This document shows positions 1 through 64,000 of a DNA stretch of 64,000 nt, piece by piece; positions within the stretch are counted from its first letter, which is position 1, and each line of letters opens with the position of its first letter. The notes below the pieces were generated by a model, which did no database searches, was not told the origin of the DNA, and saw nothing but the letters and a program-made list of their open reading frames with translations. Source of the stretch: Cocleimonas flava (GTDB lineage Bacteria; Pseudomonadota; Gammaproteobacteria; Thiotrichales; Thiotrichaceae); NCBI RefSeq assembly GCF_004339015.1, contig NZ_SMFQ01000005.1, forward strand, positions 682,001 to 746,000, written 5' to 3'. Both the position numbers and the translations under genes were made by a program.

Positions 1-326
1 TTTACTCCCTTTATTTTTAGTAAATAAACGATAAATACATCTTCAGAATGGGCCACGCCAGCATCTGGAAAACAACGTCACTCCCCTACTTAAATAACAG
101 CTCGTTTTTGTTTTATAAAAACGACATTGGAATTTATGCAGAGCTAGGCATTTTTTATCGAGCTTTTACCTAATAGGTCAAACAGTCGTTGAGAACATCA
201 AGTGCAACCATTGATTTAATCGCCCGAGTTTTAACTATTAAGCGCACTTAATTTGCTTTATCAAATTTGTTTACTACTCTATTAGTATCCCAGACCACTA
301 TTCCAGCAAAAACCAAGGACAATTAG
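1..326. other. Intergenic region upstream of aapJ
   Basis: I see no credible coding region here. The stretch is AT-rich and presumably holds the aapJ promoter. The only clear signal is a Shine-Dalgarno-like AAGGA about 8-12 bases before the aapJ ATG. I could not identify a convincing -35/-10 pair. Confidence 0.5.
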
Positions 327-1349
327 ATGAAAGAACTATTTCAGTTTACAAAAGTTTCAGCCCTCATTTTAGGCTTAGCAATGATCACGACTACCGCCAG
401 TGCAAGTACATTGGAAGATGTAAAAAAGAAAGGCGTTTTAAGCTGTGGCGTTAGTGAAGGTGTTCCAGGCTTTTCTAATCCTGACTCTTCCGGTAAGTGG
501 GTTGGTTTAGATGTGGATATGTGTCGTGCTGTTGCCGCGGCAGTGCTTGGTGATCCGACTAAAATAAAGTTTGTGCCATTGGCATCAAAGCAGAAAATAA
601 TAGCCGTAACCAGCGGACAAGTTGATTTAACCTCACGTACTACCACCTGGACGATGAAACGAGACACCAAAGAAGGCGCCGATTTTACTGCGGTTGTTTA
701 CTATGATGGTCAAGGTTTTATGGTACGTAAAGAAGACGGTATCAAAAGTGCCAAAGAAATGAGTGGAGCAAGTGTTTGTGTAACCACAGGTACAACTACC
801 GAACTAAATATTGCCGATTATTCAAGAGCCAATAATTTGAAATTAGAAGCCGTTGTTTTTGACGGTAAAAAAGAAGCCCTAAATGCTTATGCCTCAGGTC
901 GCTGTGATGTATTTACAACCGATACAAGCCAATTAGCCTCTTTAAGAACGACGTTAAAAGACCCAGAAAATCATATCATTCTTCCAGAAATTATCTCAAA
1001 AGAACCACTATCACCGTTAGTTCGTCACGGTGACAATCAATGGAAAGATATCATCACCTGGGTAATTTTCGGCTTAATTAATGCTGAAGAAAAAGGTGTG
1101 ACTGCGGCTAATGCAGCAGAGATGAAAGCCAAATCTACAGACCCTACTGTGCAACGCATGCTAGGTAAAACAGGAGACCTCGGTACTTTTATTGGTCTGG
1201 ATAACGACTGGCTACTTCGTGCAATCACAAGTGTGGGTAATTACGGCGAAATATATGAGCGCAATTTAACCAAAACCTTAGGTCTTGAGCGCGGCGTTAA
1301 TCAGCTCTGGAGTAAAGGCGGTATTCTTTACGCTTCACCTTTAAGATAA
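327..1349 (+). CDS. aapJ: General L-amino acid ABC transporter substrate-binding protein
   Basis: Periplasmic binding protein of an Aap/Bzt-type importer for polar L-amino acids. The 340-residue product starts with a Sec signal peptide (hydrophobic core about residues 10-26, cleavage near TASA-S). It continues with the SBP family 3 fold, including GVSEGVPGFSNPD near residue 42 and the GLDVDMCRAVAAAVLG segment near residue 60. Length matches the AapJ family. It is the first gene of an aapJQMP block. The 200-base gap before aapQ holds a strong hairpin, which fits higher expression of the binding protein than of the membrane components. The substrate range (Glu, Asp, Gln, Asn, His) is known for the family and is not visible in the sequence. 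Confidence 0.93.
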   Translation: MKELFQFTKVSALILGLAMITTTASASTLEDVKKKGVLSCGVSEGVPGFSNPDSSGKWVGLDVDMCRAVAAAVLGDPTKIKFVPLASKQKIIAVTSGQVDLTSRTTTWTMKRDTKEGADFTAVVYYDGQGFMVRKEDGIKSAKEMSGASVCVTTGTTTELNIADYSRANNLKLEAVVFDGKKEALNAYASGRCDVFTTDTSQLASLRTTLKDPENHIILPEIISKEPLSPLVRHGDNQWKDIITWVIFGLINAEEKGVTAANAAEMKAKSTDPTVQRMLGKTGDLGTFIGLDNDWLLRAITSVGNYGEIYERNLTKTLGLERGVNQLWSKGGILYASPLR

Positions 1350-1361
1350 ATATTCCGATTT

Positions 1362-1433
1362 AAAACCATCTGCGTATCTATTCTGCATAACTACTCTAAG
1401 TACCTACTCTAAGGTACCTACGCAGATGGTTTT
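1362..1433 (+). promoter_or_regulatory. Intergenic hairpin between aapJ and aapQ
   Basis: A perfect 15-bp inverted repeat (AAAACCATCTGCGTA at 1362-1376 and its complement at 1419-1433) encloses a 42-base loop. Inside the loop the motif CTACTCTAAG is tandemly repeated (about 1391-1413). There is no T-tract. It may stabilise the aapJ mRNA 3' end or attenuate transcription into aapQMP. That role is inference from analogous binding-protein operons. Confidence 0.6.
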
Positions 1434-1549
1434 GAATGGATCATTGTTTATTAAGATGAACTTGTGACAGTTTTAGGTGAGTCTAGATAATTTAAAAATA
1501 ATTAAAGTGGGCTAGAACGTCCATTATTTCCCACACTTAGGTAGTTTGC

Positions 1550-2722
1550 TTGAAAATCCTCGTCAGTCAGATTAAACAAAGCTTTAACAATATCAGTGTC
1601 AGCGGCCTAGTCGGTCAAATGTTTGTGCTTGGGCTGATTTTTTACGGTTCGTATTTCCTGTTATTAACAACCCAGGAGAATTTGACGGCACGCGGAATTG
1701 ATTCTGGCTTTAAGTTTTTAAATAGCGAAGCTGGCCTGCCAATCAGTGATAGCCTCATCGAATACAGCCCAGCCAAAAGCTACGGCACTGCTTTTTTAGT
1801 CGGTATTTTAAATACTCTATTTGTATCCTTTATTGCGATTATATTTGCAACCATTTTAGGCGTAATCGTAGGTGTCGGTCGTACCTCAAAAAACTGGGTA
1901 ATCTCCAAGGTATCCGCATTTTTTGTTGAAACCTTACGAAATATTCCGCTATTACTTACTCTTTTATTTATTTACACGGTGGCGCTAGGCACTTTGCCAC
2001 GCGCAAAAACACCCTTCAACCCTATTGAAGGAGTGTTTCTAAGCCGGCGTGGCTTATACCTTCCAGACCCGATTGCACATGATGGTTTTGGGCTTGTGGT
2101 GGCGGCATTCTTTGCGGCCATTGCTATTGCTTACTTCTTCACAAAGTGGGCGAAAAAATTACAGATTCGTACCGGTCGGGCGTTACCGAAAACGCTGATT
2201 TCACTGTTAGTGATTATAGTATTACCGTTATTGGTATTTTTCATCCTGGGTAAACCGATGAGTTTGGAATACGCCGAATTGAAAGGCTTCAATTTTGTTG
2301 GCGGCATTGTCTTAAAACCTGAATTCTCCGCCCTACTCTTAGGCTTAATACTTTATACCGCAGCCTATATTGGAGAAAATGTACGCAGTGGACTCCAGTC
2401 CGTTCCTGCGGGTCAAATCGAGGCAGCGAGAGCATTACGTGTACCCAAAAGCGTAATTATTCGTAAAGTATTATTACCTCAGGCTCTGCGTGTGACTATT
2501 CCGGCAACCACCAATGACTATACGAGTCTGGTGAAAAACAGTTCGTTAGCGGTGGCTATTGGTTATCCCGATATGGTATCCATAGGTGGCACGATTATTG
2601 GTCAAAATGGCCAAGCGATAGAAATCATTGCAATGTGGATGGCAGTTTACATGACCATCAACCTCATCATCTCCGCTCTCATGAACTGGCTAAACAGCCG
2701 CGTTCAAATAGTTGAAAGGTAA
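1550..2722 (+). CDS. aapQ: General L-amino acid ABC transporter permease
   Basis: First of two inner-membrane permeases of the Aap importer. The 390-residue protein has an early membrane span (about 22-45), then the large periplasmic insertion typical of AapQ/BztB, further spans, and a C-terminal BPD_transp_1 domain. The EAA loop reads QIEAARALRVPKSVIIRKVLLPQALR, near residues 288-315, and contacts the ATPase. The chosen start is TTG at 1550, because no in-frame ATG gives a full-length N-terminus; its ribosome site is weak. It is followed by aapM after 5 bases, so the two are translated together. Confidence 0.92.
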   Translation: MKILVSQIKQSFNNISVSGLVGQMFVLGLIFYGSYFLLLTTQENLTARGIDSGFKFLNSEAGLPISDSLIEYSPAKSYGTAFLVGILNTLFVSFIAIIFATILGVIVGVGRTSKNWVISKVSAFFVETLRNIPLLLTLLFIYTVALGTLPRAKTPFNPIEGVFLSRRGLYLPDPIAHDGFGLVVAAFFAAIAIAYFFTKWAKKLQIRTGRALPKTLISLLVIIVLPLLVFFILGKPMSLEYAELKGFNFVGGIVLKPEFSALLLGLILYTAAYIGENVRSGLQSVPAGQIEAARALRVPKSVIIRKVLLPQALRVTIPATTNDYTSLVKNSSLAVAIGYPDMVSIGGTIIGQNGQAIEIIAMWMAVYMTINLIISALMNWLNSRVQIVER

Positions 2723-2727
2723 GACAG

Positions 2728-3825
2728 ATGACTAATCCAACTATTTTTGTTCCCAAGCCTGATCGTGAGGCACCTGCCCAAGCAAAAGGTTTTCTGCACT
2801 GGCTAAAACATCATGTCTTTAACGGCTGGTTTAATTCTGCATTAGCGTTGAGCCTGATCGCGATAATAGTATTAACTGTTCCGCAAGTTATCCAATGGGC
2901 GTTTATAAAAGCCACCTGGGTGGGTGATTCTGCAAACTGCAAAACTAGTCCCGATGGCGCTTGCTGGTCATTTATCGCGGCCAAATTTCGTGTGTTAATG
3001 GTTGGCGTTTACCCCGCAGCAGAAAGTTGGCGTGGAATTGTTGGTGCATTGGTATTGGCTATTTTGATCATCACGACCATTACCAATCACTTGAAAGGAA
3101 AAGTCTTGATAGTGGCGTGGTTGCTGCTACCCGTTTTTGGTTACTGGATTATAGGTGGTGGCTTTGGCTTAAACGAAGTCGATCAGTCATCGTGGGGCGG
3201 ATTAATGCTGAGTGTATTACTGGCACTCGTCGGTATTATCGTTTCAATTCCACTAGGTATCGTCTTAGCCTTAGGGCGTTTTTCAGGCTCACCCATCACT
3301 AAATCACTGTGCATTGGCTTCATCGAAACCGTCCGTGGCGTGCCCCTTATTACGATATTGTTTATGTCATCGGTGATGATGCCATTGTTTTTACCGCCCG
3401 GTTTCATAATCGATAATATGTTGCGAATTCAAACCGGAATGATCTTTTTCTCTGCCGCTTATGTCGCAGAAGTCGTCCGTGGTGGACTGCAAGCACTGCC
3501 TAAAGGGCAATTTGAAGCCGCATCTTCATTGGGAATTAACTACCCTAAAACACTCTATTTGATTGTATTGCCACAAGCGCTGCGCCATGTATTACCGCCG
3601 CTGATAGGGCGTTGTATCTCCATGTTTAAAAACACGTCACTGGTTATCATTGTGGGGCTACTGGATTTCTTGGGTATGATTAAGTCAGCCTCTCTCGATT
3701 CTGAATGGCTAGGTTTTGAAACCGAAGCCTATGTATTTGGTGCCGTGGTTTATTTTTCAATTTGCTATTCCCTAAGCCGTTATGGTGCTCATTTAGAAAA
3801 ATCTGACCCTGTTTTACAAAAATAA
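2728..3825 (+). CDS. aapM: General L-amino acid ABC transporter permease
   Basis: Second permease of the heterodimeric Aap channel, 365 residues. An N-terminal span (about 38-55) precedes a periplasmic segment with two cysteines. The C-terminal half holds the polar amino-acid permease domain with the EAA signature FEAASSLGINYPKTLYLIVL (near residue 262), where the ATPase docks. Starts 5 bases after aapQ and ends 13 bases before aapP, so it is in the same operon. Length and topology fit the AapM/BztC family. Confidence 0.92.
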   Translation: MTNPTIFVPKPDREAPAQAKGFLHWLKHHVFNGWFNSALALSLIAIIVLTVPQVIQWAFIKATWVGDSANCKTSPDGACWSFIAAKFRVLMVGVYPAAESWRGIVGALVLAILIITTITNHLKGKVLIVAWLLLPVFGYWIIGGGFGLNEVDQSSWGGLMLSVLLALVGIIVSIPLGIVLALGRFSGSPITKSLCIGFIETVRGVPLITILFMSSVMMPLFLPPGFIIDNMLRIQTGMIFFSAAYVAEVVRGGLQALPKGQFEAASSLGINYPKTLYLIVLPQALRHVLPPLIGRCISMFKNTSLVIIVGLLDFLGMIKSASLDSEWLGFETEAYVFGAVVYFSICYSLSRYGAHLEKSDPVLQK

Positions 3826-3838
3826 TTAAGAGCCTGAG

Positions 3839-4645
3839 ATGACAGAAAATACACTAAACAGCGAAGTCAAAAACAGCGACACCATAGACAACGACGCCAC
3901 AAACAACAAAGAAATAACCATCGAATTCAAAAACGTGAATAAATGGTATGGCGATTTTCATGCACTAAAAGACATCAACCTGAAAGTCCACAAAGGCGAG
4001 CGCATCGTTATTTGCGGTCCTTCGGGCTCCGGGAAATCCACCCTGATTCGCTGCATTAATCACCTGGAAGAAATTCAAGAAGGTCGAATTTACATTGATC
4101 AGCAAGAACTGGCGGGTAGTGAAAAACAAATCGATAATGTCTGTCGTGAAGTGGGGATGGTTTTTCAGCAGTTCAATCTGTTTCCTCACATGACGATTCT
4201 TGAAAACCTCTGCTTAGCGCCAGTTTGGGCGAATAAACTGCCACAAATAGAAGCAGAAAAAATAGCCTTAAAACACCTGCACCGTGTCGGAATCGGGGAT
4301 CAGGCAGATAAATACCCGGGACAACTATCCGGTGGGCAACAACAGCGTGTCGCGATAGCCCGCGCACTGTGTATGAGTCCCAAAATTCTACTCTTCGATG
4401 AGCCAACATCCGCCCTCGATCCAGAGATGATCAAAGAAGTGTTAGACGTCATGGTCGAACTGGCAGAAAGCGGCATAACCATGATTTGCGTCACCCACGA
4501 AATGGGATTCGCACAATCTGTCGCCGACCGAGTGATCTTTATGGATGTCGGCGAAATAATCGAAGAAAAAGCCCCATACGAGTTTTTCAACAATCCAGAA
4601 ATGGATAGAACCCAAAAATTCCTGGAGCAAATTCTGTCGAATTAA
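3839..4645 (+). CDS. aapP: General L-amino acid ABC transporter ATP-binding protein
   Basis: ATPase that powers the AapQM permease. The 268-residue sequence shows Walker [10 protein letters not shown] (about residues 61-69), a Q-loop, the ABC signature LSGGQQQR (about 162-169), Walker B ILLFDEP (about 182-188) and the H-loop THE (about 218-220). The first about 25 residues are polar and Asn/Asp-rich with no known role. It is the last gene of the operon. A G-rich repeat element with a T-tract follows 6 bases after the stop and probably terminates transcription. Confidence 0.94.
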
Positions 4646-4651
4646 ATTTAT

Positions 4652-4681
4652 AGTCACCCCCCTACTTTGGGGCACTTTTTT
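4652..4681 (-). repeat. G-rich terminator-like repeat, copy 1
   Basis: Reverse-oriented copy (CACCCCCCTACTTTGGGG core followed by GCAC and six T). CCCC pairs with GGGG and the outer AGT pairs with ACT, giving a bulged hairpin plus T-tract immediately after aapP. It could act as an intrinsic terminator. Confidence 0.75.
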
Positions 4682-4706
4682 ATAGAATCATTATTTAGGT
4701 ACGCTT

Positions 4707-5684
4707 TCAAATAATAAGACTCACAACCACATTACCCTTCTTCCGCCCTGTTTCAATGTAGCGGTGTGCATCCGCTGTTTCTGCCAATGAGTAAGTTCTA
4801 TCTATTACCGATTTAATTTCGCCTGATTTATACAATGGTATTAATTCATCAATCATTACTCGAAGCTCTTTTGCAGGTCGTAAACCAGTCGCAGAGAATC
4901 TGGCTTTTTTAGACATGAATGTTGAAGTCCACATCATCTGTATCAAGAGTGGAAAACTCAAAACAGGTGAAAGATAAGCACCCTGCTCTTTTAGATTTTT
5001 CCGGCATTCACAAAACGAACTTTTGCCAACGGCATCATAAACAAGGTCGTAACTGTTCCCCATTTTAGTAAAGTCCTCCTCATGATAATCAATCACTTTA
5101 TCAGCACCGAGTGATTGCACTAACTCCACATTTGCACGACTACAAACACCTGTTACTTCTGCACCCAACGCTTTTGCTATTTGCACAGCGGCACTTCCCA
5201 GGCTACCCGAAGCTCCATTGATAAGAATACTCTGACCTCTTTTCAACTGACCAATATCTTTTAAAAACGCATAAGACGTTAAAGCACCATCGCAAATTGG
5301 GGCCGCTTCTTCGTGGCTGAGATTATCCGGTAAAATTGAAATCACTGCGTCTTCAGCAATGCAAATGTATTCAGCATTTGCGCTAAAATTAACACCTGTT
5401 TCACCAAAAACTTTATCGCCCATTTTAAATTGCGTGACACTTCTTCCTATCTCTTCTACTTCTCCTGAAAAGCCTGTGCCAGAGATAGGGTGCTTATGTT
5501 TTGCAAGGCCGAGAAATAAGCGACCATAACAAGGCTTGCCCTCTCTTATCATGCTGTCTGCCGTGGTAATGCTGGTCGCCCACACTTTAACCAAAACTTC
5601 GTTTGCTTTCGGTGTCGGCTTCTCAACCTCTGATACCCGAATCACCGCGGGTGAGCCATAGCCTGAATAGGTAACTGCTTTCAT
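4707..5684 (-). CDS. Zinc-independent MDR family oxidoreductase (quinone-oxidoreductase-like)
   Basis: Cytosolic NAD(P)H-dependent medium-chain dehydrogenase/reductase of 325 residues. The N-terminal GroES-like domain (about 1-115) lacks the Cys/His pattern of zinc alcohol dehydrogenases. The Rossmann part has the nucleotide-binding motif INGASGSLGSAAVQIAKALG (about 150-169), and CSRANVELVQSLGADKVIDY follows. This matches quinone reductase/crotonyl-CoA-reductase-like MDRs; the substrate cannot be told. It is divergent from a LysR gene with a 159-base shared promoter region containing three GTTTAAC repeats, so it is probably that regulator's target. Confidence 0.8.
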   Translation of the reverse strand: MKAVTYSGYGSPAVIRVSEVEKPTPKANEVLVKVWATSITTADSMIREGKPCYGRLFLGLAKHKHPISGTGFSGEVEEIGRSVTQFKMGDKVFGETGVNFSANAEYICIAEDAVISILPDNLSHEEAAPICDGALTSYAFLKDIGQLKRGQSILINGASGSLGSAAVQIAKALGAEVTGVCSRANVELVQSLGADKVIDYHEEDFTKMGNSYDLVYDAVGKSSFCECRKNLKEQGAYLSPVLSFPLLIQMMWTSTFMSKKARFSATGLRPAKELRVMIDELIPLYKSGEIKSVIDRTYSLAETADAHRYIETGRKKGNVVVSLII

Positions 5685-5716
5685 AATGTGCCTTTCAATA
5701 AAAAATTAATAATGGT

Positions 5717-5748
5717 GTTTAACTGTTGTTGTTTAACGGTTGTTTAAC
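5717..5748. promoter_or_regulatory. Triple GTTTAAC direct repeat in divergent promoter region
   Basis: GTTTAAC occurs at 5717-5723, 5731-5737 and 5742-5748, between the MDR gene and the LysR gene. Tandem direct repeats 11-14 bases apart could be a regulator-binding array. No function is proven. Confidence 0.35.
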
Positions 5749-5843
5749 TCATAGAAAACATCGTAATCCATACACTTAAGAATAGTAATTACCTAAATTC
5801 GCATTAAAGACATACAATTATGCATAGATAGGAGATGAGACTA

Positions 5844-6731
5844 ATGGACTGGAGATCAATAAAGTTTGACTGGAATCGCGCCCGCGCATTTTTAGTCACC
5901 GCAGAAGAAGGCTCACTGTCAGCAGCCGCACGCGCCTTAGGCATGACGCAGCCGACACTTGGCCGCCAAGTATCAGCACTTGAAAAAGAGTTGGGAGTCG
6001 CCCTATTCGAACGCGTAGGACTGGGGCTAATTCTTACACCAAGTGGTTTAGATCTGGTGGAACACGTCAGAGCAATGGGAGATGCCGCAAGTCGCGTATC
6101 ACTAACAGCAAGCGGACAATCACAAAGTATCGAAGGCAATGTATGTATAAGTTGTAGCGAATACTATGCCGTCTACAAACTACCAGCAATTGTCAAAAAA
6201 CTACGAAAATTAGAACCAAAAATCACCATCGAAATAATCGCTACCAGCACCACCAGCGACTTGAGAAGACGCGAAGCAGATATCGCAATTCGTAACTTTC
6301 GACCGACACAACCCGAGCTGATTGCGAAAAAAATCAAAGACGTTTATGCGAGGCTCTACGCAACACCCGAGTACCTAAATGAAATTGGTGAACTCAAAAA
6401 ACCTGAAGACCTAAGTCGTGCGGACTTTATAAGTTTTGATGAAATCGACGGATTAATCACGGGTCTCAATGCAATGGGTTTAACACTCACCAAGAAAAAC
6501 TTCCCATTACAAACAGAACATTTCATCACTCATTGGGAATTAGCAAAACAGGGGTTAGGCATCGGTATCATGCCCGAAGAATTAGGCGAAAAAGAAACCG
6601 CAATAGTTCAGGCTTTACCAACACTCGCACCGATAGAATTCCCCATCTGGCTTACAGCCCATCGAGAGCTAAATACAAGTAGAAGAATCAGAATGGTATT
6701 TGATTTATTGGCTAAGGAGTTGGCTGAATAA
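5844..6731 (+). CDS. LysR-family transcriptional regulator
   Basis: The product has an N-terminal winged helix-turn-helix (SLSAAARALGMTQPTLGRQVSALEKELG, about residues 24-51) followed by a LysR substrate-binding domain to the C-terminus. I prefer the ATG at 5844 to the one at 5835, because GGAG at 5831-5834 lies 9 bases before 5844 but touches 5835. That gives 295 residues. It reads away from the MDR oxidoreductase gene, the usual arrangement for a LysR regulator and its target. The inducer is unknown. A G-rich repeat element abuts the stop codon. Confidence 0.85.
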   Translation: MDWRSIKFDWNRARAFLVTAEEGSLSAAARALGMTQPTLGRQVSALEKELGVALFERVGLGLILTPSGLDLVEHVRAMGDAASRVSLTASGQSQSIEGNVCISCSEYYAVYKLPAIVKKLRKLEPKITIEIIATSTTSDLRRREADIAIRNFRPTQPELIAKKIKDVYARLYATPEYLNEIGELKKPEDLSRADFISFDEIDGLITGLNAMGLTLTKKNFPLQTEHFITHWELAKQGLGIGIMPEELGEKETAIVQALPTLAPIEFPIWLTAHRELNTSRRIRMVFDLLAKELAE

Positions 6732-6763
6732 AAAAAGTGCCTATAAGGTGGGGGGTGGCTTTC
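6732..6763 (+). repeat. G-rich terminator-like repeat, copy 2
   Basis: Forward copy directly after the LysR stop: A-tract, GTGCCTATAAG, GTGGGGGGTGG, CTTT. It forms an inverted pair with the copy at 6910-6938, with the second hairpin family (6845-6877) between them. Confidence 0.7.
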
Positions 6764-6844
6764 TTAGGCTTACCAAAAGCCAAGAATGACAAGTCAAATA
6801 ATTGAGTTATTCGTTTAAAAAACAAAACGATAAGCTCACTAAAG

Positions 6845-6877
6845 TCCATCGTAGATTCCACAAGGAATCGTCGATGT
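6845..6877 (+). repeat. Second hairpin repeat family (CATCGTAGATTCC), copy A
   Basis: Imperfect palindrome: CATCGTAGATTCC, loop ACAA, GGAATCGTCGATG. GATTCC/GGAATC and ATCG/CGAT pair around a TA/GT internal mismatch. Related copies occur at 16206-16237 and 24570-24602, each close to a G-rich repeat. Confidence 0.65.
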
Positions 6878-6909
6878 TCAAGCTGGAATAGATGTTATTA
6901 CGATTGCTA

Positions 6910-6938
6910 AGTCACCCCCCTACTTTTGGGCACTTTTT
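6910..6938 (-). repeat. G-rich terminator-like repeat, copy 3
   Basis: Reverse copy: AGTCACCCCCCTACTTTTG, GGCAC and five T. It lies downstream of the minus-strand glutaredoxin gene and forms an inverted pair with copy 2. Confidence 0.7.
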
Positions 6939-7009
6939 AATCGCACTTAAGTTTATTGTTAGATTATTGTCTTGCGACCTACGTTCGACTTAGTTGAGCT
7001 AAATCCTAT

Positions 7010-7267
7010 TTAACCGCCGAGTAACTCATCCAGCTTGCCATTGCTATCCAACGCTTTTAGATCAGCAAAGTCACCAATGTGCTGATCATTGATGAATATT
7101 TGCGGTATGGACTTCTGCCCACAACGCTCAATCATCGCATCTTTTTCGAGTGGCATTAAATCTAGCAGATACTCCTCATAGTCAACACCCTTCGCTTTCA
7201 GAAACGCCTTGGCATCTACGCAGTGTCTGCAAAAACTGGTACCGTATATTTCAACCTTGACTGTCAT
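7010..7267 (-). CDS. Glutaredoxin
   Basis: Small thiol-disulfide oxidoreductase of 85 residues with the thioredoxin fold. The redox motif is CRHC (residues 13-16), where GrxC proteins usually have CPYC. The glutathione-binding SIPQIFIN with cis-proline (about 54-61) and IGDFADLKALD (about 64-74) are present. It starts 12 bases after the GDCCVxC gene and forms the tail of the metal-efflux operon region, suggesting a thiol-repair role under metal stress (inference). Confidence 0.88.
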   Translation of the reverse strand: MTVKVEIYGTSFCRHCVDAKAFLKAKGVDYEEYLLDLMPLEKDAMIERCGQKSIPQIFINDQHIGDFADLKALDSNGKLDELLGG

Positions 7268-7279
7268 AAGTTATATTTT

Positions 7280-7498
7280 TTATGTTGAACAACAATCTGT
7301 CCCTGCCTGGATAGGTGGGCAGGCAACAGTCCCATAAGAACAAAAAACACAGCAATCACCCTTTAACGGCTTAAGCAGGGTTTTACATTCTGTGCACTCG
7401 TAATACCATTGACACGCATCCGTTGGCATAGTTTCTGTTTCTGCATGCTCACAGACTGGGCACGTAATAGTAGATTCTAAAAGTATCTCTTTAGCCAT
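7280..7498 (-). CDS. GDCCVxC-domain small metal-binding-like protein
   Basis: A 72-residue protein with nine cysteines. It has CPVC (about 13-16), CTEC (about 35-38), the family signature GDCCVFC (about 47-53) with SYGTVACPPIQ, and a C-terminal CC. The pattern looks like paired zinc-ribbon knuckles plus a thiol-rich motif. Some relatives carry selenocysteine in the signature; this copy uses Cys. Family function is not established, though members often sit with mercury or copper resistance genes. Here it lies between a TolC gene and a glutaredoxin on the same strand. Confidence 0.8.
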   Translation of the reverse strand: MAKEILLESTITCPVCEHAETETMPTDACQWYYECTECKTLLKPLKGDCCVFCSYGTVACPPIQAGTDCCST

Positions 7499-7569
7499 TA
7501 ATTACTCCTTACTTTGGCATAGTAACTTACCAAGGTTCGTTTAAGGAAAAATGTTAAATTTAACTACCC

Positions 7570-7604
7570 AAAAAAGAGCCTCAAAGGTGGGGGGTGGCTT
7601 TAAA
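7570..7604 (+). repeat. G-rich terminator-like repeat, copy 4
   Basis: Core AAAGGTGGGGGGTGGCTTTA. On the minus strand it reads GCCACCCCCC, spacer, GAGGCTC and six T just after the second tolC gene, so it can serve as that gene's terminator. Confidence 0.7.
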
Positions 7605-7608
7605 AATA

Positions 7609-9108
7609 TTACTTAAGTCTAAAACCAATCAACCGCTCAGCCTTATATCGACTAACCTCCATCCCACTCTGCGCATTCAATAAAAGCAGACGGTATTTTG
7701 TAATCGCTATCTGCGCCTTTATCACTTTTACATTATCGCTTTCGCCTGTCTCGAATGCGTTTCTGGCAATATCCAGTGAGGCTTTCGCTTTGGGGATGAC
7801 ATTGTTTCGATAGAGCGTATACGTTGATTGGTGTGACTGGTAATTAGATAAGGTCTGTTGTAACTCGTCACTAGTAGTATTTTTTAATGCGGCTATTTTC
7901 GATGTTAAGGCTTTGGCTTTTTGTTTGGTTTCCTCCAGATAGGCATCATTTCTTGCAAAGAAGTTATTGGTCTTGATCTTTGGTTTGGTGGTGAATTTTC
8001 CGTTTTGGGTACGGCTGAAACCTGCGTCTAAATCTGGGTATAGTTGTCTTTCAGATAGTTGAATAACGCGCTGCATTTTAGCCAGTTCTGATTCTAATAA
8101 GGCAATTTCTACGCGATGTTTATGTGCTTGTTGCGTTATCTCATTTCGATTAGCAATTAGACTCGCCTTACCCAATTTATCCAAGCCACCAAAACGAGTC
8201 GTCGTCGGGATATTCAATAGTGCGTTTAATCGTGCTTGCTGTGCATCGCGCTTGTCTTTTGCAACTCTGCGTTTATTTTGGCTGGCGGCGATTTCAATAT
8301 CTGCTTGTAAAATATCATCCAGCCCGCCGGTATTGGTGGCGTAGTTATTTTGCAATTCTTCTTTGAGTGATTTGTATTGGCTGGTTAGCCTGGACTGCAA
8401 CACCATTTCTCGTTGTGCGGTTTGCATTTCTGTATAGGCAATCCGTGCGTTGGTAATGGTATCTTGTGTCGTTTGCTTGAGCTTTAAGCGCGAGTATTTT
8501 ACCGACTCATCAATAATGGATGACTTAATCGCATTCAAACCCGGGGATGGATAGGCTGCGCTTTTGTTTTTCGACAAACTCGCCTTTGCGCTACCCGTTA
8601 ACGCTAACTCATTGGTGAAAGCTTCATACTGCGCCAGCATATCTGATAAGTATTCCACCTGATTGTATTTAGATAAGCTTGCCTGAGCTTGTTGTTGCGC
8701 GCTTTTGATATCCAGATTACGTGTTAACGCCATGTTTAATACGGTATTGAGTGATGCTTTTTTAGCTAGCGTTTCCACTGAAGTATTGTCGGCAATGGGT
8801 TTGAATAAGCCATTATTGGCTATCACGCCATTTAAGTTTGCTCTGGCTTTTCTTGATCCATTCGATTGGCGTTTTGCCAAGGCTAGCGTCGGCATTTGAG
8901 GTATGTTACTTGCAGTCGTGACCGGTGTTTTAGTTTGTAGATTGGCTTTTACGTATTCCGAGTATTTATGCTGGTCAAAGTCTTTCTGTAATGTGTTAAC
9001 GACACGGCTTTGACTACACGCTGTGAGTAATAATATAGAACACATTGTTAGACTTGTTAGCGCTGTTTTTGGTAATGGCCTAGTTACGTTTTTAAGTAAG
9101 AGTCTCAT
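7609..9108 (-). CDS. TolC-family outer membrane efflux lipoprotein
   Basis: Second of two outer-membrane-channel-type proteins in the copper-type RND operon, 499 residues. Its N-terminus has a signal sequence ending in the lipobox LLTAC (cysteine at about residue 31). A variable region is followed by two OEP repeats rich in long amphipathic helices (about 130-330 and 340-499). Its ATG overlaps the stop of the upstream tolC gene (ATGA, 9105-9108), so the two are translationally coupled. It is diverged from the first TolC and may be a partner subunit or a CusC-like alternative; the sequence cannot say which. Confidence 0.85.
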   Translation of the reverse strand: MRLLLKNVTRPLPKTALTSLTMCSILLLTACSQSRVVNTLQKDFDQHKYSEYVKANLQTKTPVTTASNIPQMPTLALAKRQSNGSRKARANLNGVIANNGLFKPIADNTSVETLAKKASLNTVLNMALTRNLDIKSAQQQAQASLSKYNQVEYLSDMLAQYEAFTNELALTGSAKASLSKNKSAAYPSPGLNAIKSSIIDESVKYSRLKLKQTTQDTITNARIAYTEMQTAQREMVLQSRLTSQYKSLKEELQNNYATNTGGLDDILQADIEIAASQNKRRVAKDKRDAQQARLNALLNIPTTTRFGGLDKLGKASLIANRNEITQQAHKHRVEIALLESELAKMQRVIQLSERQLYPDLDAGFSRTQNGKFTTKPKIKTNNFFARNDAYLEETKQKAKALTSKIAALKNTTSDELQQTLSNYQSHQSTYTLYRNNVIPKAKASLDIARNAFETGESDNVKVIKAQIAITKYRLLLLNAQSGMEVSRYKAERLIGFRLK

Positions 9109-10397
9109 AGCTTTTTACCTGTCAGCTTTTCTAACTGGATGAGGCTTTGCCAGTAATCTGCTAGCGCACGTTGATAGGCTAATTGAAAGTTTAAGCCAGT
9201 TGATTGAGTTTCTAGATATTGTCCTATCGAACCCTTGTTTTCACGATACTGTGATTGTGCCATCTGCATCGCTCGATTCGCTTGTGGTATCAAATTCTTC
9301 TGATACAACACGGTTTGTCGATAGGCATTATTTAGTTTGAAGTGGAGCTTTTTCACACTGTTTCTTAATGCATTCTGCATGGCTTTCTTATCTTCTATTT
9401 TCTGTAGATGCTGGAGTCTCGCCTGCTCTTTTATCGCTCTGTTTTTTGATCGATTAAGGGGAATATTCATACCGATATTGACCGCAAAACCATCTCGTCC
9501 GTTTCTTTTTAAACCGTCGATATTACGTTCTCCAATCTGGGTATAAAGTGCGCCCACCGTAAAATCTGGCTTGCTTGCATAACCCGCTAGCTGCTGTTGC
9601 AACTGACTTTTCTGGATTGCGATATCACTCAATGTGATTTCTTCATTGGATTCGGCCCATTGATAAAGGCGCGTAATAGGATGAGGAAATTTAGGTGGCA
9701 TACGCGTATGGCGTGACACTTCAAAGGCAAATTCTGGATTGCGGTTTAGCAGTGTATTGATGCGTGTCTTTTCGGTCGATGCTAACTCTTGTAGTAATTG
9801 CACATCATAAGCGACCTGAGCCGTTTGACTCTGCGCCTTAGCCACATCGTTTAAGGTACTAGTATTTGCTGCATAGTCGGTACTTGCAAGGTTAGTGACT
9901 TTATCCAGCAACTGCTTATTTTGCTGGCTGAGTTGAATCGCATTTTCGAGATAGACCAATTCATAATAGGATTGCTTCAGATCTACAATCAAGTCGCGAC
10001 TGGCTCTATCAAACGAGACTTTTGCTGTTTCGATATCCTTTTGTATCAGCTTGCCTTTCAAGGCTAACTTTCCGCGATAAGGGATTTTCTGATTTAACGC
10101 GAGCACTCTATCCTGAGGACCTAAACGCGTTTCCACAGGGTTAATCGCTTCGGTATAAACCAGCTTAGGATCATCCAGAGAGGTTGCTTGTTTGTATTGA
10201 TGAATCAGACTTTGCCAGGCGAGTCGTTTGGATTTCAGCTGAGGGTTATTATCCACCGCGATTTTTATCAATTGGTTTAGAGGTGTTGGAGGTGGAGGTG
10301 GAGGTGTAGCTGCTGCGAACGCTTGGGATGGAATCAGGTTACCTGTCGCAACAATAAGACCGATTAAAACAAGGCTTTGAAGTTTTAAAAGTTTCAT
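9105..10397 (-). CDS. TolC-family outer membrane efflux protein
   Basis: Outer-membrane channel protein of the CusABC-type tripartite pump. The start is placed at 10397, where ATGA overlaps the cusA stop and GGAG lies 7 bases upstream. A longer reading to 10484 would run inside cusA. The 430-residue product has a signal peptide (about 1-28), a short run of prolines (PPPPPPTP, about 32-39), and two OEP domains with alpha-helical barrel segments (about 45-220 and 240-430). It sits between the pump and a second TolC-type gene. Confidence 0.88.
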   Translation of the reverse strand: MKLLKLQSLVLIGLIVATGNLIPSQAFAAATPPPPPPTPLNQLIKIAVDNNPQLKSKRLAWQSLIHQYKQATSLDDPKLVYTEAINPVETRLGPQDRVLALNQKIPYRGKLALKGKLIQKDIETAKVSFDRASRDLIVDLKQSYYELVYLENAIQLSQQNKQLLDKVTNLASTDYAANTSTLNDVAKAQSQTAQVAYDVQLLQELASTEKTRINTLLNRNPEFAFEVSRHTRMPPKFPHPITRLYQWAESNEEITLSDIAIQKSQLQQQLAGYASKPDFTVGALYTQIGERNIDGLKRNGRDGFAVNIGMNIPLNRSKNRAIKEQARLQHLQKIEDKKAMQNALRNSVKKLHFKLNNAYRQTVLYQKNLIPQANRAMQMAQSQYRENKGSIGQYLETQSTGLNFQLAYQRALADYWQSLIQLEKLTGKKL

Positions 10398-13300
10398 GAG
10401 TTGTTCTCCATAGCTAGTTTTGATTCTGGGTTTTGTTGTTCTGGCTTTTTGAGCGCTAGCTTTTTTAGCTCGTGTGTTTTCCACAGCAAATAAATTGCAG
10501 GAATCACTAATAAAGATAAAAACGGCGCCGTAATCATGCCGCCAATCATTGGCGCTGCGATGCGTTGCATAACGTCCGACCCGGTTCCACTACCCAACAT
10601 AATCGGGATTAAGCCCGCAATAATAATTGCCACTGTCATCGCTTTGGGACGAACTCGCATTACTGCACCTTCCATAATGCAGGCTTTTAAATCATCGACT
10701 GTATGGTAGTTACCCTGTCGTTTCCTTTTTTCTATCGCGTTGTCTAGATAGATCAACATTATCACCCCAAATTCAGCCGCCACACCTGCCAAGGCGATGA
10801 AGCCTACGGCGACTGCAACCGAGAAGTTGTATTGCAATATATACAAATACCAGATGCCACCTGCCAATGCGAAAGGTAGCGATAGCATAATGATTAACGC
10901 GGCTGTCATGCTGCGGAAGGTGATGTAGAGCAACAATAGAATAATCAGTAACATCATCGGAATCACGACACTGAGCTTTTCTTGCACTCGCAATAGATAT
11001 TCGTATTGACCTGTCCAGGTGACGGAATAACCCGGAGGAAGTTCTAATTTATCCCGTAATATCTGTTGTGCATTTTTGACATAGCCACCCAAATCGACAT
11101 CTTTAATATCGACGAAAGTCCAGCCATTCAGGCGTGCATTCTCCGTTTTTATCATCGGAGGCCCTTCACTGAAACGAATGTCTGCCACGCGAGATAAAGG
11201 TATATGTGCGCCTGACGGTGTTACCAGAGGCAACTCCATGAGCTTATCGATATCATCTCTGGTGTGACGCGGATAACGTAAATTAACCGGATAGCGCTCC
11301 AGCCCTTCGACCGTTTGCGTTATGTTCGCACCACCTACGGCAGAACTTATGATGGTCTGAATATCATCAATATTTAAGCCAAAACGCGCAGCAGTAATAC
11401 GGTCAGGAACGATCTCGATATAACGACCACCCGAAACACGCTCTGAGAATACCGATGCGGTTCCTTCGACTTCATTCAGAATGCCCTCGATATCCTTTCC
11501 AATCTCTTCGATGACCTTTAAGTCTTGCCCCGCAACTTTGATTCCAACCGGTGTTTTAATACCTGTAGCGAGCATATCGATTCGGGTTTTGATTGGCTGT
11601 ACCCACGCATTAGTTAGGCCCGGGAATTTCACCAGTTTATCGAGTTCTTCTATGAGTTTTTTCGTGGTCAATCCCTCACGCCATTCGCTCTTATCTTTAA
11701 ATTGAATGGTGGTTTCAATCATCGTGAGTGGTGCCGGGTCGGTTGCTGTTTCCGCACGCCCTATTTTACCGAAGACACGCTCAACTTCTGGCACGGTTTT
11801 AATCAGCTTGTCGGTTTGCATCAGCAATTCTTGCGCTTTACCAATGGACACGCCCGGAAGCGTGGTCGGCATATACAATAGGTCACCTTCTTCCAGTTCT
11901 GGCATGAATTCACTGCCAATTTTATTCAACGGTACTATTGCTGAAAGGATTACCAGCAACGATACTAAAATCGTCAGAAACGGTGCTGCCAGACACATCT
12001 TGAGCAATGGTCGATAGATAAAAATTAGAATAACCGACAGTGGGTTACTGCTTTCTTTGGGTAGTTTTCCACGAATAAAGTAGCCCATTAATACCGGAAC
12101 TAAGGTCACAGATAAGCCCGCAGCCGCAGCCATTGCATAGGTTTTGGTAAATGCCAACGGAGAAAATAATCGACCTTCTTGTGCTTCTAAGGCAAAAATA
12201 GGAACGAAGCTTAGGGTAATGATTAACAGCGAGAAGAATAACGCAGGACCAACTTCGATTGATGCTTCGGTAACGACTTTCCAGTGTTCATTGCCTTTAG
12301 GCATCACTCCATGATCTTCTTTGTAATGCTCTAGGTGCTTATGCACGTTTTCGATCATCACAATCGCGGCATCAATCATCGCGCCAATGGCTATTGCGAT
12401 ACCTCCTAATGACATGATGTTGGCATTGATGCCTTGGTATTGCATCACGGTAAATGCCATTAAAATTCCAATAGGCAAGCTAATAATAGCGACCAGTGCT
12501 GAACGCAGATGTAACAGGAATATCAAACAAACCACGGCGACTACAGCGAACTCTTCGAGTAGTTTGATTTTTAGGTTATCAACCGCATTCAAAATAAGTT
12601 TTGAACGATCGTAAGTCGTTACAATTTCGACACCTTTAGGTAAGCCCTGCCTAATATCTTCCAGTTTCTTTTTGGTATCTTCGATGACTTGCAGTGCATT
12701 TTCGCCATAACGCATCACTACAATTCCGCCAACTACTTCACCTTCGCCATCCAGTTCTGCAATACCGCGACGCATTTGTGGGCCAATATTTACCTGCGCG
12801 ACATCACGTAACAATATCGGCGAACCTGTTTCTTTATTCAGGCTGACCGGAATCGTTTCGATATCTTCTATGTTCTTTAGATAACCTTTGGAGCTAATCA
12901 TGTATTCGGCTTCGCCAAGCTCCATGACCGAACCACTGGTTTCTCTATTGCCTTTTTGTATCGCTGTTTTCAGCTGGCTGAGTGATATGCCATAAGCACG
13001 AAGATTGTTGGGATCAGCCGTGATTTGATATTGCTTTACCATGCCGCCGATAGTGGCGATTTCAGATACACCGGGAACAGTTTGTAATTCGAATTTAACG
13101 AACCAGTCTTGAAGCGATCTTAGCTGAGAGAGGTCATGATTATTGCTTCTATCAACTAACGCGTATTCGTAAACCCAGCCGACACCTGTGGCGTCAGGGC
13201 CCAAACGAGGCTCTACACCTTCTGGCAATTGACTGGCTGCCTGACTGATGTATTCCTGTACTCTGGCGCGTGCCCAGTAGATATCAGTGCCTTCTTCAAA

Positions 13301-13588
13301 AATCACATACACATAAGAATCACCGAAGAATGAGTAACCGCGAACAGCCGTTGCTTTCGGCACACTCAACATGGTGGTTGTGATTGGATAAGTGACCTGG
13401 TCTTCCACCACTTGTGGCGCTTGCCCCGGAAAACTGGTTTTGACGATGACCTGAACATCCGATAAGTCAGGAATCGCATCTAGTGGCGTCTTGGACAGTG
13501 AGACTAAACCCCAAGCTGTTATTAACACCGTAAACATAATCACTAGAAAACGATTATTGATGGATGCTTTTATTATGTGAGCTAACAT
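10394..13588 (-). CDS. cusA: CusA/CzcA-family heavy-metal RND efflux pump
   Basis: Inner-membrane proton-driven pump of 1064 residues for monovalent copper/silver-type ions. It has 12 predicted spans: one N-terminal (about 14-31), clusters at about 340-530 and 880-1045, and two large periplasmic loops. Family signatures include TPLDAIPDLSDVQVIV near residue 34 and GRAETATDPAPLTMIETT in the porter domain. Compared with my recollection of E. coli CusA, the metal-site methionines in PLTMIETT and RIDMLATG are kept, but the third is leucine (ARFGLNID). It lies 3 bases after cusB and overlaps the tolC start. Copper/silver is more likely than zinc/cobalt/cadmium because of the methionines and the adaptor type. 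Confidence 0.92.
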   Translation of the reverse strand: MLAHIIKASINNRFLVIMFTVLITAWGLVSLSKTPLDAIPDLSDVQVIVKTSFPGQAPQVVEDQVTYPITTTMLSVPKATAVRGYSFFGDSYVYVIFEEGTDIYWARARVQEYISQAASQLPEGVEPRLGPDATGVGWVYEYALVDRSNNHDLSQLRSLQDWFVKFELQTVPGVSEIATIGGMVKQYQITADPNNLRAYGISLSQLKTAIQKGNRETSGSVMELGEAEYMISSKGYLKNIEDIETIPVSLNKETGSPILLRDVAQVNIGPQMRRGIAELDGEGEVVGGIVVMRYGENALQVIEDTKKKLEDIRQGLPKGVEIVTTYDRSKLILNAVDNLKIKLLEEFAVVAVVCLIFLLHLRSALVAIISLPIGILMAFTVMQYQGINANIMSLGGIAIAIGAMIDAAIVMIENVHKHLEHYKEDHGVMPKGNEHWKVVTEASIEVGPALFFSLLIITLSFVPIFALEAQEGRLFSPLAFTKTYAMAAAAGLSVTLVPVLMGYFIRGKLPKESSNPLSVILIFIYRPLLKMCLAAPFLTILVSLLVILSAIVPLNKIGSEFMPELEEGDLLYMPTTLPGVSIGKAQELLMQTDKLIKTVPEVERVFGKIGRAETATDPAPLTMIETTIQFKDKSEWREGLTTKKLIEELDKLVKFPGLTNAWVQPIKTRIDMLATGIKTPVGIKVAGQDLKVIEEIGKDIEGILNEVEGTASVFSERVSGGRYIEIVPDRITAARFGLNIDDIQTIISSAVGGANITQTVEGLERYPVNLRYPRHTRDDIDKLMELPLVTPSGAHIPLSRVADIRFSEGPPMIKTENARLNGWTFVDIKDVDLGGYVKNAQQILRDKLELPPGYSVTWTGQYEYLLRVQEKLSVVIPMMLLIILLLLYITFRSMTAALIIMLSLPFALAGGIWYLYILQYNFSVAVAVGFIALAGVAAEFGVIMLIYLDNAIEKRKRQGNYHTVDDLKACIMEGAVMRVRPKAMTVAIIIAGLIPIMLGSGTGSDVMQRIAAPMIGGMITAPFLSLLVIPAIYLLWKTHELKKLALKKPEQQNPESKLAMENNS

Positions 13589-13591
13589 GAC

Positions 13592-15487
13592 TTATTTGCC
13601 CATCAGGCGACGGAAACTCGCTTGTAGATTACTTTCAGAATCAATCATAAACTGGCCCGAAACCAGAATATCGTCACCCTCTTTAATGCCATCTATAATC
13701 TCGACCTGACCGTTAGATTTCATTCCGATGGTGACATCGACTGGCTGATATTTATTTTCAGAAATTACTTTTACAACTCGCGGGCTTTGCTCGTAATAGA
13801 TAATCGATTCGGTAGGGACACTCACCACCTTTTTATTGTTGGTTAGCAATGTCACATCAGCAAACATATTGGGTTTTAGCAGTTGATCTGGTGTAGGGAT
13901 TTTTAGACGTACTTTCAATGTACGCGTTTTAGGATTCAGTTCAGGATAGATATATTCGACTTCTCCCTGCCATTCTTTATCTGACATACTTTGGACTTTA
14001 ACAAGCGCTTTGTTACCCACTTTTACCCAGATTAATTGATGTTCGAACACATCAACAATCACCCATACCGACGACAAATCGGCAATCGAATAAATTTGAG
14101 TACCCGGGGTAACATACATACCGTTTTTGATGCCGATGCTGGTAACTACACCAGAATGATTAGCGATGATGGGAACACGATTCTGTGATTTCCCGCTTTT
14201 ACTTATTTGCTCTATAAATTCATCTGAAACGTTTAAATCACGTAGTCGCGTCTTAGATGCGAGGGTTAAATTTGCTCCTGCACGTTTGGCGAGTAATAAG
14301 TCTTTTTGTGCCGCCACAATTTCTGGCGAATAGTACTCAAGCAGCGTATTACCTTTAACCACAGGATCACCAAGAGAGCTGGTGTAGAGTTTCTCGACCC
14401 AGCCACTCGCCCTTGCATGGATATGATGCACACTGTCTTCGTTGTAGGTAATCGAACCCAGTGTTTTTATATTACGTGACAGTTCATTTAGCTTAGCTTT
14501 TTCAATGCGCACACCCATGTTTTGAGCAGTGCTTGAATTGATGGTAATGACAGGCATTCCATCTTTCTGATTCATTGCCATATCAGCGCCATCGTCACTT
14601 TGCTCTTCATAAACTGGGACTAAATCCATGCCCATCGGTGACTTACCCGGCTCATCTCGACGATAGTTAGCATCCATTGGCGCAACCCAGTATTTGATCT
14701 TTTTCTCTTTGGGTTTGCTGTTCATGGTCATCACTGGTTTTTCTTCTGCGACAGGTTCTTTCTTAACCAAGTTCATGCCACAGATCGGACAGTTACCCGG
14801 CTCACCTTTGACTATTTGCGGATGCATCGGGCAAACATAAGTAGGGTCTGCGTGACGACGCGCATGTTCTATCAGCGTGTCATCTTTAACATCATCCATG
14901 GTTACTGGTTTAGGCATAGTCATCGGCTTTGACATGGGTTTTGATTCAGACATAGTCATTGCTGGTTTTTCTTCAGCTTCAAGCTCTTTCTTAACCAGAT
15001 TCATGCCACAGATCGGACAGTTCCCTGGCTCACCTTTGACTATTTGCGGGTGCATAGGGCAAACATAAGTTGGGTCTGCATGACGTCGAGCATGTTCTAT
15101 CAACGAATCATCTTTGACATCGTCCATGGTCATTGTTGGTTTTTCTTCTACTTCTTTTTGCTCTGCTGGTGCATCTTTCTTAACTAAATTCATGCCACAG
15201 ATTGGACAATTCCCTGGCTCACCTTTAACTATTTGAGGGTGCATTGGGCAAACGTAAGTAGGGTCAGCATGGCGGCGTGCATGCTCTATCAGCGTGTCAT
15301 CTTTGACATCATCCATGGTTAAATTAGAGTTAGGTTTGAATGTTTCATCAAAGCTTTTACCCGTCACTTTTGTAACGGTGCTTTCAAACAGCTCTTCTCT
15401 ATCTGCGGGTTCGAGTAAAAACCAATATGCCGTTGCGGTAATCGCCAGTACCACGAACAAACCCAGTGTTTTTATAATAAATTTCAT
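13592..15487 (-). CDS. cusB: CusB-type efflux adaptor with three N-terminal heavy-metal-binding modules
   Basis: Periplasmic membrane-fusion protein (631 residues) linking CusA to the outer-membrane channel. An N-terminal anchor (about 5-25) precedes three nearly identical 48-residue modules at about 57-104, 120-167 and 196-243. Each carries YVCPMHPQIV, then CPICGMNLV, a heavy-metal-binding motif. The linkers are Met/Pro-rich (for example TMPKPVTM). A fourth, cysteine-free module (APMDANYRRDEPGKSPMGMD, about 269-288) is the canonical CusB one. Hairpin, lipoyl and beta-barrel domains follow. Most adaptors have zero or one CPMHP module, so this is an expansion. It is the first gene of the pump operon. 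Confidence 0.92.
   Translation of the reverse strand: MKFIIKTLGLFVVLAITATAYWFLLEPADREELFESTVTKVTGKSFDETFKPNSNLTMDDVKDDTLIEHARRHADPTYVCPMHPQIVKGEPGNCPICGMNLVKKDAPAEQKEVEEKPTMTMDDVKDDSLIEHARRHADPTYVCPMHPQIVKGEPGNCPICGMNLVKKELEAEEKPAMTMSESKPMSKPMTMPKPVTMDDVKDDTLIEHARRHADPTYVCPMHPQIVKGEPGNCPICGMNLVKKEPVAEEKPVMTMNSKPKEKKIKYWVAPMDANYRRDEPGKSPMGMDLVPVYEEQSDDGADMAMNQKDGMPVITINSSTAQNMGVRIEKAKLNELSRNIKTLGSITYNEDSVHHIHARASGWVEKLYTSSLGDPVVKGNTLLEYYSPEIVAAQKDLLLAKRAGANLTLASKTRLRDLNVSDEFIEQISKSGKSQNRVPIIANHSGVVTSIGIKNGMYVTPGTQIYSIADLSSVWVIVDVFEHQLIWVKVGNKALVKVQSMSDKEWQGEVEYIYPELNPKTRTLKVRLKIPTPDQLLKPNMFADVTLLTNNKKVVSVPTESIIYYEQSPRVVKVISENKYQPVDVTIGMKSNGQVEIIDGIKEGDDILVSGQFMIDSESNLQASFRRLMGK
14759..15319 (-). 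repeat. Three in-frame 144-bp repeats inside cusB
   Basis: Copies at 15176-15319, 14987-15130 and 14759-14902 encode almost the same 48 residues. They differ by mostly synonymous changes, for example CATCATCC versus CATCGTCC in the codons for DD. The linkers between copies are unequal, so the modules duplicated as units rather than as one continuous tandem array. Confidence 0.85.
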
Positions 15488-15647
15488 AACTAACCTTTAA
15501 ATGCTGCTTGCTTATGTTTACTGTGTGAAACGACAGAAATACTATCTATATTCCTAATCACAGAAACAACAGTTACAGCGACAAAATGCTTGGAAAACCA
15601 AATGACATTAGAAACTTGACGCGCTTGGCGTAAGTCTAAGAAGTGTT

Positions 15648-16043
15648 TTAGATAAAGGTGTTTATCGGGGGCCGATAGAGGGAATCAGAGTGTTTTGAAG
15701 TAAACAAGGAGGTTAAATATTGAAATTTTAAACGATCAACAATTTGCAAATATTGACTGTTGAAAGCAGTTACAGAAGTGTAATTTACTTGTGTGTTTTC
15801 ACAATCACAGGCATTTGAATGATCACAGATTTTATCTGGTTTTTCACAACAATCATGCATGGACGCCATGTTTACGGAATCAACTGTAGTGGATTCGTTG
15901 ATGCTTTGTGACTCTGACATTTGATCAGGCATTGCCATTGTCGCAGGCATCATATTGCCACAAGAGTGAGGAGATGCAGACGCATTCACAATCGGAAAGA
16001 CCGATAGAATGAAGGCTATAAATAGAGTCACGAATTTCTGCAT
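15648..16043 (-). CDS. Small secreted Cys/His/Met-rich protein, copper-operon associated
   Basis: A 131-residue protein with a signal peptide (cleavage near NASA-S, residue 24). It then has a Met/His stretch (HSCGNMMPATMAMPDQM), MHDCC, and a cysteine cluster CDHSNACDC around residues 93-101. The C-terminus SLYRPPI resembles a motif at the end of short DUF2946-like proteins found near copper genes. It lies 160 bases upstream of cusB on the same strand and is probably co-regulated. A periplasmic metal-binding role is inferred from composition only. Confidence 0.65.
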   Translation of the reverse strand: MQKFVTLFIAFILSVFPIVNASASPHSCGNMMPATMAMPDQMSESQSINESTTVDSVNMASMHDCCEKPDKICDHSNACDCENTQVNYTSVTAFNSQYLQIVDRLKFQYLTSLFTSKHSDSLYRPPINTFI

Positions 16044-16087
16044 AACTTTATTATACGATAACTATTATAATTTTGGATGCGAATTTT

Positions 16088-16115
16088 ATCACCCCCCTAC
16101 TTTTGGGCTATTTTC
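16088..16115 (-). repeat. G-rich terminator-like repeat, copy 5
   Basis: Reverse copy: CACCCCCCTACTTTTGGGC then ATTTTC. It is one arm of an inverted pair with 16138-16172. Confidence 0.65.
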
Positions 16116-16137
16116 TTTCAGCTTTATAACCAGGCAG

Positions 16138-16172
16138 AAAAAAGTGCTTAGAAGTAGGGGGGTGTCTTAAAA
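16138..16172 (+). repeat. G-rich terminator-like repeat, copy 6
   Basis: Forward copy: six A, GTGCTTAGAAGTAGGGGGG, TGTCTT. It pairs with copy 5 across a 22-base spacer, making a long potential stem between two minus-strand genes. Confidence 0.65.
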
Positions 16173-16205
16173 TTGTATTACCACATAAGGCAGCTTGATC
16201 AATTT

Positions 16206-16237
16206 ACATCGACGATTCCTTGCGAAATCTACGATGA
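16206..16237 (-). repeat. Second hairpin repeat family, copy B
   Basis: Reverse copy: ACATCGACGATTCC, TTGC, GAAATCTACGATGA. It is the diverged relative of 6845-6877 and lies 33 bases from a G-rich repeat. Confidence 0.6.
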
Positions 16238-16248
16238 GCCTCGAAAAG

Positions 16249-16692
16249 TCATTTCTGAGCAATCGTATACTTCAAAACTTCAACGACTTGCTCTGGCGTC
16301 TGTGCCCATGCCATTGCCGCTGCATCTACTTCTTTCAACGGGTGGATGATATCTTCGTCATGTAGCGTGATATAAGGCGTGCCTAAAGCTGCACAAAAAC
16401 CTGCATCAAATGCGGCGTTCCATTGCTTGTATTTGTCACCGAAACGTACCACTGCCAAATCACTATTTTCTAACAGAGTCTTAATACGAATCGCGTTTAC
16501 TTTTGCTGATTTGTGATCGCGCCAGAAGTTGTTTTCATCTTTGCCTAATACATCGCCTGCAGCATCGCTGGCTTCGTGATTGGTTACAGCGGAACTGAAA
16601 TTGATAGGTAGATTATGTTCTTCACAACCTGCGATTATTTTCTCTCTCCAATCGGTGTGAATTTCTCCCGATAGATAAACATTCCACTCCAT
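16249..16692 (-). CDS. YtoQ family protein
   Basis: A 147-residue cytosolic protein matching the YtoQ family, which is related to nucleoside 2-deoxyribosyltransferase-like folds. It has the start MEWNVYLSGEIHTDWR, NFSSAVTNHEASDAAG (about residues 30-45), DLAVVRFGDKYKQWNAAFDAGFC (about 78-100) and TPYITLHDEDIIHPLKEVDAAA. Function is unknown for the family. It stands alone between repeat elements and an unrelated hypothetical gene. Confidence 0.85.
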   Translation of the reverse strand: MEWNVYLSGEIHTDWREKIIAGCEEHNLPINFSSAVTNHEASDAAGDVLGKDENNFWRDHKSAKVNAIRIKTLLENSDLAVVRFGDKYKQWNAAFDAGFCAALGTPYITLHDEDIIHPLKEVDAAAMAWAQTPEQVVEVLKYTIAQK

Positions 16693-16759
16693 TATGTACT
16701 CCAGATTTTAGGTTAATTAGACAGCCCAGCATCTTACCATCTTTACCAAATACGCAGCA

Positions 16760-17485
16760 TCAATCTATAACATTTATTGAAAGTACACGTGATGGTAGTT
16801 TGTTTTCTCTGATGTAATTTTTTATCCCGATTTTTCCTGAAGGAATACTTACGGGCACGGCAATCGGATCGAGACATACCGCTTTTAGCATTGAGCCAAT
16901 ATCGGAGGGGTTTTTCTCATCAAACAGGTCTAATAAGTGCTGCGTATTCCAGAGACTTTCGGGGTGCTGTCTGCAGCTTTGGTTAAATGACATAACATCA
17001 GCATGCCAAATACAATTTGCCGTATCTTTAGTCATCGCCTGAGTCTGGTTGATGATTTTATTGTTAATGAATTTTTCCATCACAGCGTATTCATCACTGT
17101 ATTTTTGTTGCTTGTCTAGCTGAGAACTGAACAGGGATTTTTCAGAGCGTTTTTTGTGTCTATCCCAATACATTTGTGGGTCTTGAAAGCTTGGGTATTT
17201 GTATTTGGAGATCGCAATTTTCGAAACCCCTTTCGAAGAGATAATGATGGTCGTATCGCAGCCGCTTTTCTTCTTTTTATTATGCGGAATCACCATTCTT
17301 TCTGCCGAGAGACTCGATGATAACGGGCCGTCGATAAACCCGGCGAAGCGTTTATTAAAACTTTCGATGTATTCTTTTTTGCTATCTATGATGCGCCGTT
17401 TCAGGTCTAAATTGGTACTCATGTCTGCATATAAAGCAAACATGGCAATTTGTTCTGCAATTTCTACGCTTATTTCAAAACTCAT
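16760..17485 (-). CDS. Hypothetical protein
   Basis: A 241-residue protein I do not recognise. It has no signal peptide or membrane span. It is rich in Lys, Ser and Asp, with a helical start (EIAEQIAMFALYADMSTNLD) and a run of lysines (NKKKKSG, about 69-75). The ribosome site before the ATG is weak. The long uninterrupted frame and balanced codon use support a real gene. It is the only ORF of size in this stretch, with no operon partner. Confidence 0.55.
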   Translation of the reverse strand: MSFEISVEIAEQIAMFALYADMSTNLDLKRRIIDSKKEYIESFNKRFAGFIDGPLSSSLSAERMVIPHNKKKKSGCDTTIIISSKGVSKIAISKYKYPSFQDPQMYWDRHKKRSEKSLFSSQLDKQQKYSDEYAVMEKFINNKIINQTQAMTKDTANCIWHADVMSFNQSCRQHPESLWNTQHLLDLFDEKNPSDIGSMLKAVCLDPIAVPVSIPSGKIGIKNYIRENKLPSRVLSINVID

Positions 17486-17793
17486 CTTTTTATCACGCTA
17501 TTACTTTTGCCCTTTAAATTACTTTTGTCGTTTCAACGAAACAACTATCCAAGCTTTTCTATAACTTTGATTTCTTTGATTACTATGTTTTTAGGGTTAA
17601 CGTTATTCAGTTTTTAATTTCTGCTAACAGTTCAATGAATTTAGGACAAAATGACTGATTCTGTTATTTCGTTTAACAAAGTTTGACGTACATCAAATTT
17701 ATGATGCCATTAGAAAAAAGCCTCGTAAGTAGGGGGGGGGCTTTTAGTATTGTTGATTAACGAAATTATTGTTGATTACTGAAATGACAGTAA
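17486..17793. other. Intergenic region with one repeat element
   Basis: No credible gene. It is AT-rich. It carries a G-rich repeat copy at 17714-17745 and otherwise nothing I can assign. Confidence 0.5.
17714..17745 (+). repeat. G-rich terminator-like repeat, copy 7
   Basis: Forward copy: A-tract, GCCTCGTAAGTAGGGGGGGGG, CTTTT, with nine G. On the minus strand it follows the gene at 17794-18192 and ends in a T-tract. Confidence 0.7.
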
Positions 17794-18192
17794 TCAGGCT
17801 TCTTCTGCATTTATCGTGGCAGTTTTTGGTGCATCCGTATCAATGTCTACCCAGCTATCGTGCCAGATGGCGTAAATATCTTTAACAGAAGGAAGCAATA
17901 ACACCACCACCGCCAGCAACCACAAGGCAAAGTACCACTTTAAAGTGGATGCAGATTCAGGAATGAATTTACCCAGCACAATCACACTGCCTGCTGTCAA
18001 ATAAAAGCGGTTAGCAGAGCGTTGCATATAATAACCAACCTTGGGCTCGGGATGGTTTCGATTCATTGTATAAAGAAAAACCGACGCACCAAAAAACAAC
18101 GGTAAAAATGGTAGCGGCAAAAGCACTGCGGCGATACTTCCCCAGTTGAACATATAGGCACTTCTACGTGCTGATTGAGCTGTGATTCTCAT
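17794..18192 (-). CDS. Hypothetical inner-membrane protein
   Basis: A 132-residue protein with about three hydrophobic segments: about 17-41, 62-78 (weaker) and 84-103. A polar C-terminal tail ends in NAEEA. It has motifs MQRSANRFYLTAG and SVKDIYAIWHDSWVD. No family recognised. It is divergent from the KefC-type antiporter gene with a 164-base gap. A GAGAG ribosome site precedes the ATG. Confidence 0.6.
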   Translation of the reverse strand: MRITAQSARRSAYMFNWGSIAAVLLPLPFLPLFFGASVFLYTMNRNHPEPKVGYYMQRSANRFYLTAGSVIVLGKFIPESASTLKWYFALWLLAVVVLLLPSVKDIYAIWHDSWVDIDTDAPKTATINAEEA

Positions 18193-18356
18193 GGTTAACT
18201 CTCACAATATTCATTCGACGATTATCCGTGAACGGTTTTTAACTATAAGGTACGAGAAATCGCTGTTTATTACTTTGATATATGTAAAGAATGGGATAAA
18301 AATATTGAGTATTTGTTATATTAATTTGATTCTTAATACCTAGATTAATCACCCCT

Positions 18357-20222
18357 ATGGATCTTTTAACCCAAGCTTTTGTTTTTCTCGCCGCAGGTGT
18401 TATCGCTGTGCCCATTGCGAGCCGTCTTGGTTTGGGGTCTGTCTTAGGTTATTTAATCGCAGGCGCATTAATCGGGCCTTCTGCGTTAAAGCTGATTAAT
18501 GAAACCGAACACGTCATGCATTTTGCCGAATTTGGCGTAGTGATGATGCTGTTTCTGGTTGGGCTAGAATTACAGCCACAGGTTTTATGGCGCATGCGTA
18601 AACCTATTTTAGGTCTTGGCGGACTGCAAGTGATCATCACAACACTCGCCATAACGGGATGTGCAATGGCTTTGGGATTAGCCTGGCAAACCGCCATGGC
18701 GATTGGCTTGATTTTGGCGCTCTCTTCCACCGCGATTGCCTTACAAATTCTTGAAGAAAAGCGGCTCATGAAATCGGAAGCGGGTAAATCTAGTTTTGCC
18801 GTACTGCTGTTTCAAGACATTGCCGTTATCCCTATTATCGCGCTGTTACCGTTACTTGCGCTTAGTGATATAACGAGTACCAAAGTTGATGACCATGCCT
18901 CTTCCAGCATTATTTCGCATCTGGTTGCGTGGCAACAAGCACTCATCGTTTTGGCCGTTATTGCATCTATTATCTTTATCGGCCGTTACCTGATCAGGCA
19001 TTTGTTTCGCTTTATTGCGGAAAGCGGTCTGCGTGAAATATTTACCGCCGCTGCCTTGCTACTGGTTATCGGCATTGCGCTATTAATGAATCTGGTGGGC
19101 TTGTCTCCCGCCCTCGGGGCTTTTATCGCTGGCGTGGTATTAGCCAATAACGAATACCGACATGAGCTAGAAGCGAATATCGATCCGTTCAAAGCATTGC
19201 TATTGGGCTTGTTCTTTATCTCTGTTGGGGCGGGTATCGATTTCTCATTAATTGCAGAAAAACCACTCATTATTATGGGCTTGGTACTCGCTTTAATCCT
19301 CGTTAAGTTTGTTATTTTATGGGTTTTAGCCCGTGTGTTTGGCTTACTCCGTGGCGATAAATTCTGGTTTATCTTTGCCCTGGCTCAGGGAGGAGAGTTT
19401 GGTTTTGTACTCCTTTCATTAAGCTCAGAATCAAACGTCATTCCAAAAGACATCGTTGGCATTTTGACCGCGGTGATTGCCCTCTCGATGGTGTTAACCC
19501 CCATTCTTATTCTATTGAATGAAAAGTATATCCAACCCTTATACGACAAAGACAATAACGACAGCATGGAAGAAACCATGGAGCATCAACACAATCCCGT
19601 AATCATTGCGGGCTTTGGTCGTTTTGGGCAAATCGTGGGGCGACTATTAATCGCTAACCAGTGCTCGGTTACTGTTCTGGATCACAGTGCGAGTAATATT
19701 GCGCGCGTTAGAGAATATGGCTTCATGCTTTATTACGGTGATGCGAGTCGTTTAGATCTCCTGGAAACCGCCGGAGCCAAAGAGGCAAAACTGCTCATTA
19801 TCGCCATCGATAGCAGAAAAAAGACCAATGAAGCGGTCGCTATGGCGAAAAAACATTTCCCACATTTAAAAGTGCTAGCACGCGCTTATGACGTCATTCA
19901 CTATCACGAGTTACGAGAATTAGGGGCTGACCATATAGAACGCGAAGTTTTCCAGGGATCACTGAGTCTGGGTAAAAAGGCGCTACAGGAATTAGGCGTA
20001 CCAGCGTATAGCGCAGAACGCAAAGCCGCGTTATTTGCCAAACATGATGAAGACACGATTCATCGATTGCATGAACATCGAGATGATCGTAAGCGATTCA
20101 TTTCGGAATCACGCATAGCGCAAAATGAGATGATGGAAATCTTCAAGGCAGAAAACCCTGAGGTTGAGACAGACAATACTGAGAAATCAGACAAACCAGA
20201 TAAAGGCGAAACATATTGTTAG
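18357..20222 (+). CDS. CPA2-family monovalent cation:proton antiporter (KefB/KefC type)
   Basis: An inner-membrane K+ efflux/cation exchange protein of 621 residues. Residues 1-385 form about 12-13 spans of the Na+/H+ exchanger fold (GLGSVLGYLIAGALIGP near 24, FLVGLELQP near 65, LSPALGAFIAGVVLANNE near 247). A TrkA-N/RCK domain follows at about 410-530, with the nucleotide motif IIAGFGRFGQIVGRLL. The C-terminus is a charged helix. No KefF/KefG-type partner is adjacent. Glutathione gating as in E. coli KefC is possible but cannot be read from sequence. Confidence 0.9.
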   Translation: MDLLTQAFVFLAAGVIAVPIASRLGLGSVLGYLIAGALIGPSALKLINETEHVMHFAEFGVVMMLFLVGLELQPQVLWRMRKPILGLGGLQVIITTLAITGCAMALGLAWQTAMAIGLILALSSTAIALQILEEKRLMKSEAGKSSFAVLLFQDIAVIPIIALLPLLALSDITSTKVDDHASSSIISHLVAWQQALIVLAVIASIIFIGRYLIRHLFRFIAESGLREIFTAAALLLVIGIALLMNLVGLSPALGAFIAGVVLANNEYRHELEANIDPFKALLLGLFFISVGAGIDFSLIAEKPLIIMGLVLALILVKFVILWVLARVFGLLRGDKFWFIFALAQGGEFGFVLLSLSSESNVIPKDIVGILTAVIALSMVLTPILILLNEKYIQPLYDKDNNDSMEETMEHQHNPVIIAGFGRFGQIVGRLLIANQCSVTVLDHSASNIARVREYGFMLYYGDASRLDLLETAGAKEAKLLIIAIDSRKKTNEAVAMAKKHFPHLKVLARAYDVIHYHELRELGADHIEREVFQGSLSLGKKALQELGVPAYSAERKAALFAKHDEDTIHRLHEHRDDRKRFISESRIAQNEMMEIFKAENPEVETDNTEKSDKPDKGETYC

Positions 20223-20230
20223 ACCCCTTC

Positions 20231-20263
20231 AAAAAACTGCCTATAAGTAGGGGGGTGACTTTT
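20231..20263 (+). repeat. G-rich terminator-like repeat, copy 8
   Basis: Forward copy after the antiporter stop: six A, CTGCCTATAAGTAG, GGGGGTGACTTTT. Likely a 3'-end element. Confidence 0.75.
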
Positions 20264-20322
20264 CCCCTCAACAGGCCTTAATTAGGCTAAAATAAAAGCA
20301 TTAATCACTAACTTTAGAGCCT

Positions 20323-20988
20323 ATGTGCGGACGATTCGAACTTAACATCAGTAAAGAGCAATTGATTAAAACGTTTGTGATTAGCGATCCACAAATACCA
20401 ATGTATGAGCCTAATTTTAATATTCCACCGGGCACAGACATCCCCATTATTTATCAGATTGGCGATCACCGCAGATTGACCGCAGCGCACTGGGGATTGA
20501 TTCCTTCATGGGCAAAAGATAGAAGCATTGCCAGCCATACCTTTAATGCTCGTTCCGAAACGGTCGCAGAGAAACCCTCTTTTCGCTCAGCCTATAAACG
20601 CCGTCGTTGCATGATTCCTGCGACTGGCTATTACGAATGGAAAACATTACTCAACGACGGAAAACCAGCAGGCAAGCAACCTTTCTGGATTGGGTTTAAA
20701 GGCCATCAACCATTTGCCATGGCTGGTTTATTCGAGAACTGGACTGACACAGAGTCTGGCGAAAAAATAGAATCGTGCACGATTATTACTCGTGATGCCT
20801 TCCCTGAAATTAATGATATTCACTCACGCATGCCAGTGATTTTACCCAGCGAGTATTATCAATTATGGCTAAAAGGCGCGATTGATGATTTTCCGATGAT
20901 TGAGGAGCAAGACCTCACCTATTATCCTGTTTCAAAAGCGGTTGGGTCACCATCGAATAATTACGAATTTAAACCATTAAGTGATTAA
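20323..20988 (+). CDS. yedK: SOS response-associated peptidase family protein (YedK/HMCES)
   Basis: A DNA-protein crosslinker that shields abasic sites in single-stranded DNA, 221 residues. It starts MCGRF, and the second-residue cysteine becomes the N-terminal nucleophile after Met removal. Other conserved pieces are the FNARSE motif (about 71-76), RRRCMIPATGYYEWK (about 92-106) with the catalytic Glu, and IHSRMPVIL (about 166-174) with the active-site His. The N-terminal Cys fixes the start codon. Confidence 0.93.
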   Translation: MCGRFELNISKEQLIKTFVISDPQIPMYEPNFNIPPGTDIPIIYQIGDHRRLTAAHWGLIPSWAKDRSIASHTFNARSETVAEKPSFRSAYKRRRCMIPATGYYEWKTLLNDGKPAGKQPFWIGFKGHQPFAMAGLFENWTDTESGEKIESCTIITRDAFPEINDIHSRMPVILPSEYYQLWLKGAIDDFPMIEEQDLTYYPVSKAVGSPSNNYEFKPLSD

Positions 20989-21006
20989 TTTTTGAAACGC
21001 AGCTCT

Positions 21007-22176
21007 ATGTCTTTAACTAAAAAAATCACTATCGGCATTGGCTTAGCTCTGGCCATTTTTACAATCATGAGCTGTAGTAACAATGATTCTCGCTTTAGTG
21101 AATTACCGGGTTTTAAAACCTACTTCGATAAAAACAAACCCTCAAATGAATTACCCAGTAAATCAGATCAATTACTTTTAACACAATTTAAACCCCGTGT
21201 TTATATGGCAAAAGGTCAAACGAAGTTTATCGACTTTTATGCTGACTATATCGCCCATGGTTCTTTGTATGTCGACAATAAACTTGTAAGTAACAACGTT
21301 AGCCAAACCCTACTGAATGAATACAAAGATAATAATCAGGCAGAATTTCGTCATTCAGCCATCAAACAAACGACATCTCCGACAATTTATGCACGTATTG
21401 ATAGAAGTGAACTCATTTATAAAGATAAGCGCTTGCCCCTGACTTTTCTCAGTTACAACTTAGTGTTTGCAAATAGCGGATTACTAAAAGGACTTGCCGG
21501 ATGGCAACGAGTGGCGATGGGAATTGTTGGCGATAATGAAGACTGGCATCAACTCGATCATTATGTCGGTCTTACCGTAGTACTGTCTGAAGAAAAGCCT
21601 ATCGCCATAATGCTACAACAGCATAATTATCAAACGACCTGGTTAGTCGCAGACAAAAATAGTGAACATAGCCTTAGATTGCCCGCTGATCAAAGAGTTG
21701 AGGTAGATGTTGCGATGCAATCTAACGAGCTTTATTTACATTCTAGTCAAATCAAGAAGCACCCCGGTCTTTCATTTGTAAAAGAAGACTCGATTGAGTT
21801 TTTAAAAACAGGGGAAAACAAGCCGATGATGGCAGGCTGGGATATTACCCACGGTGAAATTGAACAACAGTATGCGTTGAAGTTCTTACCCTCAGCCGAT
21901 GCGTTTTATACCTTTAAAGGTAAGCTCGGCGAAGGCCGTAAATTACCAGGTCGAGATGGCCCACCAGGCGCTAACTATGTCACCTTACCACCTTTAATGC
22001 CGCTACCCAATAGAATGGTCAGCGGATATAGACCAAGACAAGTGCATATCGAGAAAAAGAAAATTAAAGCACTGTTTGGTGATGGAGCCTTTTCAATTAA
22101 ACCGCAGGGTTTGATGGCATACACAGATGATTTTATCGGTGATTTATCGATTGAAACAAAACCATTTCTAAAATAG
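21007..22176 (+). CDS. Putative lipoprotein, hypothetical
   Basis: About 389 residues from the ATG at 21007. A TTG at 20992 could add five residues but is less likely. A short positive start, a hydrophobic stretch and IMSC make a plausible but atypical lipobox (cysteine about residue 23). The rest has no membrane spans and a Pro/Gly-rich segment (LPGRDGPPGANYVTLPPLMPLP) near the C-terminus. I recognise no family. It follows yedK with only 18 bases between, so they may share a transcript. Confidence 0.65.
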   Translation: MSLTKKITIGIGLALAIFTIMSCSNNDSRFSELPGFKTYFDKNKPSNELPSKSDQLLLTQFKPRVYMAKGQTKFIDFYADYIAHGSLYVDNKLVSNNVSQTLLNEYKDNNQAEFRHSAIKQTTSPTIYARIDRSELIYKDKRLPLTFLSYNLVFANSGLLKGLAGWQRVAMGIVGDNEDWHQLDHYVGLTVVLSEEKPIAIMLQQHNYQTTWLVADKNSEHSLRLPADQRVEVDVAMQSNELYLHSSQIKKHPGLSFVKEDSIEFLKTGENKPMMAGWDITHGEIEQQYALKFLPSADAFYTFKGKLGEGRKLPGRDGPPGANYVTLPPLMPLPNRMVSGYRPRQVHIEKKKIKALFGDGAFSIKPQGLMAYTDDFIGDLSIETKPFLK

Positions 22177-22192
22177 TTTGATACGAAATCGT

Positions 22193-22226
22193 AAAAAAGC
22201 CGTTCAAAGGCGGGGGGGTGCCTTTA
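22193..22226 (+). repeat. G-rich terminator-like repeat, copy 9
   Basis: Forward copy after the lipoprotein gene: six A, GCCGTTCAAAGGCGGGGGGG, TGCCTTT. Several internal bases differ from consensus, but the A-tract, G-run and CTTT are kept. Confidence 0.65.
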
Positions 22227-22309
22227 AACAGCCATTCAATTGTTATAAGTATTTCAACAAGAATTAAAGCAACATTTATGCCTTGCTCTATGCTCAAATC
22301 CCAAGATTT

Positions 22310-23326
22310 TTAGCTACTCATGTCCATCACGATTCTACCTGTGATTTCACCTTCCATCATGTCTGCAAATATCTCATTAATTTGCTCAAGCGGTTTCACT
22401 TCGATAATCGCTTTTACTTTGCCTTCTGCGGCAAACTGTAAGCATTCTTTTAAATCTTTGCGTGTACCAACAATAGATCCAACTACTTTTACACCGTTAA
22501 GCACGGTATCAAAAATCGGTAATGGCATATCTTCTGGTGGTAGACCTACTAATACAAAAGTACCGCCACGACGTAGTGAACGATATGACTCTTCAAAAGC
22601 AACCTTAGATACCGCTGTACAAACAACTCCATGAACACCACCCACTAACTCTTGTATTTTCTCCGATGGATTATCTTTCTTGAAGTCGATGCAATGTACT
22701 GCACCTAGCTTTTTGGCTAATGCCATTTTGTCTTCACCGGTATCTACTGCGATGACATTCATTCCCATTGCTACGGCATACTGAATAGCTAAATGACCCA
22801 AGCCACCTGCTCCCACAATTGCCACCCATTGGCCAGGTTTAACCTCAGCAACTTTAAGTGCTTTATATGTTGTAACTCCCGCACAAAATAATGGGGCAGC
22901 TTGTACATAACTAACTTCATCAGGAATTTTCACGACATATTCACCATCAGCAAGACAGAATTCCGCATAAGATCCATCCACAGAATAGCCGGCATTTTGT
23001 TGGCTCATACATAATGTTTCTTTACCTTCAAGACAGTAATCACACTGACCACATGCAGAATACAACCAGGGTACTCCCACTCTATCACCGAGGCTCAAAT
23101 GGTGAATTTCACTGCCTACTTCTACAATTTCACCTACACCTTCATGTCCGGGCACTAAAGGAAGTTTTGGCTTTACTGGCCAATCGCCATGGCAAGCATG
23201 CAAGTCAGTGTGACAAACACCGCAGGCATGAATCTTAACGAGAACATCTCTTGGCCCAACTTTCGGTACAGGAATATCTTTGATCTCAAGTTGTTCTTTA
23301 AACTGACTAACAATTGCTGCTTTCAT
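22310..23326 (-). CDS. adhP: Zinc-dependent alcohol dehydrogenase
   Basis: Cytosolic NAD-dependent alcohol/aldehyde oxidoreductase, 338 residues. It has the catalytic zinc site CGVCHTD (about 35-41) with [12 protein letters not shown] (about 60-71), the structural zinc cysteines [15 protein letters not shown] (about 92-106) and the NAD-binding [13 protein letters not shown] (about 172-184). Length and motifs fit AdhP/propanol-preferring enzymes. It is monocistronic, with no regulator beside it. Confidence 0.92.
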
Positions 23327-23519
23327 AACCGCGTTTTATTCCTTTACATTTAGTTAAATTCTAGGTCAACTCTAGCTAACTGCCAGAGCTTGTAGTGATT
23401 GTAAAATGATGGAAAATATGCCGTTTGATTTAAATCAAACAATAAATAACTTACCTCAACAGAGGTCTGGTTTTTCTCACAGGGACAAACAAACCTTTAT
23501 AAATTTTATATGAGTAATT

Positions 23520-24035
23520 ATGGATATTATAAGTACCGACCGCTTAATTCTGAGAACCGTTTTAGATACAGACATTGATGTATTGCATGACCTCATTTTT
23601 TCTAATCCCGAAGTCATGTCACAAGCTTTTTCAGGCAACACCCTAACTACAGAAGAAACGAAGCACTTTGTTGATGCTAACTTTGATCACAATGGAAATG
23701 GTAGGCAATTAGGAATACTTGCTCTTAAAAGTGACAATACTGTCATTGGGTTTTCAGGACTTTTAGCATGCTCAACTTTGGGACAAAAAGATTTTGAAAT
23801 CGGGTTTGTACTAGGAAAAGAACATTGGGGAAAAGGCTATGCCTCAGAAATTGGACATGCACAAATCGAATATGGTTTGAGGTCGTTAGGGTGTCAACGG
23901 TTACTGGCATTGGTCGCTCCGAAAAATAAAGCGTCATCGTCAGTGTTAAATAAAATAGGCATGCAGTTACATTCAACATGTGAAATAAAAGACCGCGGAA
24001 CGAAAGATATTTATGTTATTGAAGCAAACTCATAA
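23520..24035 (+). CDS. GNAT-family N-acetyltransferase
   Basis: A 171-residue acetyl-CoA-dependent acetyltransferase of the RimJ/RimL-like group. It starts TDRLILRTVLDTDID and has GFSGLLACSTLGQKDFEIGFVLGKEHWGKGYASEIG (about 78-113), where the pyrophosphate-binding loop is HWGKGYA, followed by LVAPKNKASSSVLNKIGMQ (about 128-146). The substrate could be a ribosomal protein, an amino acid or a small amine; the sequence does not decide. Confidence 0.88.
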   Translation: MDIISTDRLILRTVLDTDIDVLHDLIFSNPEVMSQAFSGNTLTTEETKHFVDANFDHNGNGRQLGILALKSDNTVIGFSGLLACSTLGQKDFEIGFVLGKEHWGKGYASEIGHAQIEYGLRSLGCQRLLALVAPKNKASSSVLNKIGMQLHSTCEIKDRGTKDIYVIEANS

Positions 24036-24112
24036 AAGCTAACTGGCATTGTATTCGAAACCGTTTTGCTAATTATCAATGCTGGTGAAATATCCCCAGA
24101 ACATAATGAGTC

Positions 24113-24490
24113 ATGAATAAACGTATCCCTCTTTCGTATGCACTATTGTTTTTGGTTATCGGCATAGCACTCACCGTCTTCTGGTTTTCACTGAAAAACC
24201 CAATGAAACCATTGTATGTTGAAATACTGAACAATACCGACACCACACTTCCATCGGTGATCATCGAACACGGCAGTGCAAATCTGCAAGAGAAGATTTC
24301 ATTGGTTCAGTTGAAGCCACACGAAAGCCGAATCGTCGCGCTCAATCATAAACCTGGCATGGGTTTTAACGTTGCGGCTAATTTTGCCAACGGCGAAAAA
24401 ACTGAAATCTGTGGCGGCAAAAGCAAAGATCACTGGTTCTTCCGCGAAACGATTACCAAGTTTGGGATTTATACGACGCCTGTTCGTTAG
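24113..24490 (+). CDS. Hypothetical membrane-anchored protein
   Basis: A 125-residue protein with one N-terminal span (about 8-28) and a soluble domain predicted on the periplasmic side by the positive-inside rule. The domain appears beta-rich (LYVEILNNTDTTLPSVIIEHG; LVQLKPHESRIVAL). No family recognised. It stands alone, followed by a G-rich repeat and a hairpin repeat. Confidence 0.55.
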   Translation: MNKRIPLSYALLFLVIGIALTVFWFSLKNPMKPLYVEILNNTDTTLPSVIIEHGSANLQEKISLVQLKPHESRIVALNHKPGMGFNVAANFANGEKTEICGGKSKDHWFFRETITKFGIYTTPVR

Positions 24491-24512
24491 CCTGCTTATT
24501 TAAAGTATCTAT

Positions 24513-24545
24513 AAAAAGTGCCTATAAGTAGGGGGGTGGCTTTTC
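24513..24545 (+). repeat. G-rich terminator-like repeat, copy 10 (consensus-like)
   Basis: Forward copy close to consensus: AAAAAGTGCCTATAAGTAGG, GGGGTGGCTTTT. It is followed by AGGCTCACCAAGAGCC and then hairpin copy C, forming a composite of about 90 bp also seen, more diverged, at 6732-6877. Confidence 0.75.
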
Positions 24546-24569
24546 CAGGCTCACCAAGAGCCAGAAAAG

Positions 24570-24602
24570 TCCATCGTAGATTCCGCAAGGAAACGTCGAT
24601 GT
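24570..24602 (+). repeat. Second hairpin repeat family, copy C
   Basis: TCCATCGTAGATTCC, GCAA, GGAAACGTCGATGT. It differs from copy A at a few positions while keeping most of the stem. Confidence 0.65.
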
Positions 24603-24714
24603 ACAGTGTCAGATGGTAACCTAAGGTTTTTTCACATCAGGAATAAAAGTTTAAACCACCTGAAGATTTAAATTTGATCTAGAATCTAAGCTATCTAATT
24701 TTAGGTTTAATAAA

Positions 24715-25794
24715 ATGTCATCAGATTCACCCAATAACAACATAAAAAACAGCTTCGCCTCAGATAATATTTCCAGCGCTTGTCCTGAAGTCATGGATGC
24801 AATCATCGAAGCAAATTCAGGTATCGCGAAATCTTACGGTGAGGATGACTACTCCAAACGACTGCAAGAAAAGCTTAGTGAAGTATTTGAAACTGAAGTC
24901 ATTGCCTACCCCGTAGTCAGCGGAACGGCTGCCAATGCACTCGCACTTGCAACACTGGCACCGTCATACGGCAAAGTGTTTTGCCATGAGATGTCGCACA
25001 TTAATACTGATGAATGTGGCGCGCCTGAGTTCTTTACGGGTGGTGCAAAACTAGTTCCAATATCCAGTGACAACGGAAAAATCACAGCCGATGCCTTAGC
25101 CGATAAGATTCGTGGTGCGGGCAATGTGCATTCTGCACAGCCAGCGACAGTCAGCATCACCCAGTCTTGTGAAGTAGGTGCTTTGTATCAACTTAATGAG
25201 ATTTCAGCGATTGCCAAAACTGCGCATGAGAATGGATTGAGTGTACACATGGATGGTGCTCGCTTTGCCAACGGACTTGTTGCTTTAGATGTAAGCCCTG
25301 CCGAAATGACGTGGAAATCGGGCGTTGATGTTTTGTCTTTTGGTGGCACTAAAAATGGTTGTATCGCAGCAGAAGCCGTGGTGTTTTTTAAACCTGAACT
25401 CGTGCAATCTTTTCCTTTTTTGCATAAACGCTCTGGTCAGCTGTTGTCGAAAATGCGTTTTATCTCAGCGCAACTCGATGCTTATTTAACTGACGATGTC
25501 TGGTTACGAAATGCACGACACGCCAATGAAATGGCGGCAAGACTCAGCCAGGGTTTAGCTGAAATAAAAGGCATTGAATTGGCTTTTCCGACCGAATCTA
25601 ATGAGATTTTTGCGCATATTCCTCGTGACGTTATTGAAGCCTTGAATGCCGCTGGTTTCAGTGTCACTGAAGGTGAGTTAGACGAAACTGCTCCGCCGCG
25701 TTTTGTCACTGCATGGAACACTGAAGCTACCGAAGTTGATGCACTTCTCGACGCGGTTAAAACAGCAGTGAATGCAACTTCAAACCAAACGTAA
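24715..25794 (+). CDS. ltaE: Threonine aldolase family protein (low-specificity L-threonine aldolase)
   Basis: PLP enzyme (359 residues) that cleaves L-threonine or allo-threonine to glycine and acetaldehyde. It shows the family pattern: FASDNISSACPEVMDAI at the start, VSGTAANALAL (about 63-73), HMDGARFANG (about 178-187) and the PLP lysine in SFGGTKNG (about 213-220). A start at the ATG of 24715 fits. It is upstream of the ectoine catabolism genes but separated by 131 bases. Confidence 0.88.
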   Translation: MSSDSPNNNIKNSFASDNISSACPEVMDAIIEANSGIAKSYGEDDYSKRLQEKLSEVFETEVIAYPVVSGTAANALALATLAPSYGKVFCHEMSHINTDECGAPEFFTGGAKLVPISSDNGKITADALADKIRGAGNVHSAQPATVSITQSCEVGALYQLNEISAIAKTAHENGLSVHMDGARFANGLVALDVSPAEMTWKSGVDVLSFGGTKNGCIAAEAVVFFKPELVQSFPFLHKRSGQLLSKMRFISAQLDAYLTDDVWLRNARHANEMAARLSQGLAEIKGIELAFPTESNEIFAHIPRDVIEALNAAGFSVTEGELDETAPPRFVTAWNTEATEVDALLDAVKTAVNATSNQT

Positions 25795-25882
25795 AAAAGA
25801 TAAAAAAATCATCGTTTTTGATTAAGTCTAATCCGAATTTATGGTCTACGCTTCTAAAGTGTTAACAGCCTTATTGATAAGA

Positions 25883-25909
25883 ATACTTCATTGATAAACG
25901 AAGAAGTAT
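25883..25909 (+). promoter_or_regulatory. Dyad in the doeA leader
   Basis: ATACTTC (25883-25889) and GAAGTAT (25903-25909) flank 13 bases. The octamer ATTGATAA is also directly repeated (25873-25880, 25890-25897). They lie just before the doeA ribosome site AAAGGAT and could be an operator or a leader hairpin. Confidence 0.35.
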
Positions 25910-25925
25910 AGACAAAGGATAGACC

Positions 25926-27107
25926 ATGAAAGAAAGCCGAAGACGATTTAGCGCCAGCGAATACACGCAAAGACAACGTAAAACGCGCGAGGCAATGCAG
26001 CACGCCGAACTCGACCTGCTGATCGTTTACGACCCTGCAAATATGAACTGGCTGACAGGGTATGACGGTTGGTCTTTCTACACCCATCAATGCGTGGTTA
26101 TAGGCAGTGACGACACCCTCTTCTGGTTCGGTCGTGGCATCGATGCGGTTGGTGCGCAACTCACTACTGATCTCAGTGAAGACAATGTCATCCCCTACCC
26201 TGATCATTATGTGCAATCACCTGAGATTCACCCGATGGAATACCTCGCGGATATTCTGCAACAAAAGCAGTTACACAATAAAAAAACAGGCATCGAAAAA
26301 GACAATTACTACTTTTCAGCACGTGCCGCTGAATCACTCTATACAAAACTGCCAGATGCAAGTTTCGTCGATGCAACGGCATTAGTTAACTGGCAACGCG
26401 CCGTTAAATCACCACAAGAACTCGAATACATGCGCTCTGCCGGTACTATTATCACTAAGGTCTATGAGCACATCATGCAAGTCGTCACACCTGATATGCA
26501 GAAGAATGAGTTAGCCGCTGAAATATCACATGCTGCAATTACAGGAACGCCCGAAGCCTATGGTGATTACACCTCAATCGTTCCACTGATGGGTTTGCGA
26601 GAAGAAGCCGCGACCAGCCACATGACATGGGACGATGAAAAACTCGGCACTGATTCTGGCATGTTCTTAGAACTTGCCGCAGCACATGCGCGTTACCACT
26701 GCCCCTGCTCTCGAACACTCTATCTGGGCAAACCGACGCAAAAATACCGCGAGGTCGAAAAAGTCATTAATGAATGTATCGACGTCGCTTTAGATAAATT
26801 CAAACCCGGCAATACCTGTGGTGAAGTGGCTACGGCATTTTTCAGCACCTTAAAAAAACACGGCTACGAAAAAGACAATCGCAGTGGTTATCCGATTGGT
26901 GTTTCCTACCCGCCTGATTGGGGCGAACGCACGATGTCGATCCGCACAAACGATACCAGCGTGTTAGAACCCAATATGACATTCCACTTCATGCCTGCAC
27001 TATGGCTAGAAGGCTGGGGGTTTGAAACCACTGAAAGTATTGTTGTCACGGAATCGGGTGGCGAATGCCTTTCCCATGTACCTCGCGAAATGCTGGTTAA
27101 AGATTAA
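25926..27107 (+). CDS. doeA: Ectoine hydrolase
   Basis: Opens the ectoine ring to N-alpha-acetyl-L-2,4-diaminobutyrate, the first step of ectoine degradation. It is a creatinase/Xaa-Pro-peptidase-fold protein of 393 residues. Its N-domain carries the DoeA-typical PANMNWLTGYDGWSFYTHQCV (about 38-58) and PYPDHYVQSPEIHPMEYLAD (about 89-108). The C-terminal pita-bread domain (about 160-393) lacks the full dimetal ligand set of true prolidases, as DoeA does. AAAGGA precedes the ATG. DoeB follows 18 bases later. The later genes doeC and doeD and a DoeX/EnuR regulator are not in the window. Confidence 0.93.
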   Translation: MKESRRRFSASEYTQRQRKTREAMQHAELDLLIVYDPANMNWLTGYDGWSFYTHQCVVIGSDDTLFWFGRGIDAVGAQLTTDLSEDNVIPYPDHYVQSPEIHPMEYLADILQQKQLHNKKTGIEKDNYYFSARAAESLYTKLPDASFVDATALVNWQRAVKSPQELEYMRSAGTIITKVYEHIMQVVTPDMQKNELAAEISHAAITGTPEAYGDYTSIVPLMGLREEAATSHMTWDDEKLGTDSGMFLELAAAHARYHCPCSRTLYLGKPTQKYREVEKVINECIDVALDKFKPGNTCGEVATAFFSTLKKHGYEKDNRSGYPIGVSYPPDWGERTMSIRTNDTSVLEPNMTFHFMPALWLEGWGFETTESIVVTESGGECLSHVPREMLVKD

Positions 27108-27125
27108 CGAATAAAACAGTGAAAT

Positions 27126-28121
27126 ATGAATAAGAATCCAATTACAGCAACGATAGACTTCGAAAAAGACGGCATCCAGCACGGTTTTTTACGCCTGCCA
27201 CATTCGACCAATGAATCTGCTTGGGGCTCGATTATGATTCCCATCACCCAGATCAAAAATGGTAGTGGCCCAACCGCATTACTCAATGGCGGTAATCATG
27301 GCGATGAATACGAAGGTCCAATCGCACTCTATAACTTAGCGGCTAGAAATAAATTCGACGATGTTCAGGGACGTATCATTATCGTACCCGCGATGAATTA
27401 CCCTGCATTCGTGCAAGGCACGCGCGTATCGCCTATCGACGGCTTAAACATGAATCGTATTTATCCGGGCAAAGCAAAATCAACCGTTACTAATGTGATT
27501 GCAGATTATTTTTCGCGCACGCTAGTACCCATGGCAGATTATGTATTGGATATTCATTCAGGTGGAAAAACGCTCGACTTCGTCCCGTTCGCCGCCAGCC
27601 ATGAATTAGAGAACAAAGAACAAGAAGCCAAGTGCAGCGCAGCGATGAAAGCCTTCGGCGCGCCCTATGATTTGAAAATGGTAGAAATTGATGCCGCTGG
27701 TTTGTACGACACACAGGTAGAATCGATGGGTAAAGTATTTGTGACTACCGAACTTGGCGGTGGCGGCACCACATCGCCTGAAACCAATGCCATAGCCAAA
27801 CGGGGCGTCGATAACTTCCTGAAACATGCAGGTATTTTAGAAGGCGAAGTCACCCCCCCACTTTCAGGGGCTTTTTCCTTAGATATGTCTGGCGATGATT
27901 GCTTCCTATTCTCCGAACACAATGGCGTATTAGAACCCTTTATCAATCTCGGCGATCACGTGACAAAAGGCCAGCTGATGGCACGAGTGCATGAGATTGA
28001 AAGAACAGCCGCACCAACACATGAATATCTTGCGCCCAGCGATGGCACCGTGATTTCGCGACATTTCCCCACACGGATTAAAATGGGAGATTGTATCAAC
28101 GTGATTGCGCAGGTCGTTTAA
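27126..28121 (+). CDS. doeB: N-alpha-acetyl-L-2,4-diaminobutyric acid deacetylase
   Basis: Removes acetate from N-alpha-acetyl-diaminobutyrate made by DoeA. It is a zinc-dependent succinylglutamate desuccinylase/AstE-like enzyme of 331 residues. It shows GGNHGDEYEGP (about 56-66, with zinc ligands His and Glu), NMNRIYPG (about 108-115), DIHSGG (about 141-146) and the catalytic TTELGGGG (about 207-214). An odd feature is that residues about 241-251 (EVTPPLSGAFS) are encoded by a copy of the G-rich repeat (27847-27877), in a linker before the C-terminal beta domain. The frame is kept, so the gene looks functional. Confidence 0.92.
   Translation: MNKNPITATIDFEKDGIQHGFLRLPHSTNESAWGSIMIPITQIKNGSGPTALLNGGNHGDEYEGPIALYNLAARNKFDDVQGRIIIVPAMNYPAFVQGTRVSPIDGLNMNRIYPGKAKSTVTNVIADYFSRTLVPMADYVLDIHSGGKTLDFVPFAASHELENKEQEAKCSAAMKAFGAPYDLKMVEIDAAGLYDTQVESMGKVFVTTELGGGGTTSPETNAIAKRGVDNFLKHAGILEGEVTPPLSGAFSLDMSGDDCFLFSEHNGVLEPFINLGDHVTKGQLMARVHEIERTAAPTHEYLAPSDGTVISRHFPTRIKMGDCINVIAQVV
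27847..27877 (-). repeat. G-rich terminator-like repeat, copy 11, inside doeB
   Basis: Reverse copy: AAGTCACCCCCCCACTTTCA, GGGGCTTTTTC, with hairpin arms and T-tract intact but read as codons. It falls in an interdomain linker. Confidence 0.75.
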
Positions 28122-28133
28122 GAGGCTTGAATA

Positions 28134-28493
28134 ATGTTGCCGATAAAAACCAGCAACACCATTTTATACTGTGAGAAATGGCGAGAATGCGTCGAGTTTT
28201 ACAAAACCAAATTAGGCTTAAGCATCACCACTGAAAACGATTGGTTTGTCGAATTTAAACTGACCGAATCATCACGTTTGAGTGTTGCGAACGCAGAAAA
28301 AACCTCCATTAAAAGCAATCATGGGCAAGGTATTACAATCACCTTTGAGGTTGATGATATAGACGAAACCCACCAAAACTTGCTCGATGTAGAACTAAGC
28401 CCCACTGCCATAAAAAATCACTCATGGGGTGCCAAAGTATTTTATCTTTTCGACCCCGAAGGTCACAGGCTCGAATTCTGGGCTGCTGATTGA
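28134..28493 (+). CDS. VOC (glyoxalase/bleomycin resistance) family protein
   Basis: A 119-residue vicinal-oxygen-chelate fold protein. It has TILYCEKWRECVEFYKTKLGLS (about 9-30), an ITFEVDDIDETHQ beta-alpha unit (about 68-80), and the C-terminal VFYLFDPEGHRLEFW (about 102-116) with the conserved Glu. The usual first metal His is not obvious, so enzymatic activity is uncertain. It starts 12 bases after doeB with GAGG upstream and is likely in the same transcript. Confidence 0.85.
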   Translation: MLPIKTSNTILYCEKWRECVEFYKTKLGLSITTENDWFVEFKLTESSRLSVANAEKTSIKSNHGQGITITFEVDDIDETHQNLLDVELSPTAIKNHSWGAKVFYLFDPEGHRLEFWAAD

Positions 28494-28682
28494 TTCTCTT
28501 GCATAAGAAACAACAATTAATTCTTATCAGAAGAAGACCACGAGGATTTCAATGCTCTTTCCTTCATTTTGTAGTTACGGCAAATCTCTGGTAGATTGAT
28601 TTCACACACGGCTCTGCTCTGCGCTATAGAACACCCATAATAATAAAAGACATCCAATTTAATACACTAACCAGGTGACGCT

Positions 28683-30296
28683 ATGAATAAGACATCCATT
28701 TCTGATTGGGACGATCTCGAACCACAAAAACCCGCTTATGCCTTGGTATCAAGTGTAGATTTGGTCATTATTCGCTGGCCAGATGAGGAGGAAGTTTCCG
28801 TGCTTTATGGGCGTTGCCTGCATCGTGGTGCATTAATGAGTGATGGTCATATCGACAACGATAATATCATCTGCGGCCTTCATAACTGGGATTACAGTTA
28901 TAAAACCGGAGTCAGTTCGTATAACCCCGAAGAACGATTGAAGCGCTTTTCATCCTGGATAAAAGACGGCAAGGTATGGGTTGATCAAGATGAAATAGAA
29001 GAGTGGCTGGTGGATAATCCTCAACCCTATAATCGTGATGCCTATCAAGGTTTATATCAGGACTTGCATGGAACACCAGACGAGCCGCATAACGATTATA
29101 TTCAACACCTCGCTCAACATGGTTTATCCAAAGTCGGACACCATGGCCGCGTTGGCGCAATGGGAGTGCCACGCGATCATTTACCAAAATGGGAAGACAT
29201 ACAAATCCTTACCGCACAATTGCATAAAGTGCCGTTACTAGACGATGCGGAAGTGGGTACAAAAGTGATTATCGGTCCTAATGCAGATAAACCTCTGGAA
29301 CTGGATCGTCCGCTGTTCGTATCTGACATGAGTTTTGGCTCACTCTCCGAAGAAGCGAAAGTGACATTGGCTATGGGTGCAGAACTTGCAGGAACCGGAA
29401 TATGTTCTGGAGAAGGCGGCATGCTACCTGCCGAACAAGAAGCTAACTCACGTTATTTTTATGAATTGGCCTCGGCACGTTTTGGCTTTAGCATGGATAA
29501 GGTGAAACAGGCTCAAGCCTTCCATTTTAAAGGCGGTCAGGGCGCTAAAACCGGCACAGGTGGACATTTACCAGGCAGTAAGGTCACAGGTAAAATTGCC
29601 GAAGTACGTGGCTTAGAAGAAGGTGAAGATGCGATATCACCCTCGCGCTTTCCTGATTGGGAGCACGTCGATGATTACCGTCGCTTTGCGGATGACGTTC
29701 GCGAAGCAACTGGCGGCATTCCTATTGGTGTCAAACTTTCAGCCCAGCATATCGAACGTGATATCGAAGCTGCCTTACAAATCGGCGTGGACTATATCAT
29801 TCTCGACGGACGCGGCGGCGGCACGGGTGCAGCCCCCTTATTATTCCGCGACAATATATCCGTGCCCACCATTCCCGCATTGGCACGCGCGCGACGTTAT
29901 CTCGATTTAAAAGGAAGAAGAGATATTACCTTGGTTGCTACAGGTGGTTTGCGAATACCCGCTGATTTCATTAAAGCAATGGCGCTGGGCGCAGATGCCA
30001 TAGCCGTTTCAAATTCAGCGATTCAAGCCATTGGCTGTTTAGGAATGCGCGCTTGTCACACCAATAATTGCCCGGTTGGCATCGCTACGCAAAAACCGCA
30101 TTTGAGACAGCGTTTAAAAATTGAAAAGGGCGCAGAGCAACTGAATAATTTCTTTCAAGCCTCTACCGAGCTAATGCAAGTAATGGCGAGAGCCTGTGGG
30201 CATGATCACGTGAGTAAATTCTGTATCGATGACTTAACCACCTGGAATCGGGAAATGGCGCATTTAACAGGCATTGAATATGGTGGTGTTTCTTAG
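28683..30296 (+). CDS. Rieske-fused FMN-binding glutamate-synthase-like protein
   Basis: A 537-residue fusion. Residues about 1-100 are a Rieske [2Fe-2S] domain with CLHRGA (about 46-51) and CGLHNW (about 64-69). Residues about 140-525 are the GltB FMN-binding/synthase domain: PLFVSDMSFGSLSEEA (about 210-225), SGEGGM (about 244-249), KGGQGAKTGTGGHLPG (about 282-297), DGRGGGTGAAP (about 377-387) and a 3Fe-4S cluster motif CLGMRACHTNNC (about 453-464). No glutaminase domain is present, so ammonia or another amine would be the substrate. AGGTGA precedes the ATG. It is downstream of doeAB by about 190 bases; a link to ectoine nitrogen is speculative. Confidence 0.88.
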   Translation: MNKTSISDWDDLEPQKPAYALVSSVDLVIIRWPDEEEVSVLYGRCLHRGALMSDGHIDNDNIICGLHNWDYSYKTGVSSYNPEERLKRFSSWIKDGKVWVDQDEIEEWLVDNPQPYNRDAYQGLYQDLHGTPDEPHNDYIQHLAQHGLSKVGHHGRVGAMGVPRDHLPKWEDIQILTAQLHKVPLLDDAEVGTKVIIGPNADKPLELDRPLFVSDMSFGSLSEEAKVTLAMGAELAGTGICSGEGGMLPAEQEANSRYFYELASARFGFSMDKVKQAQAFHFKGGQGAKTGTGGHLPGSKVTGKIAEVRGLEEGEDAISPSRFPDWEHVDDYRRFADDVREATGGIPIGVKLSAQHIERDIEAALQIGVDYIILDGRGGGTGAAPLLFRDNISVPTIPALARARRYLDLKGRRDITLVATGGLRIPADFIKAMALGADAIAVSNSAIQAIGCLGMRACHTNNCPVGIATQKPHLRQRLKIEKGAEQLNNFFQASTELMQVMARACGHDHVSKFCIDDLTTWNREMAHLTGIEYGGVS

Positions 30297-30331
30297 TCTT
30301 TCATTCTATGAGTGTATTGATTAATAAATTG

Positions 30332-30362
30332 ATGCACCCCCCACCTTTGGGGAACTTTTTTT
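30332..30362 (-). repeat. G-rich terminator-like repeat, copy 12
   Basis: Reverse copy: TGCACCCCCCACCTTTGGGG, AAC and seven T, just after the glutamate-synthase-like gene. CCCC/GGGG plus a T-tract is a good terminator candidate. Confidence 0.75.
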
Positions 30363-30399
30363 ATGCCTTGGGAGAATATCTAATCAACTCAGCTATAGA

Positions 30400-31416
30400 T
30401 CAGTCACGGCTATTCAGCCAGGACTTGCCAACACGAATATCTCCCACTGTTTCTCCTCTTGAATTGATTAATACTGGGGAGATGTGTTTGTGGAGCTTAT
30501 CTTTGTGCTCATCAGTCAACGCGCCTAAATGATCGAGGATGGACAACAATGCGACAGAGCGCGCCCGAGCACTTCCATCTGCAATTTTAACCGCAACTCC
30601 CAAGCCTCGTTCAGGCAGGCATGCGGTGATAACACCTTCGGCACCGGTTTTAGCGAGCACTGAACCTTTGGTGATTTCGTTCAATTCACTGACCAAGGTT
30701 CCATGCCCTGCGATATAAAGCGGTTCATTAGTAATCGCCTGATGCAGACGATAAATCGCTTTAGCGCGCTTTTCTGATAGATCAATCGGGTTGGCAAAGC
30801 GAGCCATGACATAGCCAAGTTTGTGTAACGGCATTGTCGGGGCGGGTAAACCACAGCCGTCGATTCCCATTGGGTACTGTTGGAGATCGATCCCTGCGAG
30901 ATCAGACAATATATCGAACGATAATTGTTGCAATGGATGTTCCAGCAGGTGGTAATTTTCCAGTGGCATACCAAGGTGAAGTGCCGTGGTTAAAAACCCG
31001 GTATGTTTACCCGAGCAATTGTGATGGATTCGGCAACCTGTTTGCCCAGACTTTAATAACTGATGGGCACGTTCGGTATCTTCAGGTAGAACGGGACCAC
31101 ACGCCAAATCGTCTTCTTTAAGGCCAAGGTGATCGAGCCAGGACTCCACCAGATTTTGATGAATATCTTCACCCTGATGAGACGAACAGGCTAATGATAA
31201 CTGTGCATCAGTGAGCCCAAAATGGTCACTCGCCCCGCTCTCTATCAGATGAATTGCCAGCATCGGCTTTAATGCAGAACGCGGAAAAATCAGTGTATCG
31301 ACATCTCCCCAGCTTTCAACAACATCGCCCTTAATGTCACAGACGACGGCCGCACCAAAGTGCTGACTTTCGACGGTATTATTTCGTGTAACTTCTACTA
31401 ACAACTCATAAGGCAT
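30400..31416 (-). CDS. Asparaginase (Rhizobium-type, asparaginase II family)
   Basis: Hydrolyses L-asparagine to aspartate and ammonia. The 338-residue sequence belongs to the PF06089 family, unrelated to E. coli AnsA/AnsB. It has FPRSALKPMLA (about 44-54, with the Ser-x-x-Lys pair), CSSHQGE (about 81-87), NCSGKHTGFL (about 132-141, with the key Lys) and GIDGCGLPAPTMPL (about 182-195). It is convergent with the glutamate-synthase-like gene, sharing the terminator-like repeat region. Confidence 0.9.
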   Translation of the reverse strand: MPYELLVEVTRNNTVESQHFGAAVVCDIKGDVVESWGDVDTLIFPRSALKPMLAIHLIESGASDHFGLTDAQLSLACSSHQGEDIHQNLVESWLDHLGLKEDDLACGPVLPEDTERAHQLLKSGQTGCRIHHNCSGKHTGFLTTALHLGMPLENYHLLEHPLQQLSFDILSDLAGIDLQQYPMGIDGCGLPAPTMPLHKLGYVMARFANPIDLSEKRAKAIYRLHQAITNEPLYIAGHGTLVSELNEITKGSVLAKTGAEGVITACLPERGLGVAVKIADGSARARSVALLSILDHLGALTDEHKDKLHKHISPVLINSRGETVGDIRVGKSWLNSRD

Positions 31417-31725
31417 GCTACGGATATTCCTAAATACGGATTGATTAAATGAATACTATGTAACAGCTTTAAGGGAACACAGATTAAGTCTCTTATAGAA
31501 TCTTACACCACTTAACTCAGAAGCATTGCTTATTGTTGTAAAGAAAGCATCAATCAGTAACCCGAACAGATTATCAGCAGCACACTCCTTTGCTACCCTC
31601 CCCTTTTTTTGTCTTTGCAATGTTTACCTGTAAGATGAACCCAGCAACATGATCCCCAAAATATGAACCCAACAATAGAAAGGCGCGATAGGTCTTTCCC
31701 CTAAGCTACTAATCGAGGATATGTA
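31417..31725. other. Divergent intergenic region
   Basis: No gene seen. It should hold the promoters of the asparaginase gene and the ankyrin gene. The phrase ATGAACCCA appears twice (about 31636 and 31664) in a short direct repeat of no known meaning. Confidence 0.45.
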
Positions 31726-32727
31726 ATGAGATTGCTCTTTATACTCTTTTCATTGTTTCTGTCGCTGTTTTTACCCGTGACCTTTGTAGCAGCAGATACA
31801 TCCATTGATAACGAAAACGCCTCTGATTTATTACAGTTTAGAAATAACACAATGGATATTTTGGATACGCCCTATTGCCGAACATCATTTAAACGCTATC
31901 TGAAAAAGAAGAATCCTAAAGCGTTTCTTTATGCCCCTAGAAACAAAGAAAAAACCGCTTACTGCACCTATGTTGCGCTTAAAACATCTGTTGATGATGC
32001 CATTAAAATGGTCATTAACCGATGTGAGAAGAAAAGAAAGAAATCCAAAAAGAATCCATTTACTGCGCCTTGTGAAATCCTGACGAGCAATCACACCCTG
32101 CACAAATCCAGAACAGACTTTGGTTTAAAACCACATACAAAAGATCTATCTTATATCGCCGAACGCTATGGTGTTGATGATGTAAAAAAATTGATTGAGA
32201 CTGGAGTCGACATCAATCAAAAGAATGATTCAGGTTTTACGCCATTACTGATTGCTGTTACAGAAAAGAATTTGGACATTGTTAAATATCTTGTTTCAAA
32301 AGGCGCAGACTTAACGCTAAAAAATAACAAAGGATTCGATGCCTTAATTATCGCAGTCAACGAAAACCACGTTGAAATAGCTGAATATTTACTCGAAAAA
32401 GGTGCTGACATAACAACAACAGATCCAAGAAACAAAAGACAAGCCATACATATCGCAGCAAGACTTGGGTACATTGGAATACTCGATGTACTTTTGAGTA
32501 AAGGTGTTGATGTCAATCAAGCGACTGCCAACAAAGAAATGCCTTTGCATCTGGCGGTACAAAGCTTGTATGTGCCTACGGTTAAATATCTCGTTGAAAA
32601 AGGCGCTGATATTAATGCCATAGACCGATCTGGAAAAACGCCCCTAGATAGCGCAAGAAAGTTTGGAACAAAAAGAATGATTACTTACTTAGTAAAGCAA
32701 GGTGCTAAGTCGGCGGATTCACTGTAA
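31726..32727 (+). CDS. Secreted ankyrin-repeat protein
   Basis: A 333-residue protein with a signal peptide (about 1-24, ending VAAD), so it probably acts in the periplasm. Residues 40-145 are a Lys-rich domain with cysteines (YCRTS, YCTYV, RCEKK, PCEIL) that could form disulfides. About five ankyrin repeats fill residues 150-330, for example GFTPLLIAVTEKNLDIVKYL and VKYLVEKGADINAIDRSG. Ankyrin proteins of this sort bind partner proteins; the partner is unknown. GAGGA sits 7 bases before the ATG. Confidence 0.85.
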   Translation: MRLLFILFSLFLSLFLPVTFVAADTSIDNENASDLLQFRNNTMDILDTPYCRTSFKRYLKKKNPKAFLYAPRNKEKTAYCTYVALKTSVDDAIKMVINRCEKKRKKSKKNPFTAPCEILTSNHTLHKSRTDFGLKPHTKDLSYIAERYGVDDVKKLIETGVDINQKNDSGFTPLLIAVTEKNLDIVKYLVSKGADLTLKNNKGFDALIIAVNENHVEIAEYLLEKGADITTTDPRNKRQAIHIAARLGYIGILDVLLSKGVDVNQATANKEMPLHLAVQSLYVPTVKYLVEKGADINAIDRSGKTPLDSARKFGTKRMITYLVKQGAKSADSL

Positions 32728-32832
32728 ATAAAGGCCTCAGCTCTGCATAAATTCTATTTACATTTTAAAAAACAAAAACGTAATATCATTCAAAGCCGAG
32801 AGGTGATTAAAAAGAAAATAGGACAGTCAACC

Positions 32833-32863
32833 AAAGTCACCCCCATACTTTTAGGCACTTTTT
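32833..32863 (-). repeat. G-rich terminator-like repeat, copy 13
   Basis: Reverse copy: AAAGTCACCCCCATACTTTT, AGGCACTTTTT. One C is replaced by A in the run. Confidence 0.7.
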
Positions 32864-32913
32864 CAGCTCTAGCGAAGTATTAAATCTCCTTCCAAACAAG
32901 CCGAGCCACGCAG

Positions 32914-32982
32914 AAAATTGACGATTAAGGTTTTAGCTGTTTGAGCGACTTTAGGAACGAGTTCTAAAACCGCGTCAATTTT
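32914..32982. other. Large nested hairpin of unknown function
   Basis: AAAATTGACG (32914-32923) pairs perfectly with CGTCAATTTT (32973-32982), and GGTTTTAG (32929-32936) pairs with CTAAAACC (32964-32971). Together they make an 18-bp stem interrupted by one internal loop (5 bases against 1), with a 27-base apical loop. It may be an RNA or mobile-element end. Confidence 0.6.
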
Positions 32983-33067
32983 TGAGTAGTGAGGGAACCG
33001 CTTGCGGCTTGCTTGAGGCAGCCTTTTGCTTGGTTCGGTTTATTTTGGCTGCGCAAAATAAATGAAC

Positions 33068-33084
33068 TCGTAGCTCCGCTACGA
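33068..33084. other. Compact palindrome
   Basis: TCGTAGC, TCC, GCTACGA: perfect 7-bp arms with a 3-base loop, part of the same GC-richer segment as the nested hairpin upstream. Confidence 0.5.
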
Positions 33085-33251
33085 AACCGCTTTTACTCTT
33101 TACAAAACTCCTGTCATGAGTATGATGACACCATCAAGATAAAGGCTCTCGAAGCGCTGCCTTGAAATTAACTCGTATTTACTCTAATTCAGATTCTTTC
33201 TGTTGAAGACCAAATTCGTCTTTTTCTCATATCAGTTACAAGGAGCTATCA

Positions 33252-34442
33252 ATGACTGACAATACCCATATTCCTGGCAAATCTACCCTTAGCATCTGGG
33301 GCGGCGAACAAGAACACGAACTTTACGAACGCTCTACTCAGGTCCCTGTTGTTCACAGTGTTTCTTTCGCTTATAAAGATATCGATACGTGGCACAAAGT
33401 GGCTCTTGAAGAAGAGCCAGGGCATATCTATTCACGCAATACCAATCCTACGGTTCGTGCGTTTGAAGACAAAGTAAAAGAACTTGAAAGCGCAGAAGCT
33501 GCGACGAGCTTTTCTAGCGGCATGGCGGCTATTAGTAATATCTTCGGGACTTTCTTACGCCCGGGCGATCGCGTTGTTTCTATCAAAGACAGTTACGGTG
33601 GAACGAATAAAATATTCACTGAGTTTTTACCGCCACTGAATGTCGATGTAACCCTTTGTAATACCATCGAATACGAAGAGATTGAAGCAGAAGTGGCTAA
33701 AGGCTGCACCATGCTGTATCTGGAAACGCCAACTAATCCGACGGTAAAAATCATCGATATCAAACGACTAGCGGCTGCGGCTAAAAAGGTCGGCGCTTTG
33801 GTTGTTGTTGATAATACCTTTGCTACTCCTATCAATCAGAACCCGTTACTACTCGGTGCTGATTTAGTCTTGCACTCTGCGTCTAAATACCTGGGTGGGC
33901 ATGCAGATGCTTTAGGTGGCGTTGCTTGCGGCAATAAAGATTTGATCAAAATGGTTTACCACTACCGCGAAATCAATGGTGCGACGCTTTCGCCGATGGA
34001 TGCTTATAGCTTTATTCGTGGTATGAAAACGCTTAGCTTACGTGTTCAGCGTCAAAACCAAAGTGCAATGACTATCGCAACCTGGTTAAACAATCATCCT
34101 GCGGTTGATCATGTGAACTACCCGGGACTTGAATCTCATCCGCATCACGATGTAGCAAAAGCACAAATGAAGGGCTACGGCGGCATGCTGAGCTTCTCTG
34201 TTAAAGGCGGATTAGATGCAATCAAGACCTTTTTACCAAAACTGAAATACGCGCACATGGCAGCGAATCTAGGTTGTGTTGAAACGGTTGTTGGCCCACC
34301 AGTAACGACCAGTCACGTAGAATGTACTGCAGAAGAACGTGCGAAGGCTGGAATCCCTGAAGGTTTGGTTAGATATTCAACGGGTATTGAAGATGTTGAA
34401 GATTTACTTGCTGACTTGGAACAGGCTTTAAGTTACCTATAA
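33252..34442 (+). CDS. Cystathionine gamma-synthase family PLP enzyme
   Basis: A 396-residue trans-sulfuration-type enzyme (gamma-synthase or gamma-lyase). Conserved motifs are YSRNTNPTVRAFEDKVKELE (about 60-79), SSGMAAISN (about 87-95), ETPTNPTVKIIDI (about 151-163), VVDNTFATPINQNPL (about 178-192), the PLP lysine in SASKYLGGHAD (about 205-215) and LGCVETVVGPPVTTSH (about 341-356). It could be cystathionine gamma-synthase, O-acetylhomoserine sulfhydrylase or methionine gamma-lyase. The sequence alone does not settle it. AAGGAGC sits 7 bases before the ATG. Confidence 0.88.
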   Translation: MTDNTHIPGKSTLSIWGGEQEHELYERSTQVPVVHSVSFAYKDIDTWHKVALEEEPGHIYSRNTNPTVRAFEDKVKELESAEAATSFSSGMAAISNIFGTFLRPGDRVVSIKDSYGGTNKIFTEFLPPLNVDVTLCNTIEYEEIEAEVAKGCTMLYLETPTNPTVKIIDIKRLAAAAKKVGALVVVDNTFATPINQNPLLLGADLVLHSASKYLGGHADALGGVACGNKDLIKMVYHYREINGATLSPMDAYSFIRGMKTLSLRVQRQNQSAMTIATWLNNHPAVDHVNYPGLESHPHHDVAKAQMKGYGGMLSFSVKGGLDAIKTFLPKLKYAHMAANLGCVETVVGPPVTTSHVECTAEERAKAGIPEGLVRYSTGIEDVEDLLADLEQALSYL

Positions 34443-34443
34443 C

Positions 34444-34467
34444 GCGTTTCGTTTATTGTTGAAACGC
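34444..34467 (+). terminator. Hairpin after the PLP enzyme gene
   Basis: GCGTTTC (34444-34450) and GAAACGC (34461-34467) form a 7-bp stem with a 10-base loop directly after the stop codon. No T-tract follows, but a G-rich repeat copy begins 4 bases later and may complete termination. Confidence 0.5.
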
Positions 34468-34470
34468 TTA

Positions 34471-34499
34471 TCCACCCCCCTACTTATAGCGGCTTTTTT
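34471..34499 (-). repeat. G-rich terminator-like repeat, copy 14
   Basis: Reverse copy: CACCCCCCTACTTATAGC, GGCTTTTTT. Inverted pair with 34523-34554. Confidence 0.75.
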
Positions 34500-34522
34500 A
34501 GAGTTCTTAACAGAAGATCTGT

Positions 34523-34554
34523 AAAAAAGGCCTATAAGTAGGAGGGTGTGATTT
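34523..34554 (+). repeat. G-rich terminator-like repeat, copy 15
   Basis: Forward copy: six A, GGCCTATAAGTAGGAGGG, TGTGATTT. It ends 2 bases before the stop codon of the minus-strand gene and serves both convergent genes. Confidence 0.7.
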
Positions 34555-34555
34555 A

Positions 34556-35383
34556 CTATCTATATAAAGACATAGTTTCATTCACATACTTATCTACTTT
34601 TCTCTTTACTTCTGCTTTAGAAAAGCCGGAATTATTAAACATTTCTTCGTAATACTTTCTGGTGTCTCGTTCTCTTTCTGCCAGACTTGAGTATTGTTTT
34701 TCTTTAGGTTCTTTATAGATAATCGTACTGGCTAGTTTATCTTCATTGGCTTTATCAGCTCTATAGGTTGATCTATGTTGATAGTCTTGCTTTGGGAGTT
34801 TTACTATTCTGAGTTCTTTCTCTGCTTTATTGCCAGAACAATCATTCGAGTAATACGTTTCTCCAGAAGAGCGTTTACACTTCATCACACGGGCTTTAGC
34901 TTTTTGCCCTTTCTTACGCAGCATTTTAGTTTCTTCTTTTTTAGCTAAATAAGCAGCGTTTTTTGCATCTCTTTCAGCAACTTTTTTACGCGTGCTTGCA
35001 TAAGCAATTTCACGCTGGGTTTCATGATATTCAGTCAAACCTTGCTGATATTGATTTTTATATTCTACGTAGGCGTCACGTTGTGCATTTTGCTTCATCA
35101 TCATTTTATTACTAAAGTCGTTATAATTTTTGTAGGCAATATCATCAACAACGTAAGGTGGCTTATATTTCTTTTTATTGGACTTTTTATCAGGGAACAT
35201 ATCACAAGGTGGCAGTCCGCCACGGATCATCCCATTAACGGCAACTGCACATTTGACCTCTACCGTTCTAACAAGACTTTCTGCTTTTTCTTTTTCGGCC
35301 TGATCACCAGAGCCACTCACGTTAGCTTTTAAGATAAATAAGAATACTGCTGAGAGAGCAATAGTGATTAGAATGGCTTTCAT
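34556..35383 (-). CDS. Hypothetical protein with DUF4124-like C-terminal motif
   Basis: A 275-residue protein with an N-terminal membrane/signal segment (about 3-20). It is then very Lys/Tyr/Glu-rich, with a long helical, probably coiled-coil stretch (about 85-170). Residues about 167-195 (MKCKRSSGETYYSNDCSGNKAEKELRIV) resemble the DUF4124 pattern in which a Cys pair surrounds a short beta unit. The function is unknown. It is divergent from another DUF4124 gene 185 bases away. Confidence 0.6.
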   Translation of the reverse strand: MKAILITIALSAVFLFILKANVSGSGDQAEKEKAESLVRTVEVKCAVAVNGMIRGGLPPCDMFPDKKSNKKKYKPPYVVDDIAYKNYNDFSNKMMMKQNAQRDAYVEYKNQYQQGLTEYHETQREIAYASTRKKVAERDAKNAAYLAKKEETKMLRKKGQKAKARVMKCKRSSGETYYSNDCSGNKAEKELRIVKLPKQDYQHRSTYRADKANEDKLASTIIYKEPKEKQYSSLAERERDTRKYYEEMFNNSGFSKAEVKRKVDKYVNETMSLYR

Positions 35384-35568
35384 TGGCGAACCTTGTTTTT
35401 ATAATTTTTTATATAGCGATTGGTTTCTATTGTATAGCAAGCTTAATCTGAAGGGTGAACCAAGAGACAAACGGAAAATCATGGGGTTACGTTAATCGGA
35501 ATTATCGCTGGGATTGGTTTTTTTGAACTATGATCTCTAATCAAAAAATATCAAACGAATGAATAATC

Positions 35569-36282
35569 ATGATGAAACCATCACTTACCCTTCTGCTCTT
35601 TTTATCCTTAATGAGCATAGCGTTTACAGCCCAGGCTAAAATATATCAGTGGACTGATAGCAACGGCCAAAAGCACTTTAGTCAGACACCACCACCCAAG
35701 GTACAGGGCAAAAAAGCGCCAAAGGTGGAAATTAGAAAAGAAAAATTTAAGATCAATAGAGGCGTAAAGAAAACTAAACATGGTTCGTTTTGCGGGGAGA
35801 TTAGCTTGCCTGTCAGCGATGATCCGGTGATCCAGTTAGCCAATGTGGAATACCGACAAAAACACTGGTTAGCAGATATTCAACGACAACAGAAACGTTT
35901 GAGAAAATTCTTTGACGAACAATATGAATTCGATAGAAACCCCAATAAGAGTGGCGATAATAGTGGCATTATAAAGCGAACTGAGCAGAACCTTGAAGAT
36001 CTAGAATGCGCCCATAGCTGGTCAAAACGTGAAACGGCGCGCTTGTTTACTGTGCGAAAAGACACTGAAGAAAAGCTAGAAGCAATACGTGAAGAATACG
36101 CTGAGATTAAAAACCGCTGTGGCGAGAAGCCAGATATTCAAGGCTGGACCAATGATAAAGAAGCAATCGAATGGGCGAAATGTGAATCTAACTCTTCAGG
36201 AATAAGTAAGCACAATAAAAAACTCAGAGAATTAAAAGCAATGGAAAGCAAAGCTTCTATCCTCAATACCGAACAAGATTGA
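35569..36282 (+). CDS. DUF4124 domain-containing protein
   Basis: A 237-residue exported protein with a signal peptide (about 1-24, AQA-K). DUF4124 follows directly: KIYQWTDSNGQKHFSQTPPP (about 25-44). The remainder is charged and helical with four cysteines. DUF4124 proteins are widespread small periplasmic proteins of unknown role. The start could be 35569 or the adjacent ATG at 35572. It lies between two minus-strand genes of similar type. Confidence 0.75.
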   Translation: MMKPSLTLLLFLSLMSIAFTAQAKIYQWTDSNGQKHFSQTPPPKVQGKKAPKVEIRKEKFKINRGVKKTKHGSFCGEISLPVSDDPVIQLANVEYRQKHWLADIQRQQKRLRKFFDEQYEFDRNPNKSGDNSGIIKRTEQNLEDLECAHSWSKRETARLFTVRKDTEEKLEAIREEYAEIKNRCGEKPDIQGWTNDKEAIEWAKCESNSSGISKHNKKLRELKAMESKASILNTEQD

Positions 36283-36296
36283 GCAAGCCGTTGCCT

Positions 36297-36989
36297 TTAT
36301 GCGCCTTGATATTTACATTTGTAGTTTAAGGCGTTTTTATACCGCTTCTTTTTATCGATAGTGGCGTTCATTTTGCATTTGAAGCCATCTTCCAGCCAAT
36401 TCCATTCTATTTTTTTGGCACCTAAGGCTTTTACTTTTGATGATTTATTTTTCAAACCTATTCGAGTTGCGTGAAAATTTACATCCATCAGTGACAGATC
36501 AAACGCTTTTTCTGCACGAGCTAATTCAAATTCGCTTAGCTTGGCTGCCTTTTGCTTGCTGCGTCGTGCATTGTATTCAATTTCAATTCCGCGAGTTGAG
36601 TTTGGATTGATAGTTACCCATAAATATTGCTCCCAAACTGCACTCTTTTCGGTAAGCCTATACGCGTTACTTCTTTTTTTTCTATTCAGATAATCTTCTT
36701 TTAGTGTCTTAAGATTCTCATTGGCAAAACCGTTACGAAGAATATTACTCATGCCATCAGAGACGGTTTTAATCTCATACATAGAGACTTTCGCCTTGCT
36801 GGTACCTTGCTGCTGTTTGCTTTTTGGTAGTGTTGAGATATCTTTTTTTGCCGTGCCTTTGGGACAAGGAGTGGCCAAATACTCAATCGATCCACTGGCA
36901 TTCTTGCATTTATAAATAGCTGCCTGGGAATGTTGAGCCATTAGGATTATGGATAAAGTAAGTAGGAATTTTATAGTTATTTTATGCAT
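36297..36989 (-). CDS. DUF4124-like exported protein
   Basis: A 230-residue protein with a signal peptide (about 1-23, SQA-A). IYKCKNASGSIEYLATPCPKG (about 25-45) is the cysteine version of the DUF4124 motif. The C-terminal half ends in a Cys-containing beta segment (FKCKMNATIDKK and LNYKCKYQ) that may be disulfide-linked. Function unknown. It is the third such gene in 2.5 kb and is convergent with the second. Confidence 0.7.
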   Translation of the reverse strand: MHKITIKFLLTLSIILMAQHSQAAIYKCKNASGSIEYLATPCPKGTAKKDISTLPKSKQQQGTSKAKVSMYEIKTVSDGMSNILRNGFANENLKTLKEDYLNRKKRSNAYRLTEKSAVWEQYLWVTINPNSTRGIEIEYNARRSKQKAAKLSEFELARAEKAFDLSLMDVNFHATRIGLKNKSSKVKALGAKKIEWNWLEDGFKCKMNATIDKKKRYKNALNYKCKYQGA

Positions 36990-37196
36990 AAGCCTTTCCG
37001 ATTATTTTTACTGTATTTCAATATTCTAAGTTAAGCAGAATAATTAAGACAGGATTCTTAGCTAAAAACAAAGTAGCTAGAAAAAAGAGTTAAAATAAGA
37101 AATTTGAAAATAAAGAGTAGCTAGCGTTGAATTGAATACCGCAAATATTGCTCTTTAGCTTTACCGAAATCGTTGAATTGTGATGCTTCACCAACA

Positions 37197-37224
37197 AAAA
37201 TGGCCAGGATATCCTGACCATTTT
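37197..37224 (-). terminator. Intrinsic terminator of the DsrC-like gene (possibly bidirectional)
   Basis: A 12-bp stem with an ATAT loop (AAAATGGTCAGG and CCTGGCCATTTT on the minus strand, one U-G wobble), flanked by A- and T-tracts. It lies 60 bases after the stop of the gene at 37284. On the plus strand the wobble becomes a C-A mismatch, so the minus direction is favoured. Confidence 0.75.
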
Positions 37225-37283
37225 GATTAAAGCATTCTTTGAGCATTTTTGTTTCTTATTCTTTATTTGCCAGCGCATATTGT

Positions 37284-37655
37284 CTACCAGCGCGTTCCAA
37301 AACTTTTATCTGTTTCATTTCTCAGGTTCGGTAAATCCACCAATTCATGAATGGTGTTGATCGGACCGTTGGGAAATAATTTATACAAATATCGACGCCC
37401 ACCCTGCATGATAAATTCATCTCGCATAAGGTCGGCTAACTTTCTGGCGTTTTCGCAATCATCGCAAACCTCATAAAAGTCCATGACAAAATTGATCACT
37501 TCCCATTGCTGTTCATTAAGCGTTAGCCCTAGCTCTGCCGCTTTTAGATTGATACTGGCATAGATTTGTTCAGTTTTAAGAATAGGTAGTGCTGGCTTGA
37601 ATACGGGTAGTGCTCTTGGAAACATCTCATCCATTGTTACGTCTGTAAACATCAT
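37284..37655 (-). CDS. DsrC/TusE-family protein lacking the C-terminal cysteines
   Basis: A 123-residue sulfur-relay fold protein. The helical core is clear: LTLNEQQWEVINFVMDFYEVCDDCENARKLADLM (about 44-77), then GGRRYLYKLFPNGP (about 85-98). Canonical DsrC/TusE carries GP-x4-Cys and a penultimate Cys on a swinging arm. Here the arm reads INTIHELVDLPNLRNETDKSFGTRW, with neither cysteine. The only thiols are Cys64 and Cys67 (CDDC). It fits the RspA-type DsrC paralogs proposed to be regulatory. GAGGG is 7 bases before the ATG. Confidence 0.85.
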   Translation of the reverse strand: MMFTDVTMDEMFPRALPVFKPALPILKTEQIYASINLKAAELGLTLNEQQWEVINFVMDFYEVCDDCENARKLADLMRDEFIMQGGRRYLYKLFPNGPINTIHELVDLPNLRNETDKSFGTRW

Positions 37656-37795
37656 AGATTAACCCTCCTCAGAGTCTTGTTTATTCGCATTTGATACTAC
37701 TTTTGGAGTAGTTAGATATTACTCATCTATCCCAAAAGTAATACTTTTTAATTTGCGAGTCAAGTAATGAGGCTGAAACCTGATGTTAGTAAAGC

Positions 37796-38110
37796 CTAGG
37801 TCCACACCAGATCGTTGCCTGACTGAGATGTTTTTTCGGATGTTTTTGAGCCCATTTTTTTATCGAATTCGTCTTTCATTGAATCGCTAAACTTAAAACT
37901 TAGTAAGGTTGAGATTAACTCTGATCTGGTATTTTCATCGGACGATTCAAAATCGGAAACAGAGACTTCACCGCTTTCGATTAGCTGGCTGACTTTTTGT
38001 GAATTGAAGAAAGCCATCAAATCACCGTCGAATTTATTGTGTATTGAGATGTGAGGGTTGTGACAATCCAGCCAGGCATTCACATATATATTCATCGTTA
38101 AGAAATTCAT
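37796..38110 (-). CDS. Hypothetical small protein
   Basis: A 104-residue acidic/serine-rich protein with no signal peptide or membrane span. The N-terminus (MNFLTMNIYVNAWLDCHNPHISIHNKFDGDLMAFF) looks like a folded beta-alpha unit. A helical Ser/Asp/Lys-rich tail follows. AGAAGG lies 7-8 bases upstream. It is on the same strand as the DsrC-like gene, 140 bases before it, and could be co-transcribed. Family unknown. Confidence 0.55.
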   Translation of the reverse strand: MNFLTMNIYVNAWLDCHNPHISIHNKFDGDLMAFFNSQKVSQLIESGEVSVSDFESSDENTRSELISTLLSFKFSDSMKDEFDKKMGSKTSEKTSQSGNDLVWT

Positions 38111-38515
38111 TACCGTACCTTCTGTTAGTTGATCACTATTACTGGCGTTTATGGATCTGGGTAAATAGTTCTCGGCAAATAGTTATTGGTATTGAGAGCC
38201 ATAAACGATTAATTAAGACTAATTAAAAAGATCTGGCTAGTACGAAGGAGGTGTTATCGTATTGGCTTGATATAAAAACAAGGGGGCAGGAACCACACCC
38301 CTTGTGCGCTACTTTGTAAGTATTTCCATGACTAAAAATACTTAAGTTGTTACCTACAACCGAGTTAAATAATAATGATTCTTATTTGTGTTTGCAACTC
38401 TTTTTTCATTTCATTACTATGACATGGGAAGAATGATTATGATTTACTCAAGCATCGATGATTAATCATTTATTAATTATCGACTAATCAGATAAATAGA
38501 CCATAGTAATATTTC
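38111..38515. other. Intergenic region with hairpin, orphan Shine-Dalgarno and Fur-box-like stretch
   Basis: No gene seen. GAAGGAGGTG (about 38243-38252) is a perfect ribosome-binding sequence with no ORF after it. ACAAGGGG/CCCCTTGT (38278-38285, 38298-38305) forms an 8-bp hairpin. An AT-rich AATAATGATTCTTATT stretch (about 38369-38385) loosely resembles a Fur box. Confidence 0.4.
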
Positions 38516-38785
38516 ATGAATGATTTTATTCTCTATTCGATTATTGGCTCTGTCGTACTGACAGTATTGCTCAACGCCCTGCCCTTATTGTTTCCAAAGG
38601 CATCGGATAAACTAAGGCAAAAAATTGAGGAATACAGCCAGCGTAATGCTGAGCAGAAATACGACCCAGATCAGCCCGATGAGAATAAACCGAAGATCAA
38701 CATTTTCTTCCCCTGGAAAGCGATGTTGCTAGGCTCTTTGATCTTAACCGTATTGATAAATCTCATCGCCTGGTTGTCCCGCTAA
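38516..38785 (+). CDS. Small hypothetical inner-membrane protein
   Basis: An 89-residue protein with two predicted spans (about 5-25 and 66-86) joined by a polar, Gln/Lys/Asp-rich cytoplasmic or periplasmic loop (KASDKLRQKIEEYSQRNAEQKYDPDQPDENKP). No family recognised. It precedes the DUF2799 lipoprotein gene by 24 bases and is probably co-transcribed with it. Confidence 0.55.
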   Translation: MNDFILYSIIGSVVLTVLLNALPLLFPKASDKLRQKIEEYSQRNAEQKYDPDQPDENKPKINIFFPWKAMLLGSLILTVLINLIAWLSR

Positions 38786-38809
38786 AAGAAGAAATTAACA
38801 GGATTTGAC

Positions 38810-39319
38810 ATGAAAAAAATCATCATCGTTCTGATCTCCAGCTTACTCAGCGCCTGTGCCACCATGAGCCCTAATGAGTGCCAAGGCACTAACTGGCGCG
38901 ATAAAGGATATAGCGATGCTTTAAAAGGTCGTGGAATATGGCTTACTGGGCATACCAAAGCGTGTGCTAAAGCGGGAGTCGTACCGAATAAGAATGGCTA
39001 TCTGGCTGGGCATCGTGCAGGCTCCAGAGTATTTTGTACCTTTGAAAATGGTATTGATTTTGGTAGAAGTGGCGACATTCCCAGAGGTATTTGTACTGCT
39101 CCTGAATTACAGCAACCGTTTTATAATGGTTATCGAGTAGGCCGAGATATTTATCTGGAATTAGAAATGTTGAGAGAAAGAATGTTTGATCGCCAGTTGT
39201 GGCTGGATAACCATCGACTTCGTCACCATCACCATAGACGTAACAATCACCGTGGTGATCATCGCGGGGAACATAATCACTCTCCGAATAAAACCAGAAG
39301 TAATAACACTAAAAACTAG
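38810..39319 (+). CDS. DUF2799 domain lipoprotein with His-rich tail
   Basis: A 169-residue outer-membrane-type lipoprotein. The signal has the lipobox LLSAC (cysteine residue 16). DUF2799 follows, with NECQGTNWRDKGYSDALKGR (about 22-41), KNGYLAGHRAGSRVFCTFENGIDFGRSG (about 61-88) and YNGYRVGRDIYLELEMLRERM (about 105-125). The last about 35 residues are His/Arg/Asn-rich (HHHHRRNNHRGDHRGEHNH), which suggests metal or nucleic-acid binding but is only composition. It is convergent with the rhomboid gene. Confidence 0.8.
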   Translation: MKKIIIVLISSLLSACATMSPNECQGTNWRDKGYSDALKGRGIWLTGHTKACAKAGVVPNKNGYLAGHRAGSRVFCTFENGIDFGRSGDIPRGICTAPELQQPFYNGYRVGRDIYLELEMLRERMFDRQLWLDNHRLRHHHHRRNNHRGDHRGEHNHSPNKTRSNNTKN

Positions 39320-39322
39320 TCG

Positions 39323-39877
39323 CTATCTCGTCTGTTTATCAGCGGGCATTAATATTGCAACAACGATACCTGCAACCGCACCACTGAAATGCCCTGCCCA
39401 GCTGATGCCTTCCCGAAAACTGGCTAAGCCTAAAATGAGCCCACCATAAAGAAGCAATGTAATTCCTGCAATGATGATGGTCTGCGTGGTTTTCTGGCGA
39501 ATCGCTGTGGTAATTAAATACGTCCAATACGCGAAGACTAACCCCGAAGCGCCCACCACAATGCTGGAACTTAATAGCCACGTTAATAAACCACTGAGCA
39601 ATATCATAGCAACGGTTGAGCCAATAAATAAATGCCGTCCAAAACTTCGTAAAAGCACACCTAATGCAAACAATGGAAATATATTACTGAATAGATGGCC
39701 AAAACCACCGTGTAAAAAAGGAGACAAGGGAATACCAAACAAACCCAGTAATGAACGAGGATGAATACCAAAGCGATTGAAATCGATAGGGATAATAAAA
39801 TCGATAAGATAAGCGATGATGACTGCGCCTGTGAGCAATGCAGGCTCTGTTATGAACTGTTTTAGTTTATATACCAT
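39323..39877 (-). CDS. Rhomboid-family intramembrane serine protease
   Basis: An inner-membrane protease of about 184 residues. I start it at the ATG at 39877 (MVYKLKQF) because the reading further upstream crosses a G-rich repeat element. It has about six spans, with HGGFGHLFSNIFPLFALGVL (oxyanion-side His/Asn, about residues 55-74), the nucleophile in GASGLVFA (about 111-118) and the catalytic His in WAGHFSGAVAG (about 162-172). Substrates are unknown. The short form without cytoplasmic domain is common in gammaproteobacteria. Confidence 0.88.
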   Translation of the reverse strand: MVYKLKQFITEPALLTGAVIIAYLIDFIIPIDFNRFGIHPRSLLGLFGIPLSPFLHGGFGHLFSNIFPLFALGVLLRSFGRHLFIGSTVAMILLSGLLTWLLSSSIVVGASGLVFAYWTYLITTAIRQKTTQTIIIAGITLLLYGGLILGLASFREGISWAGHFSGAVAGIVVAILMPADKQTR

Positions 39878-39900
39878 AACGCCATTATAGGGAAATTCAG

Positions 39901-39932
39901 AAAAAGTACCTATAAGTAGGGGGGTGGCTTTA
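39901..39932 (+). repeat. G-rich terminator-like repeat, copy 16
   Basis: Forward copy: five A, GTACCTATAAGTAGGGGGG, TGGCTTTA. It lies in the divergent gap between rhomboid and gamma-glutamyltransferase genes. This is one of the few copies upstream rather than downstream of flanking genes. Confidence 0.7.
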
Positions 39933-40026
39933 TACAAATATCTTACGACATTTGTATAAAAAAACGTCTGCCAAAATATCATCTTGAACTAAGCTTAAAG
40001 TTCTAATAATTATCTCTAAGACTGAT

Positions 40027-41766
40027 ATGAAAAAAACACGAATTCTGCTTTTCACACTCATTAGTTTTTCACTTTTAACGAGCAACCTCAGCGCTAAAGA
40101 AGCGCGTTACCCGGAATTTGGCAATGGTCGAATTCCTCAGGTATTGGCTAAAGCCAATGAATACATGGTCTCGTCAGCGAATCCTTATGCGACAGAAGCG
40201 GGTTTACGTATTCTGGAAAAAGGCGGCAGCGCGATTGATGCAGCTATCACGGTGCAACTGGTGCTGAATCTGGTTGAGCCAGAATCTAGTGGTATTGGTG
40301 GTGGTGCATTTTCATTGTATTGGGACAATGAGAATAAAAAACTATCCAGTTATGACGGTCGTGAAAAAGCACCAATGCTAGCCACTGAAAAACTCTTTCA
40401 GGAAGATGGCAAAAACATGAATTGGTGGGAAGCACTCGCAGGTGGAAGAGCCGTTGGAGTTCCCGGCGTCGTTGCAATGCTGGAAAAGGTGCATAAGCAA
40501 CACGGTAAACTTCCGTGGGCTGATTTATTTGAAGATGCTATAAAACTTGCCGAAGACGGTTTCGAGATTTCGCCGAAATTAGGTCAGTCAATTCTTAATA
40601 AAACCAATCCTGCATTGGGTCGTTATGAAGAATCTTGGCGTTATTTCTTCCCCAATGGCAAACCACTTGCCGCAGGCACTATTAAGAAAAATCCGCAGTT
40701 TGCGATGACACTTCGACGCATTGCATTATTGGGCGCGAAAGGTTTTTATAAAGGTCAAATAGCGATGGATATCGTTACTGCTGTAAACGCTGCCGTCGAT
40801 AACCCGGGATTAATGACGGTTGCAGATATGGCGAATTACGAAGCAGTGGAACGCCCACCTGTTTGCGCCAATTATAAAGTATACAAGGTTTGCGGCATGG
40901 GCCCACCAACCTCTGGCGGCATGACGGTTATCCAGATTTTAAAACTGCTGGAAGACAAAGACCTCGCGCAATATCAACCATTGTCGGTTGAGTCTGCGCA
41001 CTTATTCGCACAAGCCGGCAAGCTTGCTTATGCTGACCGTGGCAAGTACATGGCAGATGCTGATTTTGTTAATGTGCCCGTAGAAGGCTTAATCGATGAA
41101 AGCTATTTAAAAGAGCGCGCTAAACTTATTGGCGAAAAAGACATGGGCAAAGCTGAAGCAGGTGTACCACCGAATGCTGACGCTAACTGGAAGCAATCTA
41201 AATCACCCGAGCAACCCAGCACCACTCATTTCAGTATTGTCGATAAACAAGGCAATGGCTTTTCGATGACATCGAGTATCGAAATGGCATTTGGTTCTAC
41301 GGTTATGGTTGACGGATTTCTACTCAATAACCAACTCACTGATTTCTCATTCAGTAATGAAAAAGACGGTAATAAGATTGCGAATCGCGTTCAGCCAGGT
41401 AAACGTCCACGTAGCTCCATGTCACCGTTTATGGTTTTTGATAAAGATGACCAGCTAGTGATGTTGATTGGTTCTCCGGGTGGCAGCCGCATCATCAATT
41501 ATGTCGCGAAAACCATGTTAGGCGTAATCGAATGGAATATGGATATTCAGGAGGCGATTAGCATGCCTCACTATGTAAACCGCAATGGGACAACCGACTT
41601 GGAACAGGACACCGATGCAGCAAGCCTGAAAGAAGGACTTGAAGCGATTGGGCATAAAGTATCGGTACGGGATTTAAATTCTGGCTTACACGGTATCGTG
41701 CGAACAGAAGCTGGCTTAGAAGGTGGTGCTGATCCGCGTCGTGTGGGTAAAGCGCTGGGTAAATAG
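40027..41766 (+). CDS. ggt: Gamma-glutamyltransferase
   Basis: A periplasmic N-terminal-nucleophile hydrolase (579 residues) that splits glutathione and transfers its gamma-glutamyl group. It has a signal peptide (about 1-23, LSA-K), SANPYATEAGLRILEKGGSAIDAAI (about 49-73), SSGIGGG (about 91-97) and YDGREKAP (about 113-120) of the large subunit. Autocleavage falls before the catalytic Thr in PSTTHFSIVD (about 397-406). The small subunit has the glycine-rich SPGGSRI (about 484-490). It is monocistronic and followed by an inverted pair of G-rich repeats. Confidence 0.93.
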   Translation: MKKTRILLFTLISFSLLTSNLSAKEARYPEFGNGRIPQVLAKANEYMVSSANPYATEAGLRILEKGGSAIDAAITVQLVLNLVEPESSGIGGGAFSLYWDNENKKLSSYDGREKAPMLATEKLFQEDGKNMNWWEALAGGRAVGVPGVVAMLEKVHKQHGKLPWADLFEDAIKLAEDGFEISPKLGQSILNKTNPALGRYEESWRYFFPNGKPLAAGTIKKNPQFAMTLRRIALLGAKGFYKGQIAMDIVTAVNAAVDNPGLMTVADMANYEAVERPPVCANYKVYKVCGMGPPTSGGMTVIQILKLLEDKDLAQYQPLSVESAHLFAQAGKLAYADRGKYMADADFVNVPVEGLIDESYLKERAKLIGEKDMGKAEAGVPPNADANWKQSKSPEQPSTTHFSIVDKQGNGFSMTSSIEMAFGSTVMVDGFLLNNQLTDFSFSNEKDGNKIANRVQPGKRPRSSMSPFMVFDKDDQLVMLIGSPGGSRIINYVAKTMLGVIEWNMDIQEAISMPHYVNRNGTTDLEQDTDAASLKEGLEAIGHKVSVRDLNSGLHGIVRTEAGLEGGADPRRVGKALGK

Positions 41767-41803
41767 TCTCAATATCCACTTAACAAATAAGTAAATCATT
41801 AAC

Positions 41804-41834
41804 TGTCACCCCCCTACTTATAGCCACATTTTTA
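41804..41834 (-). repeat. G-rich terminator-like repeat, copy 17
   Basis: Reverse copy: TGTCACCCCCCTACTTATAG, CCACATTTTT. It is one arm of the best inverted pair in the window. Confidence 0.75.
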
Positions 41835-41845
41835 AACGTGGCTAT

Positions 41846-41875
41846 AAAAAAGTGCCTATAAGTAGGGGGGTGTCA
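41846..41875 (+). repeat. G-rich terminator-like repeat, copy 18
   Basis: Forward copy: six A, GTGCCTATAAGTAGGGGGG, TGTCA. The 17 bases CTATAAGTAGGGGGGTG are the exact complement of part of copy 17, with a spacer of about 32 bases between the paired arms. Confidence 0.75.
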
Positions 41876-41992
41876 TAACACTCTCTTTAATTCCCCTCTT
41901 TTATTCCCGATTCGCATACTCTAGAATCAAATAATTAAATGGAGCTGGCAGAAGCCAACTCCATCCCTCAATTAGATAAATTCAGGAATAAC

Positions 41993-43015
41993 ATGATCAT
42001 TACACGACCAGACGATTGGCACCTCCACGTTCGAGAAGGTGCAGCATTAAAAAGCGTTGTTCCTGATACCGCCAAACAATTTAAACGCGCGATTATCATG
42101 CCGAATCTGGCTAACCCAGTCACAACCGTTGCGCACGCCAAAGCATATCGTGAAGAGATTTTAGCCGCGGTGCCTGATTCTGATTTCGAACCATTGATGA
42201 CTCTGTATTTAACGGATAACACAACGGCCGAAACGATTCGCGAAGCCAAAGACAGTGGTTTTATCCATGCACTGAAACTTTATCCTGCAGGCGCTACCAC
42301 CAATTCAGACAAAGGCGTCAGCGATCTAAAAAATATTTATCCTGCGTTAGAAGCGATGCAGGAAGCCGGAATATTATTACTGGTACACGGTGAAGTGACC
42401 GACCCTGCGATTGATATATTCGATCGCGAACAAGTGTTTATAGACACCATTTTGAAACCATTAATAGCTAAATTCCCAACGCTAAAAGTAGTACTGGAGC
42501 ACATCACCACCAGTAACGCAGTGGAGTTTGTGAGTAATGCCCCGGATAATATAGGTGCAACGATTACGGCGCATCACCTATTGATGAATCGTAATGATAT
42601 TTTTAAAGGCGGGATTCGTCCTCATCATTATTGCCTACCCATTTTAAAACGCGAAACACATCGACAAGCCTTGGTAAAAGCGGCCACTAGCGGCAATCCA
42701 AAATTTTTCCTGGGCACAGACAGCGCGCCCCACACACAATCTGCGAAAGAAACCGCCTGTGGCTGTGCGGGAATGTATACCGCATTACACGCGATGGAGC
42801 TTTATACAGAAGCGTTTGATAAAGCAAATGCTCTGGACAAACTAGAAGCATTTGCGAGTTTTTATGGCCCTGATTTTTATGGATTACCAAGAAATACAGG
42901 CACCATAGAGCTGAGTAAAGAAACCTGGGAAGTCCCTGAATCGCTAGCGATGGGAGACGAAAACCTCATACCATTACGTGCAGGTGAACATTGTCACTGG
43001 AAGCTTATTTCATAA
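41993..43015 (+). CDS. pyrC: Dihydroorotase, class II (homodimeric type)
   Basis: Cyclises carbamoyl-aspartate to dihydroorotate in pyrimidine synthesis. The start is the ATG at 41993, preceded by AGGAA at 7-8 bases, giving [16 protein letters not shown] (340 residues) and matching E. coli PyrC. The metal ligands are HLH (residues 10-12), the carboxylated Lys in [12 protein letters not shown] (about 92-103), LVHGEV (about 131-136), EHITT (about 169-173) and the catalytic Asp in GTDSAPH (about 241-247). It is presumably the active dihydroorotase of this genome, since the second copy near 53-54 kb has lost metal ligands. Confidence 0.94.
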
Positions 43016-43036
43016 AAACCATTACGTAATAAATGT

Positions 43037-43065
43037 TTGCCCCCGTAGTTATAGGCCTTTTTTAA
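43037..43065 (-). repeat. G-rich terminator-like repeat, copy 19 (degenerate)
   Basis: Reverse copy: TTGCCCCCGTAGTTATAGGC, CTTTTTT. It follows pyrC and reaches the stop codon of the convergent desulfhydrase gene. Only part of the C-run remains, but the T-tract is intact. Confidence 0.6.
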
Positions 43066-44087
43066 AATATAGAGTTGTAAGCGAAAAGTGCGGGGGTGCC
43101 GCCAGTGTGAATAATCACAATATCATCGCCTTGTTGAAAACGACCTTGTTCAATTAAGCCAAACGCGCAGGCGAAAGCTTTACCGGAATACACTGGATCA
43201 GACAATAAACCTTCGTTATGCGCCAACAGTTGAATCGCATTTTTGGTTTGATCTGTAATTTTGCCGTAGCCTCCATCGAGGCAAAAATCCTCAACAAGCA
43301 CATCGGCATCATCGATCAAGGTTTTTAAATCGCCGCTAGTGTCTAACAAATTATTGCAAAGGTATTGCGCGCATTGATGGACTCGCGCCTTCTGCTGTAC
43401 CGCGTCTCGTCGCACGCAGGCGCCAATCACTGGTACTTGGTTATCTACCAATCTCAAACCCGTTAATAAACCTGTATGCGTATACGAACTTCCGGATGCA
43501 ACAATGATTGCTGCGGGATTTAGCTTCTGCTCTTTAAATTGCTGGTCTAGCTCAAAGGCAGCAGCAACATAACCCAATGCACCTTTAGGTGTTTCTGACA
43601 GAGTCAGTGGAATGATATAAGGCTTCTTGCCTTGGTTGACCAAAGAATCGGCAATTTCTTTTAGCTGTTTATCTGCGCCCTCTTCGTCTTCACCGTCTGG
43701 ATAATGATGTAGGGTTGCGCCATACACTTTGTATAAAGTGACATTGCCAGAATTGTGATACTCAGCAGGCTTATCAGGCACTCTATCTTCTAGTTGAAGA
43801 TGACAATCCATTCCACATTTACGCGCAAACGCTGCGGCCATGCGCATATAGTTAGACTGCACCGCACCAGTAATAAGGATAGTATCGCAGCCTTGTGCTA
43901 GCGCTTCACCAAAATAAAATTCCAACTGACGGGCTTTATTTCCGCCCATTCCCAGACCCGTACAGTCATCACGTTTTACGTATAAATTGTAATCTCCAAA
44001 GTGTTTACTCAAATTAGGCATGTGCTCCAAGGGAGTCGGTGCATGTACGATTTGTGTACGAGGGAATTTGTCTAATATGTTATTCAT
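43062..44087 (-). CDS. dcyD: D-cysteine desulfhydrase / ACC deaminase family PLP enzyme
   Basis: A 341-residue fold-type II PLP enzyme, likely converting D-cysteine to pyruvate, sulfide and ammonia. It shows RTQIVHAPTPLEHMPNLSKHFG (about 9-30), the PLP lysine in GLGMGGNKARQLEF (about 45-58), TGAVQSNYMRM (about 73-83), IVASGSSYTHTGL (about 195-207) and the C-terminal HTGGTPALFAY (about 327-337). DcyD is favoured over ACC deaminase by overall pattern, but the two overlap. It is divergent from the NodB-like gene with a CRP-type palindrome between. Confidence 0.85.
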   Translation of the reverse strand: MNNILDKFPRTQIVHAPTPLEHMPNLSKHFGDYNLYVKRDDCTGLGMGGNKARQLEFYFGEALAQGCDTILITGAVQSNYMRMAAAFARKCGMDCHLQLEDRVPDKPAEYHNSGNVTLYKVYGATLHHYPDGEDEEGADKQLKEIADSLVNQGKKPYIIPLTLSETPKGALGYVAAAFELDQQFKEQKLNPAAIIVASGSSYTHTGLLTGLRLVDNQVPVIGACVRRDAVQQKARVHQCAQYLCNNLLDTSGDLKTLIDDADVLVEDFCLDGGYGKITDQTKNAIQLLAHNEGLLSDPVYSGKAFACAFGLIEQGRFQQGDDIVIIHTGGTPALFAYNSIF

Positions 44088-44141
44088 GCCTAATGATAGT
44101 TTGATTTCTACACATTATCGAAAAAAGTATTGAAAAGTGAG

Positions 44142-44161
44142 CTTGTGACTTTTGTCACAAG
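44142..44161. promoter_or_regulatory. CRP-type palindrome
   Basis: CTTGTGACTTTTGTCACAAG is a perfect palindrome with 8-bp arms and contains TGTGA-N6-TCACA, the CRP/Vfr core consensus. It lies 55 bases before the dcyD start and 110 before the NodB-like gene. The factor and target are inferred. Confidence 0.55.
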
Positions 44162-44244
44162 ATTTTCTCAATACTTGTTTTACACTTTACGATCAACACT
44201 AACAATCCCCCAATAATTGTTATGCCATAGTTGTTAAAAAATAC

Positions 44245-44258
44245 AGGTCTCAAGACCT
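44245..44258 (+). promoter_or_regulatory. Short dyad in the leader of the NodB-like gene
   Basis: AGGTCT, CA, AGACCT lies 13 bases before the ATG at 44272 and abuts the ribosome site GCGAGGAAAC. It could influence translation. Confidence 0.35.
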
Positions 44259-44271
44259 AAAGCGAGGAAAC

Positions 44272-45291
44272 ATGCCAACGTATAATCCTTCTTTTATTAC
44301 GCAACAGTATCTACATACTGCCAATTCACCCTTTCTCGACAAAGTTGTATTCACCATCGACCATTTACACGAAGGTGGCCCTGGAATTTACAGCACCTTC
44401 GATGTTGTGAAACATTTAGTGAGTAAACAGATACCGGTTACTATTTTTATCCAATGTTCTGACCCGCTCAATTTTTGTCCTGCTGAAAAAAGAATTGCGC
44501 AAAGTATTTACGATCTTGATCATAATCTTGTGTCACTTGGCGCGCATGCGCTTACTCGGGGCAATAGTCAGGCGAATCAAAGTAATAATCTGGATAAGAT
44601 TAAAGATGTCATCGCGGATATCACCGGAGCTGAGCCCCAAATAATGTCTTATCATGGCAGTAATGCGGGTCCTGAAAATGGCATTAGTTATGCGGGCATA
44701 ACCTATGCAAGAGGTATTACAAGCGTTTGGTCTGATGCGTCAGCAGATAATCCGCTAAATACGCCGGTAATGAATATCAATTCTGTGAATGCCGCCTACG
44801 ATTTCATCCAGCAACGTAATGCTGCTAATTTATCTGCGACTTTATTTGTACATTCTGTGGAATTAACCAGTGGCTCCGTCAAAAAATTAACGTTTGATAC
44901 GATTGTGGCAGATGTAATTGGCCGAAGACTTCAAGCGATGTCTTATTTATCCGCAATGCAAACTGATTATACAGGGGCGCCCCCTACTCCCGGTCCTACG
45001 CAACCGATTGATCCTCCTCCAGGTACGCCTTGCCCATTAAGGCATTTTGCCAATAGTAAGATTACTCAATATTTACGAGTTAATAAGCGTGATGGTGTAA
45101 ACGGTGTTTTTCAGGTTGCAGAACTACAACGTTTTCTTAATGAATTAGGCTTGGGCGCTGGAACCGCAGACGGTATTTTTGGATCAAATACCAAACTTGC
45201 AGTGATAAGTTATCAGATTATAAAGGGACTAGGCCCTGATGGGATCGTTGGTGCAAATACTAGAGCATCGATTAATGCCTACTGCGATTAG
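44272..45291 (+). CDS. Divergent polysaccharide deacetylase-like protein with C-terminal peptidoglycan-binding domain
   Basis: A 339-residue two-domain protein. The N-terminal part (about 20-230) resembles a NodB fold: FTIDHLHEGG near residue 27 in place of TFDDG, LVSLGAHALTRG near 87 in place of the usual SHT, and IMSYHGSNAG near 125. The metal ligands are only partly recognisable, so catalysis is uncertain. A Pro-rich linker (about 237-260) leads to a PG_binding_1 domain (about 275-338: VAELQRFLNELGLG, DGIFGSNTKLAVISYQ). I see no signal peptide, which is odd for a wall-acting protein. Confidence 0.65.
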   Translation: MPTYNPSFITQQYLHTANSPFLDKVVFTIDHLHEGGPGIYSTFDVVKHLVSKQIPVTIFIQCSDPLNFCPAEKRIAQSIYDLDHNLVSLGAHALTRGNSQANQSNNLDKIKDVIADITGAEPQIMSYHGSNAGPENGISYAGITYARGITSVWSDASADNPLNTPVMNINSVNAAYDFIQQRNAANLSATLFVHSVELTSGSVKKLTFDTIVADVIGRRLQAMSYLSAMQTDYTGAPPTPGPTQPIDPPPGTPCPLRHFANSKITQYLRVNKRDGVNGVFQVAELQRFLNELGLGAGTADGIFGSNTKLAVISYQIIKGLGPDGIVGANTRASINAYCD

Positions 45292-45370
45292 ACTGCCGCG
45301 AGTCTATTACGACGAACTACTTTGATGGTTAAGAAAAGAGCCCGACTTCAGGTTTCACTTTTTTCAGGCC

Positions 45371-45404
45371 AAAAAAAACCGCGAAGCAACACAATGCCCC
45401 GCGG
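45371..45404 (-). terminator. Intrinsic terminator of the DUF1127 gene
   Basis: On the minus strand CCGCGGGGCA, loop TTGTGT, TGCTTCGCGG (10-bp stem with two G-U pairs), then eight T. The copy at 45871-45904 has the same loop and compensatory changes in the stem. Confidence 0.9.
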
Positions 45405-45405
45405 T

Positions 45406-45420
45406 CCAAGGAGGAGTCGG
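45406..45420 (-). ncRNA. CUCCUCC-loop hairpin, copy 1
   Basis: On the minus strand CCGA, CTCCTCC, TTGG: a 4-bp stem (one G-U) presenting a loop like the anti-Shine-Dalgarno end of 16S rRNA. It is 1 base upstream of the terminator and lies in the 3' UTR of the DUF1127 gene. It resembles the CUCCUCC loops of alphaproteobacterial CcsR/cuckoo RNAs, which also follow a DUF1127 gene. Confidence 0.65.
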
Positions 45421-45427
45421 TATTTAA

Positions 45428-45709
45428 TTATGCAGCTTTAGATGGGCTCGGCATAATTGGTGTTTGGTCTGCAGCTGTTTCTGTATCATTCGTTGCTGCT
45501 TTGAAATGTGAAACATTGTCAGGAATAATGTGTGACTGTGCTTCTTCACGCCATGGGTATCCGCTTGCACCTAGCTTTAAAAGCTCTCTTGAAACACCTA
45601 GATCTGCTAGTTGTCTGTCAGATAGCAATGATAATTCTTGTGCTGTGCGAGCATATCCAGATAACAGGAATGCTTCGTTTATATTTTTTAATACATTCTT
45701 GATATTCAT
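45428..45709 (-). CDS. DUF1127 domain-containing protein
   Basis: A 93-residue cytosolic protein. DUF1127 spans about residues 18-55, with LSLLSDRQLADLGVSRELL the hallmark. The tail (about 60-93) is Thr/Ala/Pro-rich and probably disordered. AGAGG lies 7 bases before the ATG. A promoter (TTGTGA, 17 bases, TAATAT) and a LysR-type dyad are upstream, and a CUCCUCC hairpin with terminator follows. Related DUF1127 proteins in Rhodobacter act with co-transcribed small RNAs; a similar role here is inference. The tandem neighbour at 45871-46132 is its degenerate duplicate. Confidence 0.88.
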   Translation of the reverse strand: MNIKNVLKNINEAFLLSGYARTAQELSLLSDRQLADLGVSRELLKLGASGYPWREEAQSHIIPDNVSHFKAATNDTETAADQTPIMPSPSKAA

Positions 45710-45775
45710 TTGTTATACCTCTTGGAGTATATTGCGTTTTTTAATAAGAAAGGCTTTTTGCCCTTCGACAATTGA

Positions 45776-45843
45776 ATATTAGAGTTTTACCATACTCTTC
45801 ACAAGAGACTTAAAATCAACTCAATGGTTAGTTTTTCTAACCA
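45776..45843 (-). promoter_or_regulatory. Promoter and LysR-type operator of the DUF1127 gene
   Basis: Minus-strand -10 TAATAT (45776-45781) and -35 TTGTGA (45799-45804) are 17 bases apart. Upstream, the perfect dyad TGGTTAG-N5-CTAACCA (45825-45843) contains T-N11-A and centres near -65, the classic LysR activation position. The same arrangement is repeated 289 bases away. Confidence 0.75.
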
Positions 45844-45870
45844 AAAACGTCATTTACATAAATTTTAGGC

Positions 45871-45904
45871 AAAAAAAACCGCGAAACAACACAATGTTTC
45901 ACGG
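45871..45904 (-). terminator. Intrinsic terminator, second copy
   Basis: Minus strand CCGTGAAACA, loop TTGTGT, TGTTTCGCGG, then eight T. Relative to copy 1, two G-U pairs became A-U and one G-C became A-U, so the stem is conserved by covariation. Confidence 0.9.
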
Positions 45905-46058
45905 TCCAAGGAGGAGATGGTAATAATCACGCAGTTTTAATAATTACTGCATAATTGAAATTTGTTTACTGAAATTGTGTTAATCTTCGAAAACTTGTTT
46001 TAGTCCTCATTAACACTTATCAGTGTAATCTTCCGAACAAGCTGTCTTGTCGTCCGAT
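45871..46058 (-). ncRNA. Putative small RNA from a degenerate duplicate of the DUF1127 unit
   Basis: Predicted transcript of about 185 nt from the promoter at 46065-46093 to a terminator at 45871-45904. It keeps the duplicate's promoter, operator, gene-end sequence (GCAG-TTTA-GCATAATT similarity), CUCCUCC hairpin (45906-45920) and terminator. The DUF1127 reading frame is gone: only a 14-codon ORF (45966-46010) without a ribosome site remains. Selective retention of the RNA parts suggests a functional sRNA. A simple decaying duplicate is the alternative. Confidence 0.55.
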
Positions 46059-46064
46059 GAGTGA

Positions 46065-46132
46065 ATATTAGAGTTCTCTGAGTTTGTTCACAAGCGACTA
46101 AAAATCAACCCACTGGTTAGTTTTGATAACCA
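46065..46132 (-). promoter_or_regulatory. Promoter and LysR-type operator, second copy
   Basis: TAATAT (46065-46070), 17 bases, TTGTGA (46088-46093), with the dyad TGGTTA-N7-TAACCA at 46114-46132 (T-N11-A) also centred near -65. Nearly all sequence between these elements has drifted, but their positions are identical to copy 1. Confidence 0.7.
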
Positions 46133-46299
46133 ATGATGATTTATGGTGATGAGGGATATGTCTGTAGCCGCCGTTGTAGCGGTCTTTTCTTCTGGTGGTT
46201 ATTATTTTTATCGTTTGTTTATTGCGTTGATATTAAGCACTACTGGGAGGAGATTTATATTGATTTACCCAGATTTAGGTTTGTTTAGGTTTGTTCAGC

Positions 46300-47250
46300 T
46301 TAGTTATCTTGGTCCAGCTTTGCTTCTTCAAGTATCCATTCGATAAAAGCATCAACCGCATGACGGTTAGAATCCATCGATTCTGGTCGAATGACATAAT
46401 ACGAGCGTTCTAACGGGAGACTTAAATCAAAAGGCTGACACAGTCTGCCTGCTTCGATATCGCTTCTAGCCAGCATCTCAATGCCCATTAACACACCTTG
46501 TCCGTCAATGGCGGCATCCATCGCTAGCGATACATGATTAAAACGTAAGCCACGATCTACCTTAACTCCTGTGACACCGGCATGTTTTAACCAGGGTTTC
46601 CATTCTGGTCGACCTTTATAGTCAGTATTATCGTGAAGCAAGGTATGAAACTTAAGATCTTCTGGTGTTTTCAGTGGCTTATCAGGATTATTGAGTAAAT
46701 CTGGGCTACACATGGGTATAGCTTTCACCGAGAATAACTTATCAACGGCACAACCGGGATAATTTCCAGAACCAAAGCGTATCGCCACATCAACATTATT
46801 CGCGCGAAAGATCTCTTCCATTGAGACATTGCCATCTTCGGCGTCAACCAATCCGGTTGTGCCACTGATCTGCATATCGATCTCTGGATATTTTAACGAG
46901 AAGCTGTGCAAGCGCGGCACTAACCACTTTGATGCAAATGAGGGTGCCATCCAGACAGTAAGGTTTTCATTAGTCTGGTGAGAGCTCATCAAATGCACTG
47001 CATCCGATAGATTATTAAAACCTTCGCGTAGCTTTGGCAAAGCTGCTTCAGCCGCTGGGGTTAAAGCGATAGAACGCGTTTGACGATGAATTAACTGGAA
47101 CCCCAGATAATCTTCAAGGTTTTTTATTTGATGACTTACCGCAGCTCTGGTGACGTATAACTCGTTGGCTGCCTTAGTGAAACTCTTAAGTCGTGCGACT
47201 GCTTCAAAAGTTCTTAAAGCAGTTAAAGGTGGGAGGTGCGATGTCGGCAT
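46300..47250 (-). CDS. GcvA-like LysR-family transcriptional regulator
   Basis: A 316-residue regulator. Winged HTH at the N-terminus: PPLTALRTFEAVARLKSFTKAANELYVTRAAVSHQIKNLEDYLG (about 7-50), typical of the GcvA branch. The PBP2_GcdR_like domain follows (about 95-300). It lies immediately upstream, on the same strand, of the two tandem DUF1127-type units, whose promoters carry LysR T-N11-A dyads. It is the natural candidate to control them, though that is inferred from proximity and site type. Confidence 0.88.
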   Translation of the reverse strand: MPTSHLPPLTALRTFEAVARLKSFTKAANELYVTRAAVSHQIKNLEDYLGFQLIHRQTRSIALTPAAEAALPKLREGFNNLSDAVHLMSSHQTNENLTVWMAPSFASKWLVPRLHSFSLKYPEIDMQISGTTGLVDAEDGNVSMEEIFRANNVDVAIRFGSGNYPGCAVDKLFSVKAIPMCSPDLLNNPDKPLKTPEDLKFHTLLHDNTDYKGRPEWKPWLKHAGVTGVKVDRGLRFNHVSLAMDAAIDGQGVLMGIEMLARSDIEAGRLCQPFDLSLPLERSYYVIRPESMDSNRHAVDAFIEWILEEAKLDQDN

Positions 47251-47286
47251 GAATTGCTAATAATGAATTAATTCAATGAAGTATAG

Positions 47287-47315
47287 GACACCCCCCCACT
47301 TTCAACCACTTTTTA
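47287..47315 (-). repeat. G-rich terminator-like repeat, copy 20
   Basis: Reverse copy: GGACACCCCCCCACTTTCAA, CCACTTTTTAT, in the short gap after the GST gene. Confidence 0.65.
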
Positions 47316-47320
47316 TACAA

Positions 47321-47974
47321 TTAAACTTCATCTAACGCTATGATTTGCGTTTCCTGTTTGCCAGCTGCGACCCATTCCTGCATAAATTTGTTGCTTGATA
47401 CGTGCTCTGCGTACTCTGCGGCAAAGCCCGATAGCTTCACATCATAACCCTGCAAGCGCATAACAACCGGCGCATACATGGCGTCGACGCCGCTAAATTC
47501 CCCCATTAACCATGGGCCTTTTACCGTCGCATTTTGCCTACAATAATCCCACAACGCATAAATACGCTGAATATCGGCTTTAACATCATCGTTGATTGGG
47601 TAATCGGGAAAGTGTTTTCTGAGATTCATTGGCAATGCATTTCTTAACGCAAAGAAACTCGAGTGCATTTCTGCTGCGGTTGATCTGGCGATTGCTCTGG
47701 CTTTCGCATCTATTGGCCAACCTTGCTTTTCCGGGAATTTATCTGCGACATACTCAATAATCGCCAAGGTATCCCAGATTTGTAAATCATCATCAAGCAA
47801 CACTGGCACTTTGTCATTGGAAAAATAGGGACTTAAAATATCGTTGGTATCGTCTTCAAACAGGAATACCAATTTTTCCTTAAACTCCACATCAAGGTTC
47901 TTTAGAAAAAACCATGGACGCAACGACCACGTGGAATAGTTTTTATTACCGATAATTAGTTCTAGATTACTCAT
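47321..47974 (-). CDS. Glutathione S-transferase family protein
   Basis: A 217-residue protein with a thioredoxin-like N-domain (MSNLELIIGNKNYSTWSLRPWFFLKNL, about 1-27) and an all-helical GST C-domain (about 85-215). The glutathione site segment is DKVPVLLDDDLQIWDTLAIIEYVADKFPEK (about 53-82). I start at 47974, because AGGA lies 7 bases before that ATG; two more in-frame ATGs lie upstream. It follows the YcaO gene on the same strand after about 275 bases. Substrate unknown. Confidence 0.85.
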   Translation of the reverse strand: MSNLELIIGNKNYSTWSLRPWFFLKNLDVEFKEKLVFLFEDDTNDILSPYFSNDKVPVLLDDDLQIWDTLAIIEYVADKFPEKQGWPIDAKARAIARSTAAEMHSSFFALRNALPMNLRKHFPDYPINDDVKADIQRIYALWDYCRQNATVKGPWLMGEFSGVDAMYAPVVMRLQGYDVKLSGFAAEYAEHVSSNKFMQEWVAAGKQETQIIALDEV

Positions 47975-48035
47975 TTGCATTTCCTTTTGTGACTGCACTG
48001 CAGTTAATTAAATAGTTTTTTAAATAGTTATGTAA

Positions 48036-48131
48036 TTAGTTGCTTGAAACATTGAAAGCTACTTTATCAATAACAGGTGCTATTGGATATTCACTCTTTC
48101 TGATCGCAGTATTCGCAATAGGTGATTGCAT
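48036..48131 (-). CDS. Possible 31-residue peptide
   Basis: An ORF starting at 48131 (ATG), with AAGGA 8 bases upstream, encodes MQSPIANTAIRKSEYPIAPV followed by IDKVAFNVSSN. Longer starts up to 48167 exist. It lies between ycaO and GST on the same strand. No family is known to me. The only support is the ribosome site and an intact frame, so it may be spurious. Confidence 0.25.
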   Translation of the reverse strand: MQSPIANTAIRKSEYPIAPVIDKVAFNVSSN

Positions 48132-48171
48132 CTTTAATTCCTTAATTCCAAACTTCATTCCTCTCATCACA

Positions 48172-48203
48172 AAAAAAGCCCTGTAAGTAGGGGGGTGGCT
48201 TTT
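48172..48203 (+). repeat. G-rich terminator-like repeat, copy 21
   Basis: Forward copy: seven A, GCCCTGTAAGTAGGGGGG, TGGCTTTT. On the minus strand it follows ycaO by about 45 bases. Confidence 0.7.
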
Positions 48204-48248
48204 GATGTTTATAAGCTCAACAACATCTAAAACTACATATAGAGAACG

Positions 48249-49934
48249 CTACAGAACCTTACGATATGCATCAACTAATGACTCATGCATTTCCCAGTCA
48301 CTTTCTAAGGGAAAGATATCTTCACCATCAATCAATGCCAATGCATCATTTAATACGCTTTTGCTGTAAAGCTTAGCCAATGAATTTGAATAATTAACCA
48401 TGCCATCTAGTTGCAATAAAGTGTCGATACACTGGTAGACCTTTAAGCGCGCGGGGTTAATCTGTTTGTAATGCAACAGCCACTCACAGCCTTCTTGAAT
48501 GCGTTCGTTGTCCTGACATTTAAGTGCCAGCAAGGTGATTAATTCGGTTACGCACAAATCTGCGAAAATACTATCAGCATCTGCAGGGTAGCCAATGAGA
48601 GTGGCTACGAGATATTGGTCTTCCAGATTTAAATCTTCAATCGCTTCAATCAATGCTTCGCATTCTGCCACTGTTTTGTGCTTTTTCAAGATGGCTTTTC
48701 GAATATCAATTCCTGCATTATTATTTTCCCAAACTAGGTTTTCTCTGGGGTAAACCTCTGACATACCAGGCACCAGAATTCGACAGCAAGGCACTCCCAG
48801 CTCTTGATAATCTGCGACATAGATATCGTTACCTTGCTGATGAATCAGGTCGCAGATATCTTCGAATGTTTTGTCAGCGGTTTGATCGTTACCCCAATCC
48901 ACAAATTCATAATCTGCTTTATTCTGCAAAAACTGCCAACTCATCATGCCACTCGCATCGGTAAAGTGCGCTTCAAGGTTTTGGGGGCTAGCGACTTCAT
49001 CCAGATCGAAACCGGCTTCGGTAAAGTTCTTTAATTTATCCAGTTCCCGATTTTTCAATAATTGCAATATTGCCTGCTCTAGCGCACGCCCAAACTGTGG
49101 ATGTGCGCCAAAACTTGCGCAAACACCCTGATTTTCAGGGTTTAGCAAAGTGAGGGCGACAACGGGATATTTTCCTCCTAACGATGCATCTTGAATCAAA
49201 AGAGAAAAACCTGCGTGTTCTATCTCTTTGATACTTGTTTGGATATTCGGGTATCTGTCGAGCACACTGCCAGGAATATCGGGCAGTGAGACTCCTTCAG
49301 CGACCACTTTAAATTTCACAAAATTTTCGAGAATTTTAGTTAACGCTTGAATTCTCGCTTCAGCAAGCGAATCTCCTACTGACATGCCATTGCTGGCATA
49401 GAGATTGTCGATAATATTAATCGGAAAGTAGATCGACTCTTGCGTTTTCTCACACACAAAAGGCAGGCAACAGATTCCTCTATTGCGATTAGCTGAATTA
49501 GCATCAATCAGTTTATTCGCATCTAACTCACCATTAGCATTGTAAAAGTCTTGCAGTTCTTCATTCAAGACGCCCTCTGGCCACGATCCACTGGTGTTCG
49601 TTTCGAACCAGCGTTCATTTTTATAATGTACGTGTTTGCTATTAGAGATTTCATCCCCAAGATAGTAATCTGCCCAAAAGTAATGTGTAGAAAGTCGTCC
49701 GAAGAATTCCTTCAAGGCACTGGCTAAAGCCGCTTGTTTCGATACGCCCTTTCCATTGCTAACCAACAACGGACAGTCTTGGTCTTTAATGTTTACTGAC
49801 CAGACATTAGTAATAGGGTTTGACCAGGATTGCTGCTGAATATGAAAATCCATTGCTGCCAATTTTTTTTGCATAAAGACAATAGAATCTTCTAGTGCGG
49901 CGTCTTTATTTAAAACATGAGTTTGGGAAGGCAT
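48249..49934 (-). CDS. ycaO: YcaO-domain protein, RimO-accessory type, with substituted ATP-site residues
   Basis: A 561-residue protein aligning end to end with E. coli YcaO, reported to assist RimO in ribosomal S12 methylthiolation. The YcaO domain spans about 1-400 and a TPR-like helical tail about 430-561. Family pieces include NKDAALEDS, WSNPITNVWSV, SNGKGVSKQAALASAL, RGICCLPF and ASFGAHPQFGRALEQ. From my memory of the E. coli protein, Mg/ATP ligands E78, N187 and E199 correspond here to Gly79, Asp188 and Lys200, while E75, E191 and E202 are kept (76, 192, 203). ATP use may be impaired. It is not a RiPP cyclodehydratase by type. Confidence 0.87.
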   Translation of the reverse strand: MPSQTHVLNKDAALEDSIVFMQKKLAAMDFHIQQQSWSNPITNVWSVNIKDQDCPLLVSNGKGVSKQAALASALKEFFGRLSTHYFWADYYLGDEISNSKHVHYKNERWFETNTSGSWPEGVLNEELQDFYNANGELDANKLIDANSANRNRGICCLPFVCEKTQESIYFPINIIDNLYASNGMSVGDSLAEARIQALTKILENFVKFKVVAEGVSLPDIPGSVLDRYPNIQTSIKEIEHAGFSLLIQDASLGGKYPVVALTLLNPENQGVCASFGAHPQFGRALEQAILQLLKNRELDKLKNFTEAGFDLDEVASPQNLEAHFTDASGMMSWQFLQNKADYEFVDWGNDQTADKTFEDICDLIHQQGNDIYVADYQELGVPCCRILVPGMSEVYPRENLVWENNNAGIDIRKAILKKHKTVAECEALIEAIEDLNLEDQYLVATLIGYPADADSIFADLCVTELITLLALKCQDNERIQEGCEWLLHYKQINPARLKVYQCIDTLLQLDGMVNYSNSLAKLYSKSVLNDALALIDGEDIFPLESDWEMHESLVDAYRKVL

Positions 49935-50092
49935 AATTTTTTTAGTCTACTTTTGGTCTATTATTAATTATCACGTCGATAAATGAATCTATTACAGGAA
50001 AATATCAGTATTAATACAGGACAGGGATGCATCACAAATAATCCCACCATGCATTTTACAATATAGACATCAGGAATTAGCAGGAAATTTAG

Positions 50093-50620
50093 TTGAACAC
50101 CCAAATTAAAACCTCAAACAGAACCAGTCTGCCCTTATGGTTCCTAGTATTGCTTACTGCAGCGCTAATCTTTGCGATTAGCCAGATAGGTGTTAGTGCC
50201 TATAAAAAAATGCAGATTAAAGACCCAGAGGTTAAAGCTGAGATATCCCAGATTCAATCCAGAAAAGAATTACTGCTGTTGCAGCCTAATGTCGTAAATA
50301 CCAACTGGTTAAGAACACTCAACCCTTTGATGAAAAATGTCGAAGGAAGTATTGTGTGGAGTGGCGCGTTACAACAAGGTGTCGTTGAATTTATCAATTT
50401 ACCTAAAATTAAAGACAACCAATATTATCAGTTATGGGTTCATGACTTGGCAGAGGCGAGCAATCAGGCAAGTTTGGTCTCGGTATTTAAAAGCCCAAAT
50501 GACAAAGAGTTGTTGATGTCATTTGACACCATTAAGATTAAATCTCCCTATAAATTTGAATTGGTGTTACACACGGAAGGGGAAACGACCAACCAACCCT
50601 TGCTACTAGCCCAGCCTTAA
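50093..50620 (+). CDS. RskA-like anti-sigma factor C-terminal domain protein
   Basis: A 175-residue protein with one membrane span (about 14-35) and a periplasmic domain. The segment VWSGALQQGVVEFINLPKIKDNQYYQLWVHD (about 84-114) matches the anti-sigma-K factor RskA C-terminal domain. The usual cytoplasmic zinc-binding anti-sigma segment is absent: only about 13 residues precede the span. No sigma factor gene is adjacent. The start is TTG at 50093 with AGGA 8 bases upstream. It may be a sensor remnant or a different partner-binding protein. Confidence 0.65.
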   Translation: MNTQIKTSNRTSLPLWFLVLLTAALIFAISQIGVSAYKKMQIKDPEVKAEISQIQSRKELLLLQPNVVNTNWLRTLNPLMKNVEGSIVWSGALQQGVVEFINLPKIKDNQYYQLWVHDLAEASNQASLVSVFKSPNDKELLMSFDTIKIKSPYKFELVLHTEGETTNQPLLLAQP

Positions 50621-50774
50621 TTTTTACTGAAGTTCTTTCTCCATACGTTTTCCATTCTTTCACTTTTAAACACTTTCCTGTAAACGCTATATTTCCTTGT
50701 ATATATTCCTTTGGGCGAAACAAGCTTTATAATTGATTGCGAATATTCTCTGAAGTCGACGACTAAACACAATC

Positions 50775-51485
50775 ATGACTGATAACACCGAATCTAAAAC
50801 CTCTGGCCTGGAATTTACGGAAGCTTCTGAATCCCGCGATTTTCTTAAGCAACAGCTGGATCAGAAACAAGCGCAACTGCTTCAATTAAAGCCTGATTGT
50901 GATCCATTGGAACGCGCACATTTACAACATGAAATAGCAGAAATCATGCTAGATTCTGGTGGTAACGGAATGCCTGAAGCAGCATGGGGTCTGGCAAAAG
51001 AATCTTTTTTGATCTACATGAAACACGATCAATTTGAAGACGCCGTCCATGCGCTCGATGCACTTTATCGTACAGATTTACCTGGCTCTGTTATCGCCTT
51101 AGGACATGCAATGTGGCTATCTGTCACCTACCCCATTGACCCTGAACTAAGCATTGTGATGATGAAGAATCTGGTCGATGATACGCCTGATAAGTCTGAT
51201 GGCGCGGCAGTTGCAGCAGCAACAGCGCATTATATTGCTGACCTTCGACTAGAGGGAGAGAAGCGCGATAGTGTGATGTTTTTAACCACCAATATGATTG
51301 CCAAGGTTGCTGAAAGACACAGCAATGTCACGGATCAAGGTCAGTTAAACTTCTGGATGGATAAGCTTGAATTGAATGATCCTAATCTGTTTTTGCCAAA
51401 GCTGGCTCAAGTGATTGATGCAATCGTTGCTGGGGATTGGTGGTTTGATAGAGACGAGCTTCGTGCAAAACTTCCGGTTAATTAA
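50775..51485 (+). CDS. Conserved hypothetical cytosolic protein
   Basis: A 236-residue acidic protein, helical throughout, with no signal or membrane span. Motifs include LERAHLQHEIAEIMLDSGG (about 45-63), AAWGLAKESFLIYMKHDQFEDAVHALDALYRTD (about 69-101) and WWFDRDELRAKLPVN at the C-terminus. The helix pairing recalls a TPR-like or alpha-solenoid fold. It looks like a conserved gammaproteobacterial protein, but I cannot name its family. Confidence 0.65.
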   Translation: MTDNTESKTSGLEFTEASESRDFLKQQLDQKQAQLLQLKPDCDPLERAHLQHEIAEIMLDSGGNGMPEAAWGLAKESFLIYMKHDQFEDAVHALDALYRTDLPGSVIALGHAMWLSVTYPIDPELSIVMMKNLVDDTPDKSDGAAVAAATAHYIADLRLEGEKRDSVMFLTTNMIAKVAERHSNVTDQGQLNFWMDKLELNDPNLFLPKLAQVIDAIVAGDWWFDRDELRAKLPVN

Positions 51486-51538
51486 TCTATCACGCTAAGA
51501 TCTAGAATCGCCTTGCAAGCGGACGAGTCCTAAGCTCA

Positions 51539-51563
51539 TGGTAAGTAGGGGGGTGGCTTTAAA
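51539..51563 (+). repeat. G-rich terminator-like repeat, copy 22 (half element)
   Basis: Only TGGTAAGTAGGGGGG and TGGCTTTA remain. The A-tract side is missing. It lies after the gene at 50775-51485. Confidence 0.6.
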
Positions 51564-51755
51564 TTTTTATAAACCGTTGAAACTTATAGATAGTTATTTG
51601 TTGGCCAAGCAATAAGAATCACTAATCTGCCATATATTACCGTTAGTTATCAGCATCTAAACCACTATCAGATGATATATACCTCAAATCTGCTTTCTCT
51701 ATGAATAGCTTATGTGCAAGATTATATTTAATCAAAAATTACTTTGGTTAAATTT

Positions 51756-52025
51756 ATGTTTAAAAAATATGCGCTTATATTATCTGTTTTGACCCTTTTC
51801 ATCGCTTCTTTTAATGCCTCAGCTTGTGACGATAAAGCCTGTGAGAGCGCTTATTTAGCTGAAACCAAGCGTTATGTTGAAAATCAAATTCGCAGAGCTG
51901 AAGCCACTAAAGCGGAGCGACATGCTTATTCCAAGAATAGACAACGCCGTGCTTACGCATTATATGTACACATTCACTTTATGCTATTTGGCAGTGATCT
52001 GGATGAGAAACCAAACCGAATCTAG
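51756..52025 (+). CDS. Small secreted hypothetical protein
   Basis: An 89-residue protein with a signal peptide (about 1-23, NASA-C). A Cys pair (CDDKAC) at the mature N-terminus is followed by a charged amphipathic helix (about 32-70) rich in Arg, Glu and Ala. I use the ATG at 51756 rather than TTG at 51744. Its stop overlaps that of the convergent App1-like gene by 3 bases. Family unknown. Confidence 0.6.
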   Translation: MFKKYALILSVLTLFIASFNASACDDKACESAYLAETKRYVENQIRRAEATKAERHAYSKNRQRRAYALYVHIHFMLFGSDLDEKPNRI

Positions 52026-53116
52026 TTGAGCGCCTGCATGTTACTCTCTTCGTCATTCACTATTCGCCAGATGGTTCCTGGTACTTCAGCAAACGTTGTT
52101 TGAAAACGAGTATCATCTAAGTCTGAGCCAGGTACGGCTCTAATCATAATCCGCTTTATATTGCCCTCAAACTCATTATAGATTTCAGCATATATTTCAG
52201 GATCATGCTCACCACTATCCCCAATCAAAATAAATTGATGTGCTGGGTACTTTTGTAGAATAGTGCGAATCTTTTCAAGTTTGTATTCTTTGGAAGACTG
52301 CAAAAATTTTATAATGCTTGAATCTTTTAATCGAAAATCTCTCAGCGAAAAACTTCCGGAAGGATAATGCTGTTCCATAAAGGGTTTTAAACTGGGATAT
52401 ATTTGCCAAGGAGACGCTGAAACATAATGGAAGTACGCACCCTGATTTGCCAAGTCTTGATAGAATTCGGGCATATTGGGCGTGGTTTGATATTCTTCTA
52501 AAAACGTATTGCGTATCAACGCCCTCTTATCCAGAACCTCACTGATTTTAATAGTATCGTCTATATCAGAAATAACACTTAAGCCAGTTTCTGGTATTAA
52601 CTGAGTTACCCCCATAAACTCCTGAGTCGATTCATGCTCAGACAAGGCTTTATACTTGAGCCACTTTTTCTGAGTAGAGGATTTGGGGATATATATCGTG
52701 GTTTTCCCATGCCCATTAGCAGCACTTGTGTTTAAAGTATGAATGCTGTCTTGTGGTGAATCATTATCGGACAAGCCTTCAACAACAATATCGAGTTTCT
52801 TGTTTCTTTCGTTATCAACAATAAACCACATGACTCTTTTCTTAAAAATCTCTGAATTAGCCTGCTCCTCAGAAATATCTAAGGATTCTGCAAATTCAGT
52901 CAATAGTTTATGCGTGAGTTTACGAAGAATCGATTGTTCTTCTTTTTCAAAGACCCATTGATGTATCGGCACTTCCCACTGCAGATCACTATTAAGGTGC
53001 GCAGACGTTGGAAAGAAAATGACGGTTTCATCTGACTTTAAAGGGCTACCGTTAGCAACCGTTGAACCCAGAATAAAAAGGCCAGAAATAGCCTTTTTAA
53101 TAACTGCACTTATCAT
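52022..53116 (-). CDS. App1-family (DUF2183) phosphatase
   Basis: A 364-residue protein with an N-terminal signal or anchor (about 1-23). The C-terminal half is the App1/DUF2183 HAD phosphatase fold: nucleophile motif SDIDDTIKISEV (about 182-193), motif II YVSASPWQIYPSL (about 232-244) and motif IV IGDSGEHDPEIYAEI (about 294-308). In yeast App1 is a phosphatidate phosphatase; the bacterial substrate is unknown. It overlaps the end of pyrC' by 4 bases (ATGA), so it is the last gene of the pyrimidine operon. Confidence 0.82.
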   Translation of the reverse strand: MISAVIKKAISGLFILGSTVANGSPLKSDETVIFFPTSAHLNSDLQWEVPIHQWVFEKEEQSILRKLTHKLLTEFAESLDISEEQANSEIFKKRVMWFIVDNERNKKLDIVVEGLSDNDSPQDSIHTLNTSAANGHGKTTIYIPKSSTQKKWLKYKALSEHESTQEFMGVTQLIPETGLSVISDIDDTIKISEVLDKRALIRNTFLEEYQTTPNMPEFYQDLANQGAYFHYVSASPWQIYPSLKPFMEQHYPSGSFSLRDFRLKDSSIIKFLQSSKEYKLEKIRTILQKYPAHQFILIGDSGEHDPEIYAEIYNEFEGNIKRIMIRAVPGSDLDDTRFQTTFAEVPGTIWRIVNDEESNMQALN

Positions 53117-54396
53117 AAAGAGAAGACAGTTTTACCTTTAACAAAAGTCTGTGTGGTTTTTCCATTAAAACCCCAGCCAGTAAAGGGTGAATTCTTACCT
53201 TCACTTATCATATCCGTAGGATCCAATTGCCAGAAATATTCTGGATCGAATATGCTGAGGTCAGCAGGTTGGCCCGCCGACAATGTTCCTGCCTTAATAC
53301 CTGCAAGCTCTGCTGGATTATGCGTTATATAAGAGATCGCCTGAGAAAGGGTTAACACTTTTTCTTCTACGAGACGCATCACTAGTGGTAACAATGTTTC
53401 GAAAGCTGAAATTCCTGGATCGGTTTCTTCAAAAGGAGCTAATTTAGCATCAATTTCATGCGGCTGATGGTCTGAACATATTGCATCAATCACGCCTGCT
53501 GAAACCGCACCTCGCAAGGCATCACGATCTCGTTCAGATCTTAAAGGCGGTATCGTATGACACAGTGGGTTGTAGTCTGCCACATCCATTTCAGTCAAAA
53601 ATAACTGGTGAGCTGCAACATCGGCTGTTACAGGCAAACCATCCTGTTTGGCCTTGGTAAGCATTTCAATACTATCTGCACTTGAAAGTCTGCAAAAATG
53701 TACGGGGCAATTCGTCTGTTTAATTAAAATCAGAATCTGTGCCATACCAACCGTTTCGGTGGCGACAGGAATTGGATGAATGCCTAATCGTGTAGAAAGC
53801 GCACCTTCGTGCATGCCGCCATTCATCATTAATGAATGTTCAATGGGGTGTAAGAATAAAGGTAACTCGTAGGTAGCCGCATATTCCATCGCTTTTCGCA
53901 GTGTTGCCAAGTTTTGAATAGGCTGGTGACCTTGACTCAAACCGACACAGCCAACATATTTTAGGCTTCCCATGTGACTAAGCTGTTCGCCTTTTAAGCC
54001 TTGTGTTAAAGAACCAATAACACTGACACGAGCAAAACCCGCTTGCTTCGCCTTACTTTTAATTAATTTTACGGTGGCACCACTATCAATCGGTGAATTC
54101 GTTTCTGGCATACAACAGATGCGAGTAATTCCCGCGCTGACAGCGCTATAAGTCTCAAAGGCAATACGCGTTTTATTCTCTTGACCGGGCTCACGTAAAT
54201 AAGCACTTAGATCAACAATTCCTGGCAATATCCACTGACCTTCTGCATCAATCACATGATCAGCATCGAAATCTTGATCAATATCTGTGCCGATGCCGGT
54301 AATTTTTCCTCTAGAAATTGCTATATCTGCAATCTCATCGATATCGTTTGCAGGGTCTATAATTCTGCCGTTTTTAATAAGCGTGAATTTACTCAT
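53113..54396 (-). CDS. pyrC': Non-catalytic dihydroorotase-like subunit (PyrC')
   Basis: A class I dihydroorotase-fold protein of 427 residues. The first metal motif, normally DxHxHLR, reads DLSAYLREPG (62-71): both histidines are replaced by Ser64 and Tyr66. The region equivalent to the second histidine pair reads VHFCRLSSADS, also altered. SDHQPHEIDAKLAPFEETDPG is kept. This matches the Pseudomonas arrangement, where an inactive PyrC' is needed to assemble dodecameric aspartate transcarbamoylase with PyrB. It starts 2 bases after the pyrB stop. The active enzyme is likely the class II PyrC at 41993-43015. Confidence 0.9.
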   Translation of the reverse strand: MSKFTLIKNGRIIDPANDIDEIADIAISRGKITGIGTDIDQDFDADHVIDAEGQWILPGIVDLSAYLREPGQENKTRIAFETYSAVSAGITRICCMPETNSPIDSGATVKLIKSKAKQAGFARVSVIGSLTQGLKGEQLSHMGSLKYVGCVGLSQGHQPIQNLATLRKAMEYAATYELPLFLHPIEHSLMMNGGMHEGALSTRLGIHPIPVATETVGMAQILILIKQTNCPVHFCRLSSADSIEMLTKAKQDGLPVTADVAAHQLFLTEMDVADYNPLCHTIPPLRSERDRDALRGAVSAGVIDAICSDHQPHEIDAKLAPFEETDPGISAFETLLPLVMRLVEEKVLTLSQAISYITHNPAELAGIKAGTLSAGQPADLSIFDPEYFWQLDPTDMISEGKNSPFTGWGFNGKTTQTFVKGKTVFSL

Positions 54397-54398
54397 TT

Positions 54399-55358
54399 TT
54401 ACACCCCCCCACTTTCAGCACGTGAGCCGAGCACCATCGACATAACTGCCATTCGAACAGCAACCCCATTAGTGACTTGCTGGAGTATCACCGATTGAGG
54501 CCCATCGGCAACGCGAGAATCGATTTCGACGCCACGATTAACAGGTCCGGGATGCATCACAATCGCATCTGGCTTGGCCAGATTTAAGCGCTCTTCAGTC
54601 AAGCCATAACGAGCATAAAATTCTCTGACCGATGGGAGTAGCGCGGTATTCATTCGTTCATGCTGAAGGCGTAACATGATAACTACATCAACACCTTTAA
54701 TACCTTTTTCGATATTGGTGAAGGTGCTTACACCCATTTCTTCTATCCTATCTGGCATCAAGGTTTTAGGAGCGATCAGCCTGATTTCACCCGCACATAA
54801 GGTAGTAAGCGCATGTATTTGTGAACGAGCGACTCTGGAATGTTTTATGTCTCCGACAATAGCGACTTTTAGCGGAGTAAATTCGCCTTTATGCTGCCTG
54901 ATGGTCAACATATCAAGCATCGCTTGAGTCGGATGAGCATGTCTGCCATCACCGGCATTTATCACCCCGATATGGGGCGCACAGTATTTAGCTATAAAAT
55001 GTGGTGCACTACTGCTTTGATGCCTGACTACAAACATATCGCAGTTCATTGCTTCAAGATTTCTAATGGTATCCAGTAAGCTTTCACCTTTCGCGGTAGC
55101 AGAGTTTCTTATATCTAAATTGATCAGATCTGCAGATAGCCTTTTTGCGGCGAGCTCAAAAGTTGTTCTGGTACGCGTGGAATTTTCAAAGAAAAGATTC
55201 ATTACCGTTTTGCCCCTTAACAAGGGTGCCTGAACTTGTTTTTTTCCTGGTAGTGAAACGAATTGCTCTGCACGATCTAGAATTTCTTCGAGTAATAAAG
55301 GAGGAAGCCCTTCTACAGTTAGAAAGTGTTTAAGTTTGCCATCTGCAGTGAGTTGCAT
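54399..55358 (-). CDS. pyrB: Aspartate carbamoyltransferase catalytic subunit
   Basis: Forms carbamoyl-aspartate from carbamoyl phosphate and aspartate. The 319-residue sequence has the phosphate-binding STRTRTTFE (about 60-68), RHQSSS (about 111-116), HPTQAMLD (about 141-148) and [12 protein letters not shown] (about 268-279). The C-terminal residues RAESGGV are encoded by a G-rich repeat (54400-54425), which suggests the tail was captured from the element. It lies between pyrR and pyrC', and no pyrI is nearby, consistent with a PyrB-PyrC' holoenzyme. Confidence 0.94.
54400..54425 (-). repeat. G-rich terminator-like repeat, copy 23, at the end of pyrB
   Basis: Reverse copy: TACACCCCCCCACTTTCAGC, ACGTG. 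It includes the pyrB stop codon and the last seven codons. Confidence 0.6.
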
Positions 55359-55464
55359 TGATGATGGTAATGGACCGGGGGTAATGATATCTCTATTCTC
55401 TTATGTTAGTTAGAGGAACTACCAAAATATTTACTAGCTCCAAACAATGTTAACTAAAAGCGAA

Positions 55465-55992
55465 CTAGCTAATTTCTCGATTTATAACGCTAAGCTCTAA
55501 TTTATCATCAGCTTTACTTAGCTTAAAATAACTTTCTGGCGTCATTTCCTGTTTAAAACCGACAACTTGAGCTTCAATAGGTAATTCTCGATGTCCTCTA
55601 TCAATCAGTACGGCTAAAGTAATGCTAGCGGGTCGACCAAAATCGAAGAGTTCATTCATTGCAGCTCGTATTGTTCGACCTGTATATAGTACATCATCCA
55701 CTAGAATGATATGTTTATTTTCCAAACTGAAGGGTAATTTTGAAGGCTTGATTTGAGGGTGCAAACCAATTCTACTGAAGTCATCACGATAAAAGCTGAT
55801 GTTTAATTTTCCCAGTGGTTCTTCAATCTCTAGTAACTCATGAAGTTTTTCTGCAACCCAAACACCCGCAGAATGAATGCCTACCATTACAGGAGCCTCT
55901 GGGCTATTTTTTAACGCAGTTTCACGCAATTCCTGTGACATCTTTGTTAACAATTCATCAACGTTATAGTTCTTCTGATCTTTATCTATCAT
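55465..55992 (-). CDS. pyrR: Bifunctional pyrimidine operon regulator / uracil phosphoribosyltransferase
   Basis: A 175-residue type I phosphoribosyltransferase. The PRPP-binding loop is IILVDDVLYTGRTIRAAMNEL (about 95-115) and the UMP/UPRT pieces GIHSAGVWVAEKL (about 38-50) and LAVLIDRGHRELPIEAQVVGF (about 126-146) are present. In firmicutes PyrR binds pyr mRNA; in Pseudomonas it acts differently, and I see no obvious attenuator in the 106-base gap to pyrB. The gene order ruvX-pyrR-pyrB-pyrC' is conserved in pseudomonads. Confidence 0.92.
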   Translation of the reverse strand: MIDKDQKNYNVDELLTKMSQELRETALKNSPEAPVMVGIHSAGVWVAEKLHELLEIEEPLGKLNISFYRDDFSRIGLHPQIKPSKLPFSLENKHIILVDDVLYTGRTIRAAMNELFDFGRPASITLAVLIDRGHRELPIEAQVVGFKQEMTPESYFKLSKADDKLELSVINREIS

Positions 55993-56027
55993 CGTGTTTT
56001 ATTATCTACAATAGTGGTTTTATTGGC

Positions 56028-56456
56028 TTACCTGTAAGCGTTTTTCTGCATCCAGTTTTCTAAAATTATTGCCGCTGCAATTTTATCAACCTCGTCTTTA
56101 GTGACTTTTTTCTTTCTGCCACTTTGTCTAAGTTGTTTTAATCTCGCTGCTGCTTCAATTGAAGTGAATTGCTCATTTTCCTGATCTACTTTGAGATTAT
56201 AACGTCCTTGAAGTTGATTACAAAAACGCTCAATTCGCTTTTTTATAGGATTTTCAGTTTCATCTAACGTCATTGGAAGCCCAACGACTAAATGTTCTGG
56301 TTTCCATTCTTGAATTAAATGAGTAATGCCTTCCCAATCGGGGCGCTCATCTTTGCTGATTAGCGTACATTCTGGCGTAGCTGAGCCGGTGAGTGTATTG
56401 CCTACCGCAACCCCAGTTCTTTTCAAACCAAAATCAAATGCAAGTATTACAGACAA
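56028..56456 (-). CDS. ruvX: Holliday junction resolvase-like / pre-16S rRNA nuclease
   Basis: A 142-residue YqgF/RuvX protein with an RNase H-like fold. DFGLKRTGVAVGNTLTG (about 8-24) contains the first catalytic Asp. LVVGLPMTLDETE (about 56-68) and DEVDKIAAAIILENWM (about 122-137) contain other acidic site residues. In E. coli YqgF processes pre-16S rRNA 5' ends. It is 12 bases after yqgE and 35 before pyrR in the operon. Confidence 0.92.
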   Translation of the reverse strand: MSVILAFDFGLKRTGVAVGNTLTGSATPECTLISKDERPDWEGITHLIQEWKPEHLVVGLPMTLDETENPIKKRIERFCNQLQGRYNLKVDQENEQFTSIEAAARLKQLRQSGRKKKVTKDEVDKIAAAIILENWMQKNAYR

Positions 56457-56468
56457 TAGAAATAGTCC

Positions 56469-57086
56469 TTAATCATGTCCTGCGACATCGCTAATGAGAT
56501 TTACATCAAAGCCGAGTGTATCCGCAGCACCTTGCCAACGGTCTGCATAAGGCATATCGAAGATGATTTTTTTATCGGCGGGGCAATTTAGCCAGGAGTT
56601 TTCTTTGATTTCAGCTTCTACTTGCCCGGGAGCCCAGCTTGCGCAACCCAGTGCTAACAGGTAGTTTTCAGGGCCATCACCTTTTGCGATATCTTCAAGT
56701 ATATCTCTGGAAGCGGTCACCGCTAAATCGTTACCGATTTCCAGGGTGTTTTCCCACTTACGCTGAGTATCGTGAATGACGAAACCTTGCTCGACTTGTA
56801 CAGGACCACCACGAAGTGCCAGCATGTTTTTATCAGGAAAGTTTTCAGTAGAGATATCAAGTTGACCGAAAAGCTCATCAACGGTTATTTCAATGGGCCG
56901 ATTAATAGTTAGCCCAAGACAGCCTTCATCGTTGTGCTGGCATATCAGCGTGACTGAATGCTCAAAGTAAGGGTCAGCCAATGCAGGCATGGCAATAAGT
57001 AACTGGCTTTGAAGAAAGCTATCACTTTGATTGCTGCTAGTGTCTTTTGTAGCGACTGTATCCTTGGTCTCGTTATCATCCATCAA
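56469..57086 (-). CDS. yqgE: YqgE/AlgH family protein
   Basis: A 205-residue conserved cytosolic protein. Hallmarks are SQLLIAMPALADPYFEHSVTLICQHNDEGCLGLTINRP (about 27-64), GGPVQVEQGFVIH (about 93-105) and LGCASWAPGQVEAEIKENSWL (about 147-167). AlgH was first linked to alginate regulation in Pseudomonas; its biochemical role is unclear. It lies between the TonB-like gene (15 bases) and ruvX (12 bases) in the standard order. Confidence 0.92.
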   Translation of the reverse strand: MMDDNETKDTVATKDTSSNQSDSFLQSQLLIAMPALADPYFEHSVTLICQHNDEGCLGLTINRPIEITVDELFGQLDISTENFPDKNMLALRGGPVQVEQGFVIHDTQRKWENTLEIGNDLAVTASRDILEDIAKGDGPENYLLALGCASWAPGQVEAEIKENSWLNCPADKKIIFDMPYADRWQGAADTLGFDVNLISDVAGHD

Positions 57087-57101
57087 TTAATCATACCTGA
57101 T

Positions 57102-57983
57102 TTAATTAGATGAGAATACGCCTTTACTGCCGCCTTTTTTATGAAAAACGATAGTTCTAGTTATATTCAATCGATCATACTTTTTGCGAATTTCTTTCGG
57201 CAACGGTTCATAAGGAGCAGCTAGTTTCACAATCTTCAACGCTGCATCGTCAAGGACTTTTGAGCCAGAAGAAACGGATATCTGAATTTCTACCACTCTG
57301 CCAGCACGATCAAGTGTGGTATTTAAAATCAAGGTACCACTCAGACTTAGATCCAGTGCTTTTTGTGGGAAGTTGATATTACCTATACGTTCCAGCTTTT
57401 TAGACCAGGTATAAATATATTCTGCTTCAACCGTTCCTTTGGCACTTAATGAATCGATAAAGTGGATTCTTGGACGCTTCGCAAAACGTTCTTCCTGTTG
57501 ACTCATTTCAGCCATCAATTTAGCAATGGCTAGTGTTTGCTCCGAATTATCAACAATGGTCTTAACGGGTTCTTCTTGTGGTTGCTCTTCTGGAAGCTTT
57601 TGAATAAATTTATTCGTCTGACCCTTGGTCGTTAGGATTTGCGGCTCAGGCTTGGGTGTAACTTCGGCGATATTTTTTTCTGAAGTGACAATCTCATCCC
57701 CATTCTCAAGGTTTTCCTCTTGTGCGGCCAGCGGACTTTTCAATCGACTCTTTTCGTCCTCACTACCGCTACCTTGTTGATTACTGTTCGCCATGAAGTC
57801 AGCTTTATCAGGTGCTTTCACATCCTGCGGCATAACCATGGTTACATCAAATGTAGGCGAAGGTGGAGACTCTGGAAACTGCGGAGGTTTGAAACCCATA
57901 GCGTATAATCCGGCATGTAATAACAAGGAAACCGGTATTGTAAAAAGCAGAGGATCTTTACCAAAAATTTTTATAGAAGACAT
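57102..57983 (-). CDS. TonB family energy-transducing protein
   Basis: A 293-residue inner-membrane-anchored periplasmic protein. One N-terminal span (about 12-30) is followed by a Pro/Glu-rich flexible region (about 35-150). The TonB C-terminal domain (about 190-285) includes SLSGTLILNTTLDRAGRVVEIQISVSSGSKVLDDAALKIVKLAAPYEPLP. It resembles the Pseudomonas TonB-like protein upstream of algH. It may not serve ordinary TonB-dependent transport, since no ExbB/ExbD are adjacent. Confidence 0.88.
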   Translation of the reverse strand: MSSIKIFGKDPLLFTIPVSLLLHAGLYAMGFKPPQFPESPPSPTFDVTMVMPQDVKAPDKADFMANSNQQGSGSEDEKSRLKSPLAAQEENLENGDEIVTSEKNIAEVTPKPEPQILTTKGQTNKFIQKLPEEQPQEEPVKTIVDNSEQTLAIAKLMAEMSQQEERFAKRPRIHFIDSLSAKGTVEAEYIYTWSKKLERIGNINFPQKALDLSLSGTLILNTTLDRAGRVVEIQISVSSGSKVLDDAALKIVKLAAPYEPLPKEIRKKYDRLNITRTIVFHKKGGSKGVFSSN

Positions 57984-58145
57984 AAGTATTAGTAATTATT
58001 ATTGTATTTATTTTAAACAACTTGCCCCACGGTATGAAACCGAATAATAACTATAACATAAAAAAATTTTAATTGCGATGACAACTAACCGACAACCATA
58101 CAACGACTAATGAGCATTTCTGTGTATGACTCATACTTTCCTGCA

Positions 58146-58766
58146 TTACTCTTCTGGCTTTGTTTCCACAGCTCTAGTTTCCACGGTCTTGGTTTCCTCA
58201 GTCTGAGTTTCTGCGTTATCGGCCGAATCATCGTCAGTGGCAACTATCACAATTTTATTCGGGTTTAATGCGGTAATCTCTTTTGCTATTTCAATAGGAA
58301 TTAGACTGCGTTTACCACCTAGAAAAGTAATAGCCAAGCTACCATCAGCGAGTTCTTGCTGCTGCTTTTCTGTGACAAACAAATATTTTATTGTGGTTCC
58401 TACGACAAAATTGTAACGAATATCTGCTGCTTCATCGTTTTTAAGGTTCTCAGTAATCAGCTTATTGATTTTGCCGTTTGTTTCTTTTTTGATTCTCTCT
58501 GCTTCTTGCTTCTTTTTTAGCGCAGCTTGTTTTTCATTTCTTTCAAGCGCTGAACGCTCTTTATAAAACTGTTCTAAATCAGACACTTCTCTCTTCTGCT
58601 TTTGTGATGATGCAGACTTTCTATTTGAAACAGGCTTCTGTTTCGCCTTATGATTATTCCTATTTCCAGTAAATTTCTTTTTTGGTTTCGGCTTTTCTGC
58701 TGCCTTCTTTACTTGATCTTCAGTAACAAGGCCGGCTTTCAATAATTGGTCGCTAAGTGAACTCAT
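58146..58766 (-). CDS. DUF2058 family protein (YaiL-like)
   Basis: A 206-residue highly charged protein. SLSDQLLKAGLVTEDQVKKAAEKPKPKKKFTG at the start and the Lys/Gln-rich helix (about 58-95) are typical of DUF2058. A compact C-domain (about 105-180: DIRYNFVVGTTIKYLFVTEKQQQELADGSLAITFLGGKRSLIP) follows, with a Thr/Glu-rich tail (ETQTEETKTVETRAVETKPEE). Annotated elsewhere as nucleoprotein or polynucleotide-processing associated. It lies upstream of the TonB-like gene and divergent from ppa. Confidence 0.85.
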   Translation of the reverse strand: MSSLSDQLLKAGLVTEDQVKKAAEKPKPKKKFTGNRNNHKAKQKPVSNRKSASSQKQKREVSDLEQFYKERSALERNEKQAALKKKQEAERIKKETNGKINKLITENLKNDEAADIRYNFVVGTTIKYLFVTEKQQQELADGSLAITFLGGKRSLIPIEIAKEITALNPNKIVIVATDDDSADNAETQTEETKTVETRAVETKPEE

Positions 58767-58895
58767 AATCTATCTTTAGGTTTTTATATTATTGAGAATC
58801 ATAATATAGGTTCTATTTAATTCCTATACTGTTTGTCAAACTCTCTGGGGCCGTTATAATGCGCCGTAATTTAAATCGCGATACGGAATACCTCT

Positions 58896-59432
58896 ATGAA
58901 CATTGATAATATTGAAATAGGCAGTAACTACCCTGAAGAAGTTAATGTAATTATTGAAATACCTGCAGAATCTTCACCTGTAAAATACGAAATTGAAAAG
59001 GATAGTGGCGCACTATTTGTTGACCGTTTCATGCAGGCACCTATTTTTTACCCTGCCAATTACGGATTTATTCCGCATACATTAGCTGAAGATGGCGATG
59101 CTATGGATGTACTTGTTGTGACACCTACTCCATTAATTCACAACTGTGTTATCGCTGCACGTCCTGTTGGAATTCTTGAAATGACTGACGAAGCGGGTAA
59201 AGACTCTAAAGTTCTTGCCGTTCCTGCTAGAGGCTTACACTCTGCATCAGATCATTTACAAAGCTACACAGACCTACCACCATTATTACTAGAGCAAATC
59301 GAGCATTTCTTTGAGTACTACAAAGTTATGGATAAAGACAAGTGGGTTAAGCTTGATGGTTGGAATGATGCAGATGCAGCTAAACAAGCAATCCTGGACA
59401 GCATTAAAATGTTCAACGACGATAAAGGTTAA
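58896..59432 (+). CDS. ppa: Inorganic pyrophosphatase
   Basis: Soluble type I pyrophosphatase, 178 residues, that hydrolyses PPi to phosphate. It shows the substrate and metal residues in EIPAESSPVKYEIEKDSGAL (about 23-42), FYPANYGFIPHT (about 53-64), the metal motif EDGDAMDVLVVTP (about 67-79), DEAGKDSKVLAVPA (about 99-112) and KWVKLDGW (about 149-156). The usual length is about 175. A hairpin terminator follows about 90 bases after the stop. Confidence 0.94.
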   Translation: MNIDNIEIGSNYPEEVNVIIEIPAESSPVKYEIEKDSGALFVDRFMQAPIFYPANYGFIPHTLAEDGDAMDVLVVTPTPLIHNCVIAARPVGILEMTDEAGKDSKVLAVPARGLHSASDHLQSYTDLPPLLLEQIEHFFEYYKVMDKDKWVKLDGWNDADAAKQAILDSIKMFNDDKG

Positions 59433-59521
59433 CAAAGGTTAATTACAATACTTGGCTTTTTTGTATAAAATACCAACACGCGGGTATAAATACACTAAAA
59501 AGCATGCGTAGCAATTATGCT

Positions 59522-59550
59522 CGGTGAATCATCTATGTGATTCACCGTTT
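59522..59550 (+). terminator. Hairpin downstream of ppa
   Basis: CGGTGAATCA (59522-59531), loop TCTATG, TGATTCACCG (59538-59547), then TTT. A perfect 10-bp stem with a short T-tract. It probably ends the ppa transcript. Confidence 0.7.
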
Positions 59551-59602
59551 GCTATTGGGTTTTGATTTTCATAAGTTCTGCTTCAATTAACGCTTTGATA
59601 AT

Positions 59603-59633
59603 GAAAAAACTCATATAAGCCGGGGGGTGTGAT
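59603..59633 (+). repeat. G-rich terminator-like repeat, copy 24
   Basis: Forward copy: six A, CTCATATAAGCCGGGGGG, TGTGATTA, with the core GTAG changed to GCCG. It lies in the gap before mrdA. Confidence 0.6.
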
Positions 59634-59688
59634 TAGATCACACCAAAATAGATAAAAGCAGCTCTGCTGTCGGGTTCAAAGAGTATTA

Positions 59689-61692
59689 ATGGAAAAGCGT
59701 GTAACAGTCAAAAGTGAACGTGAAGAGTATCGCCTCTTTCGCTCACGCGCTATTGTAGCGGCAGCTTTGGTCTTTATTGGGCTTAGTTTAGTCTTCATTA
59801 GACTGATCTTCCTGCAAGTAAATAGTTACGAACACTACACAATCCTCTCTAAAGAAAATTACCAAAAACGCATACCCACCCCCCCAGTTAGAGGCCTTAT
59901 TTACGACCGAAACGGCGTATTACTTGCCGATAACCATATTGAATATGTCCTTGAAGCAGCAGAAGATGATGTAAAAGACATGGACAGGAAGCTAAAACGC
60001 CTGATGCAGTTGCTTCCAATCACTCCGCAAGAAATAAAAAAATTCAAACAAAAGTTGCGTGTTAACTCTCGCTTTCAACCCGTTGTGTTACGCAAAAACT
60101 TAACAGAAAAAGAAACCGCTATATTTTCGGCAAATAGATTTCGCTTTCAGGGTTTTAATGTCAGCGTTCGTATGAGACGTAATTACCCGCTTGGCTCAAC
60201 AGCAGGTCACTTGATTGGCTATGTCGGTCGCATCGATAAAAAAGACTTAGAGAAGTTAGACAAGAAAAATTACAAAGGCACGACGCATATTGGCAAGCTC
60301 GGCATTGAAAAACAATACGAAGATCGATTGCACGGCAAGGCTGGATACGAATTAACAGAAGTCGATGCGCACGGAAAACCTCAGCTCAAACTAGATGAGA
60401 AAGCCCCGATCACGGGTGAAGATTTGTTTCTTAGTATCGACCTTGAGCTGCAATTAAAAGCTGAAGAATTATTAGCTGAGCACAATGGTGCTGCTGTCGC
60501 GATCGACCCAAGAAATGGCGAAATATTGGCGATGGCAAGTATGCCAGCATTCGATCCCAACCTATTCGTGAATGGGATAAGCTATGCCAACTATAATGCC
60601 TTAAGAGACGATATTGATCGTCCGCTATACAATCGAGCACTACAAGGCTCCTACCCTCCTGGCTCGACCATCAAACCTATGGCAGGTTTAGTCGGGCTAA
60701 GTGCAGGCGTAGTTACACCTACCAGCTCGGTTTACGGCAGAGGCTTCTATCAAATCCCAGGCAATAAACACAGGTTCAGGTGTTGGAAAAAAGCAGGACA
60801 TGGCAACATCAGCCTGAATCGCGCTATTTATCAATCCTGTGATGTTTACTTCTACGATCTTGCATTCCGAATGGGCATTAAACGTTATTCTGATGCAATG
60901 AAGCGCTTTGGCTTCGGCAGTCGATTAGGAATCGATCTACCTCATGAAGGCACTGGCATCATGCCTTCTGCTGAATGGAAGAGAAAACGCTACGACAAAT
61001 TTTGGTACCCGGGAGATACGGTTAACACGGGTATCGGCCAAGGGTATTTTACGGCAACGCCTTTACAATTAGCGTTTGCGACAGCCACCATGGCAACGCA
61101 TGGTCGTAAATTTAAACCTCATGTTTTAAGGGCAACGCGTGTATCAAGAAATCTGCCGCCAAAAATTGTCACACCTGAAAAACTACCTTCGGTGGGCGTA
61201 ACAAAACTTCGTTACTGGGATGATGTCATACGAGGCATGGTAAATGTAGTGCACGGGGAACACGGCACCGCAAGAAGATCAGGCGCAGGTGCGAAGTACC
61301 GATTTGCAGGTAAAACAGGTACAGCACAAGTCTTTGGCATTGCTCAAAACAAAGAATATGACGCGGCAAAACTCAAGAAAAAACTGCATGACCATGCTTT
61401 ATTTGTAGCATTTGCACCGGTCAATAACCCTCGCATTGCATTGGCCGTTATTGCAGAAAATGCAGGTGGCGGTAGTAAGGTAGCAGCCCCCATTGCCAGA
61501 CAACTGTTAGACACTTATTTACTGACACCACAACAAAAAGAAGAAATAAGTGAACAAAACAAACCAAAAGAGTCTGATGAATCACCATCATTGATGAATA
61601 TAAACAAATTGAAAAAGAAAAAAGAGCTGGAAAGAAAACTTAAACGGGAAATTCAAATCAATAGCCCGCTAACAACAGCACCGAGAACATAA
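59689..61692 (+). CDS. mrdA: Penicillin-binding protein 2
   Basis: The transpeptidase of the elongation (rod) complex, 667 residues. It has an N-terminal span (about 20-40), the PBP dimer domain (TPPVRGLIYDRNGVLLADN near 64-82) and the transpeptidase domain with the SxxK serine in PPGSTIKPM (about 323-331), SCD (about 384-386) and KTGTAQVF (about 542-549). The C-terminal 50 residues are Lys/Glu-rich and longer than usual. It is followed by mrdB after 1 base, mltB and rlpA, the standard elongasome cluster. Confidence 0.94.
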   Translation: MEKRVTVKSEREEYRLFRSRAIVAAALVFIGLSLVFIRLIFLQVNSYEHYTILSKENYQKRIPTPPVRGLIYDRNGVLLADNHIEYVLEAAEDDVKDMDRKLKRLMQLLPITPQEIKKFKQKLRVNSRFQPVVLRKNLTEKETAIFSANRFRFQGFNVSVRMRRNYPLGSTAGHLIGYVGRIDKKDLEKLDKKNYKGTTHIGKLGIEKQYEDRLHGKAGYELTEVDAHGKPQLKLDEKAPITGEDLFLSIDLELQLKAEELLAEHNGAAVAIDPRNGEILAMASMPAFDPNLFVNGISYANYNALRDDIDRPLYNRALQGSYPPGSTIKPMAGLVGLSAGVVTPTSSVYGRGFYQIPGNKHRFRCWKKAGHGNISLNRAIYQSCDVYFYDLAFRMGIKRYSDAMKRFGFGSRLGIDLPHEGTGIMPSAEWKRKRYDKFWYPGDTVNTGIGQGYFTATPLQLAFATATMATHGRKFKPHVLRATRVSRNLPPKIVTPEKLPSVGVTKLRYWDDVIRGMVNVVHGEHGTARRSGAGAKYRFAGKTGTAQVFGIAQNKEYDAAKLKKKLHDHALFVAFAPVNNPRIALAVIAENAGGGSKVAAPIARQLLDTYLLTPQQKEEISEQNKPKESDESPSLMNINKLKKKKELERKLKREIQINSPLTTAPRT

Positions 61693-61693
61693 T

Positions 61694-62809
61694 ATGAACA
61701 CAAAAAGCGGTTCAGGTTTTGGCGCATACGTACTGCGCTGGCTTAGCTCTCTAGACTTGGTCATGCTCGTTTCATTAGCGCTGCTGATTGCACTAGGAAG
61801 CATTATTTTATTTAGTGCCTCTGGCGAAAATGCGCGGATGATGAATAATCATACGATTCATTTGATTCTAGCAACCATCGTGATGCTAGTTGCCACACAG
61901 CTATCCAGCGACCTGCTCAAGCGTTGGTCCTTCTGGATTTATATTTTTGGAATCATAGTACTGATACTGGTACTCATCCAGGGCTCGATGGGTAAAGGGG
62001 CTCAAAGATGGTTAGAAATCGGTGCTTTACGTTTCCAGCCTTCCGAAATCATGAAACTGGCTGTGCCAATGATGGTAGCGAGTTACCTGTCTAAAAAAAG
62101 TCTCCCACCCAGATTTAAAGAGATTTTTATAGCAACGTTATTAGTAGCAATTCCCATGCTATTAATTATAAAACAGCCTGATTTAGGAACTGCGTTACTG
62201 GTTGGTAGCGCCGGATTCTTCGTTATCTACTTTGCAGGACTCCCCTGGAAATGGCTCGGCGCAACCGTGGTTGCACTGATCATAGCTGCGCCCCTGGTAT
62301 TCTATTTTGGGATGCATGATTACCAAAGACAACGCGTTTTAACCTTACTTGATCCGAGCGCTGATCGATTAGGTTCCGGGTATCATATTTATCAATCTAC
62401 AATTGCTATTGGTTCTGGCGGCTTTTATGGAAAGGGCTGGCTAAATGGCGATCAGTCTCGTTTAGATTTTTTACCCGAACGTCACACCGATTTTATCTTT
62501 GCCGTTTTTGGAGAAGAATTCGGCTTACTCGGTAATTTAATTTTATTCACACTGTATCTGTTTATTATCTGGCGCGGCTTATATCTCGCCATGAAAGGAC
62601 ACGATACTTTTGCACGCCTATTGGGTGGAAGCCTTAGTCTCACCTTCTTTATTTACCTATTGGTAAACACAGGAATGGTTAGCGGAATTCTTCCCGTGGT
62701 TGGTGTTCCATTACCACTCATCAGCTACGGGGGCACCTCCTTAGTGACGTTGATGGCAGCATTTGGACTCCTCATGGGTCTTAGAAAACGAAAACGAGGA
62801 TATGACTAA
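61694..62809 (+). CDS. mrdB: Rod shape-determining SEDS glycosyltransferase RodA
   Basis: The peptidoglycan polymerase partner of PBP2, 371 residues with about 10 spans. SEDS motifs present are GAQRWLEIGALRFQPSEIMKLA (about 98-119), KQPDLGTALLVG (about 157-168), GSGGFYGKGWLNGDQS (about 240-255), FLPERHTDFIFAVFGEEFGLLG (about 258-279) and GVPLPLISYGGTSLV (about 337-351). The catalytic Asp lies in the WLNGDQSRLDF/HTDF region. It starts 1 base after mrdA and its stop touches the ATG of mltB. Confidence 0.94.
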   Translation: MNTKSGSGFGAYVLRWLSSLDLVMLVSLALLIALGSIILFSASGENARMMNNHTIHLILATIVMLVATQLSSDLLKRWSFWIYIFGIIVLILVLIQGSMGKGAQRWLEIGALRFQPSEIMKLAVPMMVASYLSKKSLPPRFKEIFIATLLVAIPMLLIIKQPDLGTALLVGSAGFFVIYFAGLPWKWLGATVVALIIAAPLVFYFGMHDYQRQRVLTLLDPSADRLGSGYHIYQSTIAIGSGGFYGKGWLNGDQSRLDFLPERHTDFIFAVFGEEFGLLGNLILFTLYLFIIWRGLYLAMKGHDTFARLLGGSLSLTFFIYLLVNTGMVSGILPVVGVPLPLISYGGTSLVTLMAAFGLLMGLRKRKRGYD

Positions 62810-63832
62810 ATGTTCAAAAAATTTACGCAATCTTTAATGTTTAGTGCGGCGTTAGTATTACCGTCACTTTTAGCACCCCCCTACTTTGCGGCGGAAATTA
62901 AAGGAAATGCTAATTACACTAGCTACCCGGCGATGCAGCAGCTGATAGAACGTATGGTGCAGAAAGGCTTTGATCGTAATTATTTACATCAGATTTTTTC
63001 CAGAGTACAACGTGACGAACGCATACTTGAATTAGTCAGCTCGCCAGCTGAAGGCAAACCCTGGCACAAATATCGTCCAATATTTATTACAGAAGATCGT
63101 ATTAATTCTGGCGTGAATTTCTGGAAGCGCCATGAAAAAGCAATCACGGCTGCCAGCAAGCAATACGGTGTTGATCCTGAATACATTGTTGCGATTATCG
63201 GAGTAGAAACCTTTTACGGTCGTAACACTGGTAAACACAAAGTACTCAGAAGTCTCACTACTCTGGCGATGGATTTTCCGCCACGAGAAAAGTTCTACAC
63301 TAGCGAACTCGAACACTACCTTGAGCTAATGAAAGAAGAAGGTATCAGAGACCCGAATATTTTAACCGGCTCTTATGCGGGAGCAATGGGCTTAGGCCAG
63401 TTTATTTCCAGTAGTTACCGAAATTTTGCCGTCGATTTTAATCAAGATGGACACACAGATTTATGGCATCCGGAAGACGCTATTGGCAGCGTAGCTAACT
63501 ATTTTTCGCGCCACGGTTGGAAGTCAAATGGTAATGTTACAGTACCTGCTCGAATTTTAGGCAATTTATATGCTAAAATTGTAAATACAAAAGCAATTAA
63601 ACCAGCACATACCATGCAAATATTGCAGCAACACGGTGTTGAACCACTTGGAAACTTTAGTTCCGAAAAGGTATCACTGTTACAGTTACAAGGATTGCAA
63701 GGTTATGAATACTGGATTACGGGCGATAATTTCTACGCAATAACAAGATACAACCATAGCCCTAAATACGCTATGGCAATATTTCAACTAGCTTGGGAAA
63801 TAAAACGCAGGAAGTTAAACTCGGCTAAATAA
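62810..63832 (+). CDS. mltB: Lytic murein transglycosylase B
   Basis: Periplasmic lytic transglycosylase, 340 residues, that cleaves the MurNAc-GlcNAc bond. It has a signal peptide (about 1-28, FAA-E) without a lipobox, so it is soluble, unlike E. coli MltB. The SLT family 3 domain has the catalytic Glu in IIGVETFYGRNTG (about 129-141), FPPREKFYTSELEHYLELMKEE (about 156-177), SYAGAMGLGQFISSSYRNFAVDFNQDGHTDLW (about 189-220) and DAIGSVANYFSRHGW (about 223-237). The DNA for APPYFA around residue 24 resembles the G-rich repeat. It starts directly after the mrdB stop. Confidence 0.92.
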   Translation: MFKKFTQSLMFSAALVLPSLLAPPYFAAEIKGNANYTSYPAMQQLIERMVQKGFDRNYLHQIFSRVQRDERILELVSSPAEGKPWHKYRPIFITEDRINSGVNFWKRHEKAITAASKQYGVDPEYIVAIIGVETFYGRNTGKHKVLRSLTTLAMDFPPREKFYTSELEHYLELMKEEGIRDPNILTGSYAGAMGLGQFISSSYRNFAVDFNQDGHTDLWHPEDAIGSVANYFSRHGWKSNGNVTVPARILGNLYAKIVNTKAIKPAHTMQILQQHGVEPLGNFSSEKVSLLQLQGLQGYEYWITGDNFYAITRYNHSPKYAMAIFQLAWEIKRRKLNSAK

Positions 63833-63907
63833 CGTAAAAAATTAAAGTAATAATTATAGAATTTTATATATTTAAACGAAAAACCATTATCCAAAAAGGG
63901 GACGATA

Positions 63908-64000
63908 ATGATAAACCGTACACTTAAAATTGGTACTCATATAGTACTTATCACGACTCTCGTTGGCTTAACGGGCTGTAGCACTTTTAGTAAAGTTGGA
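63908..64000 (+). CDS. rlpA: Lipoprotein, probably RlpA (5' part only)
   Basis: Thirty-one codons are visible before the window ends. The sequence MINRTLKIGTHIV, then LITTLVGLTGC shows a lipoprotein signal with lipobox (Cys at residue 24). AAGGGGA lies 5-8 bases before the ATG. RlpA, a septal peptidoglycan-binding lipoprotein, normally follows mrdA-mrdB-mltB, so that is the likely identity, but no RlpA domain is within the window. Confidence 0.6.
   Translation, partial: MINRTLKIGTHIVLITTLVGLTGCSTFSKVG

Follow-up and report, generated by a model that had tools for sequence, protein, structure and literature searches.

Organization of the locus

The window is a 64,000-nt stretch of the Cocleimonas flava genome (contig NZ_SMFQ01000005.1, positions 682,001 to 746,000). 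It contains two tandem units and a gene for a LysR-type transcriptional regulator (LTTR), all on the minus strand (Table 1). The features given for the two units in a preliminary description, namely a common T-N11-A dyad, a promoter, the motif CUCCUCCUUGG, and a terminator, were each found to be present. Unit 1 is a DUF1127 gene, as had been proposed, and the PF06568 match of its protein (33.1 bits) lies above the cut-off of 23.3.

Table 1. Features of the LysR-linked tandem units, in window coordinates
Feature	Position	Strand	Basis
GcvA-like LysR-type regulator, 316 aa, presumed activator of both units	46300..47250	-	PF00126 1.9e-22, PF03466 1.2e-28
Unit 2 operator, dyad TGGTTAT-N5-CTAACCA, centre about -65 from inferred start	46114..46132	-	Core and spacing recur in relatives; GcvA operator form as in excerpt of PMC5002191
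Unit 2 conserved element GTTGATTTTTAGTCGCTTGTGA, between dyad and -35	46088..46109	-	Sequence comparison
Unit 2 core promoter TTGTGA-N17-TAATAT	46065..46093	-	Sequence
Unit 2 predicted small RNA, about 188 nt	45871..46058	-	Start inferred from -10 box, end from terminator
60-nt stretch like DUF1127 gene 3' end (ORF remnant or shared tail)	45917..45976	-	Shuffle-tested alignment
Unit 2 anti-Shine-Dalgarno motif CUCCUCCUUGG (DNA: CTCCTCCTTGG)	45906..45916	-	Mean P(unpaired) 0.57 in predicted RNA
Unit 2 intrinsic terminator, loop UUGUGU	45871..45905	-	Terminator scan
Unit 1 operator, dyad TGGTTAG-N5-CTAACCA	45825..45843	-	Sequence
Unit 1 conserved element GTTGATTTTAAGTCTCTTGTGA	45799..45820	-	Sequence comparison
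Unit 1 core promoter TTGTGA-N17-TAATAT	45776..45804	-	Sequence
Unit 1 DUF1127 protein, 93 aa	45428..45709	-	PF06568 4.8e-8; 69% identical protein, same place in G007
Unit 1 3'-UTR anti-Shine-Dalgarno motif CUCCUCCUUGG (DNA: CTCCTCCTTGG)	45406..45416	-	Sequence
Unit 1 intrinsic terminator, loop UUGUGU	45371..45405	-	Terminator scan

The promoter regions of the two units share a repeat of 87 nt that is 77% identical, and their ends share one of 53 nt that is 87% identical. The 15-mer CTCCTCCTTGGACCG has exact matches at these two units only in the 4.49-Mb genome. When up to two mismatches were allowed, nothing was found in the genome beyond the two units, and a reversed control pattern also gave two matches; the weight of this result thus rests on the exactness of both. 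The pattern GTTA-N7-TAAC-N21-CTTGT likewise occurs exactly only at the two units. One mismatch adds eight occurrences and gives 18 for the reversed control, which is chance level. CTCCTCC by itself is not rare in the window, where it was observed five times with 3.0 expected.

The terminators possess the invariant UUGUGU loop that had been described, with a stem of 11 bp (13 counting a G.U extension) in place of the 10 bp given before. Compensatory changes had also been claimed for the stems (GGGGCA/UGCUUC vs GAAACA/UGUUUC). One double change, from G.C to A.U, can be retained; the other two are one-sided, from G.U to A.U. Each terminator version is identical in the Cocleimonas genomes G000 and G007, so the double change is counted once. 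A small CUCCUCC hairpin of the form CC(G/A)...UGG, with a change from G-U to A-U, was not borne out. This 3-bp hairpin was rejected for Cocleimonas because the 18-nt folds give a different, weak hairpin (-2.3 kcal/mol) and unit 1 of G007 has UGAG there. The Cocleimonas units have one motif each, without a supported hairpin around CUCCUCC.

Unit 2 as a candidate small RNA gene

The ORF listing contains no minus-strand ORF of at least 30 aa in unit 2. Together with the recurrence of such units beside lysR in relatives, this supports the earlier suggestion that the ORF-less unit looks like a small RNA gene. Between G000 and G007, the unit 2 RNA has 37/43 identical columns in its 5' part, 22/40 in the middle, and 34/45 in the next part. 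The anti-Shine-Dalgarno motif with the terminator has 66/71, the promoter 49/60, and the spacer to lysR 56/168. CUCCUCC in the predicted unit 2 RNA is unpaired with a mean probability of 0.57 in G000 and 0.65 in G007, and in other ORF-less units the values are 0.42 (G008), 0.48 (G020), and 0.85 (G003). All but the last of these point to no more than moderate accessibility.

The reading frame of unit 2 was said to be gone from a former DUF1127 gene. There is indeed no ORF, and a similarity to the end of the DUF1127 gene is seen in the 60 nt that precede CTCCTCC. In a global, end-anchored comparison, for which the length of 60 nt was the analyst's choice and to which the strong result is confined, none of 1000 shuffles reached the score in G000 or in G007. 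When unit 2 and the DUF1127 ORF are aligned locally, the similarity is weak, with the score reached by 19/500 shuffles in G000, 272/500 in G007, and 215/500 across species. However, the ORF-less state beside lysR is also seen in other genomes of three genera. The reading of ORF decay as the sole origin of the putative small RNA has been changed.

Recurrence in relatives

The order of lysR, dyad, and ORF-less CUCCUCC unit on one strand was found in four Cocleimonas genomes (G000, G007, G003, and G008), in G020 of genus g3, and in 12 genomes of genus g2, which is probably Thiothrix. Recurrence in three genera indicates that the arrangement is more than a local duplication. The same RNA form is present in g5 (G070, G071, G072, G069, and G015). 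Thirteen fetched g5/g7 LysR orthologs, and that of G033, are without a unit over the 420-500 nt inspected beyond the 3' end of the gene. A search of g7 gave no convincing RNA, though six g7 genomes have the LysR, and G074, the 16th g2 genome, has neither an RNA nor a LysR match.

Conservation of the CUCCUCC element next to DUF1127 genes had been put forward as a check. The unit is kept beside lysR and in related genera, but CUCCUCC accompanies DUF1127 genes only occasionally. CTCCTCC lies no more than 62 nt from the stop in 6/50 family DUF1127 ORFs (taken from 50 fetched loci rather than from all matches, with a profile built from 29 such sequences), and in 1.5% of random 250-nt windows. Three of these six are not independent, because the analysis started from L002 and L008, and L194 came in through the RNA model; when they are left aside, the count is 3/47 against the 1.5% background.

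These comparisons bear on another explanation of unit 2. Selection could act only on the promoter and terminator, with CUCCUCC a by-product of the terminator module and unit 2 a decaying DUF1127 gene without RNA function. This would account for the retained stretch like the DUF1127 3' end, for a poorly conserved middle between a well-conserved promoter and end module, and for the commonness of CTCCTCC alone in the window. It appears quite unlikely, given that ORF-less units adjoin lysR in three genera, that conservation extends to the 5' part of the unit 2 RNA, and that two covarying hairpins in g2 and g5 have CUCCUCC in their loops.

The LysR regulator and its operator

Compared with solved structures, the window LysR has its best match in the glycine cleavage system transcriptional activator 8y6u (4.4e-72), with the runner-up at 3.9e-16. 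In the LysR tree, E. coli GcvA groups with L122, outside the Thiotrichaceae clade. The nearest sequence is GcvA and a GcvA-type operator is found near -65 of the adjoining putative sRNA promoter, and on these sequence grounds the protein appears to belong to the GcvA family. The published GcvA site is ATTAG-N5-CTAAT, and one such site in the excerpt of PMC5002191 has its centre at -65 relative to the start of gcvB. E. coli gcvB has TTAGTTTTTTTAA-N22-GTTG, with spacing equal to that of dyad-N22-CTTG. The dyad core and its distance to the -35 agree with E. coli gcvB and with the published GcvA operator. This match and the fixed spacing support the suggested control of the units by the adjoining GcvA-like LysR, which appears likely.

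The dyad itself is identical in 12/19 columns between G000 and G007. It lies 22 nt ahead of CTTG in 24 of the 26 RNA units found, including RNAs far from lysR; the two exceptions are both RNA units of G069, which are without a dyad at the 22-nt spacing. T[TA]A-N7-T[AC]A-N22-CTTG is present ahead of 24 distinct CTCCTCC units. The stricter TTA-N7-TAA-N22-CTTGT has 26 distinct occurrences in the fetched loci, 19 of them with CTCCTCC within 300 nt, and eight other dyad spacings have 0-3 occurrences each in these loci, none with CTCCTCC. The dyad is also found 22 nt before CTTG in 12/50 DUF1127 promoters, with two or fewer at every other spacing from 5 to 44.

The LsrB/VtlR operator (GCAT-N3-TG-N3-T / TGCA-N6-GCAT) is absent from the units, which have GGTTA(G/T)-N5-CTAACC at the same place. 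The possibility that the LysR is LsrB/VtlR was rejected. The trxB-linked LysR proteins of Hyphomicrobiales (a LysR match was obtained in 23/28 trxB loci) are 26-33% identical to it and fall into a clade of their own (support 1.0).

RNA structure and covariance models

In the g2 and g5 RNAs there are two hairpins, each with CUCCUCC in its loop and a covarying stem. Those of g2 have repeated loops that vary in length and are very rich in C and U, and the predicted g2 RNA is about 130-155 nt long. CUCCUCC is unpaired with a mean probability of 0.80-1.0 in 18 g2/g5 RNAs, a list without the g5 RNAs of G070 and G069. A covariance model from 12 g2 RNAs (R1) has a full-length match in 15/16 g2 genomes (E 1.5e-23 to 1.5e-38). 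Among these are G080-G082, which are outside the training set and in which the RNA is far from lysR with the dyad promoter kept. Double changes occur at 14/19 pairs in a MAFFT alignment. In the model-fitted alignment 97.2% of cells are paired, and slid versions reach no more than 49.3%; these counts lean towards the structure because the alignment was fitted to it.

With filters off, R1 gave no significant match at the Cocleimonas units in the window, L047, L049, L050, L081, and L082. A 12.3-bit match overlapping the end of the G020 unit is not significant (E 0.17). The link between unit 2 and the two-hairpin RNA is therefore one of promoter, place, and CUCCUCC, rather than of RNA homology. 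R1 matches at L193 (G066, E 0.0084) and L195 (a second match in G012, E 0.021) were judged false, being without CUCCUCC hairpins, as was a match of model R2 at L235 (G289, E 0.0035 per genome, 369 genomes), where no dyad was seen.

Rfam at gathering score gave no match in the window and no relevant match in further searches. Rfam includes a GcvB family, so there is none to GcvB. SpF11 in L049 (E 0.15, below its cut-off) was judged a chance match, as were five sub-cut-off Rfam matches, including mmgR (15.2 bits vs 41) over the end of unit 1. A search of the plasmid collection gave no match.

Comparison with known systems

Published systems are considered here as they are described in excerpts of PMC12595884, PMC7486931, PMC12218461, PMC10253847, PMC3927594, PMC8844928, PMC11707872, PMC3658693, PMC10746234, and PMC5002191. 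The GcvA - gcvB pair of enterobacteria also has a GcvA-like LTTR beside an sRNA gene, the dyad core TTAG-N5-CTAA, and an operator centred at -65, with the dyad 22 nt before the CTTG (here) or GTTG (gcvB) position at -35. It differs in that gcvB is divergent from gcvA, whereas here the RNA lies 3' of lysR on the same strand and has CUCCUCC motifs.

In the CcaF1 - CcsR1-4 system of Rhodobacter (CIN1 locus, cuckoo RNA), a DUF1127 gene is followed by CUCCUCC-type RNA and then a terminator. Unit 1 appears to have the same anatomy, with a DUF1127 gene, CUCCUCC, and one terminator. According to the excerpts, the four CcsR RNAs follow the DUF1127 gene as a co-transcript from an RpoHI/RpoHII promoter, whereas here the promoter is of LysR type, the motif is single, and a further unit stands by itself. 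CcsR had been taken as the nearest parallel, but NfeR1 and AbcR, as RNAs driven by an LTTR, come closer than this RpoH-driven co-transcript.

The alphaproteobacterial LTTR LsrB/VtlR is described as activating anti-Shine-Dalgarno sRNAs (NfeR1, or alpha-r14, and AbcR1/2, which are in tandem beside lsrB) as well as DUF1127 genes, and the LTTR site of PnfeR1 lies at -72 to -57. The same three parts, LTTR, anti-Shine-Dalgarno sRNA, and DUF1127, are seen here. The NfeR1/AbcR and g2/g5 RNAs are also alike in their repeated hairpins, conserved C-rich loops, and variable stems. Unlike in that system, the regulator here is not orthologous, the operator differs, and the class is Gammaproteobacteria. A gammaproteobacterial counterpart of the DUF1127 / CCUCCUCCC-RNA system had been proposed, and this proposal is supported. 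In the sources drawn on, the coupling of DUF1127 to CUCCUCC RNAs is so far known from Alphaproteobacteria, and the present locus looks like a gammaproteobacterial case under another regulator. In the open-licence literature, no paper was found on a Thiothrix LysR-linked small RNA, a gammaproteobacterial CUCCUCC sRNA, or a Cocleimonas sRNA.

Proposed mechanism

It is probable, from the sequence comparisons, that the GcvA-like LysR activates both a Shine-Dalgarno-silencing small RNA and a DUF1127 mRNA that shares its 3' end. In response to a presumed inducing signal, the LysR would bind the GcvA-type operator (TTA-N7-TAA, centred at about -65) before both tandem units and activate them. The product of unit 2 would be a noncoding RNA some 190 nt long. 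That of unit 1 would be a DUF1127 mRNA whose 3' UTR ends in the shared CUCCUCC and terminator module, and this mRNA could in turn release a similar RNA. Through CUCCUCC, the RNA would pair with several mRNAs at Shine-Dalgarno sequences of the GGAGG type and lower their translation, as the excerpts report for NfeR1/AbcR. Pairing of this kind appears better-precedented than mimicry of the 16S tail. The DUF1127 protein may modulate the RNA or act in parallel. The best reading is that the locus works like the alphaproteobacterial LsrB/VtlR - NfeR1/AbcR - DUF1127 system, but with a regulator that is not LsrB/VtlR and an RNA without an Rfam match.

It is improbable that the CUCCUCC loops act by sequestering a protein (DUF1127, Rho, or a C-rich-RNA binder) or initiating ribosomes instead of pairing with specific mRNAs. 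The repeated, very C/U-rich loops of variable length in g2 would suit titration, as would the RNA binding described for the DUF1127 protein CcaF1 in Rhodobacter. However, a DUF1127 match is absent in 13/16 g2 genomes and the RNA is present in 15/16, alphaproteobacterial RNAs of such form are published as acting by pairing, and pulldowns of Salmonella YjiS are reported in the excerpt as giving no evidence of RNA binding. True membership in the alphaproteobacterial LsrB/VtlR - AbcR/NfeR1 system is highly improbable, for although the three parts are alike and the only two R2 matches in 46 alpha loci, non-significant at E 0.2 and 0.28, lie just 3' of trxB-linked LysR genes, the separate clade of those LysR proteins contradicts it for the regulator, and the operator is GcvA-type, not TGCA-N6-GCAT.

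A wider and rather doubtful interpretation may be added. The module of LTTR, anti-Shine-Dalgarno hairpin RNA, and DUF1127 could predate the split of Alpha- and Gammaproteobacteria, or could have arisen repeatedly around different LTTRs (GcvA-like and LsrB/VtlR) because DUF1127 proteins work on such RNA. Unit 1 would then be a dual gene, its mRNA encoding an RNA-binding partner and its 3' UTR carrying an sRNA. The two systems offer a comparative handle. The parts that stay constant (LTTR promoter, anti-Shine-Dalgarno RNA, and DUF1127) likely matter, and those that change (regulator and hairpin number) would not be essential. Cocleimonas and its relatives also gain a candidate post-transcriptional regulator.

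The loops are CUCCUCC(UCC)n here and CCUCCUCCC in the alphaproteobacterial RNAs. A stretch of the g2 genomes, TTGCTGCATTGCAATA, has CAATGCAGC (on the other strand) in common with the Brucella VtlR box CAATGCAGCCATGCA as given in the excerpt; it sits near the RNA start, not at -65.

Two tandem units beside lysR

On the minus strand of the window, a glutathione-S-transferase-like gene is followed by lysR, by a unit that lacks an ORF (unit 2) and by a unit with a DUF1127 ORF (unit 1). The two units have a promoter block of 87 nt (77% identity) and an end block of 53 nt (87% identity) in common. The parts named in the preliminary description were found in both: a T-N11-A-type dyad resembling an operator, the promoter TTGTGA-N17-TAATAT, the CUCCUCC motif CTCCTCCTTGG and a terminator with the loop UUGUGU. 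Its division of the copies also held, as unit 1 encodes a DUF1127 protein of 93 aa and the ORF listing holds no minus-strand ORF of at least 30 aa in unit 2. Within the 4.49-Mb genome (G000), exact CTCCTCCTTGGACCG and exact GTTA-N7-TAAC-N21-CTTGT are confined to these units. On contig C2, the promoter of the DUF1127 paralog is related, but the CUCCUCC terminator is missing there.

Features in the window
Feature	Positions	Strand	Remark
lysR	46300-47250	minus	
Convergent neighbour	44272-45291	plus	Peptidoglycan-binding domain (PF01471); similar DNA adjoins the units in G007 too
YcaO protein	48249-49934	minus	YcaO_C domain; near the locus
AAGT(A/G)GGGGGG, example	4657-4667	minus	
AAGT(A/G)GGGGGG, example	16152-16162	plus	
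AAGT(A/G)GGGGGG, example	41860-41870	plus	
AAGT(A/G)GGGGGG, example	47291-47301	minus	In front of lysR

Conservation in Cocleimonas and related genera

A second Cocleimonas genome, G007, has the same order of lysR, ORF-less unit and DUF1127 unit. Identical columns between G000 and G007 number 56/168 in the lysR-to-dyad spacer, 12/19 in the dyad and 49/60 in the promoter. In the RNA of unit 2 they number 37/43 in the 5' part, 22/40 in the middle, 34/45 in the next stretch and 66/71 in the CUCCUCC motif and terminator. The LysR of the window is 91% identical to one on a contig of an uncultured Cocleimonas sp., which places the window in that genus (class Gammaproteobacteria, family Thiotrichaceae). 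In G003 and G008 (LysR 72% identical), lysR is followed by a single ORF-less unit with CTCCTCC and a dyad (half-site CTCACC), and no DUF1127 match was found in these LysR loci. These four are among 12 genomes of the genus; the remaining eight gave no LysR match below 1e-100.

The family genomes (63, in genera numbered g1, Cocleimonas, to g8) include 37 with LysR matches at E <=1e-40, 35 of them below 1e-100. A search 3' of lysR in 30 fetched loci and further regions found units in the four Cocleimonas genomes, in G020 (g3) and in 12 genomes of g2, which we take to be Thiothrix. No unit lay within 420-500 nt 3' of lysR in 13 fetched g5/g7 loci, G033 (g7) or G080-G082 (g2). In G014 (g4), a DUF1127 gene whose stop is followed by CTCCTCC is convergent with lysR.

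The g2 RNA folds as two hairpins with CUCCUCC repeats in both loops, the second serving as terminator. RNAalifold on a 12-sequence MAFFT alignment gave 19 pairs, 14 with double changes. A covariance model built from these 12 RNAs (R1), run on the 63 genomes at E 0.1, matched 20: 15 of 16 in g2 (one full match each), G069-G072 (g5) and G066 (g7). The G066 match and a partial second match in G012 (g2) were judged false. The g2 genomes G080-G082, which were outside the training set, scored 1.6e-34 to 4.1e-33; their RNAs are far from lysR, yet begin GGTTAGTTTT(T/C)CTAACC...TAGCTTGT. G074 is the sole g2 genome without the RNA and also the sole one without the LysR. In g5, G070, G071 and G072 matched at E 3.9e-6 to 5.6e-5, and the dyad (TTAGTTTTTCTAA in G071, TTATATTTCCTAA in G070 and G072) stands 22 nt from CTTG in all three.

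In G069 (g5; E 0.025), positions 1190-2540 of locus L194 (G069:C55) comprise two tandem CUCCUCC RNAs and, about 650 nt beyond them, a DUF1127 gene whose stop is followed by CTCCTCC at a distance of 23 nt. The dyad is absent from the RNA promoters at the 22-nt spacing, and CTTGCTGCA-N2-GCAGCAAAA is seen near -35. Another genus thus has a tandem arrangement as well, and the G069 lysR was found on a different contig.

A later model, R2, added G015 (g5), with the dyad GGTTAGAATAAATAACC before CTTGTG at the distance of the other units. Over 369 genomes of the class it matched only G015 and G289, the latter judged false, and gave no convincing RNA outside the family, although both broad searches may miss weak copies because of strict filters and limited candidates per genome.

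Promoter geometry and the regulator

The pattern T[TA]A-N7-T[AC]A-N22-CTTG stands before 24 distinct CTCCTCC units, 15 in g2 and one in each of G000, G007, G003, G008, G020, G070, G071, G072 and G015; the two G069 units are exceptions. Among all fetched loci, the stricter TTA-N7-TAA-N22-CTTGT is present at 26 distinct sites, 19 of which are followed by CTCCTCC within 300 nt. Spacings of 16, 18, 20, 21, 23, 24, 26 and 28 gave 1, 2, 1, 0, 0, 3, 0 and 0 sites, with CTCCTCC at none. The loci were chosen for LysR, DUF1127 or RNA and close relatives are counted separately, which enriches the total; this selection does not account for the bias towards a single spacing. The dyad also stands 22 nt before CTTG at 12 of 50 family DUF1127 ORFs, two starting loci included; across spacings of 5 to 44, no other distance occurs at more than two ORFs.

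Published GcvA sites read ATTAG-N5-CTAAT, with IR1 centred at -65 and IR2 at -43 relative to the start of gcvB (PMC5002191, PMC3658693). Escherichia coli gcvB has TTAGTTTTTTTAA-N22-GTTGAG, the pattern's loose form occurring twice in the 8-kb region examined. With these sites and the shared spacing, the units resemble, at the sequence level, promoters activated by a GcvA-type regulator. By a wide margin, the best match of the LysR among solved structures is a glycine cleavage system transcriptional activator, GcvA (4.4e-72; next 3.9e-16). In a FastTree phylogeny rooted at the midpoint, Thiotrichaceae LysRs form one clade among gammaproteobacterial genes and E. coli GcvA falls outside it.

DUF1127 ORFs lie beside LysR in seven of 11 loci L114-L124 (L114-L119 and L123; L115 is from G014), and in three of 30 alphaproteobacterial loci (L147, L149, L151); loci L024-L045 have none. 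Among L114, L116-L119, L123 and the three alphaproteobacterial loci, the neighbours are divergent where examined. The presence of GcvA-like LysRs beside DUF1127 in other gammaproteobacterial families and some Alphaproteobacteria suggests that this branch of LysR-type regulators commonly targets DUF1127.

Association with DUF1127

CTCCTCC lies no more than 62 nt from the stop in six of 50 family DUF1127 ORFs (G000, G007, G014, G071, G069, G032), against a background of 1.5% per 250 nt. G000 and G007 were the starting loci and G069 was reached by way of the RNA model; leaving out all three gives 3/47. The association of CUCCUCC with DUF1127 genes is thus real in Cocleimonas and suggestive in the rest of the family. 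The RNA does not require DUF1127 for its existence, since 13 of the 16 genomes in g2 lack a DUF1127 match. A palindrome-like element, TTGnTGC-N2-4-GCA, is present upstream of 13 of the 50 family ORFs and at g2 RNA starts; it resembles the TGCA/GCAT LsrB sites of Alphaproteobacteria.

Comparison with alphaproteobacterial systems

VtlR activates AbcR sRNAs and DUF1127 or small-protein genes in Alphaproteobacteria (PMC12595884, PMC7486931), and AbcR1/2 lie in tandem, adjoining lsrB (PMC8844928). The LsrB-activated NfeR1, an alpha-r14 RNA, has three CCUCCUCCC hairpins (PMC10746234). Hairpins of this kind, variable in their stems, number three in the SmelA075 family and four in SmelA099 (PMC3927594), and CcsR1-4 share one transcript after the DUF1127 gene ccaF1, under an RpoHI/RpoHII promoter (PMC10253847). 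CCTCCTCC was found in four of 18 alphaproteobacterial DUF1127 loci. One of these, from Roseivivax marinus (L138, 1789-2554), has 15 copies downstream of the DUF1127 gene, in the manner of CcsR loci; for a CcsR-like array this is unusually long.

A LysR gene, LsrB/VtlR by synteny, is carried by 23 of 28 trxB loci of one alphaproteobacterial order. R2 gave two weak matches in 46 alphaproteobacterial loci (E 0.2 and 0.28), and each lies immediately 3' of a LysR gene linked to trxB. Identity of the Thiotrichaceae LysR with LsrB/VtlR was rejected (26-33% identical; separate clade, support 1.0). The suggested gammaproteobacterial counterpart stands for the parts list and logic; the RNAs may share an origin, and the regulator is a different LysR-type protein.

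Proposed mechanism and origin

The conserved unit, presumably under LysR-type control, is real. It very probably makes a small RNA, and there is a good chance that this putative RNA is an anti-Shine-Dalgarno regulator. The RNA has no Rfam family, and no report of such a unit in Gammaproteobacteria was found among the open-licence papers within reach. LysR probably binds near -65 and assists RNA polymerase at -35. Units 1 and 2 would answer one common signal, which by analogy might be glycine or redox. The RNA would then probably expose CUCCUCC and pair with Shine-Dalgarno regions. The mean probability that CUCCUCC is unpaired is 0.80-1.0 in 18 g2/g5 RNAs and 0.42-0.85 in five ORF-less Cocleimonas and g3 units. 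Since the 16S rRNA likewise ends in a CCUCCUU tail at its 3' side, the RNA may act instead as a decoy.

The reading frame was proposed to have been lost from unit 2. The last 60 nt of unit 2 before CUCCUCC do resemble the DUF1127 gene end in G000 and G007 (0/1000 shuffles each); local comparisons of unit 2 with the gene are weak. Two other routes fit as well: the tandem units may have undergone gene conversion, or the DUF1127 gene may have captured the sRNA end. Decay of DUF1127 is not claimed as the origin of the sRNA, because G003, G008, G020 and g2 also have ORF-less units beside lysR.

A G-rich repeat in the window

AAGT(A/G)GGGGGG is strongly over-represented in the window, with 17 exact copies. 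AAGTNGGGGGG has 28 matches with at most one mismatch against 1.8 expected, and 0/100 shuffles reach 28. A typical context is AAAAAGTGCCTATAAGTAGGGGGGTGGCTTTT, which on the other strand could form a terminator-like GCC...GGC hairpin with a C-rich loop. The copies may belong to a family of terminators or repeats that extends across the genome.
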